In this document: in pieces, positions 1 to 64,000 of the stretch
Layout of the letters: the number at the start of each line of letters is the position of its first letter
Numbering within the stretch: position 1 is the first letter of the stretch
Source: Serratia inhibens
Lineage (GTDB): Bacteria > Pseudomonadota > Gammaproteobacteria > Enterobacterales > Enterobacteriaceae
Assembly (NCBI RefSeq): GCF_003591175.1
Contig: NZ_QYYG01000007.1
Location: 186,001-250,000 of the forward strand
DNA: 64,000 bases
Reading direction: 5' to 3'
Program-made: the position numbers and the translations under genes
Notes under the pieces: generated by a model
The model's input: only the letters and a program-made list of their open reading frames with translations
What the model was told of the DNA's origin: nothing
Database searches by the model: none

Positions 1-273
1 TACCTGGAGTGGAGAAAAGAGAAACTGATTCGGCAGATCCAGCAACAACGGCTGGATCTGGCCGAAAACAAAACTCTGTGGCTGGAAAAAACCGAACGCA
101 TCGATCGCGGCTGGCAAACCCTTTTCGGCCTGCGCAAATACCTGGTTGTCGGCTCCAGCGTGATGGCGCTTTACGGCATCCGCCACCCAAGCAAACTGAT
201 TCGCTGGTCACGCCGCGCCTTTGGCATCTTCGGTACTATCCGATTGATCCAGAAAACCTTTTCTTCCAAGTAA
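1..273 (+). CDS. yqjK: YqjK-like protein, 3' part (5' end outside window)
   Basis: The reading frame is open from base 1 and ends with TAA at 271-273, giving 90 residues. The N-terminus, probably only about ten residues, lies outside the window. The product is basic and begins with a charged, probably coiled segment, followed by a single hydrophobic stretch near residues 48-58. It matches what I remember of the E. coli YqjK family (about 99 aa), which lies directly upstream of yqjF, as here. Function is unknown. The genes before it in E. coli (yqjD, yqjE) encode inner-membrane or ribosome-associated proteins, so a membrane-linked role is only a guess from context. Confidence 0.72.
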   Translation, partial: YLEWRKEKLIRQIQQQRLDLAENKTLWLEKTERIDRGWQTLFGLRKYLVVGSSVMALYGIRHPSKLIRWSRRAFGIFGTIRLIQKTFSSK

Positions 274-569
274 ATCCCCCTTTTTTATTCAACGCTTTCG
301 TCGTTACGCCCGCTTTTTCACAGAAATTCATTCTTTCTGTCGATAAAGGCTGGGCAACTTTCTGATTCCCCATTATTTGTTAGCAGACTATAGATTCAGT
401 TTTTTTGAAAAAATACGACAGTTTTACTTGCTAACAACTGAATCGCTTCCCGATTAACATTCACTCCATCAAACGCATAACGGGCAGGACAGGGTCAGAA
501 ACCCGACATACCGCCCGCTAACATGGTCAACGCCAAGACTGGCGAACTAAAATCACTTTGGAGTAGATG

Positions 570-965
570 ATGAAAAAATTAGAAGATACAGGTTTGCTGG
601 TTGCTCGTATTCTGATGCCAATCCTGTTTATCGTGGCAGGTTACGGCAAAATGGGTGATGCCTATGCCGGCACCCAGCAATACATGCAGGCGATGGGCGT
701 ACCTGGCTTCTTGCTGCCGCTGACCATCTTGCTGGAGTTTGGCGGTGGCCTGGCAATTCTGTTCGGTTTCCTGACCCGCACCGTGGCGCTGTTCACTGCC
801 GGTTTTACCCTTCTGACCGCGGTACTGTTCCATACCAACTTTGCGGACGGCGTAAACCAGCTGATGTTCATGAAGAACCTGACTATCGCCGGTGGCTTCA
901 TCGTACTGGCGATTGCCGGCCCGGGCGGTTTCAGTATCGACCGTCTTCTGAACAAAAAGTGGTAA
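570..965 (+). CDS. yqjF: DoxX-family membrane protein YqjF
   Basis: A 131-residue inner-membrane protein of the DoxX/YqjF family, with about four hydrophobic helices, the usual length for this family. Two tandem ATGs occur at 567 and 570. I chose 570 because the GGAG at 560-563 is then six bases upstream, and because E. coli YqjF starts the same way (MKKLED). The biochemical role is not settled; DoxX relatives are linked to quinone or redox stress. It lies just before yqjG, a quinone-related reductase, which fits that idea. In E. coli the yqjF promoter is switched on by YhaJ when nitroaromatic breakdown products are present, and yhaJ is encoded 1.2 kb downstream here. Confidence 0.9.
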   Translation: MKKLEDTGLLVARILMPILFIVAGYGKMGDAYAGTQQYMQAMGVPGFLLPLTILLEFGGGLAILFGFLTRTVALFTAGFTLLTAVLFHTNFADGVNQLMFMKNLTIAGGFIVLAIAGPGGFSIDRLLNKKW

Positions 966-1038
966 GCTTCTAATACCGACTCAGGGGTCCGGCATGCCGG
1001 GCCCTTCTGCTTTTCACTCGGACACTAAGGAGATCATC

Positions 1039-2025
1039 ATGGGACAACTCGTCGATGGCGTTTGGCAAGACATCTGGTATGACACATCGTCCACCGGAGG
1101 CCGTTTCAAACGCTCAACCTCCCAGTTCCGCAACTGGGTGACCGCAGACGGCCAGCCGGGCGAACACGGTACCGGCGGTTTTAAAGCGGAGAAAGATCGT
1201 TATCACCTGTATGTTTCACTCGCCTGTCCTTGGGCGCACCGCACTTTGCTGATGCGCAAGCTGAAAGGGTTGGAGCAGATTATCCCGGTTTCCGTGGTAC
1301 ACCCGCTGATGCTGGAAAACGGCTGGACCTTCGGCCAGGACTTCCCTGAAACGACCGGCGACAGCCTCTATCACTCAGACTTTCTCTATCAGCTTTACCT
1401 GCGCGCCGATGAACACTATACCGGCCGCGTAACGGTACCGGTGCTGTGGGACAAACAGCAGCAGACCATCGTCAGCAATGAATCCGCCGACATCATCCGC
1501 ATGTTCAACAGTGCATTTGACGGTGCCGGCGCTCGCGCGGGGGATTATTATCCCCACGACCTGCGCGGCAAAATCGATGAGCTGAACGGTTGGATTTATG
1601 ACCAGGTGAATAACGGTGTGTACAAGGCCGGTTTCGCCACCAGCCAGGAAGCCTATGACGAAGCGGTGAATGCGTTGTTTGACGCGTTGGCGCGGCTGGA
1701 GCAGATCCTGGGCCAACACCGTTACCTGACCGGCGATCGCCTGACCGAGGCCGACCTGCGCCTGTGGACCACGTTGGTGCGCTTCGATCCGGTGTATGTC
1801 ACCCATTTTAAATGCGACAAACACCGCATCAGCGATTATCTCAACCTGTACGGCTTCCTGCGCGATATCTACCAGATGCCGGGCATCGCCGAAACGGTTA
1901 GCCTGCCGCACATCCGCAACCATTATTACCGTAGCCACACCACTATCAATCCGCACGGCATTATTTCCATCGGGCCGGCGCAGGATCTGGACGAGCCACA
2001 CGGCCGCGACACACGTTTCAGTTAG
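1039..2025 (+). CDS. yqjG: Glutathionyl-hydroquinone reductase YqjG
   Basis: A 328-residue cytosolic xi-class glutathione transferase. It uses glutathione to reduce glutathionyl-hydroquinones to hydroquinones. The catalytic Cys63 is in the motif CPWAHR, at the same position as in E. coli YqjG. An N-terminal thioredoxin-like half is followed by an all-helical GST C-terminal half. The start is ATG 1039, seven bases after an AAGGAG at 1027-1032. The frame is open further upstream, to 994, but without homology. It follows yqjF by 73 bases and probably shares its transcript. Both genes have been tied to handling of quinones or aromatic compounds. Confidence 0.94.
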   Translation: MGQLVDGVWQDIWYDTSSTGGRFKRSTSQFRNWVTADGQPGEHGTGGFKAEKDRYHLYVSLACPWAHRTLLMRKLKGLEQIIPVSVVHPLMLENGWTFGQDFPETTGDSLYHSDFLYQLYLRADEHYTGRVTVPVLWDKQQQTIVSNESADIIRMFNSAFDGAGARAGDYYPHDLRGKIDELNGWIYDQVNNGVYKAGFATSQEAYDEAVNALFDALARLEQILGQHRYLTGDRLTEADLRLWTTLVRFDPVYVTHFKCDKHRISDYLNLYGFLRDIYQMPGIAETVSLPHIRNHYYRSHTTINPHGIISIGPAQDLDEPHGRDTRFS

Positions 2026-2061
2026 CCCGTTTTCCTCTTTCTTAGTGGAGGAGGAAACAGT

Positions 2062-2096
2062 CAAGGGCCCGCCGTGCTTGCACGTGCGGGCCCTTG
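2062..2096. terminator. GC-rich hairpin between convergent yqjG and yhaJ
   Basis: A perfect 11-bp inverted repeat (2062-2072 with 2086-2096) lies between the convergent genes yqjG and yhaJ. It has no strong T-run on either side, so it may act as a weak two-way terminator or as a transcript-stabilising hairpin. Confidence 0.55.
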
Positions 2097-2121
2097 GCGA
2101 TCAATGGCCGAACGCGGCCCG

Positions 2122-3027
2122 TTACTGCCGTTCCTGCTGAGCGAAGAGCCGTGGAATTTCGCGCAGGAACCAGGCTTTCGCCTCCCCCATGCTGTCGCGC
2201 CGCCAGGCCATGATGATATCGGCCTCACGGCTGTATTCCGGGCCCACCACCCTCAGGCGCCCTTCTTCAATGTCTTTTTCCACCAGCGGATAAGGCATGG
2301 TTGCCACGCCCAGGCCGGCCAGCAGCGCCAGGCGCTTGTCGCCAATGGTGCTGACCGTCAGGCGTTGCTGCTTGTCCAACAGCTGTACGGTCAACACCGG
2401 CCGTTCGCGGGCAGTATCCGCCACCGCAATGCCGCGGTACTTTACGCGCGTCAGTTCGGACAAGGGTTCCGGCTCCAGATGAATGGGGTGATCCGGTGCT
2501 GCGACATACACGCTCATCACTTTGTACAGTTTACGGGTGTTGATTTCTGACGAGGCGCGGAAATGCATGTCCGGCGCGATAACGATATCGGCGCGCCCTT
2601 GTTCCAGCCGCTCCCAGGCACCGGCCAGCACTTCGGTGAAGATCGATACCTGGGTATTGGCCTTCAGCGCCAGCTTGTCGACCAGCGGAAACAGTTTGCT
2701 CGCCGGCGACAGCGCTTCACTGACGATGGTCAAATGGGTTTCCCAACCGCGCGCCAGCGCTTCGGCATCCGTGGTCAGCTTGTCTGCCGCCTCCAGCAGC
2801 ACCCGTCCGCGCTCCAGCAACATGCGCCCGACGTTGGTGAACTTGGTACGGTGGCCGGAGCGATCGAACAGCACCACATCCAATTCTTCTTCCAATTTTT
2901 GCATGGTGTAGCTGAGCGCCGAGGGCACCCGCCCCAGCTCATCGGCTGCCGCAGCAAAGCTGCCACGTCGGTCGATCGCATCCATAACCCTTAACGCTTC
3001 AAGCGTTAACGCCCGATCTCTGGCCAT
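2122..3027 (-). CDS. yhaJ: LysR-type transcriptional regulator YhaJ
   Basis: A 301-residue LysR-family regulator: N-terminal winged helix-turn-helix (about residues 5-65, with the typical SFAAAADEL and PSALSYTMQKLE segments) and a C-terminal inducer-binding domain. It is very close to E. coli YhaJ, which senses products of 2,4-dinitrotoluene and activates yqjF. The gene is divergent from yhaK, with a 107-bp shared control region, and converges on yqjG. It therefore probably controls yhaK, itself and the yqjFG pair. The start ATG at 3027 matches the family start (MARDRALTLEALR). Confidence 0.92.
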   Translation of the reverse strand: MARDRALTLEALRVMDAIDRRGSFAAAADELGRVPSALSYTMQKLEEELDVVLFDRSGHRTKFTNVGRMLLERGRVLLEAADKLTTDAEALARGWETHLTIVSEALSPASKLFPLVDKLALKANTQVSIFTEVLAGAWERLEQGRADIVIAPDMHFRASSEINTRKLYKVMSVYVAAPDHPIHLEPEPLSELTRVKYRGIAVADTARERPVLTVQLLDKQQRLTVSTIGDKRLALLAGLGVATMPYPLVEKDIEEGRLRVVGPEYSREADIIMAWRRDSMGEAKAWFLREIPRLFAQQERQ

Positions 3028-3134
3028 CGAATCTCTCTGTCAGGAAATTTGAATATGCCGACCAGATTAACTGGCTAACAATCCGGCGTCCAGATGCTTA
3101 CCATTTGGATAATGAATTTAGAGAGCCGATTGCC

Positions 3135-3836
3135 ATGATTACATGCAGAACAGCACAACAATGCGGGCAAGCTGACTTTGGTTGGCTGCAGGCTCGCTAC
3201 ACCTTTTCTTTTGGACATTACTTCGATCCCAAGCTGATGGGCTACGCCTCATTGCGGGTGCTGAATCAGGAGGTGCTGGCGCCAGGTGCGTCGTTCCAGC
3301 CACGCACCTATCCCAGCGTGGATATCCTGAATCTGATCTTGCAGGGGGAAGCCGAATACCGCGACAACGACGGCAATACCGTGCGCGCCAAGACCGGAGA
3401 AGCCTTGTTGTTGGCCACGCAACCCGGGCTGAGCTACAGCGAACAAAACGTCAGCAGCGATACGCCGCTGACCCGTCTGCAACTGTGGTTGGACGCCTGC
3501 CCGGAGCGCAACAACGAGCGAGTACAGCGCCTGACGTTGCCGGATAACGGCTCGACATTGCTGGCGTCACCGGACGGTGCGCAAGGCAGCCTGCAACTGC
3601 GACAGCAGGTATGGATCCATCATTTGGATTTACAGCCGGGCGAACAGCAGACGTTTGCGCTGAACGGACAACGGGCTTACCTGCAGTCGATCCACGGCAC
3701 CATTGAAGCCAATGGCGACCGTAACGAAGGCCAACGGTTGACCTGCGGCGACGGGGCGTTTATCCATGAAGAGAACCGCCTGACGATCCGCGCCGAAACG
3801 CCGCTGCGCGCGCTGCTGATTGATTTGCCGGTGTGA
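3135..3836 (+). CDS. yhaK: Pirin-like bicupin YhaK
   Basis: A 233-residue pirin-family bicupin close to E. coli YhaK, a cytosolic protein reported to be sensitive to oxidants. The first cupin spans about residues 30-125 and the C-terminal domain about 150-233. I chose ATG 3135 (MITCRTAQQCGQ) because homology starts there, although the frame is open from an ATG at 3105. The gene is divergent from yhaJ and is likely to be under its control. No enzyme activity can be claimed from sequence. Confidence 0.9.
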   Translation: MITCRTAQQCGQADFGWLQARYTFSFGHYFDPKLMGYASLRVLNQEVLAPGASFQPRTYPSVDILNLILQGEAEYRDNDGNTVRAKTGEALLLATQPGLSYSEQNVSSDTPLTRLQLWLDACPERNNERVQRLTLPDNGSTLLASPDGAQGSLQLRQQVWIHHLDLQPGEQQTFALNGQRAYLQSIHGTIEANGDRNEGQRLTCGDGAFIHEENRLTIRAETPLRALLIDLPV

Positions 3837-3881
3837 ATCAAGCGGGCGCGGCATGCCGAACCCATTGAGTACAAATAGAAA

Positions 3882-3913
3882 AAACCCCGCGTAACTTGCG
3901 TCACGCGGGGTTT
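3882..3913 (-). terminator. Rho-independent terminator of rnpB (also usable by yhaK)
   Basis: An 11-bp perfect stem (3882-3892 with 3903-3913) lies 8 bp beyond the 3' end of RNase P RNA. Read on the minus strand it is followed by a run of six T, so it primarily ends rnpB. On the plus strand it ends with TTTCCTTTA and can also stop yhaK transcripts. Confidence 0.85.
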
Positions 3914-3921
3914 CCTTTATA

Positions 3922-4299
<378 letters not shown>

Positions 4300-4340
4300 G
4301 GCGCGGATAGTAGCGTTGCGCTCACGGCAGGTCAACCGCT

Positions 4341-5204
4341 TTACTGTTCTTGTTGCTCTAACGCGTATTTATATAACGCATTTTTCTTCACGCCGTGGAT
4401 TTCCGCCGCCAGCGCCGCCGCCTTTTTCAGCGGCAATTCTTTTTGCAGCAACGCCAGCGTGCGCAACGCTTCCAGCGGCAATGCGTCATCCTGCGCCTTA
4501 TGGCCTTCGACGATCAGCACCATTTCGCCGCGGCGACGCACTTCGTCTTCCTGCACCCAGGCCAGCAGTTCACCCACCGGCGCACCCGTGATGGACTCCC
4601 AGGTTTTGGTCAGCTCACGCGCCAGCACCACATAGCGCTGCGGCCCCCACACCGTGACCATGTCCTGCAAACTTTCCAGCAACCGGTGGGTCGATTCGTA
4701 GAAAATCAATGTGCGCGGTTCCTCTGCCAGCGCCATCAGCGTATCCTTACGCCCCTTGGTTTTCGCCGGCAGGAACCCTTCGTAACAGAAGCGGTCTGAA
4801 GCAACACCGGCGGCACAGAGTGCGGTGGTTGCCGCACAGGCGCCCGGCAGCGGTACCACGCGAATGCCGGCTTCGCGGCAACGGCGCACCAGGTGATAAC
4901 CGGGATCGTTGATCAACGGCGTGCCGGCATCGGAAACCAGCGCAATGCTCTGACCTTCCTGCAGTTTCGCCAGCAGTTGGTCCGCCTTTTGTTGTTCGTT
5001 ATGGTCATGCAGCGCAAACAGCCGCGCGCTAATCGCAAAGTGTTGCAACAGCAGCCCGGTGTGGCGCGTGTCCTCGGCCGCAATCAGATCAACGCTTTTC
5101 AGTACCTCTAACGCACGGTGGGTAATATCCCCCAAATTGCCGATGGGGGTGGGCACCACATACAGCGTTGATGCAGAAATGACTGATTGTTGGTGTTGAT
5201 TCAT
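4341..5204 (-). CDS. rsmI: 16S rRNA (cytidine1402-2'-O)-methyltransferase RsmI
   Basis: A 287-residue SAM-dependent methyltransferase of the tetrapyrrole-methylase fold. It puts the 2'-O-methyl group on C1402 of 16S rRNA, in the decoding centre. Visible family signatures are [13 protein letters not shown] at the N-terminus, AEDTRHTG, the [12 protein letters not shown] loop and the FYESTHR segment. Length and sequence match E. coli RsmI (286 aa). It is divergent from lpoA with only 62 bp between the start codons, the same arrangement as in E. coli. Confidence 0.95.
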
Positions 5205-5266
5205 TGTTTCATCCGGGTTGCCGATTTAATATTGAGCATCTTGAAAAAAACATCACTGGATACAGT

Positions 5267-7297
5267 ATGCTTTCCTCAACATTCGTTCGTACCAAAGCAG
5301 GGCGTTCAATGCCTGTCCGACTTACCGCAGTTATCGCGGCAGCCCTGTTCCTTGCAGGCTGTCCTGGTCAGGCCCCACAGACGCCGTCCGTCAATATACA
5401 GGACGAAGCGAGCGCCAGCTCCGATTACTATCTGAAGCAGCTGCAACAAAGTAGCGATGATAACAAGGCTGACTGGCAATTACTTGCTATTCGCGCACTG
5501 TTACGTGAAGGAAAACTGCCGCAGGCCGGTGAACAACTGAAGCAACTGCCGAAAAACCTCAGCAGCGTTCAGCAAGTTGAACGCCAGTTGTTGACCGCAG
5601 AATTGCAGGTGGCGAACAAAAGTTACGTGAGCGCCCGCAGCACGCTGGGCCATCTGGATAACGGTTCGCTGTCAGCCAACCAATTGGTGCGCTTCTACCA
5701 GGCGCAGATCGCCGCCAATCAGGGCAAAGCCTCTCTGCCGCTGATCCGCGCCTACGTTGCGCAGGAACCGCTGCTGACCGGCAAGGCTCATCAAACCAAT
5801 CTGGATCAAACCTGGCTGGCGCTGCTGCAGTTGACGCCGCAGGACATGAACAGCCTGGTGATCGATGCCAATGAAAATGTGTTGCAAGGCTGGCTGGATT
5901 TACTGCGCGTTTATCAAGATAACAAGCAAGATCCCGACCTGCTGAAAGCCGGCATCAAAGACTGGCAAAACCGTTACCCGCAGAACCCGGCGGCGAAAAC
6001 ATTGCCGGCGCAGCTGAATCAGGTGCTGAACTTTACCCAAGCTTCCACATCCAAAATTGCTCTGCTGCTGCCGATGAACGGCCAGGCAAAAGTGTTCGCC
6101 GATGCGATCCAACAAGGTTTTGAAGCGGCGAAAAACGGCATGGCCGCACCTGTACAGGCACCACAACAGCAATCTGAACCTGCCAACAATCCCGATCAGG
6201 CTTCAGCCTCTGCGGACGTCAATGCCAACGGTGCGGTAAGCACCTCGGCACCATCTGCGGATACCGCTTCCGTGACTGCGGCTCAGCCTTCTACGCCGTC
6301 CCAAGCGCCGATTACGCCGCCGCAGGCCACCAATGCGCAAATTAAAGTGTATGATACCACCAGCCAACCGCTGGCCGCGATACTGACGCAGGCACAGCAG
6401 GACGGCGCCACTCTGGTGGTGGGCCCGCTGCTGAAAGAGAACGTCGATCAGTTGTCCGGCACCACCACCACGCTGAACGTGCTGGCACTCAATCAGCCGG
6501 GAACGCCGAAAGACAATCCGAACATCTGTTACTTCGCCTTGTCGCCGGAAGACGAAGCGCGCGACGCGGCCCGTCACATGTGGGAACAACAAAAGCGCCA
6601 GCCGCTGCTGCTGATCCCGCGCGGTTCGTTCGGCGATCGCATTGCCAAAGCCTTTAACCAGGAGTGGCAAAAACTGGGCGGTCAGACCGTGCTGCAACAA
6701 GGCATCGGCTCTGCCGGCGAACTGCGTCAGTCGGTGAACAGCGGTGGCATCCGCATGACCGGTACGCCGATCTCCGCAGCACCGGCTCCGCAGGCCGTAA
6801 CCATTGCCGGGCTGACCATTCCGGCGCCGCCAAGCGATGTGCCTGCCGAGTCCGGCGATAACGTGGATGCGGTCTATATCGTGGCGACCCAGTCCCAACT
6901 GACGCTGATCAAACCGATGATCGACATGGCCACCACCTCGCGCAGCAAACCGGCAATGTACGCCAGCTCACGCAGTTATCAGGCCGGTGCCGGCCCGGAC
7001 TTCCGCCTGGAGATGGAAGGCCTGCAGTTCAGCGATATCCCGCTGTTGGCCGGGGCCAACCCGCAGCTGTTGCAGCAGGCGAGCAGCCGGTTCCGCAACG
7101 ACTATTCGCTGGTGCGTCTGTACGCAATGGGGATGGATGCCTGGACATTGGCCAATCACTTTGCTGAAATGCGCCAGCTCCCCGGTTTCCAGGTGTCCGG
7201 CTCCACCGGCATGCTGACCGCCTCACCGAGCTGTGTGATCAACAGGAAACTGCCTTGGCTGCAATACCGTCAGGGAATGGTCGTTCCGGTCTCTTGA
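5267..7297 (+). CDS. lpoA: Outer-membrane lipoprotein LpoA, activator of PBP1A
   Basis: A 676-residue outer-membrane lipoprotein that reaches through the periplasm to switch on the peptidoglycan synthase PBP1A. The lipoprotein signal ends at LAG-Cys32. Residues from about 50 to 290 form the helical TPR-like N-domain, and the C-domain resembles a periplasmic substrate-binding protein. Between them, near residues 310-370, is a low-complexity linker rich in Ala, Ser, Pro and Gln, which varies between species. I chose ATG 5267 because homology to E. coli LpoA begins there. Its last 43 bases overlap yraN. Confidence 0.94.
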
Positions 7298-7647
7298 GTC
7301 AACGCGCCAAGGGGGCGGGCTATGAGTTACAGGCCCGCCGCTATCTGGAACGCGCCGGGCTCACCTTCTTCGCCGCCAACGTTACGCTGCGCGGCGGTGA
7401 GCTCGATCTCATCATGCGCGATGGCCAAACCTGGGTGTTTGTTGAAGTCCGCTACCGCCGCAGCGACGCCTTTGGCGGTGCGGCCGCCAGTGTGACTTAC
7501 CGTAAACAGCAGCGATTGCTGCATGCCGCCGCCGTTTGGTTGGCGGGGCGCGGAGCCAGTTTTGACACATCGTCTTGCCGTTTTGATGTTTTGGCCATGA
7601 CCGGTAGCCAGTTAGAATGGATACCCAATGCCTTCAATGCGGATTAA
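7255..7647 (+). CDS. yraN: UPF0102 / YraN endonuclease-like protein
   Basis: A 130-residue protein of the UPF0102 family, which has a Holliday-junction-resolvase-like nuclease fold. The core motif is visible as GGELDLIM followed by VFVEVRYR. The start is TTG at 7255, inside the end of lpoA, with AGGAA at 7244-7248 six bases upstream; no in-frame ATG exists near. The overlap with lpoA also occurs in E. coli and suggests translational coupling. The biological role is not firmly known. Confidence 0.88.
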
Positions 7648-7698
7648 TCATGGTTTACCGGTGCAGACCGGCCCTTTGACTTAGTGGATTAATACAAC

Positions 7699-8289
7699 GT
7701 GCTGGATAGAATTAAAGCCTGTTTTACCGAAAGCATCCAAACCCAGATTGCGGCGGCGGAAGCCTTGCCCGACGCCATCTCGCGTGCCGCGATGACGCTG
7801 GTTCAATCCTTACTTAACGGTAATAAAATTCTGTGCTGCGGCAACGGTACCTCGGCGGCCAACGCGCAGCATTTCGCCGCCAGCATGATCAATCGCTTTG
7901 AAACCGAGCGCCCAAGCCTGCCGGCTATTGCCCTGAACGCCGATAACGTGGTGCTGACGGCGATCACCAACGATCGTCTGCACGATGAAGTCTATGCCAA
8001 GCAGGTGCGCGCCCTCGGCCATGCCGGCGACGTCTTGCTGGCAATTTCCACCCGCGGCAACAGCCGTGATATTGTGAAAGCGGTCGAAGCCGCAGTGACG
8101 CGTGATATGACGATTGTCGCGCTCACCGGTTACGACGGCGGGGAACTGGCCGGTTTGCTCGGCCAACAGGATGTCGAGATCCGTATCCCATCGCATCGCA
8201 GTGCTCGCATTCAGGAAATGCATATGCTCACAGTTAATTGCCTATGCGACCTGATAGATAATACGTTGTTTCCCCACCAGGACGATTAA
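7699..8289 (+). CDS. diaA: DnaA initiator-associating protein DiaA
   Basis: A 196-residue SIS-domain protein, almost identical to E. coli DiaA. It forms a tetramer that binds several DnaA molecules and helps them assemble at oriC, so replication starts on time. The SIS core is visible as [15 protein letters not shown] and STRGNSRDI. The start codon is GTG at 7699. It lies between yraN and dolP, and the operon lpoA-yraN-diaA-dolP is the same as in E. coli. Confidence 0.95.
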
Positions 8290-8298
8290 GGAACTGAG

Positions 8299-8874
8299 AT
8301 GAAGCTGAAAGCCACATTTGCAGTGCTGTCCAGCGCCCTGCTGTTACAAGGCTGTATTGCCGGCGTTGTCGTCGGCAGCGCAGCTGTCGCCACCAAGAGC
8401 GCCACCGATCCGCGCAGCGTAGGCACTCAGGTAGACGACGGCACGTTGGAAGCCCGGGTCGAAAACGCCCTGAGTAAAGATCAACAACTGAAGAAAGACG
8501 CTCGGGTGGTTGCTACCGCCTATCAGGGGAAAGTGTTGCTGACCGGCCAGTCGCCGAGCACCGACCTTGCCGCCCGCGCCAAGCAAATAGCGATGGGCGT
8601 TGAAGGCACGGCCGAAGTGTATAACGAGATCCGTCAGGGAACGCCGGTCAGCCTGAGCACTGCGTCCTCGGATACCTGGATCACCACCAAGGTCCGTTCA
8701 CAGTTGCTGACCAGCGACACGGTGAAATCCTCTAACGTGAAAGTCACCACCGAAAACGGCGAGGTGTTCTTGCTGGGCCTGGTCACACAACAGGAAGCGC
8801 AATCGGCCGCGCAGATCGCCAGCCAGGTGAGCGGCGTGAAGCACGTCACCACCGCCTTTACCTTTGTGAAATAA
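8299..8874 (+). CDS. dolP: Outer-membrane lipoprotein DolP (YraP), two BON domains
   Basis: A 191-residue lipoprotein with a signal ending at LLQG-Cys19, followed by two BON domains (about residues 45-112 and 122-191). DolP sits at the division site and elsewhere on the outer membrane, binds anionic phospholipids and supports envelope integrity and BAM function. It follows diaA by 9 bp with GGAACTGAG before the ATG. In E. coli it also has its own sigma-E promoter; I did not find a convincing copy here. Confidence 0.93.
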   Translation: MKLKATFAVLSSALLLQGCIAGVVVGSAAVATKSATDPRSVGTQVDDGTLEARVENALSKDQQLKKDARVVATAYQGKVLLTGQSPSTDLAARAKQIAMGVEGTAEVYNEIRQGTPVSLSTASSDTWITTKVRSQLLTSDTVKSSNVKVTTENGEVFLLGLVTQQEAQSAAQIASQVSGVKHVTTAFTFVK

Positions 8875-8880
8875 CCTGCT

Positions 8881-8915
8881 GCGCCGGGATGGGCCTGAAA
8901 GCTTTATCCCGGCGC
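8881..8915. terminator. Hairpin between convergent dolP and mtgA
   Basis: A perfect 10-bp inverted repeat (8881-8890 with 8906-8915) fills the gap between the ends of dolP and mtgA. There is no T-run, so it is a weak or Rho-assisted two-way terminator at best. Confidence 0.5.
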
Positions 8916-8916
8916 G

Positions 8917-9648
8917 CTAATCCAGGTTATTTTCTTTCAAAAAACCTTCCCCACCCAGTTGCCGCATCTGGCGCATAATCCACTGCTGCCGTTGAATCAC
9001 ATAGCCGGAAGGCGCACCGGCCTTGAAACGATGCGGGTTCGGCAACACCGCCGCCAGCAGCGCCGCTTCAGAAGCGGTCAGGCGTTTAGCCGGCTTATTG
9101 AAAAAGCGTTGCGACGCCTCTTCCACACCGAATACCCCATCACCAAACTCAACGATATTCAGGTAAACCGTCAGGATGCGCCGTTTGGTCCACACCAGCT
9201 CAATCCCCGACGTCAGCCCGGCTTCCAACCCCTTGCGCAGCCAACTGCGGCCATCCCACAGAAACAGGTTTTTCGCCGTTTGCTGCGACAGCGTGGAGGC
9301 ACCGCGAATGCGTGTGGGGCGACGTTCGTTGTGGCTGAGCGCCTTTTCGATCGCCGCCACGTCGAAACCCCAATGTTCAGGGAACTTCTGGTCCTCCGCC
9401 GCCATGACAGCCAGCGCCATCTGCGGGGAAATATCGTCCATAGATACCCAGTCGGAGTGCGCCACATAGCCAAAATCGCCGCTCAGCCAGGCGCCGACCT
9501 GCCGCTCAACCATCACCGCAGAAAAAGGCACCGGCAAGAAAGCAAAAACCGCGATCCCAAGCAGCCACAGGCCAACAAGAGCAATAACTCCACGCTTCAG
9601 CCAAAACCAGGGTCGGGAAAAAATCGATTTGCCCGCGGACTTTCTCAT
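8917..9648 (-). CDS. mtgA: Monofunctional biosynthetic peptidoglycan transglycosylase MtgA
   Basis: A 243-residue inner-membrane enzyme of the GT51 family that polymerises lipid II into glycan strands without a transpeptidase domain. One N-terminal membrane anchor lies near residues 19-40. The catalytic glutamate is Glu85 in [13 protein letters not shown], and a second family motif, RGASTLSQQ, follows. Its ATG overlaps the stop codon of elbB by four bases (ATGA), so the two are translationally coupled. Confidence 0.94.
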
Positions 9649-10298
9649 TCAACTAAATCCAGTACCCGTGAAACCAGCTTATCAATCCCGTCGGCCGCCT
9701 CGCCGATAGATTTCGCCAACATATAGGCCGGCGTGGTCACCACTTTGTTCTCGATATCCACCACGATGTCATCAACCGGGCAAATAACCGGCTCGCCACC
9801 CATGGCATCAATCACTTCACCCAGGTCAGGATCGTTGCCAATGGTCAGCCGCACTTGTTGATCCAACAGCTTCGGCAGCAATGCGGGGCTAATACACATA
9901 AAACCAATTGGTTTATTTGCCTTATGCATTTGCTGCGTTAACTTAGCCAAATCTTTATCAATCCAGCATTCTGCCCCTTCACTGGCGAAGCTGCTGAGGT
10001 TCTTCGCCACGCCAAATCCACCGGGTACGATCAGCGCGTCCAACTGGCTGGCATCGGCCTGCGAAAGCGGCTGAATGTTCCCTCTGGCAATACGCGCCGA
10101 CTCGACCAAAACATTGCGTTCTTCCGGCACTTCATCGCCGGTTAAGTGATTAATAACATGAAGTTGAGATTTATCCGGTGCAAAGCACACCGCCTGTGCC
10201 CCCGCCCGGTCCAAGGCAAGCAGCGTCAGGACGGCTTCATGGATCTCCGCACCGTCATAAACTCCGCAGCCGCTCAGCACAACGCCAACGCTTTTCAT
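9645..10298 (-). CDS. elbB: ElbB (YhbL), DJ-1/GATase-like glyoxalase
   Basis: A 217-residue cytosolic protein of the type 1 glutamine-amidotransferase-like (DJ-1) superfamily. E. coli ElbB shows weak glyoxalase activity and was once tied to isoprenoid synthesis. Features include the [10 protein letters not shown] segment, VPGGFG, and the nucleophile-elbow cysteine in [12 protein letters not shown] chose ATG 10298, preceded by AGGAG; an upstream frame extension to 10349 has no homology. It lies upstream of mtgA with a 4-bp overlap, and its control region adjoins arcZ. Confidence 0.92.
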
Positions 10299-10396
10299 CA
10301 CCCGTACTCCTCTTAAGACTGTCAACTGGTTAGTGCTCGGAGTTAACAAACACTAATCTACATCACACATTTTAATGAATCTTCTAACAAGAGCGC

Positions 10397-10426
10397 TTAC
10401 ATTTGCTATGTTGTTGGCTGTATGAT
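10397..10426 (+). promoter_or_regulatory. Likely sigma-70 promoter of arcZ
   Basis: TTACAT at 10397-10402 and TATGAT at 10421-10426 are 18 bp apart and lie just upstream of the expected 5' end of ArcZ. This is a pattern call without experimental support. Confidence 0.5.
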
Positions 10427-10432
10427 GTTTAG

Positions 10433-10547
10433 GAATTCTCTACAACCTGCTCGACCAGAACACTGAATACCAATACGCAGGTTCACAATTTCCCTGGTGT
10501 TGGCGCAATATTCGCGCACCCCGGCCTAGGTCGGGGTCATTTTTTTT
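10433..10547 (+). ncRNA. arcZ: Small regulatory RNA ArcZ (RyhA/SraH)
   Basis: An Hfq-dependent sRNA encoded between elbB and arcB, as in E. coli. The processed, active 3' half is strongly conserved: TTTCCCTGGTGTTGGCGCA starts near 10488, and the terminator stem (10518-10523 with 10533-10538) is followed by a T-run at 10540-10547. ArcZ activates rpoS translation and represses many mRNAs, and in E. coli it also affects arcB. The 5' end is less conserved; I set it from the promoter-like element, giving about 115 nt against about 121 in E. coli. Its 3' T-tail overlaps the end of arcB on the other strand. Confidence 0.9.
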
Positions 10548-12876
10548 CAGCGTTCGCAACCCACTCACGCAGTACCTGCACGTCGTTGCGCCATTCCTGC
10601 TTCAGCTCATCAACCCAATCCTGCACGTTATCCCACCACGCCGGCAGCGTCGGGGTCTGAATTTGCTGTGCAAGCTGCTGCAGATGGCGCAGGCCAACCG
10701 AACCGCAAGCGCCCTTGATTTTATGCCCTTCTTCGGCGATGCCTTTCTGGTCACGCGCCGTCATATTGGAGTCCAGCACCGCCAGATAGCCCGGCATCAT
10801 CTGCTCAAACATTTCCAGGCTCTGATGAATCAGTTGTGGTCCCACCAGGTCCATGTACTGTTCCAGCATTGTGGTATCCAGTAACGACTCATTAATCTGC
10901 ATCGCCTTTTGCTCCGTTTTCTTTGTGGTGTGAGAGGGTTGATGATCCCAGTAATGTTTAATGACTTTGGTCAACGCCGGTACCGAAAGCGGTTTGCTCA
11001 GTACATCGTCCATTCCCGCGTCGAGATACTCTTTTTTGTCCTTCAGTACGTTGGCGGTCAAGGCAACCAGCGGCGGCAGCGCTTGCCCGGCATAACGTTC
11101 GCGCAGCACCCGGGCGATATCCAGCCCCGTCATGTCCGGCAGTTGGATGTCCAGCAGCACCAGATCAAACTCGTCCGGATCGAACATCGCCAGCGCGTCG
11201 GCGCCGTTCATCGCCACGTCCACGCTGTTGCCGAGCTTTTCCAGCACCGAACGCGCCACAATCACGTTCAGTTCGATATCTTCCACCAGCAGGATATGCA
11301 GCGCCGGCAACGGCAGGTCCTCTTCGGCCCGCGTCTCGCTTTCCGCTTCCAGCACCGCCGGCGCATTGATGGTCAAGGTGAAGCAAGAACCGTGCCCCTG
11401 CACGCTGCTGACGGCGATATCGCCGCCCATGCTCTGCGCCAGCCGCTTGGAAACGGCCAGCCCAATGCCGGTGCCGGTCGCCGGGCGGCCACCGTGCTGA
11501 TCTTTCACCTGATAATACATGGCGAAGATTTTGTCCTGTTCGTCCTGCGGAATGCCCATACCGGAGTCTTCCACTTCAAACACCAGCCGATCCTGCTCTT
11601 CACGCCGCACGCGCACCACAATCTGCCCCTGAGGGGTAAACTTCACGGCATTGCCGATCAGGTTCCACAGGATCTGCCGCAGGCGGGTGCCGTCCGTAAT
11701 GATTTGTTGGGGCAGCGGCGATTGCGGCTCCATCACGAATTGCAGGCCCTTTGGCTGCGCCAGCAGGCCGGAGAGGTTTTCCAGATCCGCCAGGAAACCG
11801 GTAAAATCCACCGGCTGGTTGTCGAGCTGCACTTTCCGCCGCTCGAGTTTGTCCATCTCGATAATGTCATTGAAGATATTGCCCAGCGTGATGGCGCTGA
11901 CATGGATGGTCTTCAGGTATTTCAGCTGTTCATCGTTCAAATCGGTATCGAGCAGAATGCGGCTCAGCCCGACTATGCCGTTAAGCGGCGTACGAAGCTC
12001 GTGGCTGATCGTTGAGATGAAGGTGGTCTTGTCCCTGCTGGCGTTCTCCAGCGCGTCCTGGTAGCGCTTACGCTCGGTTATATCGCGGCCAAAGCCCATC
12101 AACCCATGACGTTTACCCACGCGATCGTAAAACGGTACCTTGCGCAGCTCGAAACAGGCCTTGCGGCCATCCGGGTAAACCAGCCACTGTTCGTAGGTCA
12201 GGGAGACGTTATGCCGAAAGACCTTCTCGTCGGTTTCTATCACCTTTTCGGCGATTTCCCGGCTATAGACGTCAAACGGCGTCAGGCCGATCAGCTGTTT
12301 TTCGCTTTTGCCGGTCAGCAGCTCCATCGCCCGGTTACAGCCGGAGAATTCTTTGTCTTCGTTGCGGTAATACACCAGGTCAGGGGAAGCATCGAGGAAC
12401 GAACGCAACAGCGCCGATTGTTGCCCCAGCTCAATCTGCGCCAGTTCGCGCTGTTCCATCTCTTCCGTCAGCTTGTTCATCACCTGCTGGCGATCTTCCT
12501 CCGCCTTGATACGGTCGGCGATTTCCTGATTCAGCTGGCTGATATTGTCTTTAAGCTGCTGGTTCAGCTCCAGATCGCGGTGGCGCATTTCTTCCAGTTT
12601 ATCGACCAGCCGCGCCAGGCGCTGGCGAGATTCTTCCAGTTGTTCGACCACTACCGACAGAAAATACACCGCCCACGGCGTAATCAGCAGGCCGAAGAAG
12701 ATCGAACGCACCACGTCGATGCTTTCTACCTCGCCGCGCAGCAGCATGGTCACCGCCATCTGCACCACCATCGCCAGTACCACCAGCGCCGAAGCCAGCA
12801 GCAGCGAAAAGCGTACCAGCCCCAGTTTCACCATTAAATCAACGTAGTACTGGGCTAACACCCGGATTTGCTTCAT
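10537..12876 (-). CDS. arcB: Aerobic respiration control hybrid sensor kinase ArcB
   Basis: A 779-residue hybrid histidine kinase that senses the quinone pool and phosphorylates ArcA. Two membrane helices lie within residues 22-78, then a coiled-coil linker and a PAS domain (about 155-270) holding the redox cysteines Cys180 and Cys241. The kinase has phosphoacceptor His292 and a G-box around 468-473. The receiver domain has Asp576 and the C-terminal HPt domain has His718. All phosphorelay and redox residues are present. I chose ATG 12876 (MKQIRVLAQYYVDLM); four extra codons upstream are not conserved. The 3' end overlaps the arcZ terminator by 11 bp. Confidence 0.96.
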   Translation of the reverse strand: MKQIRVLAQYYVDLMVKLGLVRFSLLLASALVVLAMVVQMAVTMLLRGEVESIDVVRSIFFGLLITPWAVYFLSVVVEQLEESRQRLARLVDKLEEMRHRDLELNQQLKDNISQLNQEIADRIKAEEDRQQVMNKLTEEMEQRELAQIELGQQSALLRSFLDASPDLVYYRNEDKEFSGCNRAMELLTGKSEKQLIGLTPFDVYSREIAEKVIETDEKVFRHNVSLTYEQWLVYPDGRKACFELRKVPFYDRVGKRHGLMGFGRDITERKRYQDALENASRDKTTFISTISHELRTPLNGIVGLSRILLDTDLNDEQLKYLKTIHVSAITLGNIFNDIIEMDKLERRKVQLDNQPVDFTGFLADLENLSGLLAQPKGLQFVMEPQSPLPQQIITDGTRLRQILWNLIGNAVKFTPQGQIVVRVRREEQDRLVFEVEDSGMGIPQDEQDKIFAMYYQVKDQHGGRPATGTGIGLAVSKRLAQSMGGDIAVSSVQGHGSCFTLTINAPAVLEAESETRAEEDLPLPALHILLVEDIELNVIVARSVLEKLGNSVDVAMNGADALAMFDPDEFDLVLLDIQLPDMTGLDIARVLRERYAGQALPPLVALTANVLKDKKEYLDAGMDDVLSKPLSVPALTKVIKHYWDHQPSHTTKKTEQKAMQINESLLDTTMLEQYMDLVGPQLIHQSLEMFEQMMPGYLAVLDSNMTARDQKGIAEEGHKIKGACGSVGLRHLQQLAQQIQTPTLPAWWDNVQDWVDELKQEWRNDVQVLREWVANAEKK

Positions 12877-12980
12877 AGCGGCTCCCATCAGACAGAATCG
12901 GTTAAATCATACCGTAAAACCTCGGTGAGATAAGGAAGCAAACGCCGAAGTGTGGGAAAGTTTGCAAATCAAAACAGCGA

Positions 12981-13907
12981 TCAAGGGCGATATTGCCGCT
13001 TTTCGTCCAAACCGCTGCCCTGCCCGCCATATCGCTGCAGATAACCACCGACCGCCTGCATGCCATTCCAGCGGTTTTCGCACCATAATGGTGCCAACAG
13101 CGTCGGTCGACGGGCGTTGGCGGAGATGCGGTGATAGACAATCTCTTTCGGCGTATGGCGGATCATCTCCCCGGCGCTGGCAGCGTATTCCTCCAGCGCC
13201 AGTTCAGGCATCCGCCCGGCACGCCAGACTCTCGCCAGGGTGCTGCCGGCAACAATATGCAGCGGGTGCAGCTTGATGCCATCCACGCCGCTGTCCACCA
13301 CCTGCCGCAGCGTAGCCAGATGATCGGCCGCAGTTTCTCCCGGCAAGCCGACGATCAGGTGGCTGCACACCTTCAACCCGCGTTCGCGCGCCAGTCGGGC
13401 GGTGTGCTGATAACAGGAGAAATTGTGGCCGCGATTAATGCGTTTCAGCGTTTTATCGTGCGCAGTCTGCAGACCCAGCTCGAGCCAAACCTCATACCCT
13501 TGTTCAAGGTAGCCCGCCAGCAGATCCAGCGCGGCAGAGGGTACGCAGTCCGGCCGCGTACCAACGCAGATCCCGACCATATCGGCCTGCGCCAGCGCTT
13601 GCCGATACATCTCCGCCAGCAGGCTCACTTCTGCATAAGTACTGGTATAAGCCTGAAAGTAGGCCAGGTAACGTTTTGCGCGGTTGACCCTGCCGGCCTG
13701 CAGCGTCAGTTGTTCGGCAATGCTCTGGCGCTGCATCTGTTCGTCCGCAAAGGAGGCCACGTTGCAGAAAGTACAGCCGCCGCGCCCCAGGGTACCGTCA
13801 CGATTTGGGCAGCTGAAACCGCCGTGCAGCGTGAGCTTGTGGATCTTTTCGCCGTAGCGGCGCTGGAGATCGGCGCCAAACATATTGACTAATTGCGGCA
13901 ACTGCAT
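12981..13907 (-). CDS. yhcC: Radical SAM protein YhcC
   Basis: A 308-residue radical SAM protein of the YhcC/TIGR01212 family. The 4Fe-4S cluster cysteines are Cys33, Cys45 and Cys48 (CPNR, then CTFC), with the wider spacing of this ELP3-like subgroup. The substrate is not known. The start ATG 13907 (MQLPQLVNMFG) is where homology to E. coli YhcC begins; an upstream in-frame extension is not conserved. It is divergent from gltB, across a long control region. Confidence 0.92.
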   Translation of the reverse strand: MQLPQLVNMFGADLQRRYGEKIHKLTLHGGFSCPNRDGTLGRGGCTFCNVASFADEQMQRQSIAEQLTLQAGRVNRAKRYLAYFQAYTSTYAEVSLLAEMYRQALAQADMVGICVGTRPDCVPSAALDLLAGYLEQGYEVWLELGLQTAHDKTLKRINRGHNFSCYQHTARLARERGLKVCSHLIVGLPGETAADHLATLRQVVDSGVDGIKLHPLHIVAGSTLARVWRAGRMPELALEEYAASAGEMIRHTPKEIVYHRISANARRPTLLAPLWCENRWNGMQAVGGYLQRYGGQGSGLDEKRQYRP

Positions 13908-14167
13908 AATCTTGTCTTTCTCTGTGCTCAAAGCCCGTGATGCTAATAAGAAACGGCTTTTCCCGCGATGACAGAGATCAACGCTTTCCCCGCAAGGCTT
14001 CAGCAGGCATAACTATTCATTATAAATGCAAATAAAATCACACGAGCCACGATGAATTTTTCTTATTCTCACGTAACCGTTAACGCCTGTATGACAAAGC
14101 GATGAAAAATAGTTACAAATAACAAGAAAGCATAACTTAATAGAATAAAATTCCGAGATTCCCACCC

Positions 14168-14182
14168 GCACTAGCATGGTGC
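14168..14182. promoter_or_regulatory. NtrC-type binding site upstream of gltB
   Basis: GCACTAGCATGGTGC matches the NtrC consensus GCAC-N5-TGGTGC at every fixed base. It lies 420 bp before the gltB start. I see no clear sigma-54 (-24/-12) promoter next to it, so it may act from a distance or through a local regulatory transcript. Confidence 0.6.
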
Positions 14183-14204
14183 AGAGATTCAGAGGTTGCA
14201 CTAT

Positions 14205-14220
14205 AGTGAGACAGCTCACA
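14205..14220. promoter_or_regulatory. CRP-type site upstream of gltB
   Basis: AGTGA-N6-TCACA is one mismatch from the CRP core TGTGA-N6-TCACA. CRP control of gltBDF is known in E. coli. The site is only 22 bp from the NtrC-like palindrome, so the two regulators could interact. Confidence 0.5.
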
Positions 14221-14601
14221 TTTCCCCGGAGCCGGACGCTCCTCGCCATCACCGTAAATTCATGTAAAAATCATTAATATTCAAAAAGATAACCCGCATT
14301 AATTCAATAAAAAACCCTCTTAAGCCTATATTTGACCTGCGTATTCTTTCTCGCTAAGTTGGAAGTCCGCTGGAAGCTTTCTGGACGGGCAAACGTCTCG
14401 TCATATTTATGCAGTTATTTAAGACTCCCTCTTAAAACAAGTCATTCACCACTTGTGAGAACCGTCACGAGAGGCCATTGATGGAGGGCGGAAAAGCAGA
14501 TCGGCGATAGTAACCTTGCTGATTGGACTTCCGCCTGACGTTGGGAAGCCCCCTCGCAGTTGGTTGTAAGAGTCACGCAGAGCCTGGGGAGGTTCACTGA
14601 T

Positions 14602-20491
<5,890 letters not shown>

Positions 20492-20513
20492 TATCCCTTC
20501 TGCTTCACACCTC

Positions 20514-20547
20514 AGGGGCCCGGTTCAATACCGGGCCCTTTTTTTTT
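20514..20547 (+). terminator. Rho-independent terminator of gltBD
   Basis: A 9-bp perfect GC-rich stem (20516-20524 with 20530-20538), loop TCAAT, then nine T (20539-20547). Confidence 0.93.
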
Positions 20548-20635
20548 CCGCACACGCAACAACCGCCGTCTTCTGCGCCCGATAGAACGATTGCGTGCAT
20601 CGTAAAAAACGGATTGTTCGGCAGGATCAGGGCAA

Positions 20636-20661
20636 TAAAAAAGGTCGCCTGAGCGACCTTT
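20636..20661 (-). terminator. Rho-independent terminator of sspAB
   Basis: On the minus strand a 9-bp stem (20640-20648 with 20653-20661), loop TCAG, is followed by TTTTATTG. It lies 20 bp beyond the sspB stop. Confidence 0.88.
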
Positions 20662-20680
20662 GCTGTTCATTGCGGCGGGA

Positions 20681-21178
20681 TTATTTCACCACGCGCAGCG
20701 CTGGACGGCCACCGCGCGGCGGCTGTGGCGGTTCATCGTCCGGCTCGTTGTCATCACTCATGTCCGGGCGATCGCCATCAATCACCGACATCAAGCTTTC
20801 CGATGGGATCGTCTCATTGTCCATGCCTTCAAAGGTGCCTTCCGCTTCATAGGCGGCTTCCGGTTCAAACATGGTGCCTGCGCCATTTTCACGCGCATAA
20901 ATCGCCAGTACCGCTGCCATTGGCACCGAAACCTGACGTGGCACGCCACCGAAACGCGCGTTGAAATGCACTTCTTCGTTGCCTAATTCCAGGCTACCTA
21001 CCGCACGTGGCGCAATGTTCAGTACGATCTGACCATCGCGGGCAAACTCCATCGGCACCTGCACGTCAGGGCGCGTTACATCCACCACCAGATGCGGAGT
21101 CAACTGATTATCAAGCAACCAGTCATAGAACGCCCTCAGCAGGTATGGACGGCGCGGGGTCATCTGAGACATATCCAT
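20681..21178 (-). CDS. sspB: ClpXP adaptor SspB
   Basis: A 165-residue adaptor that brings ssrA-tagged proteins to ClpXP. The folded domain is about residues 1-115, and an acidic flexible linker leads to the conserved ClpX-binding tail, whose end, RPALRVVK, is identical to E. coli. It follows sspA after 5 bp in the same operon. Confidence 0.96.
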   Translation of the reverse strand: MDMSQMTPRRPYLLRAFYDWLLDNQLTPHLVVDVTRPDVQVPMEFARDGQIVLNIAPRAVGSLELGNEEVHFNARFGGVPRQVSVPMAAVLAIYARENGAGTMFEPEAAYEAEGTFEGMDNETIPSESLMSVIDGDRPDMSDDNEPDDEPPQPPRGGRPALRVVK

Positions 21179-21183
21179 GACGC

Positions 21184-21825
21184 TTAGCCCCGGGTCTGCA
21201 GGCGCATTTCGCGCTCGGCTTCGGTCAGGGAGGCCAGGAAGGCGTCACGCTCGAACACGCGGGTCATGTAGCCTTTCAGCTCTTTGGAACCGGCACCGCT
21301 CAGTTCAATGCCCAACTGCGGCAAACGCCACAGCAACGGCGCCAGGTAGCAATCCACCAGGCTAAACTCTTCGCTCATGAAGTAAGGGGTCTGACCAAAG
21401 ATCGGAGCAATCGCCAACAGCTCTTCGCGCAGCTGACGGCGTGCCGATTCTGCTTCCTGGCCATTGCTCTTCTCGATTTTGTACATCAGCGAGTACCAGT
21501 TCTTCTCGATACGCAGCATCATCAGGCGGCTTTCACCACGAGCGACCGGGTAAACCGGCATCAGCGGCGGGTGCGGGAAGCGCTCATCCAGGTATTCCAT
21601 GATGATACGGGATTCATACAGGGTCAGCTCGCGATCAACCAGCGTAGGCACCGTCTGGTACGGGTTGAGGTCAATCAGATCCTGCGGCAGGTTATCCAAT
21701 TCAACCTGCTCAATCTCGACGCTGACACCTTTCTCCGCCAGTACGATACGTACTTGATGGCTAAAAATGTCGGTCGGGCCAGAAAACAGCGTCATTACCG
21801 AACGTTTGTTGGCAGCGACAGCCAT
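21184..21825 (-). CDS. sspA: Stringent starvation protein SspA
   Basis: A 213-residue glutathione-transferase-fold protein that binds RNA polymerase in stationary phase and affects H-NS levels and acid tolerance. An N-terminal thioredoxin-like part is followed by a helical domain. The surface motif PHPPLMPVYPVARGESR, conserved in SspA, is intact. I chose ATG 21825 (MAVAANKRSVMTLF), preceded by GGAGG; an upstream ATG at 21837 is less likely. Confidence 0.95.
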   Translation of the reverse strand: MAVAANKRSVMTLFSGPTDIFSHQVRIVLAEKGVSVEIEQVELDNLPQDLIDLNPYQTVPTLVDRELTLYESRIIMEYLDERFPHPPLMPVYPVARGESRLMMLRIEKNWYSLMYKIEKSNGQEAESARRQLREELLAIAPIFGQTPYFMSEEFSLVDCYLAPLLWRLPQLGIELSGAGSKELKGYMTRVFERDAFLASLTEAEREMRLQTRG

Positions 21826-22100
21826 GAAAACCTCCAAGTTTATCTAGAAAATACTGCGAATAGCCAACTGACAGGCTGCTATCCTGAATGATCTTGACCG
21901 CTGGCCAGCAGCACACAGATAAACCCTGGGTCTAAAACAGGACGCGGAGGTAGACTGACAACAGCTGCATGGCGAACAGGCACAAAAGTGGATGATAGTT
22001 TACCAGATTTTGCTTGTTTTGTGGGGACTGTGCGGTGATTTCGTGTTGAATTGTCTGATATACCACAGATTTTAGTCGAGAGAAGGTGATTTTCAGGCAT
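21826..22100 (-). promoter_or_regulatory. sspAB upstream region
   Basis: About 275 bp between the rpsI terminator and sspA. It must hold the sspA promoter, but I cannot pick a convincing -35/-10 pair. No gene is seen; open frames here lack homology. Confidence 0.4.
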
Positions 22101-22129
22101 AAAAAAACCCGGTGAAGCACCGGGTTTTT
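22101..22129 (-). terminator. Rho-independent terminator of rplM-rpsI
   Basis: ACCCGGTG pairs with CACCGGGT across a very short loop. On the minus strand a run of seven T follows. It lies 31 bp beyond the rpsI stop. Confidence 0.92.
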
Positions 22130-22160
22130 GGCGTAAACTCCACTGCCGAAGCAGTAAAAA

Positions 22161-22556
<396 letters not shown>

Positions 22557-22568
22557 CTATAATCCCGA

Positions 22569-23063
<495 letters not shown>

Positions 23064-23166
23064 TCACACGACCATACAAGTCCAGCAAACCTACCCCTTC
23101 GAATAGCCATTGCCGGCACTATAAAGTTTTTGGGAAAAAAACTTTGTTGTAACGTGGGGTCGCAAG

Positions 23167-23196
23167 ATTATAGAGAAGTCGCTCACAAAGATCGAA
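23167..23196 (-). promoter_or_regulatory. Likely rplM-rpsI promoter
   Basis: On the minus strand TTCGAT (23191-23196) and a perfect TATAAT (23167-23172) are 18 bp apart. The transcript would begin near 23160 and carry a leader of about 160 nt. Confidence 0.55.
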
Positions 23197-23242
23197 CGCT
23201 TTTTGAATGGAAAAGCAATTTAGCGCCGGCGAAAGGAAAACG

Positions 23243-23266
23243 GGGGATCCTGGCGGCCAGATCCCC
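23243..23266 (-). terminator. Terminator of zapE
   Basis: An imperfect hairpin (GGGGATC with GATCCCC plus an inner CTGG/CCAG pair) starts 7 bp after the zapE stop and is followed on the minus strand by GTTTTCCTTT. Confidence 0.7.
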
Positions 23267-23272
23267 GGGCCA

Positions 23273-24400
23273 TCAAGGCAGATGAGGCAGCTTCAGATAC
23301 TCTTCGCTTTGCATCTCCTGCAGGCGCGACAGGCAACGCTGATACTCGAACTTCAACCGCTCGCCCTGGTAGATGTCGAACATCGACGCTTCGGCGGCAA
23401 TCACCAACTTGACGTGCCGTTCGTAGAATTCGTCCACCAGCGCCAGGAAGCGGCGGGCGGTATTTTCCTTCAACGGCCCCATCACCTGCACATTGTACAG
23501 CATGACGCTGTGATACAACCGCGACAGCGCAATATAGTCCAGTTGACTGCGCGGCTCTTCGCACAAAGTATGGAAATCCACCGCCAACACCCCGTCCACC
23601 GCGCGGATCGCCTGCAGCGGGCGGTGATTGACCTGCAGCACCGGCGCGGCTTCCCCCTCCTTCCCCGCCAGCTTGATGAACATCCGGTCCATGGTGTCTC
23701 GGGTTTGACTGTCGAGCGGCGTCAGGTACAAATGCGCCTGAGTCAGAGTACGCAAACGGTAATCGATGCCGGCATCGACGTTCATCACATCGCAGTAGTC
23801 GTTAATCAAGGCAATCGCCGGCAGGAAACGCGCACGTTGCAAGCCGTTGCGGTACAGATCGTCCGGCGGAATATTCGACGTTGCCACCAGCGTGATGCCG
23901 CGCGCAAACAGCGCCTGCAACAACGTGGCCAACAGCATCGCGTCGGTGATGTCGGAAACGAAGAATTCGTCAAAACACAATACGTCGGTCTGCGCCTTGA
24001 AACCGTCGGCGATGATGTCCAGCGGGTTCTCCTGCCCTTGCAACTCGGTCAACTCTTCATGCACCCGCAACATAAAGCGGTGGAAGTGCAGACGCAGTTT
24101 GCGCTCTCCCGGCAGGCTGTGGAAGAACATGTCCATCAGCCAGGTTTTACCGCGCCCGACCCCACCCCACATATACAGCCCCTGCACCGGGCGTCGGCTG
24201 GCCGTTTCATCGCCCTTGCCAAGCCAGCGGCTGAACTTGCCGCGCAATCCACCGGCCGGCACACTTGCCGCGGGTATTTGCTGCAATGCCAGATAAATGC
24301 CCTCAAGCCGGGTAACCGCCTGGCGTTGAACCTCATCGGCCTGATATTCCCCCGCCTCCAGCGCCTGCTGGTAGCGTGATAACGGTGATAATGCCTGCAT
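23273..24400 (-). CDS. zapE: Cell division ATPase ZapE (YhcM)
   Basis: A 375-residue AFG1-like P-loop ATPase, the same length as E. coli ZapE. It joins the Z-ring late in division and under low oxygen or heat. The Walker A motif GGVGRGKT spans residues 79-86, and Walker B is near LCFDEFFVSD. It is cytosolic and peripheral to the membrane. It is divergent from zapG; both encode proteins active in cell division. Confidence 0.95.
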   Translation of the reverse strand: MQALSPLSRYQQALEAGEYQADEVQRQAVTRLEGIYLALQQIPAASVPAGGLRGKFSRWLGKGDETASRRPVQGLYMWGGVGRGKTWLMDMFFHSLPGERKLRLHFHRFMLRVHEELTELQGQENPLDIIADGFKAQTDVLCFDEFFVSDITDAMLLATLLQALFARGITLVATSNIPPDDLYRNGLQRARFLPAIALINDYCDVMNVDAGIDYRLRTLTQAHLYLTPLDSQTRDTMDRMFIKLAGKEGEAAPVLQVNHRPLQAIRAVDGVLAVDFHTLCEEPRSQLDYIALSRLYHSVMLYNVQVMGPLKENTARRFLALVDEFYERHVKLVIAAEASMFDIYQGERLKFEYQRCLSRLQEMQSEEYLKLPHLP

Positions 24401-24632
24401 CTGTTCGATGTTCCCTTAGAACCCGTAGAAATTATTTAGCAAATTTTCGCGGCATGTTGATGCTGCTTCGCACCGTTATCGCCACATATGCCCGCGTCGC
24501 GGCGTCTTGAAAAACCCTGTAAACGCCAGGTTATGGCTTATCAGGATTCCACTCGGACAAGGTTAACGGTTATAGTGGATATTATTAAGTGAAAAATCCC
24601 TGCGGAACAACGAAGTCAAAATAGGAGTCATC

Positions 24633-25034
24633 ATGACCTGGGAGTATGCGCTGATTGGTTTAGTCGTCGGCATCGCCATTGGTGCGGTAGCGATGCGTTT
24701 TGGTAATCGTAAATTACGTCAACAACAAGTGTTGCAAAACGAGTTGGACAAGAGCAAAACCGAGCTGGAAGAGTACCGTCAGGAGCTGGTCGGCCATTTT
24801 GCCCGCAGCGCCGAGCTGTTGGATAACATGGCACGAGACTATCGCCAGCTGTATCAGCATATGGCGAAAAGCTCCAACAACCTGCTGCCGGATCTGCCGA
24901 TGCAGGAAAATCCGTTCCGCTATCGCCTGACCGAAGCTGAAGCCGATAACGATCAGGCGCCGGTAGAAATGCCGCGCGACTACTCTGAAGGTGCCTCCGG
25001 CCTGTTGCGTGGCGAACGTCCGCGCCGCGACTGA
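24633..25034 (+). CDS. zapG: Cell-envelope protein ZapG (YhcB)
   Basis: A 133-residue protein with one N-terminal membrane helix (about residues 3-21), then a long coiled-coil segment (about 25-80) and a disordered, acidic C-terminus. It corresponds to E. coli YhcB/ZapG (DUF1043), which links cell division with envelope growth. The ATG follows AGGAGTC. It is divergent from zapE, with 232 bp between the starts. Confidence 0.93.
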   Translation: MTWEYALIGLVVGIAIGAVAMRFGNRKLRQQQVLQNELDKSKTELEEYRQELVGHFARSAELLDNMARDYRQLYQHMAKSSNNLLPDLPMQENPFRYRLTEAEADNDQAPVEMPRDYSEGASGLLRGERPRRD

Positions 25035-25045
25035 TCCTCGCCCTG

Positions 25046-25070
25046 CCCGTGGGCCTGTCCCACGGGTTTT
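25046..25070 (+). terminator. Rho-independent terminator of zapG
   Basis: A perfect 8-bp stem (25046-25053 with 25059-25066), loop of five bases, then TTTT. Confidence 0.82.
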
Positions 25071-25225
25071 CATCTTGCCCCGCTTTATCCCCCCGCCTGA
25101 GCTATCCTTAACGCTGGCGCTTGAGTGAACTTTTCACGCAAATTCACGGTCTTACCCTTCACTATGGTATTGCTGCTGCTTTATCATCACTATTTCACCG
25201 GCAGGTATTGAGAGAGTTATTATCA

Positions 25226-26596
25226 ATGAAGAAAAAGTCGTTAATTCTTAGTGCATTGGCAATGAGTATTGGCCTCACGCTCACCTCCGTACCGGCAGTC
25301 AGCGCGGCATTGCCCGTCGCCGTTCAGGGGCAATCGCTGCCAAGCCTGGCGCCGATGCTGGAAAAAGTCTTGCCCGCAGTAGTCAGCGTGCATGTTGAAG
25401 GGACTCAGGTGCAGCGCCAGCAAGTTCCAGAGGAATTCAAACGCTTCTTCGGCCCCGACGCTCCTGGACAGCAGCAAAGCTCACGCCCGTTTGAAGGGCT
25501 GGGCTCCGGCGTCATCATCGACGCCGCCAAAGGCTATGTGCTGACCAACAACCACGTCATCAACAACGCCGACAAAATCAGCGTGCAGCTGAATGACGGC
25601 CGCGAAGTGGACGCCAAACTGGTTGGCCGCGACGAGCAATCCGATATTGCCCTGCTGCAGCTCAGTGACGTGAAAAACCTGACCGCGATAAAAATGGCGG
25701 ACTCCGATGCGTTGCGGGTAGGCGATTTCGCCGTTGCCGTCGGTAACCCGTTTGGTCTCGGCCAAACCGCCACCTCCGGCATTATCTCCGCACTGGGCCG
25801 CAGTGGCCTGAACCTGGAAGGGCTGGAAAACTTTATCCAGACGGACGCCTCCATCAACCGCGGTAACTCCGGCGGCGCACTGGTTAATCTTAACGGCGAG
25901 CTGATAGGCATCAACACGGCCATTCTGGCGCCGGGCGGCGGCAACGTTGGCATCGGCTTTGCCATTCCTAGCAACATGGCGCAGAACCTCAGCCGGCAGC
26001 TGATCGAATTTGGCGAGGTGAAACGCGGCCTGCTTGGCATTAAAGGCAGTGAAATGACCGCCGATATGGCCAAGGCGTTTAATACTGACGCTCAACGCGG
26101 TGCCTTCGTCAGCGAAGTGTTGCCGAAATCCGCCGCCGCCAAGGCAGGTATCAAGGCCGGCGACATTTTGGTTTCCGTCGACGGCAAGCCGGTCAGCAGC
26201 TTCGCCGAACTGCGCGCCAAAGTGGGCACTACCGCACCGGGTAAAACCATCAAGGTCGGGCTGTTGCGCGATGGCAAACCGCAGGAAGTTGCCGTTACGC
26301 TGGATAACAGCGAAGGTGCCTCCACCAATGCCGAAACGTTGTCACCGGCCCTGCAGGGGGTTTCCCTCAGTAATGGCGCCCTCGCCAGCGGTGACAAAGG
26401 CGTGAAGATCGATAAGGTAGATAAAGGCTCAACGGCGGCGCAAATCGGGCTGCAGAAAGACGATGTGATTATTGGCGTCAACCGCCAGCGCGTTGAGAAC
26501 ATCACGGCGTTGCGTAAAGTCCTGGAAGCCAAACCACCGGTCATGGCGCTGAACATCGTGCGCGGCACCGAAACCATTTATCTGCTGCTGCGTTAA
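25226..26596 (+). CDS. degQ: Periplasmic serine protease DegQ
   Basis: A 456-residue HtrA-family protease and chaperone of the periplasm. The signal peptide is about residues 1-27 (cut after AVSA). The catalytic triad is His110, Asp140 and Ser215 (GNSGG). Two PDZ domains follow, at about 265-360 and 370-456. DegQ rather than DegP is indicated by the shorter LA loop, the length and the position just upstream of degS. I chose ATG 25226; an upstream in-frame extension lacks homology. Confidence 0.95.
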   Translation: MKKKSLILSALAMSIGLTLTSVPAVSAALPVAVQGQSLPSLAPMLEKVLPAVVSVHVEGTQVQRQQVPEEFKRFFGPDAPGQQQSSRPFEGLGSGVIIDAAKGYVLTNNHVINNADKISVQLNDGREVDAKLVGRDEQSDIALLQLSDVKNLTAIKMADSDALRVGDFAVAVGNPFGLGQTATSGIISALGRSGLNLEGLENFIQTDASINRGNSGGALVNLNGELIGINTAILAPGGGNVGIGFAIPSNMAQNLSRQLIEFGEVKRGLLGIKGSEMTADMAKAFNTDAQRGAFVSEVLPKSAAAKAGIKAGDILVSVDGKPVSSFAELRAKVGTTAPGKTIKVGLLRDGKPQEVAVTLDNSEGASTNAETLSPALQGVSLSNGALASGDKGVKIDKVDKGSTAAQIGLQKDDVIIGVNRQRVENITALRKVLEAKPPVMALNIVRGTETIYLLLR

Positions 26597-26607
26597 TTTG
26601 TTTAAAA

Positions 26608-26636
26608 ACCGGGCCCGGTGACATACTGCGCCCGGT
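26608..26636 (+). terminator. Weak hairpin after degQ
   Basis: ACCGGGC (26608-26614) pairs with GCCCGGT (26630-26636) over a 15-base loop; no clear T-run, so read-through into degS is likely. Confidence 0.4.
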
Positions 26637-26685
26637 ATTCTCATGTTATCCTCCGTTCATCCTTCATCTCACGTACTAAAACTCC

Positions 26686-27744
26686 ATGTTTGCTAAGCTC
26701 TTGCGTTCTGTCGTTATTGGTTTAATCGTTGCCGGCCTGCTGCTGGTTGCGCTGCCTGTGCTGCGCTCTTCCAATACTCTGTTCGCAGAAAAACATGAGA
26801 ATACCAGTGACGAAACGCCGGTCAGCTACAACAAGGCCGTGCGACGCGCTGCACCCGCCGTAGTAAATATCTACAATCGCAATATGAGCGGGACCGCCAA
26901 CGTGCTGTCGCTGGGTTCCGGCGTGATCATGAACGAGCGCGGTTATATTCTGACCAACCGCCACGTTATCAAGGATGCCCAACAAATTACCGTCGTGCTG
27001 CAGGACGGCCGTCGCTACGAAGCGCTGCTGGTCGGCTCCGACAGCCTGACCGATCTGGCCGTACTGAAGATAGACCCGGGCAATCTGCCGGTTATCCCTA
27101 TCAATAACGCCCGTGCCGCGCACGTGGGCGATGTGGTCCTGGCGATAGGCAATCCCTATAACCTCGGCCAGACCGTCACTCAGGGGATCCTCAGCGCCAC
27201 GGGGCGCATCAGTATGAGCACCACCGGCCGTCAGACCTTCCTGCAAACCGATGCCTCGATTAACCGTGGCAACTCCGGCGGCGCTTTGGTCAACTCGTTG
27301 GGTGAGTTAATCGGCATCAACACCCTGACCTACGACAAAATCACCGACGGTGAAACGCCGGAAGGCCTGGGTTTCGCCATTCCCATTGAACTTGCCACCA
27401 AGATCATGGACAAACTGATCCGTGATGGCCGCGTTATCCGCGGTTACTTCGGCATTCAGGGCAAAGAGATTATTCCTTTGCGTTCGTCCAATTCCGGCAT
27501 CGATCGCCTGCAAGGCATTATCGTGACCGAAATTACGCCGAACGGACCGGCGGGTAACGCAGGCTTCCATATCAACGACGTGATCATCAACGTAGACAAC
27601 AAACCGGCGATATCGGTGCTGGAGACCATGGACCAGGTGGCAGAGATACGCCCGGGTACGGAAATACCGGTCGTCGTGCTGCGTGACGGCAAGCGCATTA
27701 CGCTGAAGATGGCGGTAGGTGAATTTCCGGAAGACAGCAATTAA
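26686..27744 (+). CDS. degS: Site-1 protease DegS of the sigma-E pathway
   Basis: A 352-residue membrane-anchored HtrA protease that cuts RseA when its PDZ domain binds exposed outer-membrane protein tails, starting the sigma-E response. An N-terminal anchor helix spans about residues 4-27. The triad is His93, Asp123 and Ser198, three residues lower than in E. coli because the protein is three residues shorter. There is one PDZ domain (about 255-340). It follows degQ after 89 bp, as in E. coli. Confidence 0.95.
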   Translation: MFAKLLRSVVIGLIVAGLLLVALPVLRSSNTLFAEKHENTSDETPVSYNKAVRRAAPAVVNIYNRNMSGTANVLSLGSGVIMNERGYILTNRHVIKDAQQITVVLQDGRRYEALLVGSDSLTDLAVLKIDPGNLPVIPINNARAAHVGDVVLAIGNPYNLGQTVTQGILSATGRISMSTTGRQTFLQTDASINRGNSGGALVNSLGELIGINTLTYDKITDGETPEGLGFAIPIELATKIMDKLIRDGRVIRGYFGIQGKEIIPLRSSNSGIDRLQGIIVTEITPNGPAGNAGFHINDVIINVDNKPAISVLETMDQVAEIRPGTEIPVVVLRDGKRITLKMAVGEFPEDSN

Positions 27745-27747
27745 AAA

Positions 27748-27773
27748 GGGTCCGGCCAAAGTAAGCCGGACCC
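27748..27773. terminator. Terminator hairpin between degS and murA
   Basis: A perfect 9-bp stem (27748-27756 with 27765-27773) directly after the degS stop. It is the first of two hairpins between these convergent genes and lacks a long T-run. Confidence 0.65.
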
Positions 27774-27789
27774 TCAATAGGATATTTCC

Positions 27790-27808
27790 GCCGGGGCGTC
27801 GCCCCGGC
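27790..27808. terminator. Second hairpin between degS and murA
   Basis: GCCGGGGC pairs with GCCCCGGC over a three-base loop, 10 bp from the murA stop. It probably protects or ends the murA transcript. Confidence 0.55.
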
Positions 27809-27818
27809 GTCTGACAGA

Positions 27819-29096
<1,278 letters not shown>

Positions 29097-29132
29097 CTAA
29101 TCTGAAGCTGCCCGCCCGGAGGGCAAACAGCC

Positions 29133-29387
29133 TTAAAATCCGTTGAGTTTGCGGTCTCGCTGCCACTCTTCAGGGGTGTACGCCTTGATCGATAAGGCAT
29201 GAATGCGGTTGTCCGCAATGTATTCCATCAGCGGTGCGTAGACCGTCTGTTGTTTTTTGACGCGGCTCATGCCGGCAAACAGCTCGCCGACCACGATCGC
29301 CTGGAAGTGGCTGCCGTCGCCCGTGACATGTGCTTCATCCAGTGCCAACGCTTGCATCAGCACGTCTTTAATCTCGTTATTTTCCAT
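29133..29387 (-). CDS. ibaG: BolA-family protein IbaG
   Basis: An 84-residue BolA-like protein, full length for E. coli IbaG (YrbA). It binds Fe-S clusters together with monothiol glutaredoxin and is induced by acid. The BolA core motif is [14 protein letters not shown], and the conserved His is in NRIHAL. It lies between the mla operon terminator and murA; its product is too small for sub-domains. Confidence 0.92.
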
Positions 29388-29464
29388 AGTATCCAGTTCT
29401 GCAGCAAAAGGATCATAATCAGCCTGACATCTTAGTGGAATACGACGTTTTCTTAAACTAAAGA

Positions 29465-29491
29465 AAAAGCCCCTATTACATAGGGGCTTTT
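29465..29491 (-). terminator. Rho-independent terminator of the mla operon
   Basis: A perfect 11-bp stem (29465-29475 with 29481-29491), with the T-rich arm giving CTTTTTC on the minus strand. It lies 36 bp beyond the mlaB stop and separates mla from ibaG-murA. Confidence 0.9.
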
Positions 29492-29527
29492 GGGGATATG
29501 ACCATCTTCAGCCAGCTGAAAATATCG

Positions 29528-29830
29528 CTAACCAGCGGTATCGACAGGCATTATTGCTTGCAGGTTGTACAACGCTATCAGCGTTTTCAAGCGATCGGTG
29601 GCGCCGGAAATTTTTAATTCAACGCCTCGCTGGCGCTGCAGCTCACGCAAATGCACCAGCAGCGCCAACCCGGAAGAGTCCACGCGTTGCAGTTGCGAGA
29701 CGTCGAGAGCGGTTTTATCCGCCAGCAACCTTTCCCGCTGCTCCCACAACGGCAGCAGCGTTTCCCGGTCCAGCTCGCCGCGCAGGATCAAGGTCTGCTG
29801 CTGCGATTCAAAGCTGAGTGCGGCCGACAT
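29528..29830 (-). CDS. mlaB: Phospholipid transport protein MlaB (STAS domain)
   Basis: A 100-residue cytosolic STAS-domain protein that binds MlaF and stabilises the MlaFEDB ABC complex. The conserved helix start, RVDSSGLALL, is present. Its ATG shares one base with the mlaC stop (TGATG), so translation is coupled. It is the last gene of mlaFEDCB. Confidence 0.92.
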   Translation of the reverse strand: MSAALSFESQQQTLILRGELDRETLLPLWEQRERLLADKTALDVSQLQRVDSSGLALLVHLRELQRQRGVELKISGATDRLKTLIALYNLQAIMPVDTAG

Positions 29831-30459
29831 CAGTTTTTCTGTTCCAGCGTGATAGGCCGCTGCGCCGCTGCCTGCAGCTGTTTGGTCAGACCGTCAATGC
29901 CCTGAGTACGCAGGGTCGACGCCCACTCGTTCTGTTTGGTGGTAATCATGCTGACGCCTTCGGCGATCATGTCATACGCCTGCCAGTGGCCGGTTTTACT
30001 GTTTTTACGCCATTGGAAATCCAAGCGTACCGGTGGGCGACCGTCTTTATCAATGATGGTCACGCGGATGGCGACGATGTCGGCGTCACCCAGCGGCTGC
30101 TCAGGGGCGATCTGGTAGGTCTGGCCGTGGTACATCGCCAGCGCCTGGCCATAAGCCTGCTCCAGATAGGCCTGGAATGCGGTGAAATAGGCATCACGCT
30201 GCGCCGGCGTCGCTTCTTTGTAATAACGGCCCAGCACCAACGCACCGGCGTATTTGACCTGCACGAACGGCATCAGCTCCTGATGCACCACCGAACGCAG
30301 GTAGTTAGGGTCCTGCTTGATTTTTGGCTGTTCGGTTTTCAGCCGGGTAAAGGTTTTCTCAGCCGCGTCTTGCATCAGGCTGTACGGGTTGGTTTGATCG
30401 ACCGCATTCGCCAGCGGAGCAACCACCAGCAGGGCAACCATAAGTAAACGTTTAAACAT
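29830..30459 (-). CDS. mlaC: Periplasmic phospholipid-binding protein MlaC
   Basis: A 209-residue periplasmic carrier with a signal peptide of about 19 residues (cut after PLANA). It ferries phospholipids between MlaA-OmpC in the outer membrane and MlaFEDB in the inner membrane. Length and sequence match E. coli MlaC (211 aa). It follows mlaD by 14 bp. Confidence 0.94.
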
Positions 30460-30473
30460 GCAGGTTTCCTCTC

Positions 30474-31025
30474 TTAATGACTTGGGGCGACAGATTGCGG
30501 CGCAGTACCGGCAGCCGGCTCGGCGGCCGCGTCTCCCGGTTTGGCTGCATTATCCTGGCCGCCGCTTTTATACAGGAACTGGCCGATCAGATCTTCCAGA
30601 ACCATGGCTGATTTGGTGTCCTGAATAGTGCCGCCGTCCTTCAGAATGGTGGTGCCCATATCAGGATCTTCAAAACCGACGTTCAGTGCCAGATACTGCT
30701 CCCCCAACAGGCCGGAAGTGCGGATCGCCAGTGAGCTGGTGTCCGGGATTTGGTTATATTTGTCCTGAATGTCCAAGGCTACGCGCGGCGTATAAGTTTT
30801 AGGATCGAGCGAGATGTCGGCCACACGACCAATCATCACGCCACCTATTTTCACCGGCGAGCGCGCTTTAAGGCCGCCGATATTATCGAAGGTCGCATAG
30901 ATGCGGTACGTCGGCTCGTTACCGATCGACTTAATGTTCGCTACCTGCAGGCAGAGAAAGACGATGGCGCACAGCGCAATCAGCATAAACGCCCCAACCC
31001 AAATTTCACTCTTCTTCGTTTGCAT
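30474..31025 (-). CDS. mlaD: MCE-domain lipid transporter subunit MlaD
   Basis: A 183-residue inner-membrane protein with one N-terminal helix (about residues 8-30) and one MCE domain (about 38-120, with [17 protein letters not shown]). It forms the hexameric ring on the periplasmic side of MlaE. The C-terminal tail is Ala/Pro-rich and variable. I chose ATG 31025 ([11 protein letters not shown]); an ATG-like start 15 bases upstream is not conserved. Confidence 0.94.
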
Positions 31026-31029
31026 CGAA

Positions 31030-31812
31030 TCAATTCCCAAACATCAGTGCTGTCAGCACGAAATCCAATCCCAACACCGCCAGTGACGAATGTACCACGG
31101 TACGCGTCGTTGCCCGGCTAATCCCTTCAGAGGTCGGCACCGCATCATACCCGTTGAAAATGGCAATCCAGGTCACGGTGATGGCGAATACCACGCTCTT
31201 GAGCAGGCAGTTGAGCAAGTCTTTTCTCCACTCCACTGCACCCTGCATCGCCGACCAGAAGAAGCCGCTGTCGATGCCCTTCCAATCCACGCCGACTATC
31301 GATCCGCCCCAGATGCCCACAGCGACGAAGATAATCGTCAGCAGAGGCATGCTGATCAAACCGGCCCAAAAGCGCGGCGCGACAATCCGCCGCAGCGGAT
31401 CGACGGCCATCATTTCCAGGCTGGAAATTTGTTCGGTCGCCTTCATCAGGCCGATTTCTGCCGTCAACGCAGACCCGGCGCGGCCGGCAAACAGCAGCGC
31501 AGTGACCACAGGCCCCAGCTCACGCAGCAGCGACAGCGCCACCATCATACCCAGACTGGCTTCGGCGCTGTAAGTGGTCAGTACCAGATAACCTTGCAGC
31601 CCCAGCACCATGCCGATAAACAGCCCGGAAACCATGATGATCAGCAGCGATTGCACACCCACGCTGTGCATTTGCTTTAGCAACAGCGGCCACTGTTTGC
31701 GCGGCTCCGGCCGCCCGACCAGTGCGTTGAACAACATCAACCCCGCGCGCCCAAAGCTGGCGCTGGTATTGATGCCACGGCGCCCTAACGACGCTAACGC
31801 CTGTAATAACAT
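31030..31812 (-). CDS. mlaE: Phospholipid ABC transporter permease MlaE
   Basis: A 260-residue integral membrane permease of the MlaE family, with about five to six hydrophobic helices and the conserved coupling segment LREL-GPV. It follows mlaF by 4 bp and precedes mlaD by 4 bp. It forms the membrane core of the MlaFEDB complex that maintains outer-membrane lipid asymmetry. Confidence 0.95.
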
Positions 31813-31816
31813 GAGC

Positions 31817-32632
31817 TTATTTACTCCCTAAGCCTAACAGTTCGGCCTGGTAATCCCCGGCCGGATAACGGAAGGGTACCGGCCCATCGGCAATACCATC
31901 CAGGAACTGGCGCACGCGTGCATCAGGATTGTTCTGTAATTGCGGCGTCGTCCCTTCGGCAATCACCCGATGATCGGCAACGATATACGCGTAGTCGGCG
32001 ATGCTCAGCACTTCCGGCACGTCGTGCGAAACCACGATGCAGGTGATACCCAGCGCATGGTTCAGCTCATCGATCAGCTTCACCAACACGCCCATGGTGA
32101 TCGGATCCTGGCCGACGAAAGGTTCGTCGAACATGATAAGCTCCGGGTCGAGCGCTATCGCCCGTGCCAACGCGGCTCGCCGCGCCATGCCACCGGACAG
32201 TTCGTTGGGCATCAGCTCCGCCGCGCCGCGCAACCCGACCGCTTCCAGTTTCATCATCACCGTGCTGCGCAAAATCGGTTCCGGCAAACGGCTGTGCTCA
32301 CGCAGCGGATAGGCCACGTTTTCAAACACCGTAAGATCGGTGAACAGCGCGCCAGACTGGAACAACATGCTCATTTTCTTGCGCGCCTCATACAGCTGAT
32401 GGCGGGATAACGCGGGAATATTATCGCCATCGAACCAGATCTCGCCGCGGTCCGGTGCCAGTTGGCCGCCAATCAGGCGCAACAGCGTGGTTTTACCAAT
32501 ACCGGACGGCCCCATGATCGCCGTGACCTTGCCGCGGGGAACCGTCAGGTTGATGTCTTCGAATATCAGTCGATCGCCGCGCGAGAAACTCATGTCGCGC
32601 ACTTCGACCAGATTCTCTGCATTTTGGTGCAT
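31817..32632 (-). CDS. mlaF: Phospholipid ABC transporter ATPase MlaF
   Basis: A 271-residue ABC ATPase. Walker A GPSGIGKT is residues 41-48, the signature is LSGGMARR, Walker B is LIMFDEPF, and the H-loop is VVSHD. The C-terminal extension that wraps onto MlaB is present. I chose ATG 32632, preceded by AAAGGA, because homology starts there; the frame stays open to 32707. First gene of mlaFEDCB, divergent from yrbG. Confidence 0.94.
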
Positions 32633-32946
32633 GTTAATGGATCCTTTACGGCTCATTTTTGCCAAATCTACCCGCGATGTTAAAGCAACGGGCGCAACGC
32701 GTCTCATCTTTACAAAAACTTACCGGCATTTCGCTACCAATGGTGCGCTAAGGCTGTACCTGATTTTACTTTTACGCGCCACACGGTCAAAATTGCGTAT
32801 ATAACGAAAAAAACGAATCTGTTCATATATTAGCCGGGAAAACCCGTTGCTGTGGCTTTAGCCTGCACAACGGAGGGCAAAGCAAGATAGCCGAATTTCG
32901 GCTTTTAACCAACGAACCGGGATGATACCCAACAATAGGACCCTGC

Positions 32947-33924
32947 ATGTTTCTCGCGATAGTTTTACTCATCGTTGGTTTATTTTTACTGGTGTATGGC
33001 GCAGACCGCTTAGTTTACGGTGCTGCGGTGATTTCCCGTTCGCTTGGCGTGCCGCCGTTAATCATCGGCATGACCATCGTCGGTATCGGCACTTCGCTGC
33101 CGGAGCTGTTCGTGTCGACCACCGCTGCGCTGAATGGGCAGATAGATATGGCCGTGGGGAACGTATTAGGTTCCAACATTGCAAATATATTATTGATCCT
33201 TGGCGTGGCTGCGCTGATTCACCCGCTGGCGGCGCGATCCGAGGTACTGCGCCGCGAACTGCCGCTGATGTTGGCGGTCACAGTATTGTGCGGTTTTGTG
33301 TTGATGGACGGCACCCTGAGCCGCCTGGATGGCGTAGTGCTGTTGGCCGCCGCTGCCGCCTTTATTTTATTGATGCTGAAAATCGCCCGGCTGGCGCAGC
33401 GCGAAGGCAGCGACAGCCTGACCGTGGAGCAAATCGCCGAGCTGCCGCAAGACAGCAGCAACACCGTGGCGGTGCTGTGGCTGGTGCTGGCGTTCATTAT
33501 TCTGCCGTTATCGTCCAAAATGGTGGTCGATAACGCCACGGTGATTGCGCACTATTTTGGCATGAGTGAACTGGTGGTCGGTTTGACCCTAATCGCCATC
33601 GGCACCAGCCTGCCGGAGTTGGCCACAACCATCGCCGGGGCACTAAAGGGGGAGGATGATATGGCGATTGGCAATATCATCGGCTCCAACATTTTCAACA
33701 CGGTGATCGTGCTGGGCGTTCCCGCTCTGTTGTCGCCGGGCAGCGTCGACCCTGCCGCCTTCCACCGCGATTATTGGGTCATGTTGGCGGTCAGCATTGT
33801 GCTCAGCGCCCTGTGCATCGGGCGAAAACATCGCATCGGTCATCTGGCGGGCGCTCTGTTATTATGTGGCTTTATTGCGTATCTTGCGGTGCTGTTTTTT
33901 AACCCTTTCAATACTTTCGGCTAA
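32947..33924 (+). CDS. yrbG: Calcium/sodium antiporter family protein YrbG
   Basis: A 325-residue inner-membrane protein of the CaCA family with about ten helices. The two inverted alpha repeats are visible as GIGTSLPELFVS and AIGTSLPELATT, each with its ion-binding Glu, and each is followed by a GNxxGSNI(A/F)N motif. Length equals E. coli YrbG. The true ion in the cell is not proven. It is divergent from mlaF and leads the kds-lpt-rpoN cluster. Confidence 0.93.
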   Translation: MFLAIVLLIVGLFLLVYGADRLVYGAAVISRSLGVPPLIIGMTIVGIGTSLPELFVSTTAALNGQIDMAVGNVLGSNIANILLILGVAALIHPLAARSEVLRRELPLMLAVTVLCGFVLMDGTLSRLDGVVLLAAAAAFILLMLKIARLAQREGSDSLTVEQIAELPQDSSNTVAVLWLVLAFIILPLSSKMVVDNATVIAHYFGMSELVVGLTLIAIGTSLPELATTIAGALKGEDDMAIGNIIGSNIFNTVIVLGVPALLSPGSVDPAAFHRDYWVMLAVSIVLSALCIGRKHRIGHLAGALLLCGFIAYLAVLFFNPFNTFG

Positions 33925-33940
33925 ATCGATGGGAATGAGC

Positions 33941-34927
33941 ATGTCGAACATTCAGTTGCAACCGGGTTTTGATTTTCAACAGGCAGGCAAAGAAGTGCTG
34001 CAGATTGAGCGTGACGGGCTGGCCCAGCTCGATCGGTACATCAATGCAGACTTTACCCGCGCCTGCGAATTGATCGCCGGCTGCTGCGGTAAAGTGGTCG
34101 TGATGGGCATGGGTAAATCCGGGCACATTGGCTGCAAGATTGCCGCCACCTTTGCCAGCACCGGCACGCCATCCTTCTTTGTTCACCCGGCGGAGGCCAG
34201 CCACGGCGACCTTGGCATGGTGACGGCACAGGATATCGTGCTCGCCATTTCCAATTCAGGCGAGTCCAACGAGATCCAGGCGCTCATCCCGGTCCTGAAG
34301 CGCCAGCAAATCCCGCTGATCTGCATGACCAACAACCCGGAAAGCTCGATGGGCAAAGCGGCGGATATTCACCTGTGCATCAAGGTGCCGCAGGAAGCCT
34401 GCCCGCTCGGCCTGGCACCCACCACCAGCACCACCGCTACCCTGGTGATGGGCGATGCGCTGGCAGTGGCGTTGCTGAAAGCCCGCGGTTTCACGCCGGA
34501 AGATTTTGCGCTGTCGCACCCCGGTGGCGCCCTGGGCCGCAGGTTGTTGCTGCGCGTTTGCGACATCATGCACAGCGGCGAGGAAATCCCGCACGTCAGC
34601 GCCGATGCATCGCTGCGCGACGCGTTGCTGGAAATCACGCGCAAAAACCTGGGCATGACGGTCATCTGCGACGATCTGATGAAAATCGCCGGCATCTTTA
34701 CCGATGGTGACCTGCGGCGGATATTTGATATGGGCATCAACCTCAACGAAGCCCGGATCATCGATGTCATGACGCTCGGCGGCGTACGGGTACGCCCGAA
34801 CCTGCTGGCGGTCGATGCGTTGAACCTGATGCAGCAGCGCCATATCACCGCGCTGCTGGTTGCCGATGGCGACCAATTGCTGGGTGTGGTACATATGCAT
34901 GACATGCTGCGCGCCGGCGTCGTTTAA
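33941..34927 (+). CDS. kdsD: D-arabinose 5-phosphate isomerase KdsD
   Basis: A 328-residue enzyme converting ribulose 5-phosphate to arabinose 5-phosphate, the first step to Kdo. An N-terminal SIS domain (about 40-175, with GMGKSGHIG and SNSGESNE) is followed by two CBS domains (about 200-328). Three ATGs lie close together (33929, 33935, 33941); I chose the last because it gives the same 328-residue product as E. coli and has GGGA upstream. Confidence 0.94.
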   Translation: MSNIQLQPGFDFQQAGKEVLQIERDGLAQLDRYINADFTRACELIAGCCGKVVVMGMGKSGHIGCKIAATFASTGTPSFFVHPAEASHGDLGMVTAQDIVLAISNSGESNEIQALIPVLKRQQIPLICMTNNPESSMGKAADIHLCIKVPQEACPLGLAPTTSTTATLVMGDALAVALLKARGFTPEDFALSHPGGALGRRLLLRVCDIMHSGEEIPHVSADASLRDALLEITRKNLGMTVICDDLMKIAGIFTDGDLRRIFDMGINLNEARIIDVMTLGGVRVRPNLLAVDALNLMQQRHITALLVADGDQLLGVVHMHDMLRAGVV

Positions 34928-34944
34928 TTAAGGAATAGAACTCA

Positions 34945-35499
34945 ATGAGTCTGGTTGAAACCTGCTACGGGCCTGTAGAACAAGACGTCATGGCGCGTGC
35001 CGGCAAAATCCGCCTGCTGATTTGCGATGTCGACGGCGTGCTGTCAGACGGCCTGATTTTTATGGGCAACAACGGCGAAGAATTAAAAGCGTTCAACGTG
35101 CGCGACGGTTACGGCATTCGCTGCCTGAAAACTTCGGATATCGACGTGGCGATTATCACCGGACGTTCAGCCAAACTGCTGGAAGATCGGGCGAAAACCC
35201 TCGGCATCACCCATCTGTATCAAGGGCAGTCCGATAAGCTTTTGGCCTTCCGCGAACTGTTGGATACACTGTCATTGAACGCGGATCAGGTGGCCTATAT
35301 CGGTGACGACTTGATCGACTGGCCGGTGATGGCTCAGGTTGGTCTGGCGGTCGCCGTGGCGGATGCGCATCCGTTACTGACGCCAAGAGCCCACTACGTT
35401 ACCCGTATTGCCGGTGGCCGCGGCGCGGTGCGCGAACTGTGCGACATTATTCTTTTGGCACAAAATAAGCTGGAGGACGCCAAAGGGCTGTCGATATGA
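34945..35499 (+). CDS. kdsC: Kdo-8-phosphate phosphatase KdsC
   Basis: A 184-residue HAD-superfamily phosphatase that releases Kdo from Kdo 8-phosphate. The catalytic motif is CDVDGV with nucleophile Asp28 and acid Asp30; motif III is GDDLIDWPVM. It is a few residues shorter than E. coli KdsC (188). Its stop overlaps lptC by 4 bp. Confidence 0.94.
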   Translation: MSLVETCYGPVEQDVMARAGKIRLLICDVDGVLSDGLIFMGNNGEELKAFNVRDGYGIRCLKTSDIDVAIITGRSAKLLEDRAKTLGITHLYQGQSDKLLAFRELLDTLSLNADQVAYIGDDLIDWPVMAQVGLAVAVADAHPLLTPRAHYVTRIAGGRGAVRELCDIILLAQNKLEDAKGLSI

Positions 35500-36074
35500 G
35501 CAAAACCAAACTTTGGATCACCCTCCTTCTGGCGGTGATCGCCCTGGCGCTGATTGGCTGGAACATGACTGATTTCAGTGATGATACGGTTCCAGGCCCC
35601 GTCAATGATCAGGACCCGACTTATCAGAGCCAGCATACGGTCACCATAGTGTACAATCCGACCGGGAAGCTGAGTTACAAGCTGGTGGCGGAAGACGTGA
35701 AATATTATACCGCCGATGAATTAAGCTGGTTTACCCAGCCGGTGATGACGCTGTTTGATGAAAACGCGGTGGCCACCTGGTCAGTTCGCGCCGATCGCGC
35801 CAAACTGACTAAAGACCGAATGCTGTATCTTTACGGCCATGTTGAGGTGAACAGCCTGACCACCACCTCGCAGCTGGAAAAAATTAAAACGGACAATGCT
35901 CAGGTGAATCTGGTGACCCAGGATGTCGCTTCGGATGATGAAGTGACTCTCTATGGGACAAACTTTACCTCTAACGGCATGAAAATGCGTGGGAACCTGC
36001 GGGCCAAAACCGCTGAGCTGATTGATAAGGTTAAGACCAACTATGAAATTCAGAACCAAAAAACAACGCCGTAA
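35496..36074 (+). CDS. lptC: LPS export protein LptC
   Basis: A 192-residue inner-membrane protein with one N-terminal helix (about residues 7-24) and a periplasmic beta-jellyroll. It takes LPS from LptB2FG and passes it to LptA. The start overlaps kdsC by four bases, and its 3' end overlaps lptA by 32 bp. Confidence 0.94.
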   Translation: MSKTKLWITLLLAVIALALIGWNMTDFSDDTVPGPVNDQDPTYQSQHTVTIVYNPTGKLSYKLVAEDVKYYTADELSWFTQPVMTLFDENAVATWSVRADRAKLTKDRMLYLYGHVEVNSLTTTSQLEKIKTDNAQVNLVTQDVASDDEVTLYGTNFTSNGMKMRGNLRAKTAELIDKVKTNYEIQNQKTTP

Positions 36075-36582
36075 TCTATTGATCGGAAGCCTCATTTTGG
36101 CCGCCAGCGCACCCGCATGGGCGCTGAAATCTGACTCCAACCAACCGGTAAGTATCGACTCGCTGAAACAATCTCTGGATATGCAGAGCAACGTCAGCAC
36201 CTTTACCGATAACGTGGTGATCAAGCAAGGCACCATCGACATCAAAGCGGATAAAGTGGTCGTTACCCGCCCTGGCGGCGATCAGAACAAAACCTATATC
36301 GAAGCCTTTGGCAATCCGGTTACCTTTTACCAGATGCAAGACAGCGGCAAGCCGGTAAAAGGCCATGCGCAGAAGGTCCGTTACGATGTGGCGTCGCAGT
36401 TGGTGACCCTGACCGGGAACGCCTATCTGGAGCAGCTCGACAGCAACGTGAAGGGCGATCGCATCACCTATCTGGTGCAACAGCAGCAAATGCAGGCGTT
36501 CAGCGATAAAGGCAAACGCGTGACTACGGTTCTGGTACCGTCGCAGTTGCAAGACAAAAACGGGCAAAAGAAGAGTAACTAA
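36043..36582 (+). CDS. lptA: LPS transport periplasmic bridge protein LptA
   Basis: A 179-residue periplasmic protein that builds the beta-jellyroll bridge carrying LPS to the outer membrane. The signal peptide ends near residue 27 (APAWA). I chose ATG 36043 inside lptC (MKFRTKKQRRN), matching the E. coli start and its overlap with lptC. Conserved segments include DKVVVTRPGG and LTGNAYL. Confidence 0.94.
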   Translation: MKFRTKKQRRNLLIGSLILAASAPAWALKSDSNQPVSIDSLKQSLDMQSNVSTFTDNVVIKQGTIDIKADKVVVTRPGGDQNKTYIEAFGNPVTFYQMQDSGKPVKGHAQKVRYDVASQLVTLTGNAYLEQLDSNVKGDRITYLVQQQQMQAFSDKGKRVTTVLVPSQLQDKNGQKKSN

Positions 36583-36588
36583 TCACTT

Positions 36589-37314
36589 ATGGCTACACTC
36601 ATCGCAGAAAACCTGGCGAAAGCCTACAAGGGCCGTAAAGTTGTTGAAGACGTCAGCCTGAAAGTGAAATCCGGCGAGATCGTCGGCCTGCTGGGGCCAA
36701 ACGGCGCCGGCAAGACCACCACCTTTTACATGGTGGTCGGTATCGTCCAGCGTGATGCCGGGCGTATCGTGATTGACGAAGAAGACATCAGCCTGCTGCC
36801 GCTGCACGCCCGTGCGCGTCGCGGCATTGGTTATTTGCCGCAGGAAGCGTCGATCTTCCGTCGTCTGAGCGTGTATGACAACCTGATGGCCGTCCTGGAG
36901 ATCCGCGAGGATCTCAGCAGCGAGCAGCGTGCAGACCGTGCGGTTGAACTGATGGAAGAGTTCCATATCTCCCATCTGCGCGACAACCTTGGCCAGGCGC
37001 TTTCCGGTGGTGAACGCCGCCGCGTGGAGATCGCCCGTGCGCTGGCGGCTAACCCGAAATTCATCCTGCTGGATGAGCCTTTCGCCGGGGTTGATCCCAT
37101 TTCCGTTATCGACATTAAAAAAATTATCGAGCACTTGCGTGACAGCGGCCTGGGCGTGCTGATCACCGACCATAACGTGCGCGAAACGCTGGACGTGTGT
37201 GAACGTGCCTATATCGTCAGCCAGGGCAAGCTGATTGCCCACGGCACGCCGGATGCCATTTTGGCTGATGAGCAGGTGAAACGCGTTTATCTGGGCGAAG
37301 AATTCCGCCTCTGA
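36589..37314 (+). CDS. lptB: LPS export ABC transporter ATPase LptB
   Basis: A 241-residue ABC ATPase driving LPS extraction by LptB2FG. Walker A GPNGAGKT is residues 36-43, the signature is LSGGERRR, and Walker B is [12 protein letters not shown]. It follows lptA by 6 bp and precedes rpoN by 50 bp, as in E. coli. Confidence 0.96.
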
Positions 37315-37364
37315 GTGCCGGCGCGTCCTGATGGACGACTGTTAACGGAAGTAGACTGAAGATT

Positions 37365-38798
37365 ATGAAGCAAGGTTTGCAACTCAGGCTCAGCCAACAA
37401 CTGGCCATGACCCCCCAGCTCCAGCAGGCTATCCGCCTGCTGCAGTTGTCCACGCTTGAGCTCCAGCAGGAGATACAGCTGGCGTTAGAGAGCAATCCCC
37501 TGCTTGAGCAGACCGATTTGCACGAAGAAATCGACGCCAAAGAGACCACCGAGACCGAAGGGCTGGATACCCGCGAGGCGCTGGAACAAAAGGACATGCC
37601 CGAAGAACTGCCGCTGGACGCCACCTGGGACGAAATCTATACCGCAGGCACGCCGTCCGGCACCGGCACCGATTACAGCGATGATGAGTTGCCGGTCTAT
37701 CAGGGCGAAACCACCCAGACGCTGCAGGATTACCTGATGTGGCAGGTGGATCTCACGCCATTCTCTGATACCGATGTCGCCATTGCCACCTCGATAGTCG
37801 ACGCCGTCGATGACACCGGCTACCTCACCGTGCCGCTGGAAGATATTCTGGAGAGCATGGGTGACGAGAATGTGACAATGGACGAAGTCGAAGCGGTTTT
37901 GAAGCGCGTGCAGCGTTTTGATCCGGTTGGCGTCGCCGCGCGCGATCTGCGCGACTGTTTGCTGATCCAGCTTTCCCAGTACGCAAAAGATACGCCCTAC
38001 CTGGCTGAAGCGCGCCTGATCATCAGTGAACATCTGGCTTTGTTGGCCAATCACGACTTTCGCAGCCTGATGCGAACAACGCGGCTAAAAGAAGATACAC
38101 TGAAAGAAGCGATGCTGCTGATCCAGTCGCTTGATCCGCGCCCGGGGCAGTCGATCAACACCGGCGAGTCAGAATATGTGATCCCGGACGTGCTGGTGCG
38201 CAAGGTGCAGGACTGTTGGACGGTAGAGCTCAACGCCGACAGCATTCCGCGGCTGAAGATAAACCAGCAGTACGCCGCCATGGGCAGCAGCGCGCGCAAC
38301 GACAGTGACGGCCAGTATATCCGCAGTAATCTGCAGGAAGCGAAATGGCTGATCAAGAGCCTGGAAAGCCGTAACGATACCTTGCTGAAAGTCACGCGCT
38401 GCATCGTCGAGCAGCAACAAGCGTTTTTTGAACAGGGTGCCGAATTTATGAAGCCCATGGTGCTGGCGGATATCGCCCAGGCCGTGGAGATGCATGAATC
38501 GACAATCTCACGCGTCACCACGCAGAAGTTTCTGCACAGTCCGCGCGGCATTTTCGAGTTGAAATATTTCTTCTCCAGCCACGTGAATACCGACAGCGGG
38601 GGCGAAGCCTCCTCTACGGCAATCCGCGCATTGGTGAAGAAATTGATTGCGGCGGAAAACCCCGCCAAACCGCTCAGCGACAGCAAGCTGGCCACCCTGC
38701 TCTCCGATCAGGGGATCATCGTGGCGCGGCGTACCGTCGCCAAGTACCGAGAGTCTTTGTCCATCCCGCCGTCCAACCAGCGTAAACAGTTGGTTTGA
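37365..38798 (+). CDS. rpoN: RNA polymerase sigma-54 factor RpoN
   Basis: A 477-residue sigma-54, same length as E. coli. The N-terminal activator-responsive region is Gln/Leu-rich (residues 1-50), followed by an acidic linker (about 55-110), the core-binding domain, the helix-turn-helix, and the RpoN box [10 protein letters not shown] near the C-terminus, which reads the -24 element. It precedes hpf and the nitrogen-PTS genes. Confidence 0.96.
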
Positions 38799-38821
38799 CC
38801 TCAATAGAGAAGGAAGACACT

Positions 38822-39109
38822 ATGCAGCTCAACATTACCGGACACCACATCGAAATCACCGAACCATTGCGCGAGTTCGTGAACACCAAGTTCGCCAAAC
38901 TCGAACAGTATTTTGACCGCATAAATCAGGTGTATGTCGTGCTTAGCGTGGAAAAAGTGCAGCAGATTGCGGAAGCGACGGTGCACGTGAATGGAGGCGA
39001 GTTGCATGCCACCTCGGAAGACGAGAACATGTATGCCGCAATTGACACCCTGATCGACAAACTGGCGCGTCAATTGAACAAACATAAAGACAAACTGAAA
39101 CAACACTGA
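38822..39109 (+). CDS. hpf: Ribosome hibernation promoting factor HPF (short form)
   Basis: A 95-residue short-type HPF that binds the 30S decoding region and helps form inactive 100S ribosomes in stationary phase. Near-identical to E. coli Hpf. I chose ATG 38822, preceded by AAGGAAG; an upstream frame extension overlaps rpoN and is not conserved. Confidence 0.95.
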   Translation: MQLNITGHHIEITEPLREFVNTKFAKLEQYFDRINQVYVVLSVEKVQQIAEATVHVNGGELHATSEDENMYAAIDTLIDKLARQLNKHKDKLKQH

Positions 39110-39173
39110 CATTCTGGGCCGTCTCCGTCCGCGGGCACGGCTCAAACATAGCCCAGGTCGTCGGCGCGTTACT

Positions 39174-39300
39174 GTATTACCCTGGATAATTGGCGTTGCA
39201 TCGAGGTGGCATGAGCGCTTATCCCGCGAGCTTACACAGGTAAGTGATTCGGGTAAGTAAACTCAGCCAACGCAGAAGCAGCTTCAAGTATGACGGGTAT
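39174..39300 (+). repeat. ERIC-type palindromic repeat, copy 1 (before ptsN)
   Basis: About 127 bp. Its centre, GAGCTTACACAGGTAAGTGA, is the hallmark of enterobacterial ERIC/IRU elements, and its end reads AAGTATGACGGGTAT. About 80% identical by eye to the copy at 39950-40076. Its left end is less exact. It lies inside the hpf-ptsN intergenic region of one operon. Confidence 0.85.
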
Positions 39301-39390
39301 GGGTACCGCGCCGATAAGCCATCAGGGTTAAACAAGGCGAAAAATCACCTCACAAGGCAACTTGCTGGTGTGGTTTTAAGTGAAGATGAG

Positions 39391-39852
39391 ATGAACAACG
39401 AAACAATGCAATTAAGCTCGGTGTTAAACATCGAGTGCACCAAAAGCTCGGTACACTGCACCAGCAAGAAACGGGCTTTGGAGATTATCAGCGAACTGGC
39501 TGCAAAACAGCTAAACCTGCCGTCGCAGGTGGTGTTTGACGCGGTTCTCACCCGGGAGCGCATGGGCAGTACCGGTATCGGCAACGGTATCGCCATTCCC
39601 CATGGCAAACTGGAAGAGGACACACTGCGGGCCGTTGGCGTGTTTATCCGTCTAGACCAACCTATTGCCTTTGACGCCATTGACAACCAGCCTGTCGATT
39701 TGCTGTTCGCCTTGCTGGTGCCGGCCGACCAATGTAAAACCCATTTGCATACCCTGTCGCTGGTCGCCAAGCGCTTGGCCGACAAAACCGTATGCCGCCG
39801 CCTGCGCTCGGCGCAAAGTGACGAAGAGCTTTACCAGATCATCACCGAGTAA
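39391..39852 (+). CDS. ptsN: Nitrogen PTS EIIA protein PtsN
   Basis: A 153-residue EIIA-Ntr. The phosphorylated histidine is His71 in AIPHGKLEED. It receives phosphate from NPr and regulates potassium uptake and other targets by binding. I chose ATG 39391 (MNNETMQLSSVL), the position matching E. coli; the frame is open back into the ERIC repeat. The protein lacks about nine residues of the E. coli C-terminal tail, which is not catalytic. Confidence 0.93.
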   Translation: MNNETMQLSSVLNIECTKSSVHCTSKKRALEIISELAAKQLNLPSQVVFDAVLTRERMGSTGIGNGIAIPHGKLEEDTLRAVGVFIRLDQPIAFDAIDNQPVDLLFALLVPADQCKTHLHTLSLVAKRLADKTVCRRLRSAQSDEELYQIITE

Positions 39853-39949
39853 TGCCCGGCTGGCGTGACTTCCTGCCGGGATAACGATACTGTTTAGCTA
39901 CGATGGGTTCCGGCTCAGGCCGGAATAATAAAGTTTCTAACGATAGCGA

Positions 39950-40076
39950 TATACCCAAAATAATTGACGTTGCGTCAAGGCGGCAAAGGCGCTCATCCCG
40001 ATGAGCTTACACAAGTAAGCGATTCGGGTGAGTGAATGCAGCCAACACAGAGGCAACGTCAAGTATGACGGGCATA
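39950..40076 (+). repeat. ERIC-type palindromic repeat, copy 2 (after ptsN)
   Basis: 127 bp, from TATACCC-like to GGGCATA-like ends, with the ERIC centre GAGCTTACACAAGTAAGCGA. It fills most of the gap between ptsN and rapZ. Transcribed as part of the operon, it would fold into a long hairpin just before the rapZ ribosome-binding site. Confidence 0.9.
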
Positions 40077-40108
40077 AACGCCACTGAAATGCCAGGGGGA
40101 GTTGCCAC

Positions 40109-40963
40109 ATGGTGCTGATGATTGTCAGCGGCCGTTCCGGTTCAGGGAAATCCGTCGCCTTGCGGGCGCTGGAAGACATGGGTTTTTACTGCGTTGATAA
40201 CCTGCCCGTGGTACTGCTGCCGCAGCTTGCCAATACGCTGGCGGAACGCAACATCTCCGCAGCGGTAAGCATCGACGTGCGTAACATGCCGGAATCGCCG
40301 GAAGTGTTTGAATATGCGATGACCCAATTGCCGGACTGCTTTTCGCCGCAGTTGCTGTTCCTCGACGCCGACCGCAATACCCTGATTCGCCGCTACAGTG
40401 ATACCCGCCGCCTGCATCCGCTCTCCACCAAGAATCTGTCGCTGGAAAGCGCGATCGATGAAGAGAGCGATCTACTTGAGCCGTTGCGCTCAAGGGCCGA
40501 CCTGCTCATCGACACGTCGGAAATGTCGGTGCATGAGCTGGCCGAAATGCTGCGAACCCGCCTGCTGGGTAAACGCGAGCGCGAACTGACCATGGTGTTC
40601 GAATCCTTCGGCTTTAAGCACGGCATCCCGATCGACGCCGATTACGTATTCGACGTACGCTTCCTGCCGAACCCGCACTGGGACCCGAAACTGCGCCCGA
40701 TGACCGGCCTGGATAAACCGGTCGCCTCGTTCCTCGATCGTCACACTGAAGTGCACAACTTTATCTACCAGACGCGCAGCTATCTGGAACAGTGGCTGCC
40801 AATGCTGGAAACCAACAACCGCAGCTACCTGACGGTGGCGATTGGTTGTACCGGCGGCAAACACCGCTCCGTCTACGTAGCCGAACAACTGGCCGACTAC
40901 TTCCGTTCACGCGGCAAGAACGTGCAATCGCGCCACCGGACGCTGGAAAAACGTAAGCAATGA
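40109..40963 (+). CDS. rapZ: RNase adaptor protein RapZ
   Basis: A 284-residue protein that binds sRNA GlmZ and guides RNase E to cut it, controlling GlmS synthesis. Walker A GRSGSGKS is residues 8-15. The C-terminal domain, which binds RNA and glucosamine 6-phosphate, carries [11 protein letters not shown]. It overlaps npr by 4 bp, as in E. coli. Confidence 0.96.
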
Positions 40964-41232
40964 CGGTCAAGCAAACGGTTGAAATCAAAAACAAACTCGG
41001 TATGCACGCTCGCCCGGCGATGAAGCTGTTCGAGCTGGTGCAGAGTTTTGATGCCGAAGTGATGCTGCGTAACGACAGCGGCACCGAGGCCGAAGCCAGC
41101 AGCGTAATTGCGCTGCTGATGCTGGACTCTGCACAGGGGCGGCACATCGAAGTGGAAGCCACCGGCCCGGATGAGGTAAAAGCGCTGAATGCGGTGATTG
41201 AACTGATTAATTCAGGGTTTGATGAAGACTAA
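40960..41232 (+). CDS. ptsO: Nitrogen PTS phosphocarrier NPr
   Basis: A 90-residue HPr-like protein (also called npr) with the phosphoacceptor His16 in GMHARPA. It passes phosphate from EI-Ntr (PtsP) to PtsN. Last gene of the rpoN-hpf-ptsN-rapZ-npr cluster; a hairpin follows. Confidence 0.95.
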
Positions 41233-41262
41233 CTTCTCCGCAACAAAGAAGTAAACCTCAGG

Positions 41263-41284
41263 AACGCGCCCTTTATGGCGCGTT
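41263..41284 (+). terminator. Hairpin after npr
   Basis: AACGCGCC pairs with GGCGCGTT over the loop CTTTAT, followed by TAACATTT. It marks the end of the core cluster before the relBE pair. Confidence 0.65.
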
Positions 41285-41323
41285 TAACATTTATGAAGCT
41301 TCAGCAGTATACTCAGATTAAAT

Positions 41324-41605
41324 CTATCGTTTATCGGCAATTGAGTAGACTTCATCCCCTGCCCGTTTTCCTACTGCAATAACTAACAAAATGACTTCAG
41401 TATCATTAACTTCATAAACCAGCCGGTAGCCGGATGAACGCAATTTAATCTTGTAGCGATTACTGCGGCCACTGAGCCGTGAAGCTGGCACATGCGGATT
41501 CTCCAACCGCTCCGCCAGCTTCTTTTTCAATTGTTCCCGGATAGGATGCCCCAATTTTTGCCATTCTTTCAGGGCACGTTTCTCGAATTTAAGATTATAG
41601 CTCAT
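41324..41605 (-). CDS. relE: RelE-family mRNA interferase toxin
   Basis: A 93-residue RelE toxin, full length and very close to E. coli RelE (shared KIKLRSSGYRLVY and VISVGKR-like segments). RelE enters the ribosomal A site and cuts mRNA there. The catalytic-type basic and aromatic residues are present: Arg and Lys in the KIKLRSSGYR segment and the Tyr near the C-terminus (EVYS). It overlaps the antitoxin gene by 11 bp. Probably a working toxin-antitoxin pair; it sits in a gap that varies between enterobacteria. Confidence 0.92.
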   Translation of the reverse strand: MSYNLKFEKRALKEWQKLGHPIREQLKKKLAERLENPHVPASRLSGRSNRYKIKLRSSGYRLVYEVNDTEVILLVIAVGKRAGDEVYSIADKR

Positions 41606-41846
41606 CGAGACTCACGCTCACAAACTCAGCATCCTCCATGCGTTCATCTGCGATCCGATTCAGTTCGGCATCTTCAGCAAGCTCTCGATAGTAAGCGTAA
41701 AGCTCTGGAGGAACGCAGTAAAAAGCAGGCTCATTGCGGTTTAATATGGCTACTGCTCCACCATCACCATCGGCGACAGTGCCCATTGGATTCTTTTTTA
41801 AATCCGTGATACTTGCAGCCGTTGTGGTCAATATTTGATAGGTCAT
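41595..41846 (-). CDS. Phd/YefM-type antitoxin partnered with RelE
   Basis: An 83-residue antitoxin upstream of relE. Its start (MTYQILTTTAASITDLKKNP) looks like the Phd/YefM family (short N-terminal DNA-binding fold, then VAILNRNEPAFYCV) rather than the ribbon-helix-helix RelB, so the pair is a hybrid type: RelE toxin with Phd-like antitoxin. I chose ATG 41846 with GAGG upstream; the frame is open to 41894 through a repeat. It binds its own promoter and neutralises the toxin. Confidence 0.88.
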   Translation of the reverse strand: MTYQILTTTAASITDLKKNPMGTVADGDGGAVAILNRNEPAFYCVPPELYAYYRELAEDAELNRIADERMEDAEFVSVSLDEL

Positions 41847-41865
41847 AGTATTTACCTCACTTATT

Positions 41866-41894
41866 AGCACCAACATTGGCACCAACATTAGCAC
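41866..41894 (-). promoter_or_regulatory. Tandem 12-bp repeats upstream of the antitoxin gene
   Basis: Two perfect-but-one 12-bp direct repeats (AGCACCAACATT, GGCACCAACATT) and the first five bases of a third lie 20-48 bp before the antitoxin start. Placement fits an autorepression operator or promoter element. Confidence 0.55.
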
Positions 41895-41951
41895 TCTTAA
41901 AGGTACCTAACAATATTCCCTTTAAGACGACTTCTATTTTTGGCTCATCAC

Positions 41952-43868
41952 TTAAATCCGGCTTAAACAGTCCAGCGCCACCGCCTTGAAGCTATCGAAA
42001 TTATCGCTGCCCAACAGACGGCTCATCGAACGCTCGCGTACAAAAGTGACGAACAGATCGTAAATCGCCATCGCCTCTTCATAGTCGCTTTTGCTGATCG
42101 CCAGCAGGAAAATCACATGGGCGATCTCACCGTCGCCCCACACCACGCCCTGCGGTGCCAGCAACGTCATCACCACCGTTTTTTTCGCCAGCAATCCCAA
42201 CGAGTGCGGCAGTGCAATACCTTCGCCCAGCATGGTCGATACTATAGCTTCGCGCTCCACTACCGATGGGTAAAAATCGTCACCGACGTACCCTTCCTGC
42301 TCCAGTTGAACGCACACTTTCCGGAACAGCTCCGCCTGCGTCAGTGGCTCGTTCACCACCCTGAAATGCGCGGCGTCGAAGAACTTCTCCAGCATGTAGG
42401 GTTTGGTGCGATCCACCAGCACCAGTTTACCCAGCTGTTCCAGCTGGTATTCGGTAGGAAACGGCGACATCACCACCACCGGTTTGTTCTTTTCGCTGAC
42501 CCGCGCGTTGGAAATGACAAAATCTTCGTCGATATGAGTAAGTACCTCATAATCGCGCAGTGAAACGATGCGCGTCATCACCAGCTGTGGGTACTTGCGT
42601 GCAATCTGCGCCTGGATCATGCGTACCGTTGAATTACCGGTATCGCACACCAGCATCACCTGCGGATGGCGCTCATAGCCGATGTTGTAGTGCCGTTCCA
42701 ACCCCACGCCGATATGCAGCACCAGATAGCCGATTTCGTTTTCGCTCAGGGTGTAAGGCGTGTATTTTCCCCAGCTCGATACCGCCGCCAGCGTCACGTC
42801 ATAGGCCATCGGATAGTGTTGTTTGATATTGGCCAACAGCGGGTTGGGAATATTAATCTGGTATTTCACCCGCGTAATCATGGTCTTGATATGAGTGAGC
42901 AAATCAGCCCGCAGTTGGCGGTCACCCTGCAGGTTGTAGTTATAGTGTGCGTTGATGTACGACAGAATGTAGTCCACCAGCGCTTCTTCGTCGTCGGCGT
43001 TGATCTTGGTCGGCTGCACGTCCTGTACCCGGCGCGCGGCAATATTCACCCTTAAATAAGCCTCTTCCGCCATCGACACTTCTTTGCCGCTGGCCTTGCG
43101 CAGTTCCCCCGACAGCCAGGTGGAAACCTTGCGCACCGCGTCATCGCCGTCTTCAACGTCAAAGTCCGACAACGGGTAGCCATCGCTAATGCGCCGCAGC
43201 GCCACCGCACAGTAGAAAATCAAATACTGCTCACCTTCGTCCGTCAGGCGGATGGCGTATTGCGACAGCAGCGGATGCAGCAGCCCGGCGAAGGTCGCCA
43301 CCTGCGGTTGCAGCAGGATTTCATTGCTGAGCAACGGGTTTTCGGCATCGGCCAGATGCAGTTGGAATAACAGATCGGTCAGGCAAGCGCGGATCGCCAT
43401 CTCCGATCCGAACAGTTTCATGCCGTAGCGCGGTTTGGTTTCAATGGTTAACTGGTAGTTCGTCAGGCGCTCTCTCACCTCAGCCATGTCGTTTTGCAGC
43501 GTTCCGCGGCTGACAAACCATTCATCGGCCAAATCTTCCAGCTTCAGGGAAAAGGCTGAGGTCAAAAAACGAATCAGCAGATAGTGCACCCGCTCTTGCG
43601 CACTGCGCGGCGTCGCGTGCTTTTTGCGCTCCCGGTGCTGCAGAGCGCTGAACAGCGCGGCATCATCCACCTGCAGGCGATAGCCCGCCCCACGACTATG
43701 CACAAAGCGAGCGCCGTATTTTTCCAGGATATCGTTCAACGCTGTGATATCGGCACGCACGGTACGGGTGGATACCGCAAAGCGTTTCGCCAACTCATCC
43801 TGCGGCAAGGTCTCGGACTGCAAAGCGTCGAACAGATAGGCCAAACGCGGGTAGGGAAATCGTACCAT
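41952..43868 (-). CDS. PRD-containing, PTS-controlled transcriptional regulator (MtlR/LicR-like)
   Basis: A 638-residue multidomain regulator. An N-terminal HTH (residues 5-60) is followed by a second, Mga-like HTH (about 88-165). A first PRD region (about 175-290) lacks clear paired histidines. The second PRD (about 295-395) has His326 and His385. An EIIB-like domain has Cys408 (CDTGNST), and a C-terminal EIIA-like domain (about 500-638) has His555 (IALPHS). Such proteins activate sugar genes depending on phosphorylation by the PTS. The gene lies downstream of the exported lactonase gene and the DUF4310-type operon, which it probably controls. Start ATG 43868 follows GGAAAGAGA. Confidence 0.88.
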   Translation of the reverse strand: MVRFPYPRLAYLFDALQSETLPQDELAKRFAVSTRTVRADITALNDILEKYGARFVHSRGAGYRLQVDDAALFSALQHRERKKHATPRSAQERVHYLLIRFLTSAFSLKLEDLADEWFVSRGTLQNDMAEVRERLTNYQLTIETKPRYGMKLFGSEMAIRACLTDLLFQLHLADAENPLLSNEILLQPQVATFAGLLHPLLSQYAIRLTDEGEQYLIFYCAVALRRISDGYPLSDFDVEDGDDAVRKVSTWLSGELRKASGKEVSMAEEAYLRVNIAARRVQDVQPTKINADDEEALVDYILSYINAHYNYNLQGDRQLRADLLTHIKTMITRVKYQINIPNPLLANIKQHYPMAYDVTLAAVSSWGKYTPYTLSENEIGYLVLHIGVGLERHYNIGYERHPQVMLVCDTGNSTVRMIQAQIARKYPQLVMTRIVSLRDYEVLTHIDEDFVISNARVSEKNKPVVVMSPFPTEYQLEQLGKLVLVDRTKPYMLEKFFDAAHFRVVNEPLTQAELFRKVCVQLEQEGYVGDDFYPSVVEREAIVSTMLGEGIALPHSLGLLAKKTVVMTLLAPQGVVWGDGEIAHVIFLLAISKSDYEEAMAIYDLFVTFVRERSMSRLLGSDNFDSFKAVALDCLSRI

Positions 43869-43920
43869 TCTCTTTCCGTCAATTAAGGTGCCCGCCCAGG
43901 GAAATCAGGCGGGCAACGGG

Positions 43921-45135
43921 TTACTTCGCTATCGGCAGAAACACCATTTGCGAGGGGCTGCCCACCGGCGTATAGCCCTCAACAAAGCTGAGTTTGCCGC
44001 TGACCTTGTCCAGGCTGAAACGGGTGACGTTATCGCTGCGCTGGTTCATCGCATAGAGATAATGCCCGTCCGGGCTCAACGTCAACGACCGCGGATAGTC
44101 ACCGCGCGTCCAGATCTCCGCCACCGGCTTCAGTTCGCCGTCGGCGCCAACGCTGAACTGCGCGATGCTGTTATGCAGCCGGTTGGCGACGTACAGATTC
44201 TTCCCGTCCTCGCTCAGGACCAACCCCGAGGCAAAGCTGGTGCCCTTATAATCGGCCGGCAGCGAAGAGACGGCATGTAATTGTTTCAGAGTACCTTTTT
44301 GGCTGTCGAAACGGTAGCTGGTCAGCGTCGAAGCCTCTTCGTTCACTAACAGCACCGTCTTGCCGTCCGGATGGAACACGAAGTGACGCGGGCCGGCACC
44401 GGCGGAAGAGGCGGCGATCCACGGCGGATCGTTCGGCGACAGTTGGCCGCTTGCGCCGTCGAAGCGCCACTGGTAGAGGCGATCCAGCCCCAGATCGGTA
44501 GAAAACACAAACTTGCCGCTCGGATCGCTGGCGATCATATGCGCGTGCGGGCCATTGTGATCGCTGGCGGCAAAACTGCCCTCCACCGCCCCCGCCGGTT
44601 TACCCGCGCCAGCCGGCCCCTGATCCTGTTGCACTGAACTGGCGTTACCCAATTTACCGTCACTCTCAATCGGGAACGCCGCCACGGTGCCGCTGACGTA
44701 GTTCGCCACCAGCAGATGGCGGCCGTCCGGCGTCAGGGAAAGATAAACCGGCCCTGCGCCCTGCGAATCAACCTGATTCAGCTGCGTCAGCCCGCCATCA
44801 ACCGGGTTGATGCGATAAGCGATGATACCGCCGTGCTTGCTGCCGTTAAAATCGGCCACTTCGCTGGCGACATACAGCGTCCGGCCTTGGGCATCCAGGG
44901 TTAGCTGCGCCGGATTAGGTTGGTTGCTGACCAGCGTTTTAGCGCTCAGCGCGCCGCTGGCCGGATCAACCCGCACCCGGTAAACGCCTTCGCCGTTGGG
45001 GTTGTAAGTACCGATATAAGCAAAATGAGATGACGTGGAGTTCATTGCATCCTCAGCATGCAGCGCCGGGCTGGCGATCGCCAGCAACGCCAGAGTTAAC
45101 GCAGTACGTAAGGGGGAAGTTTGCCAGTTTCGCAT
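43921..45135 (-). CDS. Exported lactonase-family beta-propeller protein
   Basis: A 404-residue protein of the lactonase family (PF10282, same fold as 6-phosphogluconolactonase YbhE/Pgl). Repeated blades carry motifs such as LTPDGRHLLVANY and LSEDGKNLYVANR. Unlike cytosolic Pgl it has a signal peptide (residues 1-27, cut after ALHA), so it works in the periplasm or outside. I chose ATG 45135, preceded by AAGGA; a longer frame to 45171 would put 12 residues before the signal. It lies between the regulator and the aldolase gene, so it may open a lactone substrate before uptake. Its enzyme activity is not shown. Confidence 0.85.
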   Translation of the reverse strand: MRNWQTSPLRTALTLALLAIASPALHAEDAMNSTSSHFAYIGTYNPNGEGVYRVRVDPASGALSAKTLVSNQPNPAQLTLDAQGRTLYVASEVADFNGSKHGGIIAYRINPVDGGLTQLNQVDSQGAGPVYLSLTPDGRHLLVANYVSGTVAAFPIESDGKLGNASSVQQDQGPAGAGKPAGAVEGSFAASDHNGPHAHMIASDPSGKFVFSTDLGLDRLYQWRFDGASGQLSPNDPPWIAASSAGAGPRHFVFHPDGKTVLLVNEEASTLTSYRFDSQKGTLKQLHAVSSLPADYKGTSFASGLVLSEDGKNLYVANRLHNSIAQFSVGADGELKPVAEIWTRGDYPRSLTLSPDGHYLYAMNQRSDNVTRFSLDKVSGKLSFVEGYTPVGSPSQMVFLPIAK

Positions 45136-45216
45136 AGTTATCCTTAGAGAAGTAACGGCGCGGCATGCCACGCCCGTAAAGACAAAACCTGTAGCCTCCC
45201 TGCCTTACGTCATCCG

Positions 45217-45278
45217 ATATCCCTTTCTTACTTGAAGCTGTAGCGTGGTTGGCTACAGCTCCAATTAAGTTGGGTATT
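45217..45278 (-). repeat. Palindromic repeat with TAT-CCC / GGG-TAT ends
   Basis: A perfect 9-bp stem (45236-45244 with 45252-45260) with loop GTGGTTG inside longer, imperfect flanks ending in TATCCC and GGGTAT. The central GTTGGCT motif is shared with repeats at 50901-50994 and 52379-52439. It starts 5 bp beyond the aldolase stop. Confidence 0.7.
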
Positions 45279-45282
45279 GCGC

Positions 45283-46023
45283 TTATCCCACCAACTTTTT
45301 ACTCATCGCCAGCAGGGTTTTCACATCCTGCGGACGGGTATCGCCGGTGGCAGAATCAATAATGGAACTGTAGATATGTGGAATAATCCGTTTCACGCCG
45401 GCGGCCAACGCGATCTCAACGATCGGCTCGAAGTTTTCCAGATCGATGCCGCCAGTCGGCTCCAGCATAAAATCATGCTCGGCGCAGGCTTTAGCCACGT
45501 ATTGGTATTCTTCTTTACACGCCAACCCGCCCATCGGGAAATACTTGATGGAGCTGCCGCCCATATCTTTCAACATGGCGATGGCGGTCTCGACCGGTAC
45601 GATGCCGTCTGGCTCAGCAGCGCTCAGCGGGCCGGTTGAGATCTTCACAAAACCGACGCGACCGGTCGGAGAAACCAGACCGTTCACCACGCTGTCGCTC
45701 TGGCCCAACAGCGCACGGCTGGCACCCACGCCGGTAAACACCTGATTGACGTGCTGCGGCTGAACGCGCTGGGCGATCAGGCTGACCATCGCGGATTGCT
45801 TGGGATCGCCCGCCCCCAGCCCCACCGACAGCGCATTCTCGATCAACTGCGCATAGTGCTGCATATCCGCCACCGCGCTGTCGACATCCGGATAGTTCCT
45901 GGAGAGAACCCCGACCAGCACATGCCCTTCTGCCGCCGCATAAATCGCCTGCGCATTGTCTTTTGAGCCGGCCAGCACGTTGAGGCACAGACGGTCGCGA
46001 TAATAATTTGGCTGCAGCTTCAT
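45283..46023 (-). CDS. KDGP-aldolase-family protein (DgaF-like)
   Basis: A 246-residue protein of the KDGP aldolase family (PF07071), related to DgaF of Salmonella, which splits 2-keto-3-deoxygluconate 6-phosphate into pyruvate and glyceraldehyde 3-phosphate. The Schiff-base lysine is probably Lys160 in KYFPMGG; the segment LEPTGGIDLENF fits the barrel. Its ATG overlaps the stop of the PLP-enzyme gene by 4 bp, so the two are made together. In this type of locus the family is also seen in Enterococcus and Aeromonas (from memory). Confidence 0.87.
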   Translation of the reverse strand: MKLQPNYYRDRLCLNVLAGSKDNAQAIYAAAEGHVLVGVLSRNYPDVDSAVADMQHYAQLIENALSVGLGAGDPKQSAMVSLIAQRVQPQHVNQVFTGVGASRALLGQSDSVVNGLVSPTGRVGFVKISTGPLSAAEPDGIVPVETAIAMLKDMGGSSIKYFPMGGLACKEEYQYVAKACAEHDFMLEPTGGIDLENFEPIVEIALAAGVKRIIPHIYSSIIDSATGDTRPQDVKTLLAMSKKLVG

Positions 46024-47138
46024 GCTTGTTTCTCCGTGAACAGATTTTTAATACAGTTAAAGACGGTCATCAGTTGCTGCTCGTCGACGCTACGCACATC
46101 CACTTCAATCTTGCCTTCATTGGCCTTATAACCCCGGAAGTAGATGGCGATCTCGCCGGTTCTCAGCGCCTGGACGATGTCGGTGGTAGAGCGCCCCAGC
46201 ACCGCTTCGTCAAAGGTGATTTCAGCACGGGCGATATCGCGGCCGGCGCTGTCCCAAACGGTTTTAGCGCTGATGCCGGTCAGCGAGTTCAGGTTGGTGA
46301 TAAACGGCGTCATGCGCGCCACCATCTGCTCACCGGTGGTTTTTTCCAGCTTCAGGTAGCTTTCAATCGCCTGCGTCAGGCCGAGGATACCCTCTTTGCC
46401 GACCTTCATCGCCCGGCCAATACCGCCGGATTGCAGCTTCACCCACTCAACGTATTGCCGCTTTCCTACCACCAGGCCGCTGGTTGGGCCTTCGATGGCC
46501 TTGGCACCGCTGTAGATAACCAGGTCGGCCCCCATCTGGTAGTAACACATCAGGTCTTCTTCAGCGGCGGCGTCGACGATCAGCGGCAGATTATGCTTGC
46601 GCGCCACCACCACCGCCTGCTCGACGGAAAGAATGCTTTTCTGTACGCAGTGGTGTGATTTGATGTAGAGGATCGCCGCCGTTTGCGGCGTGATGCAGGC
46701 CTCCAACTGCTCTGCAGAACATTCGTTGGCATAACCCGCCTCAACCACCTTGCCGCCGCCGAGGGCAACCATGGTGTCGACCGGGGCGCCGAAGTTCACG
46801 TTGTGACCGCGCGGCAACACAATCTCGCGCGGCACGGTGATCGGGGCCGAATGCAGGTTCACCAGCAGGTTGGCGTTGTCTTTGACGATCACCGCCGCCA
46901 CCGACTGGGCGATACCCGCCGAGGCACAGGACACGATCACGGCATCTTCCACATTCAGCAGATCGGCGATGTAAGCGCCGGTCTTGTTAACCAGATCCTT
47001 GATTTCAAAATAGTGATTAAGGCCGTAGTCAACGGCGTCAATCACCTCCTGACGCGGGGTAGATACGCCGAGAATGGTCATACGACCGGAAGTATTAATC
47101 ACCTGCTTTAAATTATATTTTTCATAAATCGAAGACAT
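46020..47138 (-). CDS. PLP-dependent DgaE/SelA-like enzyme (candidate amino-sugar-acid ammonia-lyase)
   Basis: A 372-residue fold-type I PLP enzyme of the SelA/DgaE group. The PLP lysine is Lys213 in YSGAKAIEGP, and Asp189 in IVDAAAE would hold the pyridine nitrogen. DgaE of Salmonella turns D-glucosaminate 6-phosphate into 2-keto-3-deoxygluconate 6-phosphate and ammonia. Here the neighbour is the matching aldolase, so the same two-step chemistry is likely. The substrate is inferred, not proven. It overlaps the upstream amidohydrolase gene by 17 bp. Confidence 0.87.
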   Translation of the reverse strand: MSSIYEKYNLKQVINTSGRMTILGVSTPRQEVIDAVDYGLNHYFEIKDLVNKTGAYIADLLNVEDAVIVSCASAGIAQSVAAVIVKDNANLLVNLHSAPITVPREIVLPRGHNVNFGAPVDTMVALGGGKVVEAGYANECSAEQLEACITPQTAAILYIKSHHCVQKSILSVEQAVVVARKHNLPLIVDAAAEEDLMCYYQMGADLVIYSGAKAIEGPTSGLVVGKRQYVEWVKLQSGGIGRAMKVGKEGILGLTQAIESYLKLEKTTGEQMVARMTPFITNLNSLTGISAKTVWDSAGRDIARAEITFDEAVLGRSTTDIVQALRTGEIAIYFRGYKANEGKIEVDVRSVDEQQLMTVFNCIKNLFTEKQA

Positions 47139-48261
47139 GATGGGCTTTCCCTTCGTCGGTTAATAGAATTTCCCCGGCTACCACTGCAGCCAACGGAACC
47201 AACAACTGTTCGCCGCCGACCGATTGCCCTTCCGAGTCGGCAAACACCTGCGGCCCCAGGCGGAGATCGAACAGGGTGAAATCGGCGTCATAACCCGGCT
47301 CCAGCCGGCCTTTATTGCTCAGGTGCAGCGCCGAAGCGGCATTTTCCGTCACGCAGGCAATCACCTGCGGCAGCGACAGGCCGATGCTGAAGAATTTGGA
47401 CATCACCGTCGCCAGGCTGTGTACCGGCCCGGCCATGCGGTTGCGGCAGTAGATATCGGAACTGATGGTGTGCGGGAGAATGCCCAGCCCGATCGCCTGG
47501 CGCGCCACGTCGAAGCTGAAACTGGCGGTACCGTGGCCCACGTCGAGCAACACGCCGCGTTTCAGCGCCCGCTGGATCGACTCACGCAGCGTACCCGCCG
47601 GGGTCAGAATGCGGTTCGGCTTGCCGTTAAAGCAGTGGGTAATGATATCGCCGCGGGTCAGCAGATCGGCGATGTCATCCAGATTCGGCGGGTTATTGCC
47701 GATATGCACCATCAGCGGCAAGCCGTTGTTTTCCTGCTGGATCTGCTTGGCACGCACCAGCGGCACAATGCCGTTTTGCCCCACCACGCTGCTGCTCATG
47801 CGCGCCTTGATGCCGATGATGAAACCGGGGTACGCATCGATGGATTTTTTCACCGTCGGCGGGTCGATGTCCGCCAGGTCGGCCAGCTCATTTTGGCGTA
47901 ACAACCCGATGCGCGAGATATTCAGGAAAGCGAACACGTTGGTTTTGGCATGGCGCGTCAGGGCATAGAACTCGTCAACATCGTCGGTGCCGGTGCTGCC
48001 GGCGTCAACCACCGAGGTCACGCCGCTGGCGACGCCCACTAAATCAGGTTCGTCATGGTAAATCGGCGAAGAGGGATAACAATGCACGTGGGAGTCGACC
48101 CAGCCGGCGCTCAGGCGGCAGTTGCCCGCCAGATCCAGCTGCCTGCGGGCGTTGACGTCATCGGTCAACTGCCCAACGACGACAATCTTGCCGTTCTGAA
48201 CCGCCAGATCGACCAACCGGTCATCCGCCAACCTGGCGCGTCGGATTACTAAGTCATACAT
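47122..48261 (-). CDS. Amidohydrolase/deacetylase-family metalloenzyme (EF_0837-type)
   Basis: A 379-residue amidohydrolase-superfamily enzyme with a TIM barrel. Metal ligands are His58 and His60 (DSHVH), a probably carbamylated Lys152 (IGIKAR), His186, His209 and Asp269. It looks like members that remove acyl groups from N-acyl amino acids or sugars. It is co-transcribed with the PLP lyase and aldolase, which act on free amino sugar acids, so it may remove the N-acyl group first. ATG 48261 follows GGAG. Confidence 0.86.
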   Translation of the reverse strand: MYDLVIRRARLADDRLVDLAVQNGKIVVVGQLTDDVNARRQLDLAGNCRLSAGWVDSHVHCYPSSPIYHDEPDLVGVASGVTSVVDAGSTGTDDVDEFYALTRHAKTNVFAFLNISRIGLLRQNELADLADIDPPTVKKSIDAYPGFIIGIKARMSSSVVGQNGIVPLVRAKQIQQENNGLPLMVHIGNNPPNLDDIADLLTRGDIITHCFNGKPNRILTPAGTLRESIQRALKRGVLLDVGHGTASFSFDVARQAIGLGILPHTISSDIYCRNRMAGPVHSLATVMSKFFSIGLSLPQVIACVTENAASALHLSNKGRLEPGYDADFTLFDLRLGPQVFADSEGQSVGGEQLLVPLAAVVAGEILLTDEGKAHHVFDL

Positions 48262-48330
48262 ACTGCGCTACTCCTTTTCCAGCAGGGGGCGGCGCACCGC
48301 CCCCACTATCGTACAGCTCTGGAACGGTGA

Positions 48331-48981
48331 TTAAGCAATGGCTACCGGGAAAATGGCCCCTAACAGCATTGCGCCAAGGATCGCTCCGCCAGTGATTGGC
48401 TTGCCCCAGATATAGAACAACAGCGCGCCAAGCAGCGAACCTACGCCAATCGGAATGGATGCGGTCATCGCCGACAGGATGATCAACGGCCCCAGGAAAC
48501 GGCCGGAGGAGTTACCTGCCCCCATCATCACGTCTGCGCCGTAGGTGGAGTTGCTCTGGTTGATGGTAAATTTACGCGCCAGAATGATCAGGTAGCCAAT
48601 CGCCAGGCCAATCACCAGGCCGGTCACCAGCGAGGCGGCGAAATTGGCGACCGGGAAGATAATCCCCGCGCCCAGCAGCAGCGCCGGAACGCCCAGCCCC
48701 ACACCGGTCTGGATCGCACCGCCGATATCCAGAATGCCCACCAGCGAACCTTCAATGATGCGCGCAAACAGAAAGCTGGCGCCGAATGCCGCCACCGCAC
48801 CATAAACGCCGGTGTCCATCCCGGCGCGGAGCATGGAAACGAAGGCTACTTCGTTAAACGCACCTATGCCATACAGGTAATACATGTGCGTCCCGGCGAA
48901 CACGCCGGACGAGAGCAGACCGACAAAAATCGGGAATGACCAGTCGGCGTACCAGAAGCCTTTTTGGGTTTGTTCTTCCAT
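48331..48981 (-). CDS. DUF4310 family membrane protein
   Basis: A 216-residue integral membrane protein of the DUF4310 (EF_0833-type) family with about six hydrophobic helices and several glycine-rich turns (GVGLGVPALLLGAG, GAGNSSGRFLGP). Function is unknown. It always appears beside DUF4311, DUF4312 and SFCGS proteins (from memory), so it is probably one half of a transport channel. The gap to the amidohydrolase gene is 69 bp; DUF4311 lies 11 bp upstream. Confidence 0.85.
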   Translation of the reverse strand: MEEQTQKGFWYADWSFPIFVGLLSSGVFAGTHMYYLYGIGAFNEVAFVSMLRAGMDTGVYGAVAAFGASFLFARIIEGSLVGILDIGGAIQTGVGLGVPALLLGAGIIFPVANFAASLVTGLVIGLAIGYLIILARKFTINQSNSTYGADVMMGAGNSSGRFLGPLIILSAMTASIPIGVGSLLGALLFYIWGKPITGGAILGAMLLGAIFPVAIA

Positions 48982-48992
48982 TATCCCGCTCC

Positions 48993-49769
48993 TTACTTAC
49001 CGCTCAGGGTGTTGTGAATGGTGTCCAGCCAGCCCGGCACGCCGAGGCTGAAGGACTCGAGGACTTTCATGTCGAAGCCGCGGAAGAAACCGCTCAGCAC
49101 GAACAGCAGCACGATCACCGCCATCATGATCTTGGTGATTTTGTTCCAGCCGCTCTCTTCCACGCCTTTACCGATCAGGATGCCCAGAACCAAACCCGGT
49201 ACGGCGTTACCCATGATCAGTTGCGCCAGGCCGCCGAAAATGGTGCCCCAGAAACCGGAGCGACGCCCGGCGTCGATCGCCGCCAGCCAGAAGATCACCG
49301 GCATCACGGTGTTCACCAGCAGGTTGGCCGCCGGCACCAGCACTTTGATTGCGGTAACCTGCAGCGCAGCGGGCACTGCGGAAGCGGTGGTATTGAGGAA
49401 CGCCACCACCAGCATGCCGATAACGCCGCAAGCGATAGCCATTTTTTTCGGATCATGCAGCGTTTGCGCCAGATTGCGGTTCTTGACCATCAAGGCTGCT
49501 GCGCCCCAATGAGGGATAATGCGGTGGTCAACGTCCTGCGTGAAGGCACCCGCCGCCACGGAAGACGCCCAGGCGTTGAAGAAGAAACCCAGGCCGAAAG
49601 AGAAGTGGGAAGCCGGATCGCCTTCGCAGGAATTCAGCTCGCCCAGGGTGCGGAAGGCGCCCATGCCCTGCGTCGTCGGAGCATGGAACATGCGTGCGGC
49701 GCCGGCCCCTACGCCAACCCCCACCAGTCCGCCAATAATAAGCGACTTAAATAAGATGATTAAAAACAT
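48993..49769 (-). CDS. DUF4311 family membrane protein
   Basis: A 258-residue integral membrane protein of the DUF4311 (EF_0832-type) family with about six to seven helices. The glycine-rich first helix (GGLVGVGVGAGAARMFHAP) and the segment GAFRTLGELNSCEGDPASHF are notable. It probably pairs with DUF4310 as a membrane channel. No energy-coupling ATPase is encoded nearby. Function unproven. Confidence 0.85.
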   Translation of the reverse strand: MFLIILFKSLIIGGLVGVGVGAGAARMFHAPTTQGMGAFRTLGELNSCEGDPASHFSFGLGFFFNAWASSVAAGAFTQDVDHRIIPHWGAAALMVKNRNLAQTLHDPKKMAIACGVIGMLVVAFLNTTASAVPAALQVTAIKVLVPAANLLVNTVMPVIFWLAAIDAGRRSGFWGTIFGGLAQLIMGNAVPGLVLGILIGKGVEESGWNKITKIMMAVIVLLFVLSGFFRGFDMKVLESFSLGVPGWLDTIHNTLSGK

Positions 49770-49799
49770 CAGTATACCCTTTGATTTATGCTAACGTTT

Positions 49800-50096
49800 T
49801 TATTTCGTGACGAAGACAACCTTTTCTGTATTGATCATCGTCACGTTCACGGTTATTTCCAGCGTCACGGTATAGACTTTTCTTTCTCGCGGTAAAAAGA
49901 AAAAGAGAAATTTCTCTTTTGTTATTTTCTCTTCCGCTTTTAATACGCTGACATCCTGCGGTTCAATACGCAGCAGGATATTGCTGGTGGATTTCAATAC
50001 CGTACCCTGCACATTAGCCAAAGCGGAAGCAAAAGCTTTCGCTTTGCTGTCCCCTTTGCCCTCCACCTTTACCGATGTGGTATATTGTTCTTTCAT
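49800..50096 (-). CDS. DUF4312 family small protein
   Basis: A 98-residue soluble protein of the DUF4312 (EF_0831-type) family, with a likely alpha/beta fold, no signal peptide and no membrane helix. Residues 60-80 are rich in Lys, Glu and Phe. Its ATG shares one base with the SFCGS stop (TAATG), so translation is coupled. It may be a cytosolic part of the transporter. Confidence 0.84.
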   Translation of the reverse strand: MKEQYTTSVKVEGKGDSKAKAFASALANVQGTVLKSTSNILLRIEPQDVSVLKAEEKITKEKFLFFFLPRERKVYTVTLEITVNVTMINTEKVVFVTK

Positions 50097-50461
50097 TACG
50101 GGTTGCCGTGTTTTTTGATGTAGGCTTCCACCAGTCTTTGGCCCAATTCTTCTTTATCCATAAAACCAAAACCCAGCACGGTATAACCTTCATTGATTGC
50201 CGTCACGCCTTCATCAATGGAGCGCATGCCGTATTTTGCTTTGTAGCCGTATTTGGTCTGCGCGGTAATTGCCCCGGCGCCGCCGCTACCGCAGAAGGAA
50301 ATTCCCAACTGCGCACCTTCCGCTTTCATTACGTCACCCAGTTTCATATCCGCCGCTACGCCAGGGATCACGATGGCTTTCCCGCCTGCTGTTTCAATGC
50401 CCTGGCCGACTTTCTGGCCTTTTCCCAAACGATCGCCAATCACTACGGTAATTTGACCCAT
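50096..50461 (-). CDS. Glycine-rich SFCGS family protein
   Basis: A 121-residue cytosolic protein with the family motif GISFCGSGGAGA around Cys57. The N-terminal beta-alpha start (ITVVIGDRLGKG) and one exposed cysteine before a glycine-rich turn recall EIIB phosphocarriers and also E. coli YhfU (a DUF2620 protein with CNTGAGAA at the same place). I therefore suggest an EIIB-like role, but this is inference. ATG 50461 follows AGGAGA. Confidence 0.85.
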   Translation of the reverse strand: MGQITVVIGDRLGKGQKVGQGIETAGGKAIVIPGVAADMKLGDVMKAEGAQLGISFCGSGGAGAITAQTKYGYKAKYGMRSIDEGVTAINEGYTVLGFGFMDKEELGQRLVEAYIKKHGNP

Positions 50462-50496
50462 GCTATTTTCTCCTGATGATATGAATGCGTTAAATG

Positions 50497-50844
50497 CTAT
50501 TGGTTATTATCTTTTGCCACTTCAAAATGCACAGAAAGCAAATAAGCTTCTTCGATAGGTAGCGTCGCAAAATTATCGACCACCCGCTCCGCCATTTTCA
50601 TCGATTCCTCTGAAATCTCGTCAAACAGCGATTTATCGACTTCCGGCAAGGGCTCACCGGTGATTGAACGCAGTACCATGGCGCGAATATGCGATTCCAG
50701 CATCTGTTGCTGCACCGCATTGGTATAAATGCCTTCTGCATTCAGCATGGCGGTAATATCGGCCAGCACCTGATCGGTGATCGCCCCAGCCTCGCTGATG
50801 TCAGATCGTTCATTTTTTTCTATCGCAACAGATCCTTCATTCAC
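50497..50844 (-). CDS. Small PRD-domain protein (EF_0829-type)
   Basis: A 115-residue single PRD domain with no HTH. The two conserved PRD histidines are His52 (ESHIRAM) and His106 (LSVHFE). PRDs are phosphorylated by PTS proteins and usually sit in regulators; a free-standing one, like E. coli YhfY, may tune the transporter or the regulator. The start is GTG at 50844 with AGGGG 8 bp upstream. An ATG at about 50816 is out of frame. First gene of the operon. Confidence 0.84.
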   Translation of the reverse strand: MNEGSVAIEKNERSDISEAGAITDQVLADITAMLNAEGIYTNAVQQQMLESHIRAMVLRSITGEPLPEVDKSLFDEISEESMKMAERVVDNFATLPIEEAYLLSVHFEVAKDNNQ

Positions 50845-51174
50845 TTTTCAATACCCCTGATTCCAACATTATTCGTAAGTCGCACAATGCATCACTTGAA
50901 TATACCCTATGAATTTCAAGTTTCAGCCAGGCGGTCAGCTCGTGAGTCTTGTAAAGCAGCCAACAACGCTGCTGATTGAAAGGCGATGGGTATTACCCGC
51001 TTTCTTTGATGTCTTACCCTAACCCCGGGGAGAATTTCTGTGTAGCCGCTTTTTTTCCAGTTTAAAGTGGAAATTCAATGGTTGGCAGGGATCCATTTCG
51101 CACAATAAGCGCTTTTAAGATAATTTAATTAAATTACAAAAAGATAATGCCACAACGGGTTTCCCGTTCTCTCT
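50845..51174. promoter_or_regulatory. Control region between the DUF4310-type operon and rnk
   Basis: About 330 bp without a gene. It holds one palindromic repeat (50901-50994), then an AT-rich zone (51040-51150) that probably carries promoters for both sides; GATAAT occurs at 51119-51124 and 51143-51148 on the plus strand. I do not find a convincing sigma-54 or CRP site for the operon. Confidence 0.45.
50901..50994 (-). repeat. Palindromic repeat with TATACCC / GGGTAT ends
   Basis: About 94 bp with TATACCC at one end and GGGTAT at the other. It holds TTTCAAG and TTGAAAG near the ends and GCAGCCAACAACGCTGC in the middle, a 6-bp stem. It is in the expected 5' leader of the operon that starts at 50844. 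Confidence 0.7.
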
Positions 51175-51177
51175 GCG

Positions 51178-51300
51178 GCGGTGAAAAGCTTCGTGATCGG
51201 GATCTCTTTCTTTTCACCGCTTAACCGCCTACTATCGGTAAGACAATTCGACATCAGCAACGCCCCCGTTCCTCTGGCGCGGGGGCGTTGCTTTTGTGCT
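51178..51300 (+). ncRNA. rnk leader: hairpin plus premature terminator
   Basis: An 11-bp perfect stem (51178-51188 with 51210-51220) is followed by a 10-bp GC-rich terminator stem (51259-51268 with 51280-51289) and GCTTTTGTGCTGTTTTT. It ends 60 bp before the rnk ATG, so it looks like a transcription attenuator. A structured rnk leader is known as an RNA family in gammaproteobacteria (from memory). The effector is unknown. Confidence 0.65.
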
Positions 51301-51358
51301 GTTTTTCCGAATTTATGGGTGCGAAAACGGGCGCCCTTTGATTTGACTGGAGAGTGGA

Positions 51359-51769
51359 ATGACCAAACCAACCATTACTATTAATGAGCTGGATGCGGAA
51401 CGCCTGGATGCGCTATTGGAAAAACCGGCCTTTGCCAACACCGACGTCGCCATCGCGCTGAACGACGAACTGGATCGCGCCGAAATCCTGCCACCGGCCC
51501 AAATCCCGGCCAACGTGGTGACCATGAACAGCCGCGTGCGTTTCCGCGATCTGCATACCGCAGAAGAGCACGTGCGCACACTGGTGTACCCGGCCTCGCT
51601 GAAGGACAGCCACGAGCAGCTGTCGGTGATGGCGCCGCTGGGCGCAGCGCTGCTGGGCATGCATGTAGGCAACCAGATTACCTGGCAGTTGCCGAACGGC
51701 GAAGAAGCGCGGATCGAAGTGCTGGAACTGCTGTACCAGCCGGAAGCGGCGGGTGAATACCACCGCTAA
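51359..51769 (+). CDS. rnk: Nucleoside diphosphate kinase regulator Rnk
   Basis: A 136-residue GreA/GreB-like protein, same length as E. coli Rnk. It has an N-terminal short coiled coil and a C-terminal FKBP-like domain (about 55-136, with [14 protein letters not shown]), and binds RNA polymerase. It was found as a regulator of nucleoside diphosphate kinase and alginate genes. ATG 51359 follows GGAGAG. A leader attenuator precedes it. Confidence 0.94.
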
Positions 51770-51779
51770 GCGGTAATTC

Positions 51780-51803
51780 AGGGCGGTGTCATGCCGCCCT
51801 TTC
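51780..51803 (+). terminator. Terminator of rnk
   Basis: AGGGCGG pairs with CCGCCCT over loop TGTCATG, then TTCT. It starts 10 bp after the rnk stop. Confidence 0.7.
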
Positions 51804-51962
51804 TGAGCCCTAAAGGCTGATGTGCTTCCTCATTATCCCTGCTATCCCCTGACACACAGGCTTCGTCACAGATGTGGGCCTCGCGGCTTTTGCCGCCCTA
51901 TTTCGCCACGGGTTGGGGCAGGCGCCGTCCTGCTATCCGGGATCGGAACGGCGCGAAAAGGC

Positions 51963-52349
51963 TTAGCGGAACTTCTTGTGGTTAACGTCGCGGGTTTGCT
52001 TGAAACCCTGTGCGAGCTGCTTGGCTTCGGCCAGCTTGCCCTGATTGGCCAGCGCCAGCGATTGGTCTATCTGGCCAATAAGCGTATCCAGCCCATGCTG
52101 AAAATCTTTAATCTCCGGGCTGTCGGCCGCTTTATCCTCCAGTTTCGGTGGCGTGGATTGCTTCGCATCCAGCGCGGCGGCGCGCATGTTCTGCAGGCTC
52201 TGCTTCAGAGTGTCCGTTGAGTCAGTACTCAGCACCGTTTTGTAATTGCCGGCGATGGTGTCCATATCATCGGCCAGATCGGCTGCGACCGCCAATGAAC
52301 TGGCCCCCAGCAGCGCCAACGCCATCAATGCTTTCAGTTTGTTCGACAT
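51963..52349 (-). CDS. cybC: Soluble cytochrome b562
   Basis: A 128-residue periplasmic four-helix-bundle haem protein. The signal peptide is about 22 residues (cut after AVA). In the mature protein the haem ligands Met7 (ADLADDM) and His102 (DVNHKKFR) are both present, at the same places as in E. coli b562. The electron partner is not known. Converges on rnk. Confidence 0.94.
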   Translation of the reverse strand: MSNKLKALMALALLGASSLAVAADLADDMDTIAGNYKTVLSTDSTDTLKQSLQNMRAAALDAKQSTPPKLEDKAADSPEIKDFQHGLDTLIGQIDQSLALANQGKLAEAKQLAQGFKQTRDVNHKKFR

Positions 52350-52378
52350 GCTTGCTCACCTTCCAGTTATTATTTTAT

Positions 52379-52439
52379 CTACCCGTCGCCTTTCAAGTTG
52401 CAGCATTGTTGGCTGCCACTCGACATTCATAGGGTATAG
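52379..52439. repeat. Short palindromic repeat, third copy of the GTTGGCTGC type
   Basis: TACCC at one end and GGGTATA at the other. The centre is GCAGC-ATTGTTG-GCTGC, a 5-bp stem with a loop like that of the copies at 45217 and 50901. It is upstream of cybC. Confidence 0.65.
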
Positions 52440-52560
52440 GCTTTTGTTCAACCTAAACATAAGCAAGGGCGCTGAAAACCGGAACAAGAGATTTGTAAGC
52501 AAGGTTATAACGGGGGAAAGGAGAGAGGCTGGCAACCGGAGCGGCCAGCCTTGACCGGTA

Positions 52561-53901
52561 TTACTGGCCGGCGATTTTCATGTCCGGCAGCAGTACGGAA
52601 CCGCACTGGATATTGCTGCGGGTTTCGATATCGCTGCCCACGCTGACAATGTTGCGCAGCATGTCTTTCAGGTTGCCGGCGATGGTGATCTCGCTGACCG
52701 GATACTGGATCTCGCCATTTTCTACCCAGAAACCGGCGGCGCCGCGCGAGTAGTCGCCGGTAATGCCGCTAACGCCCTGGCCCATCAACTCGGTCACAAC
52801 CAGACCGGTACCCAGTTGCTTCAGCATGCCGGTAAAGTCATGGCCCTGCCCGGCGATGCGCCAGTTGTGGATGCCGCCCGCATGGCCGGTGCTGTGCATC
52901 CCGAGCTTGCGCGCCGAGTAGCTGGTCAGCAGCCAGGTTTGCAGCACGCCGTCTTTAACAATGTCACGCCGCTGGGTACGTACACCTTCGCTGTCGAACG
53001 GCGTGGAAGCCAGCCCTTTCAACAGGTGCGGGTGCTCTTCGATGGTCAGCCAGTCCGGCAGGATTTGCTTGCCCAGCGAGTCCAGCAGGAAGGTGGATTT
53101 ACGGTAGACGCTGCTGCCGCTGATAGCGCCAACCAGGTGCCCGAACAGACCGGTCGCCACTTCAGAGGCAAACAGCACCGGGGCAGTCATGGTGGACAGC
53201 TTGCGTGGCCCCAGGCGCGACAGCGTGCGCCGGGCACACTCCTCGCCCACCCATTCAGGGCTTGCCAAATCACCCATGGCGCGGCCAATGGTATAAGCGT
53301 AATCACGCTCCATATCGCCATTGTGTTCGGCGATCACGCAGCTCGACAGAGAATGGCGGCTTGAACAGTAGCTTTGCAACATGCCGTGGCTGTTGCCGAA
53401 TACCTTGATGCCGTAGTGGCTGTTGAAGCTGCCGCCTTCGGTATTGGTGATGCGTTTGTCCGCTGCCAACGATGCCTGCTCGGCGCGGGCAGCCAGCTCG
53501 ATGCCGCGCTCCGCATCCAGTTCCGCCGGGTGGAACAGATCCAGATCCGGCGCTTCAAACGCCAGCAGGTCTTTTTCCGCCGGGCCGGCGTTCGGATCCG
53601 CAGAAGTGTAACGAGCGATATCCAGCGCCGCCTGCACGGTGCGGGCAATGGCGTCCGGGCTGAGATCGGTGGAAGATGCGCTGCCTTTGCGCTGCTGGTG
53701 ATACACGGTAATGCCCAACGCGCCATCGCTGTTGAACTCGACGTTTTCCACCTCGCCAAAGCGGGTGCTGACGCTGATACCGGTAGATTTGGTTACGGCA
53801 ACTTCTGCCGCATCGGAACCGGCGCGCGCCAGCTCCAGAGCCTGTGAAACGGCCTGTTCCAGCGCCTTGCGCTGTTCTGCAACTTGAGTGACTACTTTCA
53901 T
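52561..53901 (-). CDS. pmbA: Metalloprotease PmbA (TldE)
   Basis: A 446-residue TldE-type partner of the TldD/E metalloprotease, which matures microcin B17 and degrades CcdA in E. coli. TldE itself lacks the metal site; tldD is not in this window. Close to E. coli PmbA over its whole length, with landmarks [13 protein letters not shown] and [17 protein letters not shown] chose ATG 53901; a TTG lies just before it. It is divergent from darP. Confidence 0.94.
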
Positions 53902-54078
53902 CAATCTGCCATAATTAATCAGAAAATCGTTGAGAAAAGTGCCGTGGCGGCGTGGTTGCGCGCGGAGTCACGCGCAAAAATCATGTGATTTATGCTTTTG
54001 AGTCTAACAGGAACCGCGTGGAATTTCGCATAAAGCCGGCAACCTGTTAGGATTAGCCTCTTTTTAACGGAGCCTACC

Positions 54079-54627
54079 ATGAACAAACAGCCTGAAGACT
54101 GGCTCGACGATGTCCCGGAGAACAAAGACGAGGACGATGACGAGATTATCTGGGTCAGTAAAAGTGAAATTAAACGTGATGCCGAAGCGCTGAAAGACCT
54201 GGGGACCGAACTGGTCGAACTGGGTAAAAACGCGCTGGAACGCATCCCGCTGGACGAAGATTTGCGTGCTGCCATTGAGCTGGCGCAGAAGATCAAGAAA
54301 GAAGGCCGCCGCCGTCAGTTGCAACTGATTGGCAAGATGTTGCGCGCCCGCGACGTAGAGCCGATTCAAACCGCGCTAGATAAACTGAAGAACCGTCACA
54401 ACCAGCAGGTTTCGCTGTTCCACAAGCTGGAAGCGCTGCGTGATCGTTTGGTGGAAGAAGGCGATGACGCGATCCCGTCTATCCTGGCCCTGTACCCGGA
54501 AGCCGATCGCCAGCAGTTGCGCGCACTGGTGCGTAACGCGCAGAAAGAGAAGGCCGCTAACAAGCCGCCGAAAGCCTACCGTCAAATCTTCCAGTACCTG
54601 CGCGATCTGGCCGAGACCGCCGAATGA
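54079..54627 (+). CDS. darP: Ribosome biogenesis factor DarP (YjgA)
   Basis: A 182-residue DUF615 protein that binds late 50S subunits during their assembly. The N-terminus is very acidic (residues 5-25), followed by helical bundles. Near-identical in layout to E. coli YjgA, which likewise lies divergent from pmbA. Confidence 0.94.
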
Positions 54628-54657
54628 TTGCCGCCGTCACCATGGGATGAACCCGTT

Positions 54658-54957
54658 TCATCCCCGGTGATGTGCAGGTTCACCGCTGCTTTCACGAATA
54701 TTGAAACGCAGGCTGCCTTCCAGCTCTTCCTCCGCCTCTTCAAACAGCAGGATAATCGCGCCGAAGCGGCGTTTGCTACGGGCGTCGAGATGGGTAAACT
54801 CAATCTCGACCGGTAACCCGATATCGACGGTCACCACATCCCACAGCGCGTCCAGATTGGCGCCAAAGGCTTCGCCGAGCGCAAACTTATGCGCAAAATC
54901 GCGATAGAACGCCGGCAAATCGTTGATCTGATTAAAATCGAACTCTACTTTTGCCAT
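54658..54957 (-). CDS. Barstar-family ribonuclease inhibitor
   Basis: A 99-residue barstar-like protein (fold PF01337). The region that plugs the RNase active site in barstar corresponds to the helix around LPAFYRDFAHKFALGEAFG and the following loop GANLDALWD; acidic residues are kept there. It lies 5 bp downstream of a barnase-like RNase gene and must be its immunity protein. E. coli keeps a lone relative, YhcO, near aaeB. I chose ATG 54957 with GGAG upstream. Confidence 0.9.
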   Translation of the reverse strand: MAKVEFDFNQINDLPAFYRDFAHKFALGEAFGANLDALWDVVTVDIGLPVEIEFTHLDARSKRRFGAIILLFEEAEEELEGSLRFNIRESSGEPAHHRG

Positions 54958-54962
54958 CAAAT

Positions 54963-55412
54963 TCACTCCACCCGAATGAAGTTTTTATAATGGTCACGCG
55001 TGACAAAAATCAGGCCGTCGCTGGAATACAACAGGCGATCGGCCCCGCGCCGGCCGCATTGATAATTAATGTCCGCCTCGCGCCATACCCTGCTGCGTGC
55101 GGTAGGCAGTTGCCCTTCACGGTTCGAGAAACGATCGCCGCCAATCGCTTTGCCCGGCAGAACCGAACACAGGTTGCCGTTGCGCGCATCCCACCCCTGC
55201 TCACGCGCCTGCTTCTTGGTGATGTAATAGTCCGGCAGCCGCTGATGCTGCTGCAGGTAGCTCACCACCCTTTTTTGCTGCGTCAGTTGGTCAATGCTCT
55301 GGCCTTCGGCCACCGCAGGTACGTTGGCAATCACCCGATCGTTACTGCGCAAAGCGCTAAAACCGGCTATCACAACGGCGATGACGATCGCCACGAGGAT
55401 CCGCTTGTTCAT
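54963..55412 (-). CDS. Barnase-like secreted or membrane-anchored ribonuclease
   Basis: A 149-residue guanyl-specific RNase of the barnase/N1 family. Catalytic residues of barnase are all kept: Glu112 (Glu73 of barnase) in WREADINY, Arg122 (Arg83), Arg126 (Arg87) and His141 (His102) in RDHYKNF. The N-terminus has one hydrophobic helix (about residues 5-20), so the enzyme is exported or anchored, with the RNase outside the cytosol. One extra cysteine pair (Cys82, Cys119) may form a disulphide. It precedes its barstar by 5 bp. Confidence 0.92.
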   Translation of the reverse strand: MNKRILVAIVIAVVIAGFSALRSNDRVIANVPAVAEGQSIDQLTQQKRVVSYLQQHQRLPDYYITKKQAREQGWDARNGNLCSVLPGKAIGGDRFSNREGQLPTARSRVWREADINYQCGRRGADRLLYSSDGLIFVTRDHYKNFIRVE

Positions 55413-55665
55413 TACTGTCCCTGACTGAGTGCCGACAGAGGTGCATCAGCACCCATGCCCGTTGGATTTATAGATGAAAAGAATGAATCAGAGATGACCG
55501 GCAGGTAACATTTTCACTTCAGGGAACCCATGCCTTAACAATCTGCATCACCCATTCATGCTTATCATGCCATTTTCCCGTGCGCCTGACACTCAGTGCA
55601 ACTCTGAAACCAGGCTGTCTCAGGCAAGTATAGCCCCGGATGAGCGCATCAGGGGCCTCGGCGCA
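55413..55665. other. Intergenic region between aaeB and the RNase gene
   Basis: About 250 bp. It must carry the promoter of the RNase-inhibitor pair. GCGCATCAG occurs twice near the aaeB end (about 55643 and 55660). No gene or strong hairpin is seen. Confidence 0.4.
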
Positions 55666-57633
55666 TCAGTCGATCAACGCATGGCGATAACGGTGCAGCA
55701 TGTCGGCCAGGCGTTTTACCGGGCCGGTGACGCTGAGCGGTGCCTGATAGTCCACCAACTTTTGCTGATAGTCGTTCATCTCGCTCAGCAGCCGATCGTA
55801 ATAATAGGCGCGTTTCACGTCATTCTTGGCCGAAACCACGTGGTCGGCAGTATTGCGGATCTGCTTATGGAAGGCCGAAAGCTCCTCGCTGACCGGGATT
55901 TCCGCCCGCTGCATGCGCTGGTGAGCGATGATCAGGTTCAGCGCCAGCCGGTACTTGGCGATATCGTTCGGGAACATCATCAACAGCTGATTAAGCTGCT
56001 GATAAAGCGCCGGCAGATGGTTCTGCCGACGGCGCGACGCCTTGGTGGTCAACGCCGAAACCGCGCTGCCGACAAACTGGTTCAGCAGCGTGCGGCCGGT
56101 GCGCTCACGCGAGTTGTCACGGATCAAGAGCAGCACCATCAGCCCCACACAACTGCCAAGGAACTGGCCGAGCGCGCCGTCGAGAAACTGGGTGACGTTA
56201 AACTCCATCGGGTTGCTCAGCACCAAAATATTGATGGTCCCCGCCAACAGGCCGAGCGAACCCAGCCGCCGCTTTTGCACCTCGATGCCGATGAAAAACG
56301 CCAGCAGGCCAAGGCTGAGGCACAGCAATAAAATGCTCTGCTGGGTCGCCGGCAGGATCACCATAAAGAACAGCGAACCGACCGGGATCGCCGCCAACAT
56401 GCCCAGCACAAAGTCCATCGCCACCATGCGCGGCGCCGGGGTGCGCATCGCCAGCGACGTGATCACCGCAATGATCACCATAAAACCGCTGCCGGAAGTC
56501 CAGCCGGTCCACAGCCACAGCAGGCTGCCAAACGCCGTCGCCACAAAGGTGCGCAGACCGTTAATCATGGCGTGATGCCCTTCCGCCGAGGTCGGTTTGA
56601 CCACCACTTCACTGCTCAGCACATCTTCTTCCACTGCGCTGATGCTGCTGTTGGTATGCACGCCTTTGGCCAACAGCAGGTAACGCGTGGCCGCGCCCAC
56701 CCAACTGGTAATGGTCAGCAGCGTCTCGTCGGTACGGTTGGTGGTCAGTACCTGGCGCAGCAGCTTCATGCGCTTGTGGATCTCCTGCGGCGTTTCCGCC
56801 GGCACCATCAGCAGTTCGCGGATATTTTCCTTCACCGCATCCGGGTGATTCAGCAGGATCAGATAAGTCTCGCAAGCCTGGGTAATCAGCGTCAGCGACA
56901 GGGTGTGCAGCGCCCGAACGCGCCGGTTGACCTTCTGCCAGCGCGACGACTCCATCATCAGGTTGCTGCGCATGCCGTTCAGCGCGGTGGTACTTTTGAC
57001 CAGGTTGCTCCAGGCGCGGTCGATGTCTTCTTTCTCGGCGTTACTGACGCACATCTGCATTAGCAGGTACTGATCCACCAGCAGCTTGTCCACCGCCCGA
57101 TCGATATCCAGTTTGATCGAACGCGGCGAAAACAGCAGATCCGCCAGCACCGCGCTGACGATCCCCAGCACAATCTCGCTGCAACGCTCCACGGCGAACT
57201 GCGGCGCTTCCAGCAGGTTGGTTTCACTGGTGGAAGTCGTCACGATGATGATCAGCGCGGTATACCCGGCCAGACCCCAGGCATAGGAGTTTTCAACCTT
57301 GATCAGCGAAGAGAGCCAGGTACAAAATCCGGCCCAGATGCAGCACAACAACAGCATCACCACCGGCGCGCGTGCGGTGGAGACGATAATCACCAGGCCG
57401 ACGAAACAGCCGATAAAGGTACCGATAATGCGCAACCAGCCGCGGTGGCGAATAGCGCCGGAGAACGGCTCGCCACCCGCCGCAAAGGCCGGGCCGGCGG
57501 CTACGATGGCGGCGGTCATCGCCGACCAGCGCGGGGTCTCCAAATTGAGATGGAAACCGACAAACAGGGCAAACACAATCGCGAAGCTGAGCTTGAAAGC
57601 AAATCTCAGCCGAATAAACGTTGGGCTATTCAT
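55666..57633 (-). CDS. aaeB: p-Hydroxybenzoic acid efflux pump subunit AaeB
   Basis: A 655-residue inner-membrane protein of the aromatic acid exporter family. Two blocks of about five to six helices (about 10-160 and 370-500) are separated and followed by cytosolic parts. It pairs with AaeA to export aromatic carboxylic acids such as p-hydroxybenzoate. Its ATG shares one base with the aaeA stop (TAATG). Confidence 0.95.
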
Positions 57634-58568
57634 TAGCCAAACTCACGCAGCCGATGCATCAGGCGTACAAAAGGCGAGCCGCTGTCGGCCTTGCGATCGT
57701 TCTTGCCGGTGATCACCACGGTCGCGGTGGTGCCGGCCGGGTACGGATGCAACTGGTCTTTGTCGTCCAGCAAAATTTTAACCGGTACGCGCTGCGCCAG
57801 GCGCACCCACTCCAGGTTGCTGTCGATAGACGCCAACCCTTTGCTGTTCACGGTGCTGCTACTGTTGTTAACGGCGGCGGCCACGCTATCGACAGTGCCG
57901 TGCATGATGCGGTTGCTGCCCAGCGGGGTGATTTCCACACGGTCGCCCTTGTTCAGGCCATTCAGTTTGGTTTCTTCCAGATAGGCCAGAATGTAGAAGG
58001 TGTTTTTCTTCACCAGCGCCACGGCGACCGAACCACGGGTAATGTATTCACCGCTGTGGACGTTCAGGTTGGTGATCCAGCCGTCGGCCGGGGCGCGCAC
58101 CGTGGTGCGTTCCAGATCCAGCTGCGCCAGCTCGCGGGTCGCCACGGCTTTCGCCAACTGATGCTGCACGGTTTGCAGCACGTTGTTGGCCTGGTCGATC
58201 TCTTCTTGCGACATCGCCTGCACGCCCAAACGCACCCGGCGGCCGGCTTCACGTTTTTTCTCCGCCGCCAGCGTCTGATAATAGGCGACGTCGGCGCTGG
58301 CTTCCGCCAGGGCCTGCTCATAACGCGGCCGGTCGATAACAAATAACACCTGGCCTTTTTTCACCAGTTGGTTATCCACCACCGGCACGTCGGTCAGCAG
58401 GCCGGTGACGTCCGGCGCTATCGCCACTACGTCGGCGGTAAACTTGGCGTCACGCGTCCAGGGGGATTCGGTGTAGAACACCCAGGCTTTGAATATGGCG
58501 ACGATCGCTAACAGGACCAGAAACAAAGTGATCGCGATTCGAACTATTTTTATTGAGAAATTTTTCAC
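57633..58568 (-). CDS. aaeA: p-Hydroxybenzoic acid efflux pump subunit AaeA
   Basis: A 311-residue membrane-fusion (HlyD-type) protein. One N-terminal helix (about residues 10-30) anchors it, with the lipoyl-like domain split by a helical hairpin (about 85-150), then a beta-barrel. It links AaeB to an outer-membrane channel. aaeX precedes it by 7 bp. Confidence 0.95.
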
Positions 58569-58575
58569 AGCGACC

Positions 58576-58779
58576 TCAAACGAAAAGACGTGAAATCAGA
58601 TAGAACAGACAGCAATACAGCGCGGTATTAAACAACGCCGGATGCCAGACAAAATCGTAAAGCCCGGTGGGTTGCAGCAGGCGGCGCAGCAAAAAAAACA
58701 ACGCCAGCGATACCAGCAACTCAAAAAATACCGGGGGAAACGACAGTCCAAAGATGACCATAACCGGAAGCAAACTCAT
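58576..58779 (-). CDS. aaeX: Small membrane protein AaeX
   Basis: A 67-residue DUF1656 membrane protein with two helices (about residues 5-30 and 45-65). It is the first gene of aaeXAB; its own role is unknown. Identical layout in E. coli. Confidence 0.93.
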
Positions 58780-59087
58780 TCATTTTTCCTTATTGTTCAC
58801 TGCACCGGGTGTTACCCTTTCTTCTCATTCACATTCTCTTTACATGTTAGCTGACGCGCACCACAAATTTAGGCCCAGACAGGTCAGGAACCTGAAAAAA
58901 GGATAAACTCAGGGGCATACATCCGCGATAGGGATTGCGAGGATACCGGAGGGATCGGCCAAGGTTGTATTGCCGATTGCACTCACGCGTTGGGAAGGTC
59001 TTTCCACCCGACCGGTTTATATTAGCGTGCTTACTATCAACCTATCAACAATCTGTGATCTAAATCACTTTTAAGCCAGAGTGAATA
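58780..59087. promoter_or_regulatory. aaeX-aaeR control region
   Basis: 308 bp between the divergent genes. It holds the AaeR-controlled aaeX promoter and the aaeR promoter. A CRP-type site is listed separately. No other gene is seen. Confidence 0.6.
59054..59069. promoter_or_regulatory. CRP-type site before aaeR
   Basis: TGTGA-N6-TCACT, one mismatch from the CRP core, ends 19 bp before the aaeR start. It would fit repression of aaeR, or action on the aaeX side at a distance. Confidence 0.45.
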
Positions 59088-59999
59088 ATGGAAAGACTAA
59101 AACGGATGTCGGTGTTCGCAAAAGTCGTTGAATGCGGGTCGTTTACGGCGGCTGCACGCCAGCTTGATATGAGCGTTTCATCTATCAGCCAGACCGTCTC
59201 CAAACTGGAGAATGAACTGCAGGTCAAGTTGCTCAACCGCAGCACGCGCCGCATTGGCCTGACGGAAGCCGGGAAAATTTACTATCAGGGTTGCCGGCGC
59301 ATGCTGCAGGAAGTGAGCGAGGTGCACGAACAGCTGTACGCGTTTAACAATACGCCGACCGGCACGCTGCGTATCGGCAGTTCGTCCACCATGGCGCAAA
59401 ACGTGCTGGCGACCATGACTGCCGATATGTTGAAGGAATATCCCGGCCTGACGGTGAACCTGGTGACCGGCATTCCGGCGCCGGACCTGATTGCCGACGG
59501 GCTGGATGTGGTGATCCGCACCGGCGCGTTGCAAGATTCCAGCCTGTTCTCCAAACGCCTCGGTTCAATGCCGATGGTGATATGCGCCGCTAAAAGTTAC
59601 CTCAGCCAGCACGGCACGCCGCAGAAACCCAGCGACATGGTCAACTTTTCCTGGCTGGAATACAGCGTGCGGCCGGACAGCGAATTCGAACTGATAGCAC
59701 CCGAAGGCATCACCACGCGCATCTCGCCGCAAGGGCGTTTTGTCACCAACGATTCGCAAACCATGATCCGCTGGCTGAAAGCCGGGGCCGGCATCGCCTA
59801 TGCACCGCTGATGTGGGTGATCGAAGAGATCAAACGCGGCGAGATCGAGATCCTGTTCAAAAACTATCACTCGGATCCTCGCCCGGTGTACGCCCTGTAC
59901 ACCGAGAAAGACAAGCTGCCGCTTAAGGTGCAGGTGTGCATCGACTACCTGACCGAGTACTTCAAGCGCGTGGCGGAAGTCTATCAGGGCTACCGCTGA
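59088..59999 (+). CDS. aaeR: LysR-type regulator AaeR
   Basis: A 303-residue LysR-type activator of aaeXAB that responds to aromatic acids. N-terminal HTH (about residues 5-62, SFTAAARQLDMSVSSISQT) and C-terminal inducer domain. Very close to E. coli AaeR. Its last 38 bases overlap the end of the next gene on the other strand. Confidence 0.94.
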   Translation: MERLKRMSVFAKVVECGSFTAAARQLDMSVSSISQTVSKLENELQVKLLNRSTRRIGLTEAGKIYYQGCRRMLQEVSEVHEQLYAFNNTPTGTLRIGSSSTMAQNVLATMTADMLKEYPGLTVNLVTGIPAPDLIADGLDVVIRTGALQDSSLFSKRLGSMPMVICAAKSYLSQHGTPQKPSDMVNFSWLEYSVRPDSEFELIAPEGITTRISPQGRFVTNDSQTMIRWLKAGAGIAYAPLMWVIEEIKRGEIEILFKNYHSDPRPVYALYTEKDKLPLKVQVCIDYLTEYFKRVAEVYQGYR

Positions 60000-60339
60000 G
60001 CAGAAAACGGCGCGCCAGGGCACCAAGCAGCAACAGCGCCAGCATGCCCAGCCCCCAGATTAACCAAACGGCGTAGCCCGCCCAGGTGAGCAACAGCGGG
60101 AAAGAGCCAGCCAGCCAGCGACCCAGTTCTTGCAGCATCGGCAACCAGCCCTCCAGCAAGGTCTGCGGTACCAGGCTGAGCAAGCCGGTAAACTGGGGCG
60201 CCAACTGCGCCGAGCCGTTTTCCGCCAAGCCCACCAGTGCCGGTAACCAGCCCAGCACGCCGGAGACTCCCCAGGCCAGCAGCGTCCATAATCCCATTAC
60301 CGCCAGCACGGCTGCCAGCACCCATCCGTTCTTTGTCAT
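59962..60339 (-). CDS. Small membrane protein of unknown function
   Basis: A 125-residue protein with about three hydrophobic stretches (about residues 5-38, 55-65 weakly, 83-108). I do not recognise a named family. The gene is real because of a very strong AGGAGGAGATC just before ATG 60339. Its 3' end overlaps aaeR by 38 bp tail to tail. Leu, Trp and Gly are enriched. Confidence 0.75.
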   Translation of the reverse strand: MTKNGWVLAAVLAVMGLWTLLAWGVSGVLGWLPALVGLAENGSAQLAPQFTGLLSLVPQTLLEGWLPMLQELGRWLAGSFPLLLTWAGYAVWLIWGLGMLALLLLGALARRFLLSGSPDRLPPRA

Positions 60340-60544
60340 GATCTCCTCCTTTCTGTGTTGCATTAAGCAGCAATGTAAACCATGGACTCCACTCCAGGGT
60401 AAAGCGCCGGTAAGGGGATTTACGTTTAATTACACCGCAACATTGGCAATGCTTTGAGGCGATGAACAAAAGCACCATTGGCATTACTCCGCTCTGCACC
60501 GCTGAGCTATGCTGCGAGCACCTCTCCTCTGCATCAGGAATAAA

Positions 60545-61489
60545 ATGAAAAAAATCATACTGGATTGCGACCCTGGGCATGACGACGCCATTGCCTTGCT
60601 GCTGGCCTGGGGCAACCCGCAGATCGAACTGCTGGCGGTCACCACCGTAGTCGGCAACCAAACGCTGGATAAGGTCACCCGCAACGCGCTGGCCGTCGCG
60701 CGTATCGCCAATATCACCGGCGTCCCCTTTGCCGCCGGCTGCCCGCGCCCGCTGGTGCGGCAGATTGAAGTGGCGCCCGATATTCACGGTGAGTCCGGCC
60801 TTGACGGCCCGGCGCTGCCGGAGCCGACCCTGACGCTGGAACCGCGCCATGCGGTGGACTTGATCATCGATACACTGATGACGCATCCGCCGGGCAGCGT
60901 GACGCTGGTGCCGACCGGCGGCCTGACCAACATTGCCATGGCTGTGCGCAAAGAACCGCGTATCGCCGAGCGGGTAAAGGAAGTGGTGCTGATGGGCGGC
61001 GGCTATCACGTGGGCAACTGGAGCGCGGTGGCAGAATTCAATATCAAGATCGACCCCGAAGCGGCGCATATCGTATTTAATGAAAAGTGGCCGCTGACCA
61101 TGGTCGGGCTGGACCTGACCCATCAGGCGCTCGCCACGCCGGAGGTGTGCGAACGCATTGCCGCCATCGGCACCGGGCCGGCGCACTTCGTCGGCGAACT
61201 GCTCGAATTCTTCGGCAAGATGTACCGGCAGGCGCAGGGCTTTAGCGCGCCGCCGGTACACGACCCTTGCGCGGTGGCCTACGTGATCGACCCTGAAGTG
61301 ATGACGGTGCGTAAGGTACCGGTGGATATCGAACTGACCGGTACCCTGACGCTGGGCATGACCGTGGCCGATTTTCGCGCCCCGCCGCCGCCGGACTGCC
61401 ACACGCAGGTAGCGGTAACGCTGGATCAAGACAGGTTCTGGGATTTGGTGGTAGAGGCGCTGGAGAGGATTGGGGAAGTGCGGGTTTAG
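60545..61489 (+). CDS. Nucleoside hydrolase (RihA/RihB-like)
   Basis: A 314-residue inosine-uridine preferring nucleoside hydrolase. The calcium-binding DCDPGHDDA starts at Asp7 (with Asp9, Asp13 and Asp14); further ligands come from the NI(A/N) segments and the C-terminal VHDPCAVA. It splits pyrimidine (and maybe purine) ribonucleosides to base and ribose. It looks equally close to E. coli RihA and RihB, so I give no symbol. ATG 60545 follows CAGGAA. Confidence 0.92.
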   Translation: MKKIILDCDPGHDDAIALLLAWGNPQIELLAVTTVVGNQTLDKVTRNALAVARIANITGVPFAAGCPRPLVRQIEVAPDIHGESGLDGPALPEPTLTLEPRHAVDLIIDTLMTHPPGSVTLVPTGGLTNIAMAVRKEPRIAERVKEVVLMGGGYHVGNWSAVAEFNIKIDPEAAHIVFNEKWPLTMVGLDLTHQALATPEVCERIAAIGTGPAHFVGELLEFFGKMYRQAQGFSAPPVHDPCAVAYVIDPEVMTVRKVPVDIELTGTLTLGMTVADFRAPPPPDCHTQVAVTLDQDRFWDLVVEALERIGEVRV

Positions 61490-61504
61490 AGTGCAGGGCT
61501 TGCA

Positions 61505-61738
61505 TTATCGGCTACCGCCCGACACCGCCGCCTGCGTGGTGCCTTCTGCGCGCCCCTTATTACCCGCCCCGGAGAGCGCTGCGCCCGCAAGGTTGGTCAG
61601 CAAGTCCGACCCCACCGGGCCACCGCTGCTGAGACTGCCGCCCTGATGTTCGGCCTTAAAGTCCGCCTGGTTATGGATATCGCTGAAGCCGAGCGTGCCA
61701 GTGTCAAGGCGGTTTTTATCCGCTGAAGCGGGAGTTAT
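61505..61738 (-). pseudogene. Short CdiA remnant (orphan fragment)
   Basis: About 77 codons that look like an inner segment of a CdiA/FhaB-type protein (RLDTGTLGFSDIHNQADFK, then HQGGSLSSGGPVG). Both ends are cut: it starts after unrelated sequence and stops at TAA 61505. It cannot make a working exoprotein and seems to be left over from recombination in a contact-dependent inhibition locus. Confidence 0.75.
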
Positions 61739-61784
61739 TCGGTTGCAGCAGCGAAATATGGAGGTTTTTTTAGGGCTTAAAAGC

Positions 61785-61813
61785 AAATCCCCCGACCAGC
61801 ATCCGGGGGATTT
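61785..61813 (-). terminator. Terminator after the second immunity gene
   Basis: A perfect 10-bp stem (61785-61794 with 61804-61813), followed on the minus strand by GCTTTTAAGCCCTAAAAAAA. It resembles the terminator at 63640-63669. Confidence 0.75.
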
Positions 61814-61833
61814 CATACTAATTTAATAAATTT

Positions 61834-62382
61834 TCAGCTTTTATTCACTTCACCAATATACCAATGTTCAGAGTGATAAAGTTCACCTTCATCATTCTCA
61901 TTTACTCTGAGGACTCCTAACTCTGAAAAACCATTTGGTAACTTTAGATTCCACTCTTTGATCAGGCTACGATCACTCAATAAACTCAGCTGACCAAAAA
62001 AACCATTTCCCACCTGCGTATGCTCATTGAAGTACTCCTCAGAAGTGAATAAGCATAATTCGCTTGAAAACATATCAGGTAGAACAATGCAGCAAGTTAC
62101 TCTTATATTACTTCCATTATCCCCCCTGGCTCGATAAATATTATAAGCAGCATCTATCAAAGCTTGAGCACAGAAGGATTGAATATTGCTATTCGTTTGT
62201 TTTCCTTGAACCAAGGCCAGATGAACAGGAATCTTCACATTCCAGTAACCGTAAGAGTAATCACTTCCCTGAATATCAGGGAAGTGAGATTCATATGATT
62301 CCGACCACTTTTTCAATGAACGTAATCTACGAGGAATCCCCCGTAATTTTTTATTGCTTAACGCTAACCTGCGCATTGTCAT
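61834..62382 (-). CDS. Candidate CDI immunity protein (DUF3916-like)
   Basis: A 182-residue cytosolic protein. The start looks like DUF3916 (MRRLALSNKKLRGIPRR, then YWNVKIPVHLA), a family I only recall as uncharacterised. The gene begins directly after the TAG of a toxin fragment, with GGAAGG upstream. It is more AT-rich than its surroundings, as is common for immunity genes. It probably neutralises the toxin encoded just before it. Confidence 0.7.
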   Translation of the reverse strand: MTMRRLALSNKKLRGIPRRLRSLKKWSESYESHFPDIQGSDYSYGYWNVKIPVHLALVQGKQTNSNIQSFCAQALIDAAYNIYRARGDNGSNIRVTCCIVLPDMFSSELCLFTSEEYFNEHTQVGNGFFGQLSLLSDRSLIKEWNLKLPNGFSELGVLRVNENDEGELYHSEHWYIGEVNKS

Positions 62383-63549
62383 CTATAGTTTCCTTCCCTT
62401 AGCCGCTTCAGTTTCAGCCTGATTTATAGACCCATCAAGATTTAAAACAGCTCTAAAACCACCTCTTTTATCAAAAACTTCCAAGTGGTTTTTATGCTGT
62501 CCATCTAGATAGAACTGATCGCCTTTCTTAATATACTCACCAATATCACCCGTTGCTTTATATACGCTTTGCCCCTGATATTGCTGGCTTGATTTTTGGG
62601 TAATATTTTTTATCTGACTACCAAAACCCGGTTGCTTAAGGAATTCACTCATATTTCCAACCGAACCCTGATTAGGTTCATAAGGCTGTTTACCAGCTTT
62701 ACCTATAACCCCAAGCGCCGCCAAAGCCTTACCACCAACCGCAGCTCCCAGCCCTATCGCCTCTACGGCTTCCTTACCATTCAGCGCCACCTTCACATAG
62801 TCTGGCATCGCTTGGTAAATCGCTCTGGCGCTGCCTTCATTTTCCGCCAGTACGAACCGGTCAAGCTGCGCCAGGTCGTCACTGCTCAAGTCGGAGAACA
62901 GCGGCAGGCGTTTCAGGCTATTCGCAATATCTGAACCTGCACTCGCTTCTGACAATGCCCCATTGGCACAGAACGGATTACCGGAACACCCTTCAGCTAC
63001 CGCCTCTTCACGGTTTTTCTTGCTAACATCAGCATACTTCTCGTAAATATCCTGTTTGTCAGCACCGGTTTTATCCGCCTCTTCAAGCTCTTTGTGCAGA
63101 TTCAGTACATCTTTAGAGCTTAAGAAGTTATTCTCAACCGCCGTCTTACCGGCCACGCTACCGCCCACGGCGCCCGCCGTGCTGTCCGCTATCAGTCCAC
63201 CCGCCAGCCCGGAAGCCAGTTGACTCAGCGCGCTGACGTTTTGCTTCTCGGCCTCCGTCAGCGCCGACGGTGCCTTGCCATAATACTGCTCGCTGATGAT
63301 TTTAGCAGCCAGTTCACCACTCGCCGCACCCGCGGCCCCCGCTGCCACGTTATTGCCCGACACCAGGGCACCCGCCACCGCATGCGCTGCCGCGTTCGCC
63401 GCCGTGTTGCCCTGTGTCCGGCTTTTGATTTCCTTCGCCAGATAGGGGGCCAGCGCACCACCCGCCGCCGCCCCGATATCACCGCCGCTGAGCCCCGCCA
63501 GCGCCGCGCTGATGGCCAATTGGTGGGGATTGGCTGAGTGAATCCGCCA
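62383..63549 (-). pseudogene. Orphan CdiA fragment: VENN pre-toxin plus C-terminal toxin
   Basis: In frame after TGA 63550-63552 and ending at TAG 62383. A glycine/alanine-rich pre-toxin region includes the VENN motif (residues 128-131 counted from TTG 63519). The CdiA-CT that follows, of about 247 residues, has a Cys178/Cys184 pair (GCSGNPFCANG) and a C-terminal domain (about 315-378) with DGQHKNHLE and ending KGRKL. That domain may be an RNase of the colicin E3-like kind (Asp339, His342, Glu347), but this is inference. No proper start is seen; it is most likely a silent cassette. Its immunity gene follows at once. Confidence 0.75.
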
Positions 63550-63639
63550 TCACTGACACTGAACAACTGGAAATCACCGCCGCCCCCGGTGTGATCCAGT
63601 TGCGGTGGTAGGAAGTGGGGAATTTTAGGGCGTAAAAGC

Positions 63640-63669
63640 AAAAATCCCGGCCAGTTGGCCGGGATTTTT
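63640..63669 (-). terminator. Terminator after the first immunity gene
   Basis: A perfect 13-bp stem (63640-63652 with 63657-63669) with loop AGTT/AACT, followed on the minus strand by GCTTTTACGCCCTAAAATT. It starts 3 bp after the 72-residue immunity gene. Confidence 0.9.
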
Positions 63670-63672
63670 GAC

Positions 63673-63891
63673 TTAGATAAGATTTCTCTCTGCTTGTTCT
63701 ACCAGAGAACGGAACTCATTAAAGCTAAAATTCCAGCTCCCACTATCAGGACAAGTAAAAATCTCTATTCGCATACCAGAATCAGGTTCATTTGAGATCT
63801 CTGCAACTTGATTTGCACCGAAGTAGATCTCATAAACAACATTTTCTCTATCCGGTAAGCTCGCTATTTGTGCTGTCAGTCTATTTATCAT
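63673..63891 (-). CDS. Small candidate CDI immunity protein
   Basis: A 72-residue acidic protein. Its ATG overlaps the stop codon of the toxin gene before it by 4 bp (ATGA), the usual toxin-immunity layout. AT-rich. I do not recognise a family. Confidence 0.7.
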   Translation of the reverse strand: MINRLTAQIASLPDRENVVYEIYFGANQVAEISNEPDSGMRIEIFTCPDSGSWNFSFNEFRSLVEQAERNLI

Positions 63892-64000
63892 TTAGGTGGT
63901 TCCAAGAAGCCAATTAATTTACCCTGCGCATCATAACGCAACCCACGACCATTAGAAGAGATCACATCTGTTACTTGCCCATAGCGCCCCGTATTACTTT
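63888..64000 (-). CDS. C-terminal end of a CdiA-type toxin (5' part outside window)
   Basis: The last 36 codons of a reading frame that runs off the right edge. The tail reads ...GRYGQVTDVISSNGRGL and ends near GKLIGFLEPPK. Its stop overlaps the 72-residue gene by four bases. The tail resembles polymorphic toxin C-termini; the toxic activity cannot be told from this part. Confidence 0.65.
   Translation of the reverse strand, partial: SNTGRYGQVTDVISSNGRGLRYDAQGKLIGFLEPPK

Follow-up and report, generated by a model that had tools for sequence, protein, structure and literature searches.

The cassette and its gene families

What do the eight minus-strand genes at 45283-50844 of the window (the whole stretch of 64,000 nucleotides of Serratia inhibens DNA analysed here) take up and degrade, and at which point of the route is the substrate phosphorylated? 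We propose, with a probability of about one half, that the products of these genes take up an N-acylated 2-amino-2-deoxy-aldonate, with N-acetyl-D-glucosaminate as the likeliest candidate, phosphorylate it at entry and degrade it.

All eight ORFs in the window's list are intact and, going upstream from the aldolase gene, they are spaced by -4, -17, 69, 11, 30, -1 and 35 bp (negative values being overlaps). Their products form one operon-like row in which 8/8 pass curated NCBIfam cut-offs, for models named after EF_08xx/AHA_39xx or DgaE (TIGR03577-TIGR03583 and TIGR01437). From the first gene on, all on the minus strand, they are a stand-alone PRD protein of 115 aa (50497..50844; TIGR03582, EF_0829/AHA_3910 family; 131 bits for a cut-off of 69), the glycine-rich SFCGS protein (50096..50461; PF14272/TIGR03577; 219.5/141), a small DUF4312 protein (49800..50096; PF14189/TIGR03578; 129/90), the membrane proteins DUF4311, with its hydrophobic segments (48993..49769; PF14188/TIGR03580; 501/301), and DUF4310 (48331..48981; PF14187/TIGR03579; 393/215), an amidohydrolase/deacetylase (47122..48261; TIGR03583, EF_0837; 531/432), a DgaE-family PLP ammonia-lyase (46020..47138; TIGR01437; 595/385) and a KDGP aldolase of the DgaF family (45283..46023; PF07071, TIGR03581; 396/222). 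Since the genes are already covered by NCBIfam models, the families had been catalogued before; their function had not, and the EF_08xx/AHA_39xx entries are catalogue entries only.

The ORFs, the measured gaps and the family cut-offs bear out the row and the spacings given in the preliminary description, although its extent of eight genes was probably too short. A beta-propeller lactonase gene (43921..45171, minus strand; PF10282) follows the aldolase gene by 111 bp, and a gene for a regulator with HTH_11, Mga, PRD and EIIA_2 domains in Pfam (41952..43868, minus strand) follows the lactonase gene by 52 bp; both are probably further members of the operon. The lactonase, an optional part of the cassette whose N-terminus resembles a signal peptide by eye, was matched in 32 of the 80 related loci described below, some of them incomplete, and the regulator in 78. 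A weak promoter-like match (50899..50926, minus strand; 9/12 bases) precedes the first gene, and the region holds eight sites of that quality where 4.9 are expected.

Distribution and co-inheritance

Three of the eight families were surveyed in 398 genomes, and DUF4311, TIGR03583 and TIGR01437 exceeded their cut-offs in the identical 12. These all belong to the window's family, in which six of the 18 genomes sampled had none of the three over cut-off. A scan of a genome collection listed at least 498 stretches encoding DUF4311 relatives, from which 80 related loci were kept, nearly all from Enterobacterales and eight of them truncated. All eight genes were matched, in order and on one strand, in 77/80, the other three loci running into contig ends, so the arrangement is not due to chance. 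A single ORF covered 75% of each window protein in 74/80; the three additional failures were L037 (partial DUF4310, lyase and aldolase), L066 (SFCGS and DUF4312 fused in one ORF) and L079 (a short DUF4312 match). The preliminary description had made its pathway depend on whether the membrane DUFs and the enzymes are inherited together, and they are, in the same 12/398 genomes and in 74-77 of the 80 loci.

It had also placed these families in Enterococcus, where we found them in E. faecalis; the aldolase ORF is short in the record used (16573-17064) and absent from its gene list. The scan of viral_contigs for DUF4311 returned no relative, and the E. coli genomes gave no close DNA match. The idea of a subthreshold DUF4311 relative in E. 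coli was dropped after inspection of the weak match in one relative, L013, an ORF that we take to be DjlA-like. None of the papers searched mentions DUF4310, DUF4311 or DUF4312.

The catabolic enzymes

The HVH, Lys, two-His and Asp motifs of the amidohydrolase, which we take to be its metal ligands, are intact. Its best PDB matches are 8wzy, 2ics and 2ogj, and D-aminoacylases match it over residues 12-88 only, which places it outside the OngB-like, D-aminoacylase-type family. We presume that the enzyme belongs to cog3964, whose members were reportedly shown by Ornelas et al. in 2013 to hydrolyse acetyl-(R)-mandelate, and this counts for the improbable alternative that it cleaves O-acyl-2-hydroxy acids as an esterase, the true substrate being no N-acyl amino-sugar acid. 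Against such an activity, in 77 of the 80 loci the gene adjoins that of an ammonia-lyase, whose reaction requires a free amine. Moreover, an Asp-Ile-Tyr-x-(Arg/Lys/Asn)-Asn-Arg loop occurs in all seven aldolase-linked amidohydrolases compared and is missing from the three ABC-linked ones (3/3), which are 38-39% identical to the window enzyme.

The claim that the last two enzymes are related to DgaE and DgaF holds, as both exceed the cut-offs of TIGR01437 and of the aldolase models. The aldolase, the genome's sole PF07071 match, also exceeds the equivalog cut-off of NF047796 (KDPG aldolase DgaF; 386.9 bits for 300). The lyase lies below that of DGL (374.9 vs 600 bits), a point against our proposal. 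The active-site residues K213, H162 and H163 of the lyase are present, K213 being the putative PLP-binding lysine from its SGAKA context; a Bartonella copy has Ala at 162. According to the accessible text of a DGL study, Arg301, Arg332 and Arg346 form the phosphate site of that enzyme (PMC9529869), and they correspond to R304, R335 and R349 of the window lyase. All three arginines occur in 10/10 compared enzymes encoded with a KDGP aldolase and in 77/77 related loci having a letter at these sites, and the third is Cys in 5/5 compared enzymes whose fetched stretch lacks that aldolase.

Because the DgaE-like enzyme retains its phosphate-site arginines and the operon lacks a kinase, the route needs a phosphorylation step. 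The proposal of an N-acyl-amino-sugar-acid route stays plausible, with the correction that it had left this step out. In the scheme we favour, the lactonase, where present, would open an aldonolactone outside the cytoplasm; the path through the membrane would consist of DUF4311 and DUF4310, and SFCGS, DUF4312 and the PRD protein would lie on its inner side. The sugar acid would be phosphorylated at position 6 during or right after entry by a PEP-driven relay, running from HPr to the histidines of the PRD protein or EIIA and possibly to SFCGS Cys57. The amidohydrolase would then remove the acyl group, deacylation probably following phosphorylation, the DgaE-like enzyme would release ammonia to give 2-keto-3-deoxygluconate 6-phosphate, and the aldolase would yield pyruvate and glyceraldehyde 3-phosphate. 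The PRD/EIIA regulator would sense the phosphorylation state and switch the operon.

Phosphorylation and transport

It is also possible, at rather less than even odds, that the catabolism is the same but the DUFs are a secondary transporter of the ordinary kind. Phosphorylation of the sugar acid, or of KDG, would then fall to a chromosomal kinase, and the role of the PRD proteins would be regulatory only. Neither SFCGS nor DUF4312, DUF4311 or DUF4310 contains a recognisable PTS EIIA, EIIB or EIIC/IID domain, in Priestia the same three enzymes go with a GntP-type symporter, and the accessible text on the ong pathway places phosphorylation at the KDG stage only (PMC9537276). The window genome also encodes a 25%-identical relative of a C. 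difficile kinase (E 5.4e-6), and such a chromosomal kinase could replace PTS-type phosphorylation. The phosphate-site arginines of the lyase argue against this account, and so does the distribution of kinases, compared among loci having both lyase and aldolase. A sugar kinase accompanies the GntP gluconate symporter (1/1, Priestia), the Lac-type, that is disaccharide-type, PTS with MupG (2/2) and the DUFs combined with a disaccharide-type PTS (1/1, E. faecalis), these contexts being single or few records each. No such kinase was found with a mannose PTS (0/3) or with the DUFs alone, either in Klebsiella (0/1), in Bartonella (0/2) or in the related loci (0/80, eight incomplete), a count that represents few independent events since nearly all are from Enterobacterales. 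In one further genome (G249, locus L168), a GntP symporter lies near a DgaE relative with no kinase match; this enzyme is the Cys variant in a stretch without aldolase and was therefore left out of the kinase rule.

The cassettes of Bartonella encode an HPr-EI fusion of their own, in which the histidine motifs of both HPr and EI are present. This likewise speaks for a phosphorelay rather than a secondary transporter, although the fusion may serve the regulators only. Conserved His and Cys residues are found in both the PRD protein and the regulator. In the PRD protein, H52 is present in 84/84 aligned sequences and H106 in 83/84, the exception being E. coli YhfY; the regulator has an EIIA His555 and, by eye, an IIB-like stretch with Cys408 that Pfam does not call.

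SFCGS is predicted to have the fold of ribose-5-phosphate isomerase B. Its best AlphaFold2 model has a pLDDT of 87.3 (the other four, 59-71), and the first 36 Foldseek rows all belong to RpiB, galactose-6-phosphate isomerase or other sugar isomerases related to them, the best match having E 9.1e-5 and a TM of about 0.7. The Pfam LacAB_rpiB cut-off was not reached by the E. faecalis protein (E 0.23), and the window copy had no match to that model. In alignments that are not themselves significant, the invariant Cys57 falls on the Cys in the CGTG motif of RpiB and a nearly invariant Asn90 on RpiB His99. We take this Cys and His to be the catalytic residues of RpiB/LacAB; SFCGS keeps the first of the pair and has Asn for the second, the same change as in PDB 2vvr, by its title an H99N mutant. 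The predicted fold and the aligned Cys would suit an active isomerase acting on an aldose or ketose substrate of the pathway, a very improbable reading against which the Asn speaks. SFCGS was also not matched in the three amidohydrolase-DgaE-aldolase clusters with other transporters (L131, L132 and L134), and so goes with transport, not with catabolism.

The preliminary description had counted three small soluble proteins as parts of the transporter. They proved to be of different kinds, the PRD protein and SFCGS with its predicted RpiB fold being two, and DUF4312, which has no conserved His or Cys (the window copy has neither residue), remaining without an assigned role. DUF4311 is 84-100% identical to 60 aligned related-locus sequences and 68% identical to the E. 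faecalis protein, and its structure model is too poor for a structural search (mean pLDDT 44.9). When DUF4311, DUF4310 and DUF4312 were searched as profiles against the PDB, no meaningful match appeared, and nothing was found on comparing the membrane DUFs with mannose and lactose PTS subunits, using thin profiles of up to four sequences. The missing sequence link of these three DUFs to PTS components and the lack of a conserved His or Cys in DUF4312 count against our proposal.

A tentative and rather unlikely extension of our proposal is that SFCGS, DUF4312, DUF4311, DUF4310 and the PRD protein constitute a PEP-dependent group translocator of a new class, which would phosphorylate its sugar-acid cargo in the manner of a PTS enzyme II while descending from other folds. 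A former RpiB isomerase would be its sugar-phosphate-handling or phosphocarrier subunit, through Cys57, the PRD protein would be a phosphocarrier and not a regulator, and a second such system may be encoded by the yhf operon of E. coli. If the transport reading were true, it would add a mechanism of bacterial sugar uptake; four domains of unknown function gain a testable job.

Source of the substrate

Oxidised chitin was rejected as a general source of the substrate because LPMO_10 occurs in only 3/12 cassette genomes. The rejection does not extend to the window genome, which is one of the three and has three matches. In the other two genomes, the distance from LPMO_10 is about 13 kb to the aldolase gene (G370) and about 24 kb to the ammonia-lyase gene (G279), with other genes between.

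A study of chitin use in Aeromonas found, in its accessible text, LPMOs and only distant or non-significant matches to OngB and OngC, and could not exclude other N-acetylglucosaminate deacetylases and deaminases (PMC11653859). A. hydrophila gene numbers appear in six of the model names (AHA_3910 to AHA_3914 and AHA_3917), suggesting the same cassette in that species; these genes and, presumably, the two between them are candidates for filling that gap.

Comparison with known systems

The E. faecalis copy differs from the window in its inserted PTS EIIC, 99-aa protein and MupG and its added PfkB kinase. The dgaABCDEF operon of Salmonella, for D-glucosaminate, likewise has, in the accessible account, a DgaE-type lyase, a DgaF-type aldolase and a PTS-linked PRD regulator (PMC4987338). 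It imports its substrate through a mannose-family PTS, whereas the window operon contains none of the IIA, IIB, IIC and IID domains of that family and has four DUF proteins in its place, with an added deacylase. The two dga relatives fetched have a mannose PTS and no amidohydrolase, two soluble and two membrane PTS subunits occupying the places of SFCGS, DUF4312, DUF4311 and DUF4310. Two genomes contain a dga operon as well as the present cassette, whose substrate should therefore be other than free glucosaminate.

The ong pathway of Pseudoalteromonas, for N-acetylglucosaminate, shares deacetylation, deamination and KDG-6-phosphate with our proposal; as far as its accessible text goes, it uses an SSS symporter, and its kinase acts after deamination (PMC9537276). 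OngB is described in part of a further report as a D-aminoacylase-type Cys/His/His enzyme (PMC12017989), unlike the window amidohydrolase. RpiB and galactose-6-phosphate isomerase share the predicted fold of SFCGS and differ from it at the His99 position.

The yhf operon of E. coli is similar in composition, with a small PRD protein (yhfY), a small DUF2620 protein (yhfU) and the membrane protein YhfT. YhfY matches the window PRD protein pairwise with E 2e-6, whereas YhfT has no detectable similarity to DUF4310 or DUF4311 and the enzymes are different. Profile comparisons of DUF4311 and DUF4310 as halves of YhfT, and by hhalign of SFCGS as a YhfU homologue, were not significant, and PF10941 (DUF2620) was matched in 0/229 sampled genomes. 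Along most of its sequence, the E. faecalis SFCGS protein has a weak match to DUF2620 (E 0.034), which leaves a weak lead to YhfU.

Results

The cassette comprises eight intact ORFs on the minus strand (45283-50844 of the window), which confirm both the gene row and the intergenic spacing of the preliminary description. Pfam and NCBIfam assignments agree with the names used there, that is, PRD, SFCGS, DUF4312, DUF4311, DUF4310, amidohydrolase (TIGR03583), DgaE-like lyase (TIGR01437) and KDGP aldolase (DgaF family), the small PRD protein being called by NCBIfam alone, not by Pfam. On the same strand, the cassette is followed by a lactonase and then by a PRD/EIIA regulator. Upstream lie cybC, pmbA and yjgA-like genes, by Klebsiella annotation, and a further neighbor that we take to be rnk. 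A RelE-like pair lies past the regulator, and the genes after it are, from their translations, presumably lptC-lptA-lptB-rpoN-hpf-ptsN-rapZ-npr. The RelE-like toxin and its overlapping antitoxin-like gene (41324-41894) stand between npr and the regulator; a RelBE pair likewise adjoins the regulator in the Klebsiella locus L017, and none of the 80 related loci had a match to the RelE-like pair. The window also holds RNase P RNA (3921-4299) and the ArcZ sRNA (10425-10531).

Lack of co-inheritance between the membrane DUFs and the enzymes had been named beforehand as evidence against the proposed pathway. In 398 genomes sampled from the window's phylum, DUF4311, TIGR03583 and TIGR01437 each passed the cut-off in 12, and these were the identical 12, all within the window's family, of which six of 18 sampled members had none of the three over cut-off. 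The 80 related loci, kept among the matches listed by a scan of genome contigs, are Enterobacterales by name and taxonomy except for 'Xenophilus sp. AP218F'. All eight genes were matched in order and on one strand in 77 of them, the remaining three stopping at a contig edge; a stricter count, with one ORF covering 75% of each protein, gave 74. Co-inheritance therefore holds, and the pathway is not refuted on this ground. The regulator was matched in 78 of these loci and the lactonase in 32. Serratia plymuthica was the nearest of the fetched loci to the window, and among plasmid records there were further loci in Klebsiella (two), Bartonella (two), Aeromonas and Enterococcus.

Irregular copies were seen in single records. 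In Aeromonas caviae KAM479 (L016, 9738-10349), matches to the amidohydrolase and ammonia-lyase are absent and the start of DUF4310 is fused in frame to the aldolase at a common GVGA stretch, by deletion or assembly error. One locus (L037) has partial matches to DUF4310, lyase and aldolase, possibly broken genes, and another (L066) has one ORF holding SFCGS and DUF4312, possibly fused.

The lyase matches the solved DgaE-type structures 7lc0 and 7lce, the amidohydrolase 8wzy, 2ics and 2ogj, and the aldolase, which exceeds the DgaF equivalog cut-off, several aldolase structures. Residues of D-glucosaminate-6-phosphate ammonia-lyase, including Arg301, Arg332 and Arg346 (PMC9529869), correspond to R304, R335 and R349, together with H163, in the window lyase. 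Among 15 lyases compared, all three phosphate-site arginines were present in each of the ten whose loci also encode a KDGP aldolase; in the other five, for which the fetched stretch showed no such gene, the third was Cys. These Cys variants probably use a different, non-phosphorylated substrate. They (L137, L165-L168) lie with ABC or GntP transporters, plus RidA (in three) or an amidohydrolase.

Histidines of the PRD protein and the regulator are well kept. The stand-alone PRD protein has H52 in 84/84 and H106 in 83/84 sequences, with E. coli YhfY alone lacking the latter. In the regulator, PRD His326 is conserved in 82/82, His385 in all 81 with a letter there, Cys408 in 81/81 and EIIA His555 in 80/81 (Gln in E. 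faecalis). On Bartonella plasmids, an HPr-EI fusion (HPr plus PEP-utilizer domains) comes directly after the cassette and its own regulator (L018, 8047-10062; L019, 15405-17420); that of HY406 carries the HARP and SH motifs, and that of HY761 is 99.7% identical to it. The window and 17 of the 80 related loci have npr near the cassette, which may be a matter of position alone. Sequence searches found no PTS-like sequence in the DUF proteins, and structure prediction gave no usable model of DUF4311.

For SFCGS, the best of five models, built from 58 sequences, had a mean pLDDT of 87.3 (the others, 59-71). Foldseek against the PDB returned 13 matches with E <= 1e-3, each to RpiB or galactose-6-phosphate isomerase (top match, E 9.1e-5, TM ~0.7). 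In a sequence profile search, not significant alone, two of four matches were RpiB structures, and its alignment pairs Cys57 with the cysteine in the CGTG motif of RpiB, and Asn90 with RpiB residue 99. The catalytic residues of RpiB are the CGTG-motif Cys and His99. Below cut-off, YhfU (E 0.065) and the E. faecalis SFCGS (E 0.23) matched the LacAB_rpiB model; the E. coli yhf operon (L015, 4033-9423) has a comparable trio of PRD protein, DUF2620 and membrane protein.

Discussion

The cassette families are already catalogued, as hypothetical proteins, and the value of the finding lies in a possible new importer. The catabolic route of the preliminary description is strengthened; it had no phosphorylation step and is amended here, since the enzymes suggest, by their sequences, a phosphorylated substrate.

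Clusters in which the transporter is exchanged bear on where this phosphate would be added. In Priestia, amidohydrolase, DgaE and aldolase accompany a sugar kinase and a gluconate symporter; in C. difficile and Niallia, the three enzymes occur with a Lac-type PTS EIIC, MupG and a kinase. The E. faecalis cluster, whose aldolase ORF is short in the record used, combines the DUF set with EIIC, MupG, enzymes and kinase. In L. paracasei and two cassette-bearing genomes, DgaE and aldolase occur with a mannose PTS, and these stretches had no match to the kinase or amidohydrolase. (L163 and L164, from the window's family, each come from a genome having both a typical dga operon and the cassette.) Kinases of the swap clusters were likewise unmatched at DUF-only loci, in the fetched stretches of the 80 related loci (eight incomplete), Klebsiella and two Bartonella. 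Under the rule that a kinase is present unless the importer phosphorylates, their absence predicts phosphorylation by the DUF importer. The clusters of E. faecalis, C. difficile and Niallia encode a MupG-like glycosidase, and their substrate may therefore be a disaccharide with an aldonate half that enters unphosphorylated, which would account for their kinase. Given its predicted RpiB-like fold, with Asn90 replacing His99, SFCGS may bind a sugar phosphate and is probably not an ordinary isomerase.

Oxidized chitin was considered as a general source of substrate and rejected, LPMO_10 being found in three of the 12 cassette genomes; an Aeromonas chitin study left open which GlcNAc1A enzymes its strains use (PMC11653859). 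We infer that N-acetyl-D-glucosaminate is the best fit, because the ong pathway of Pseudoalteromonas likewise has its deacylase act ahead of the ammonia-lyase (PMC9537276) and a lactonase fits an aldonate.
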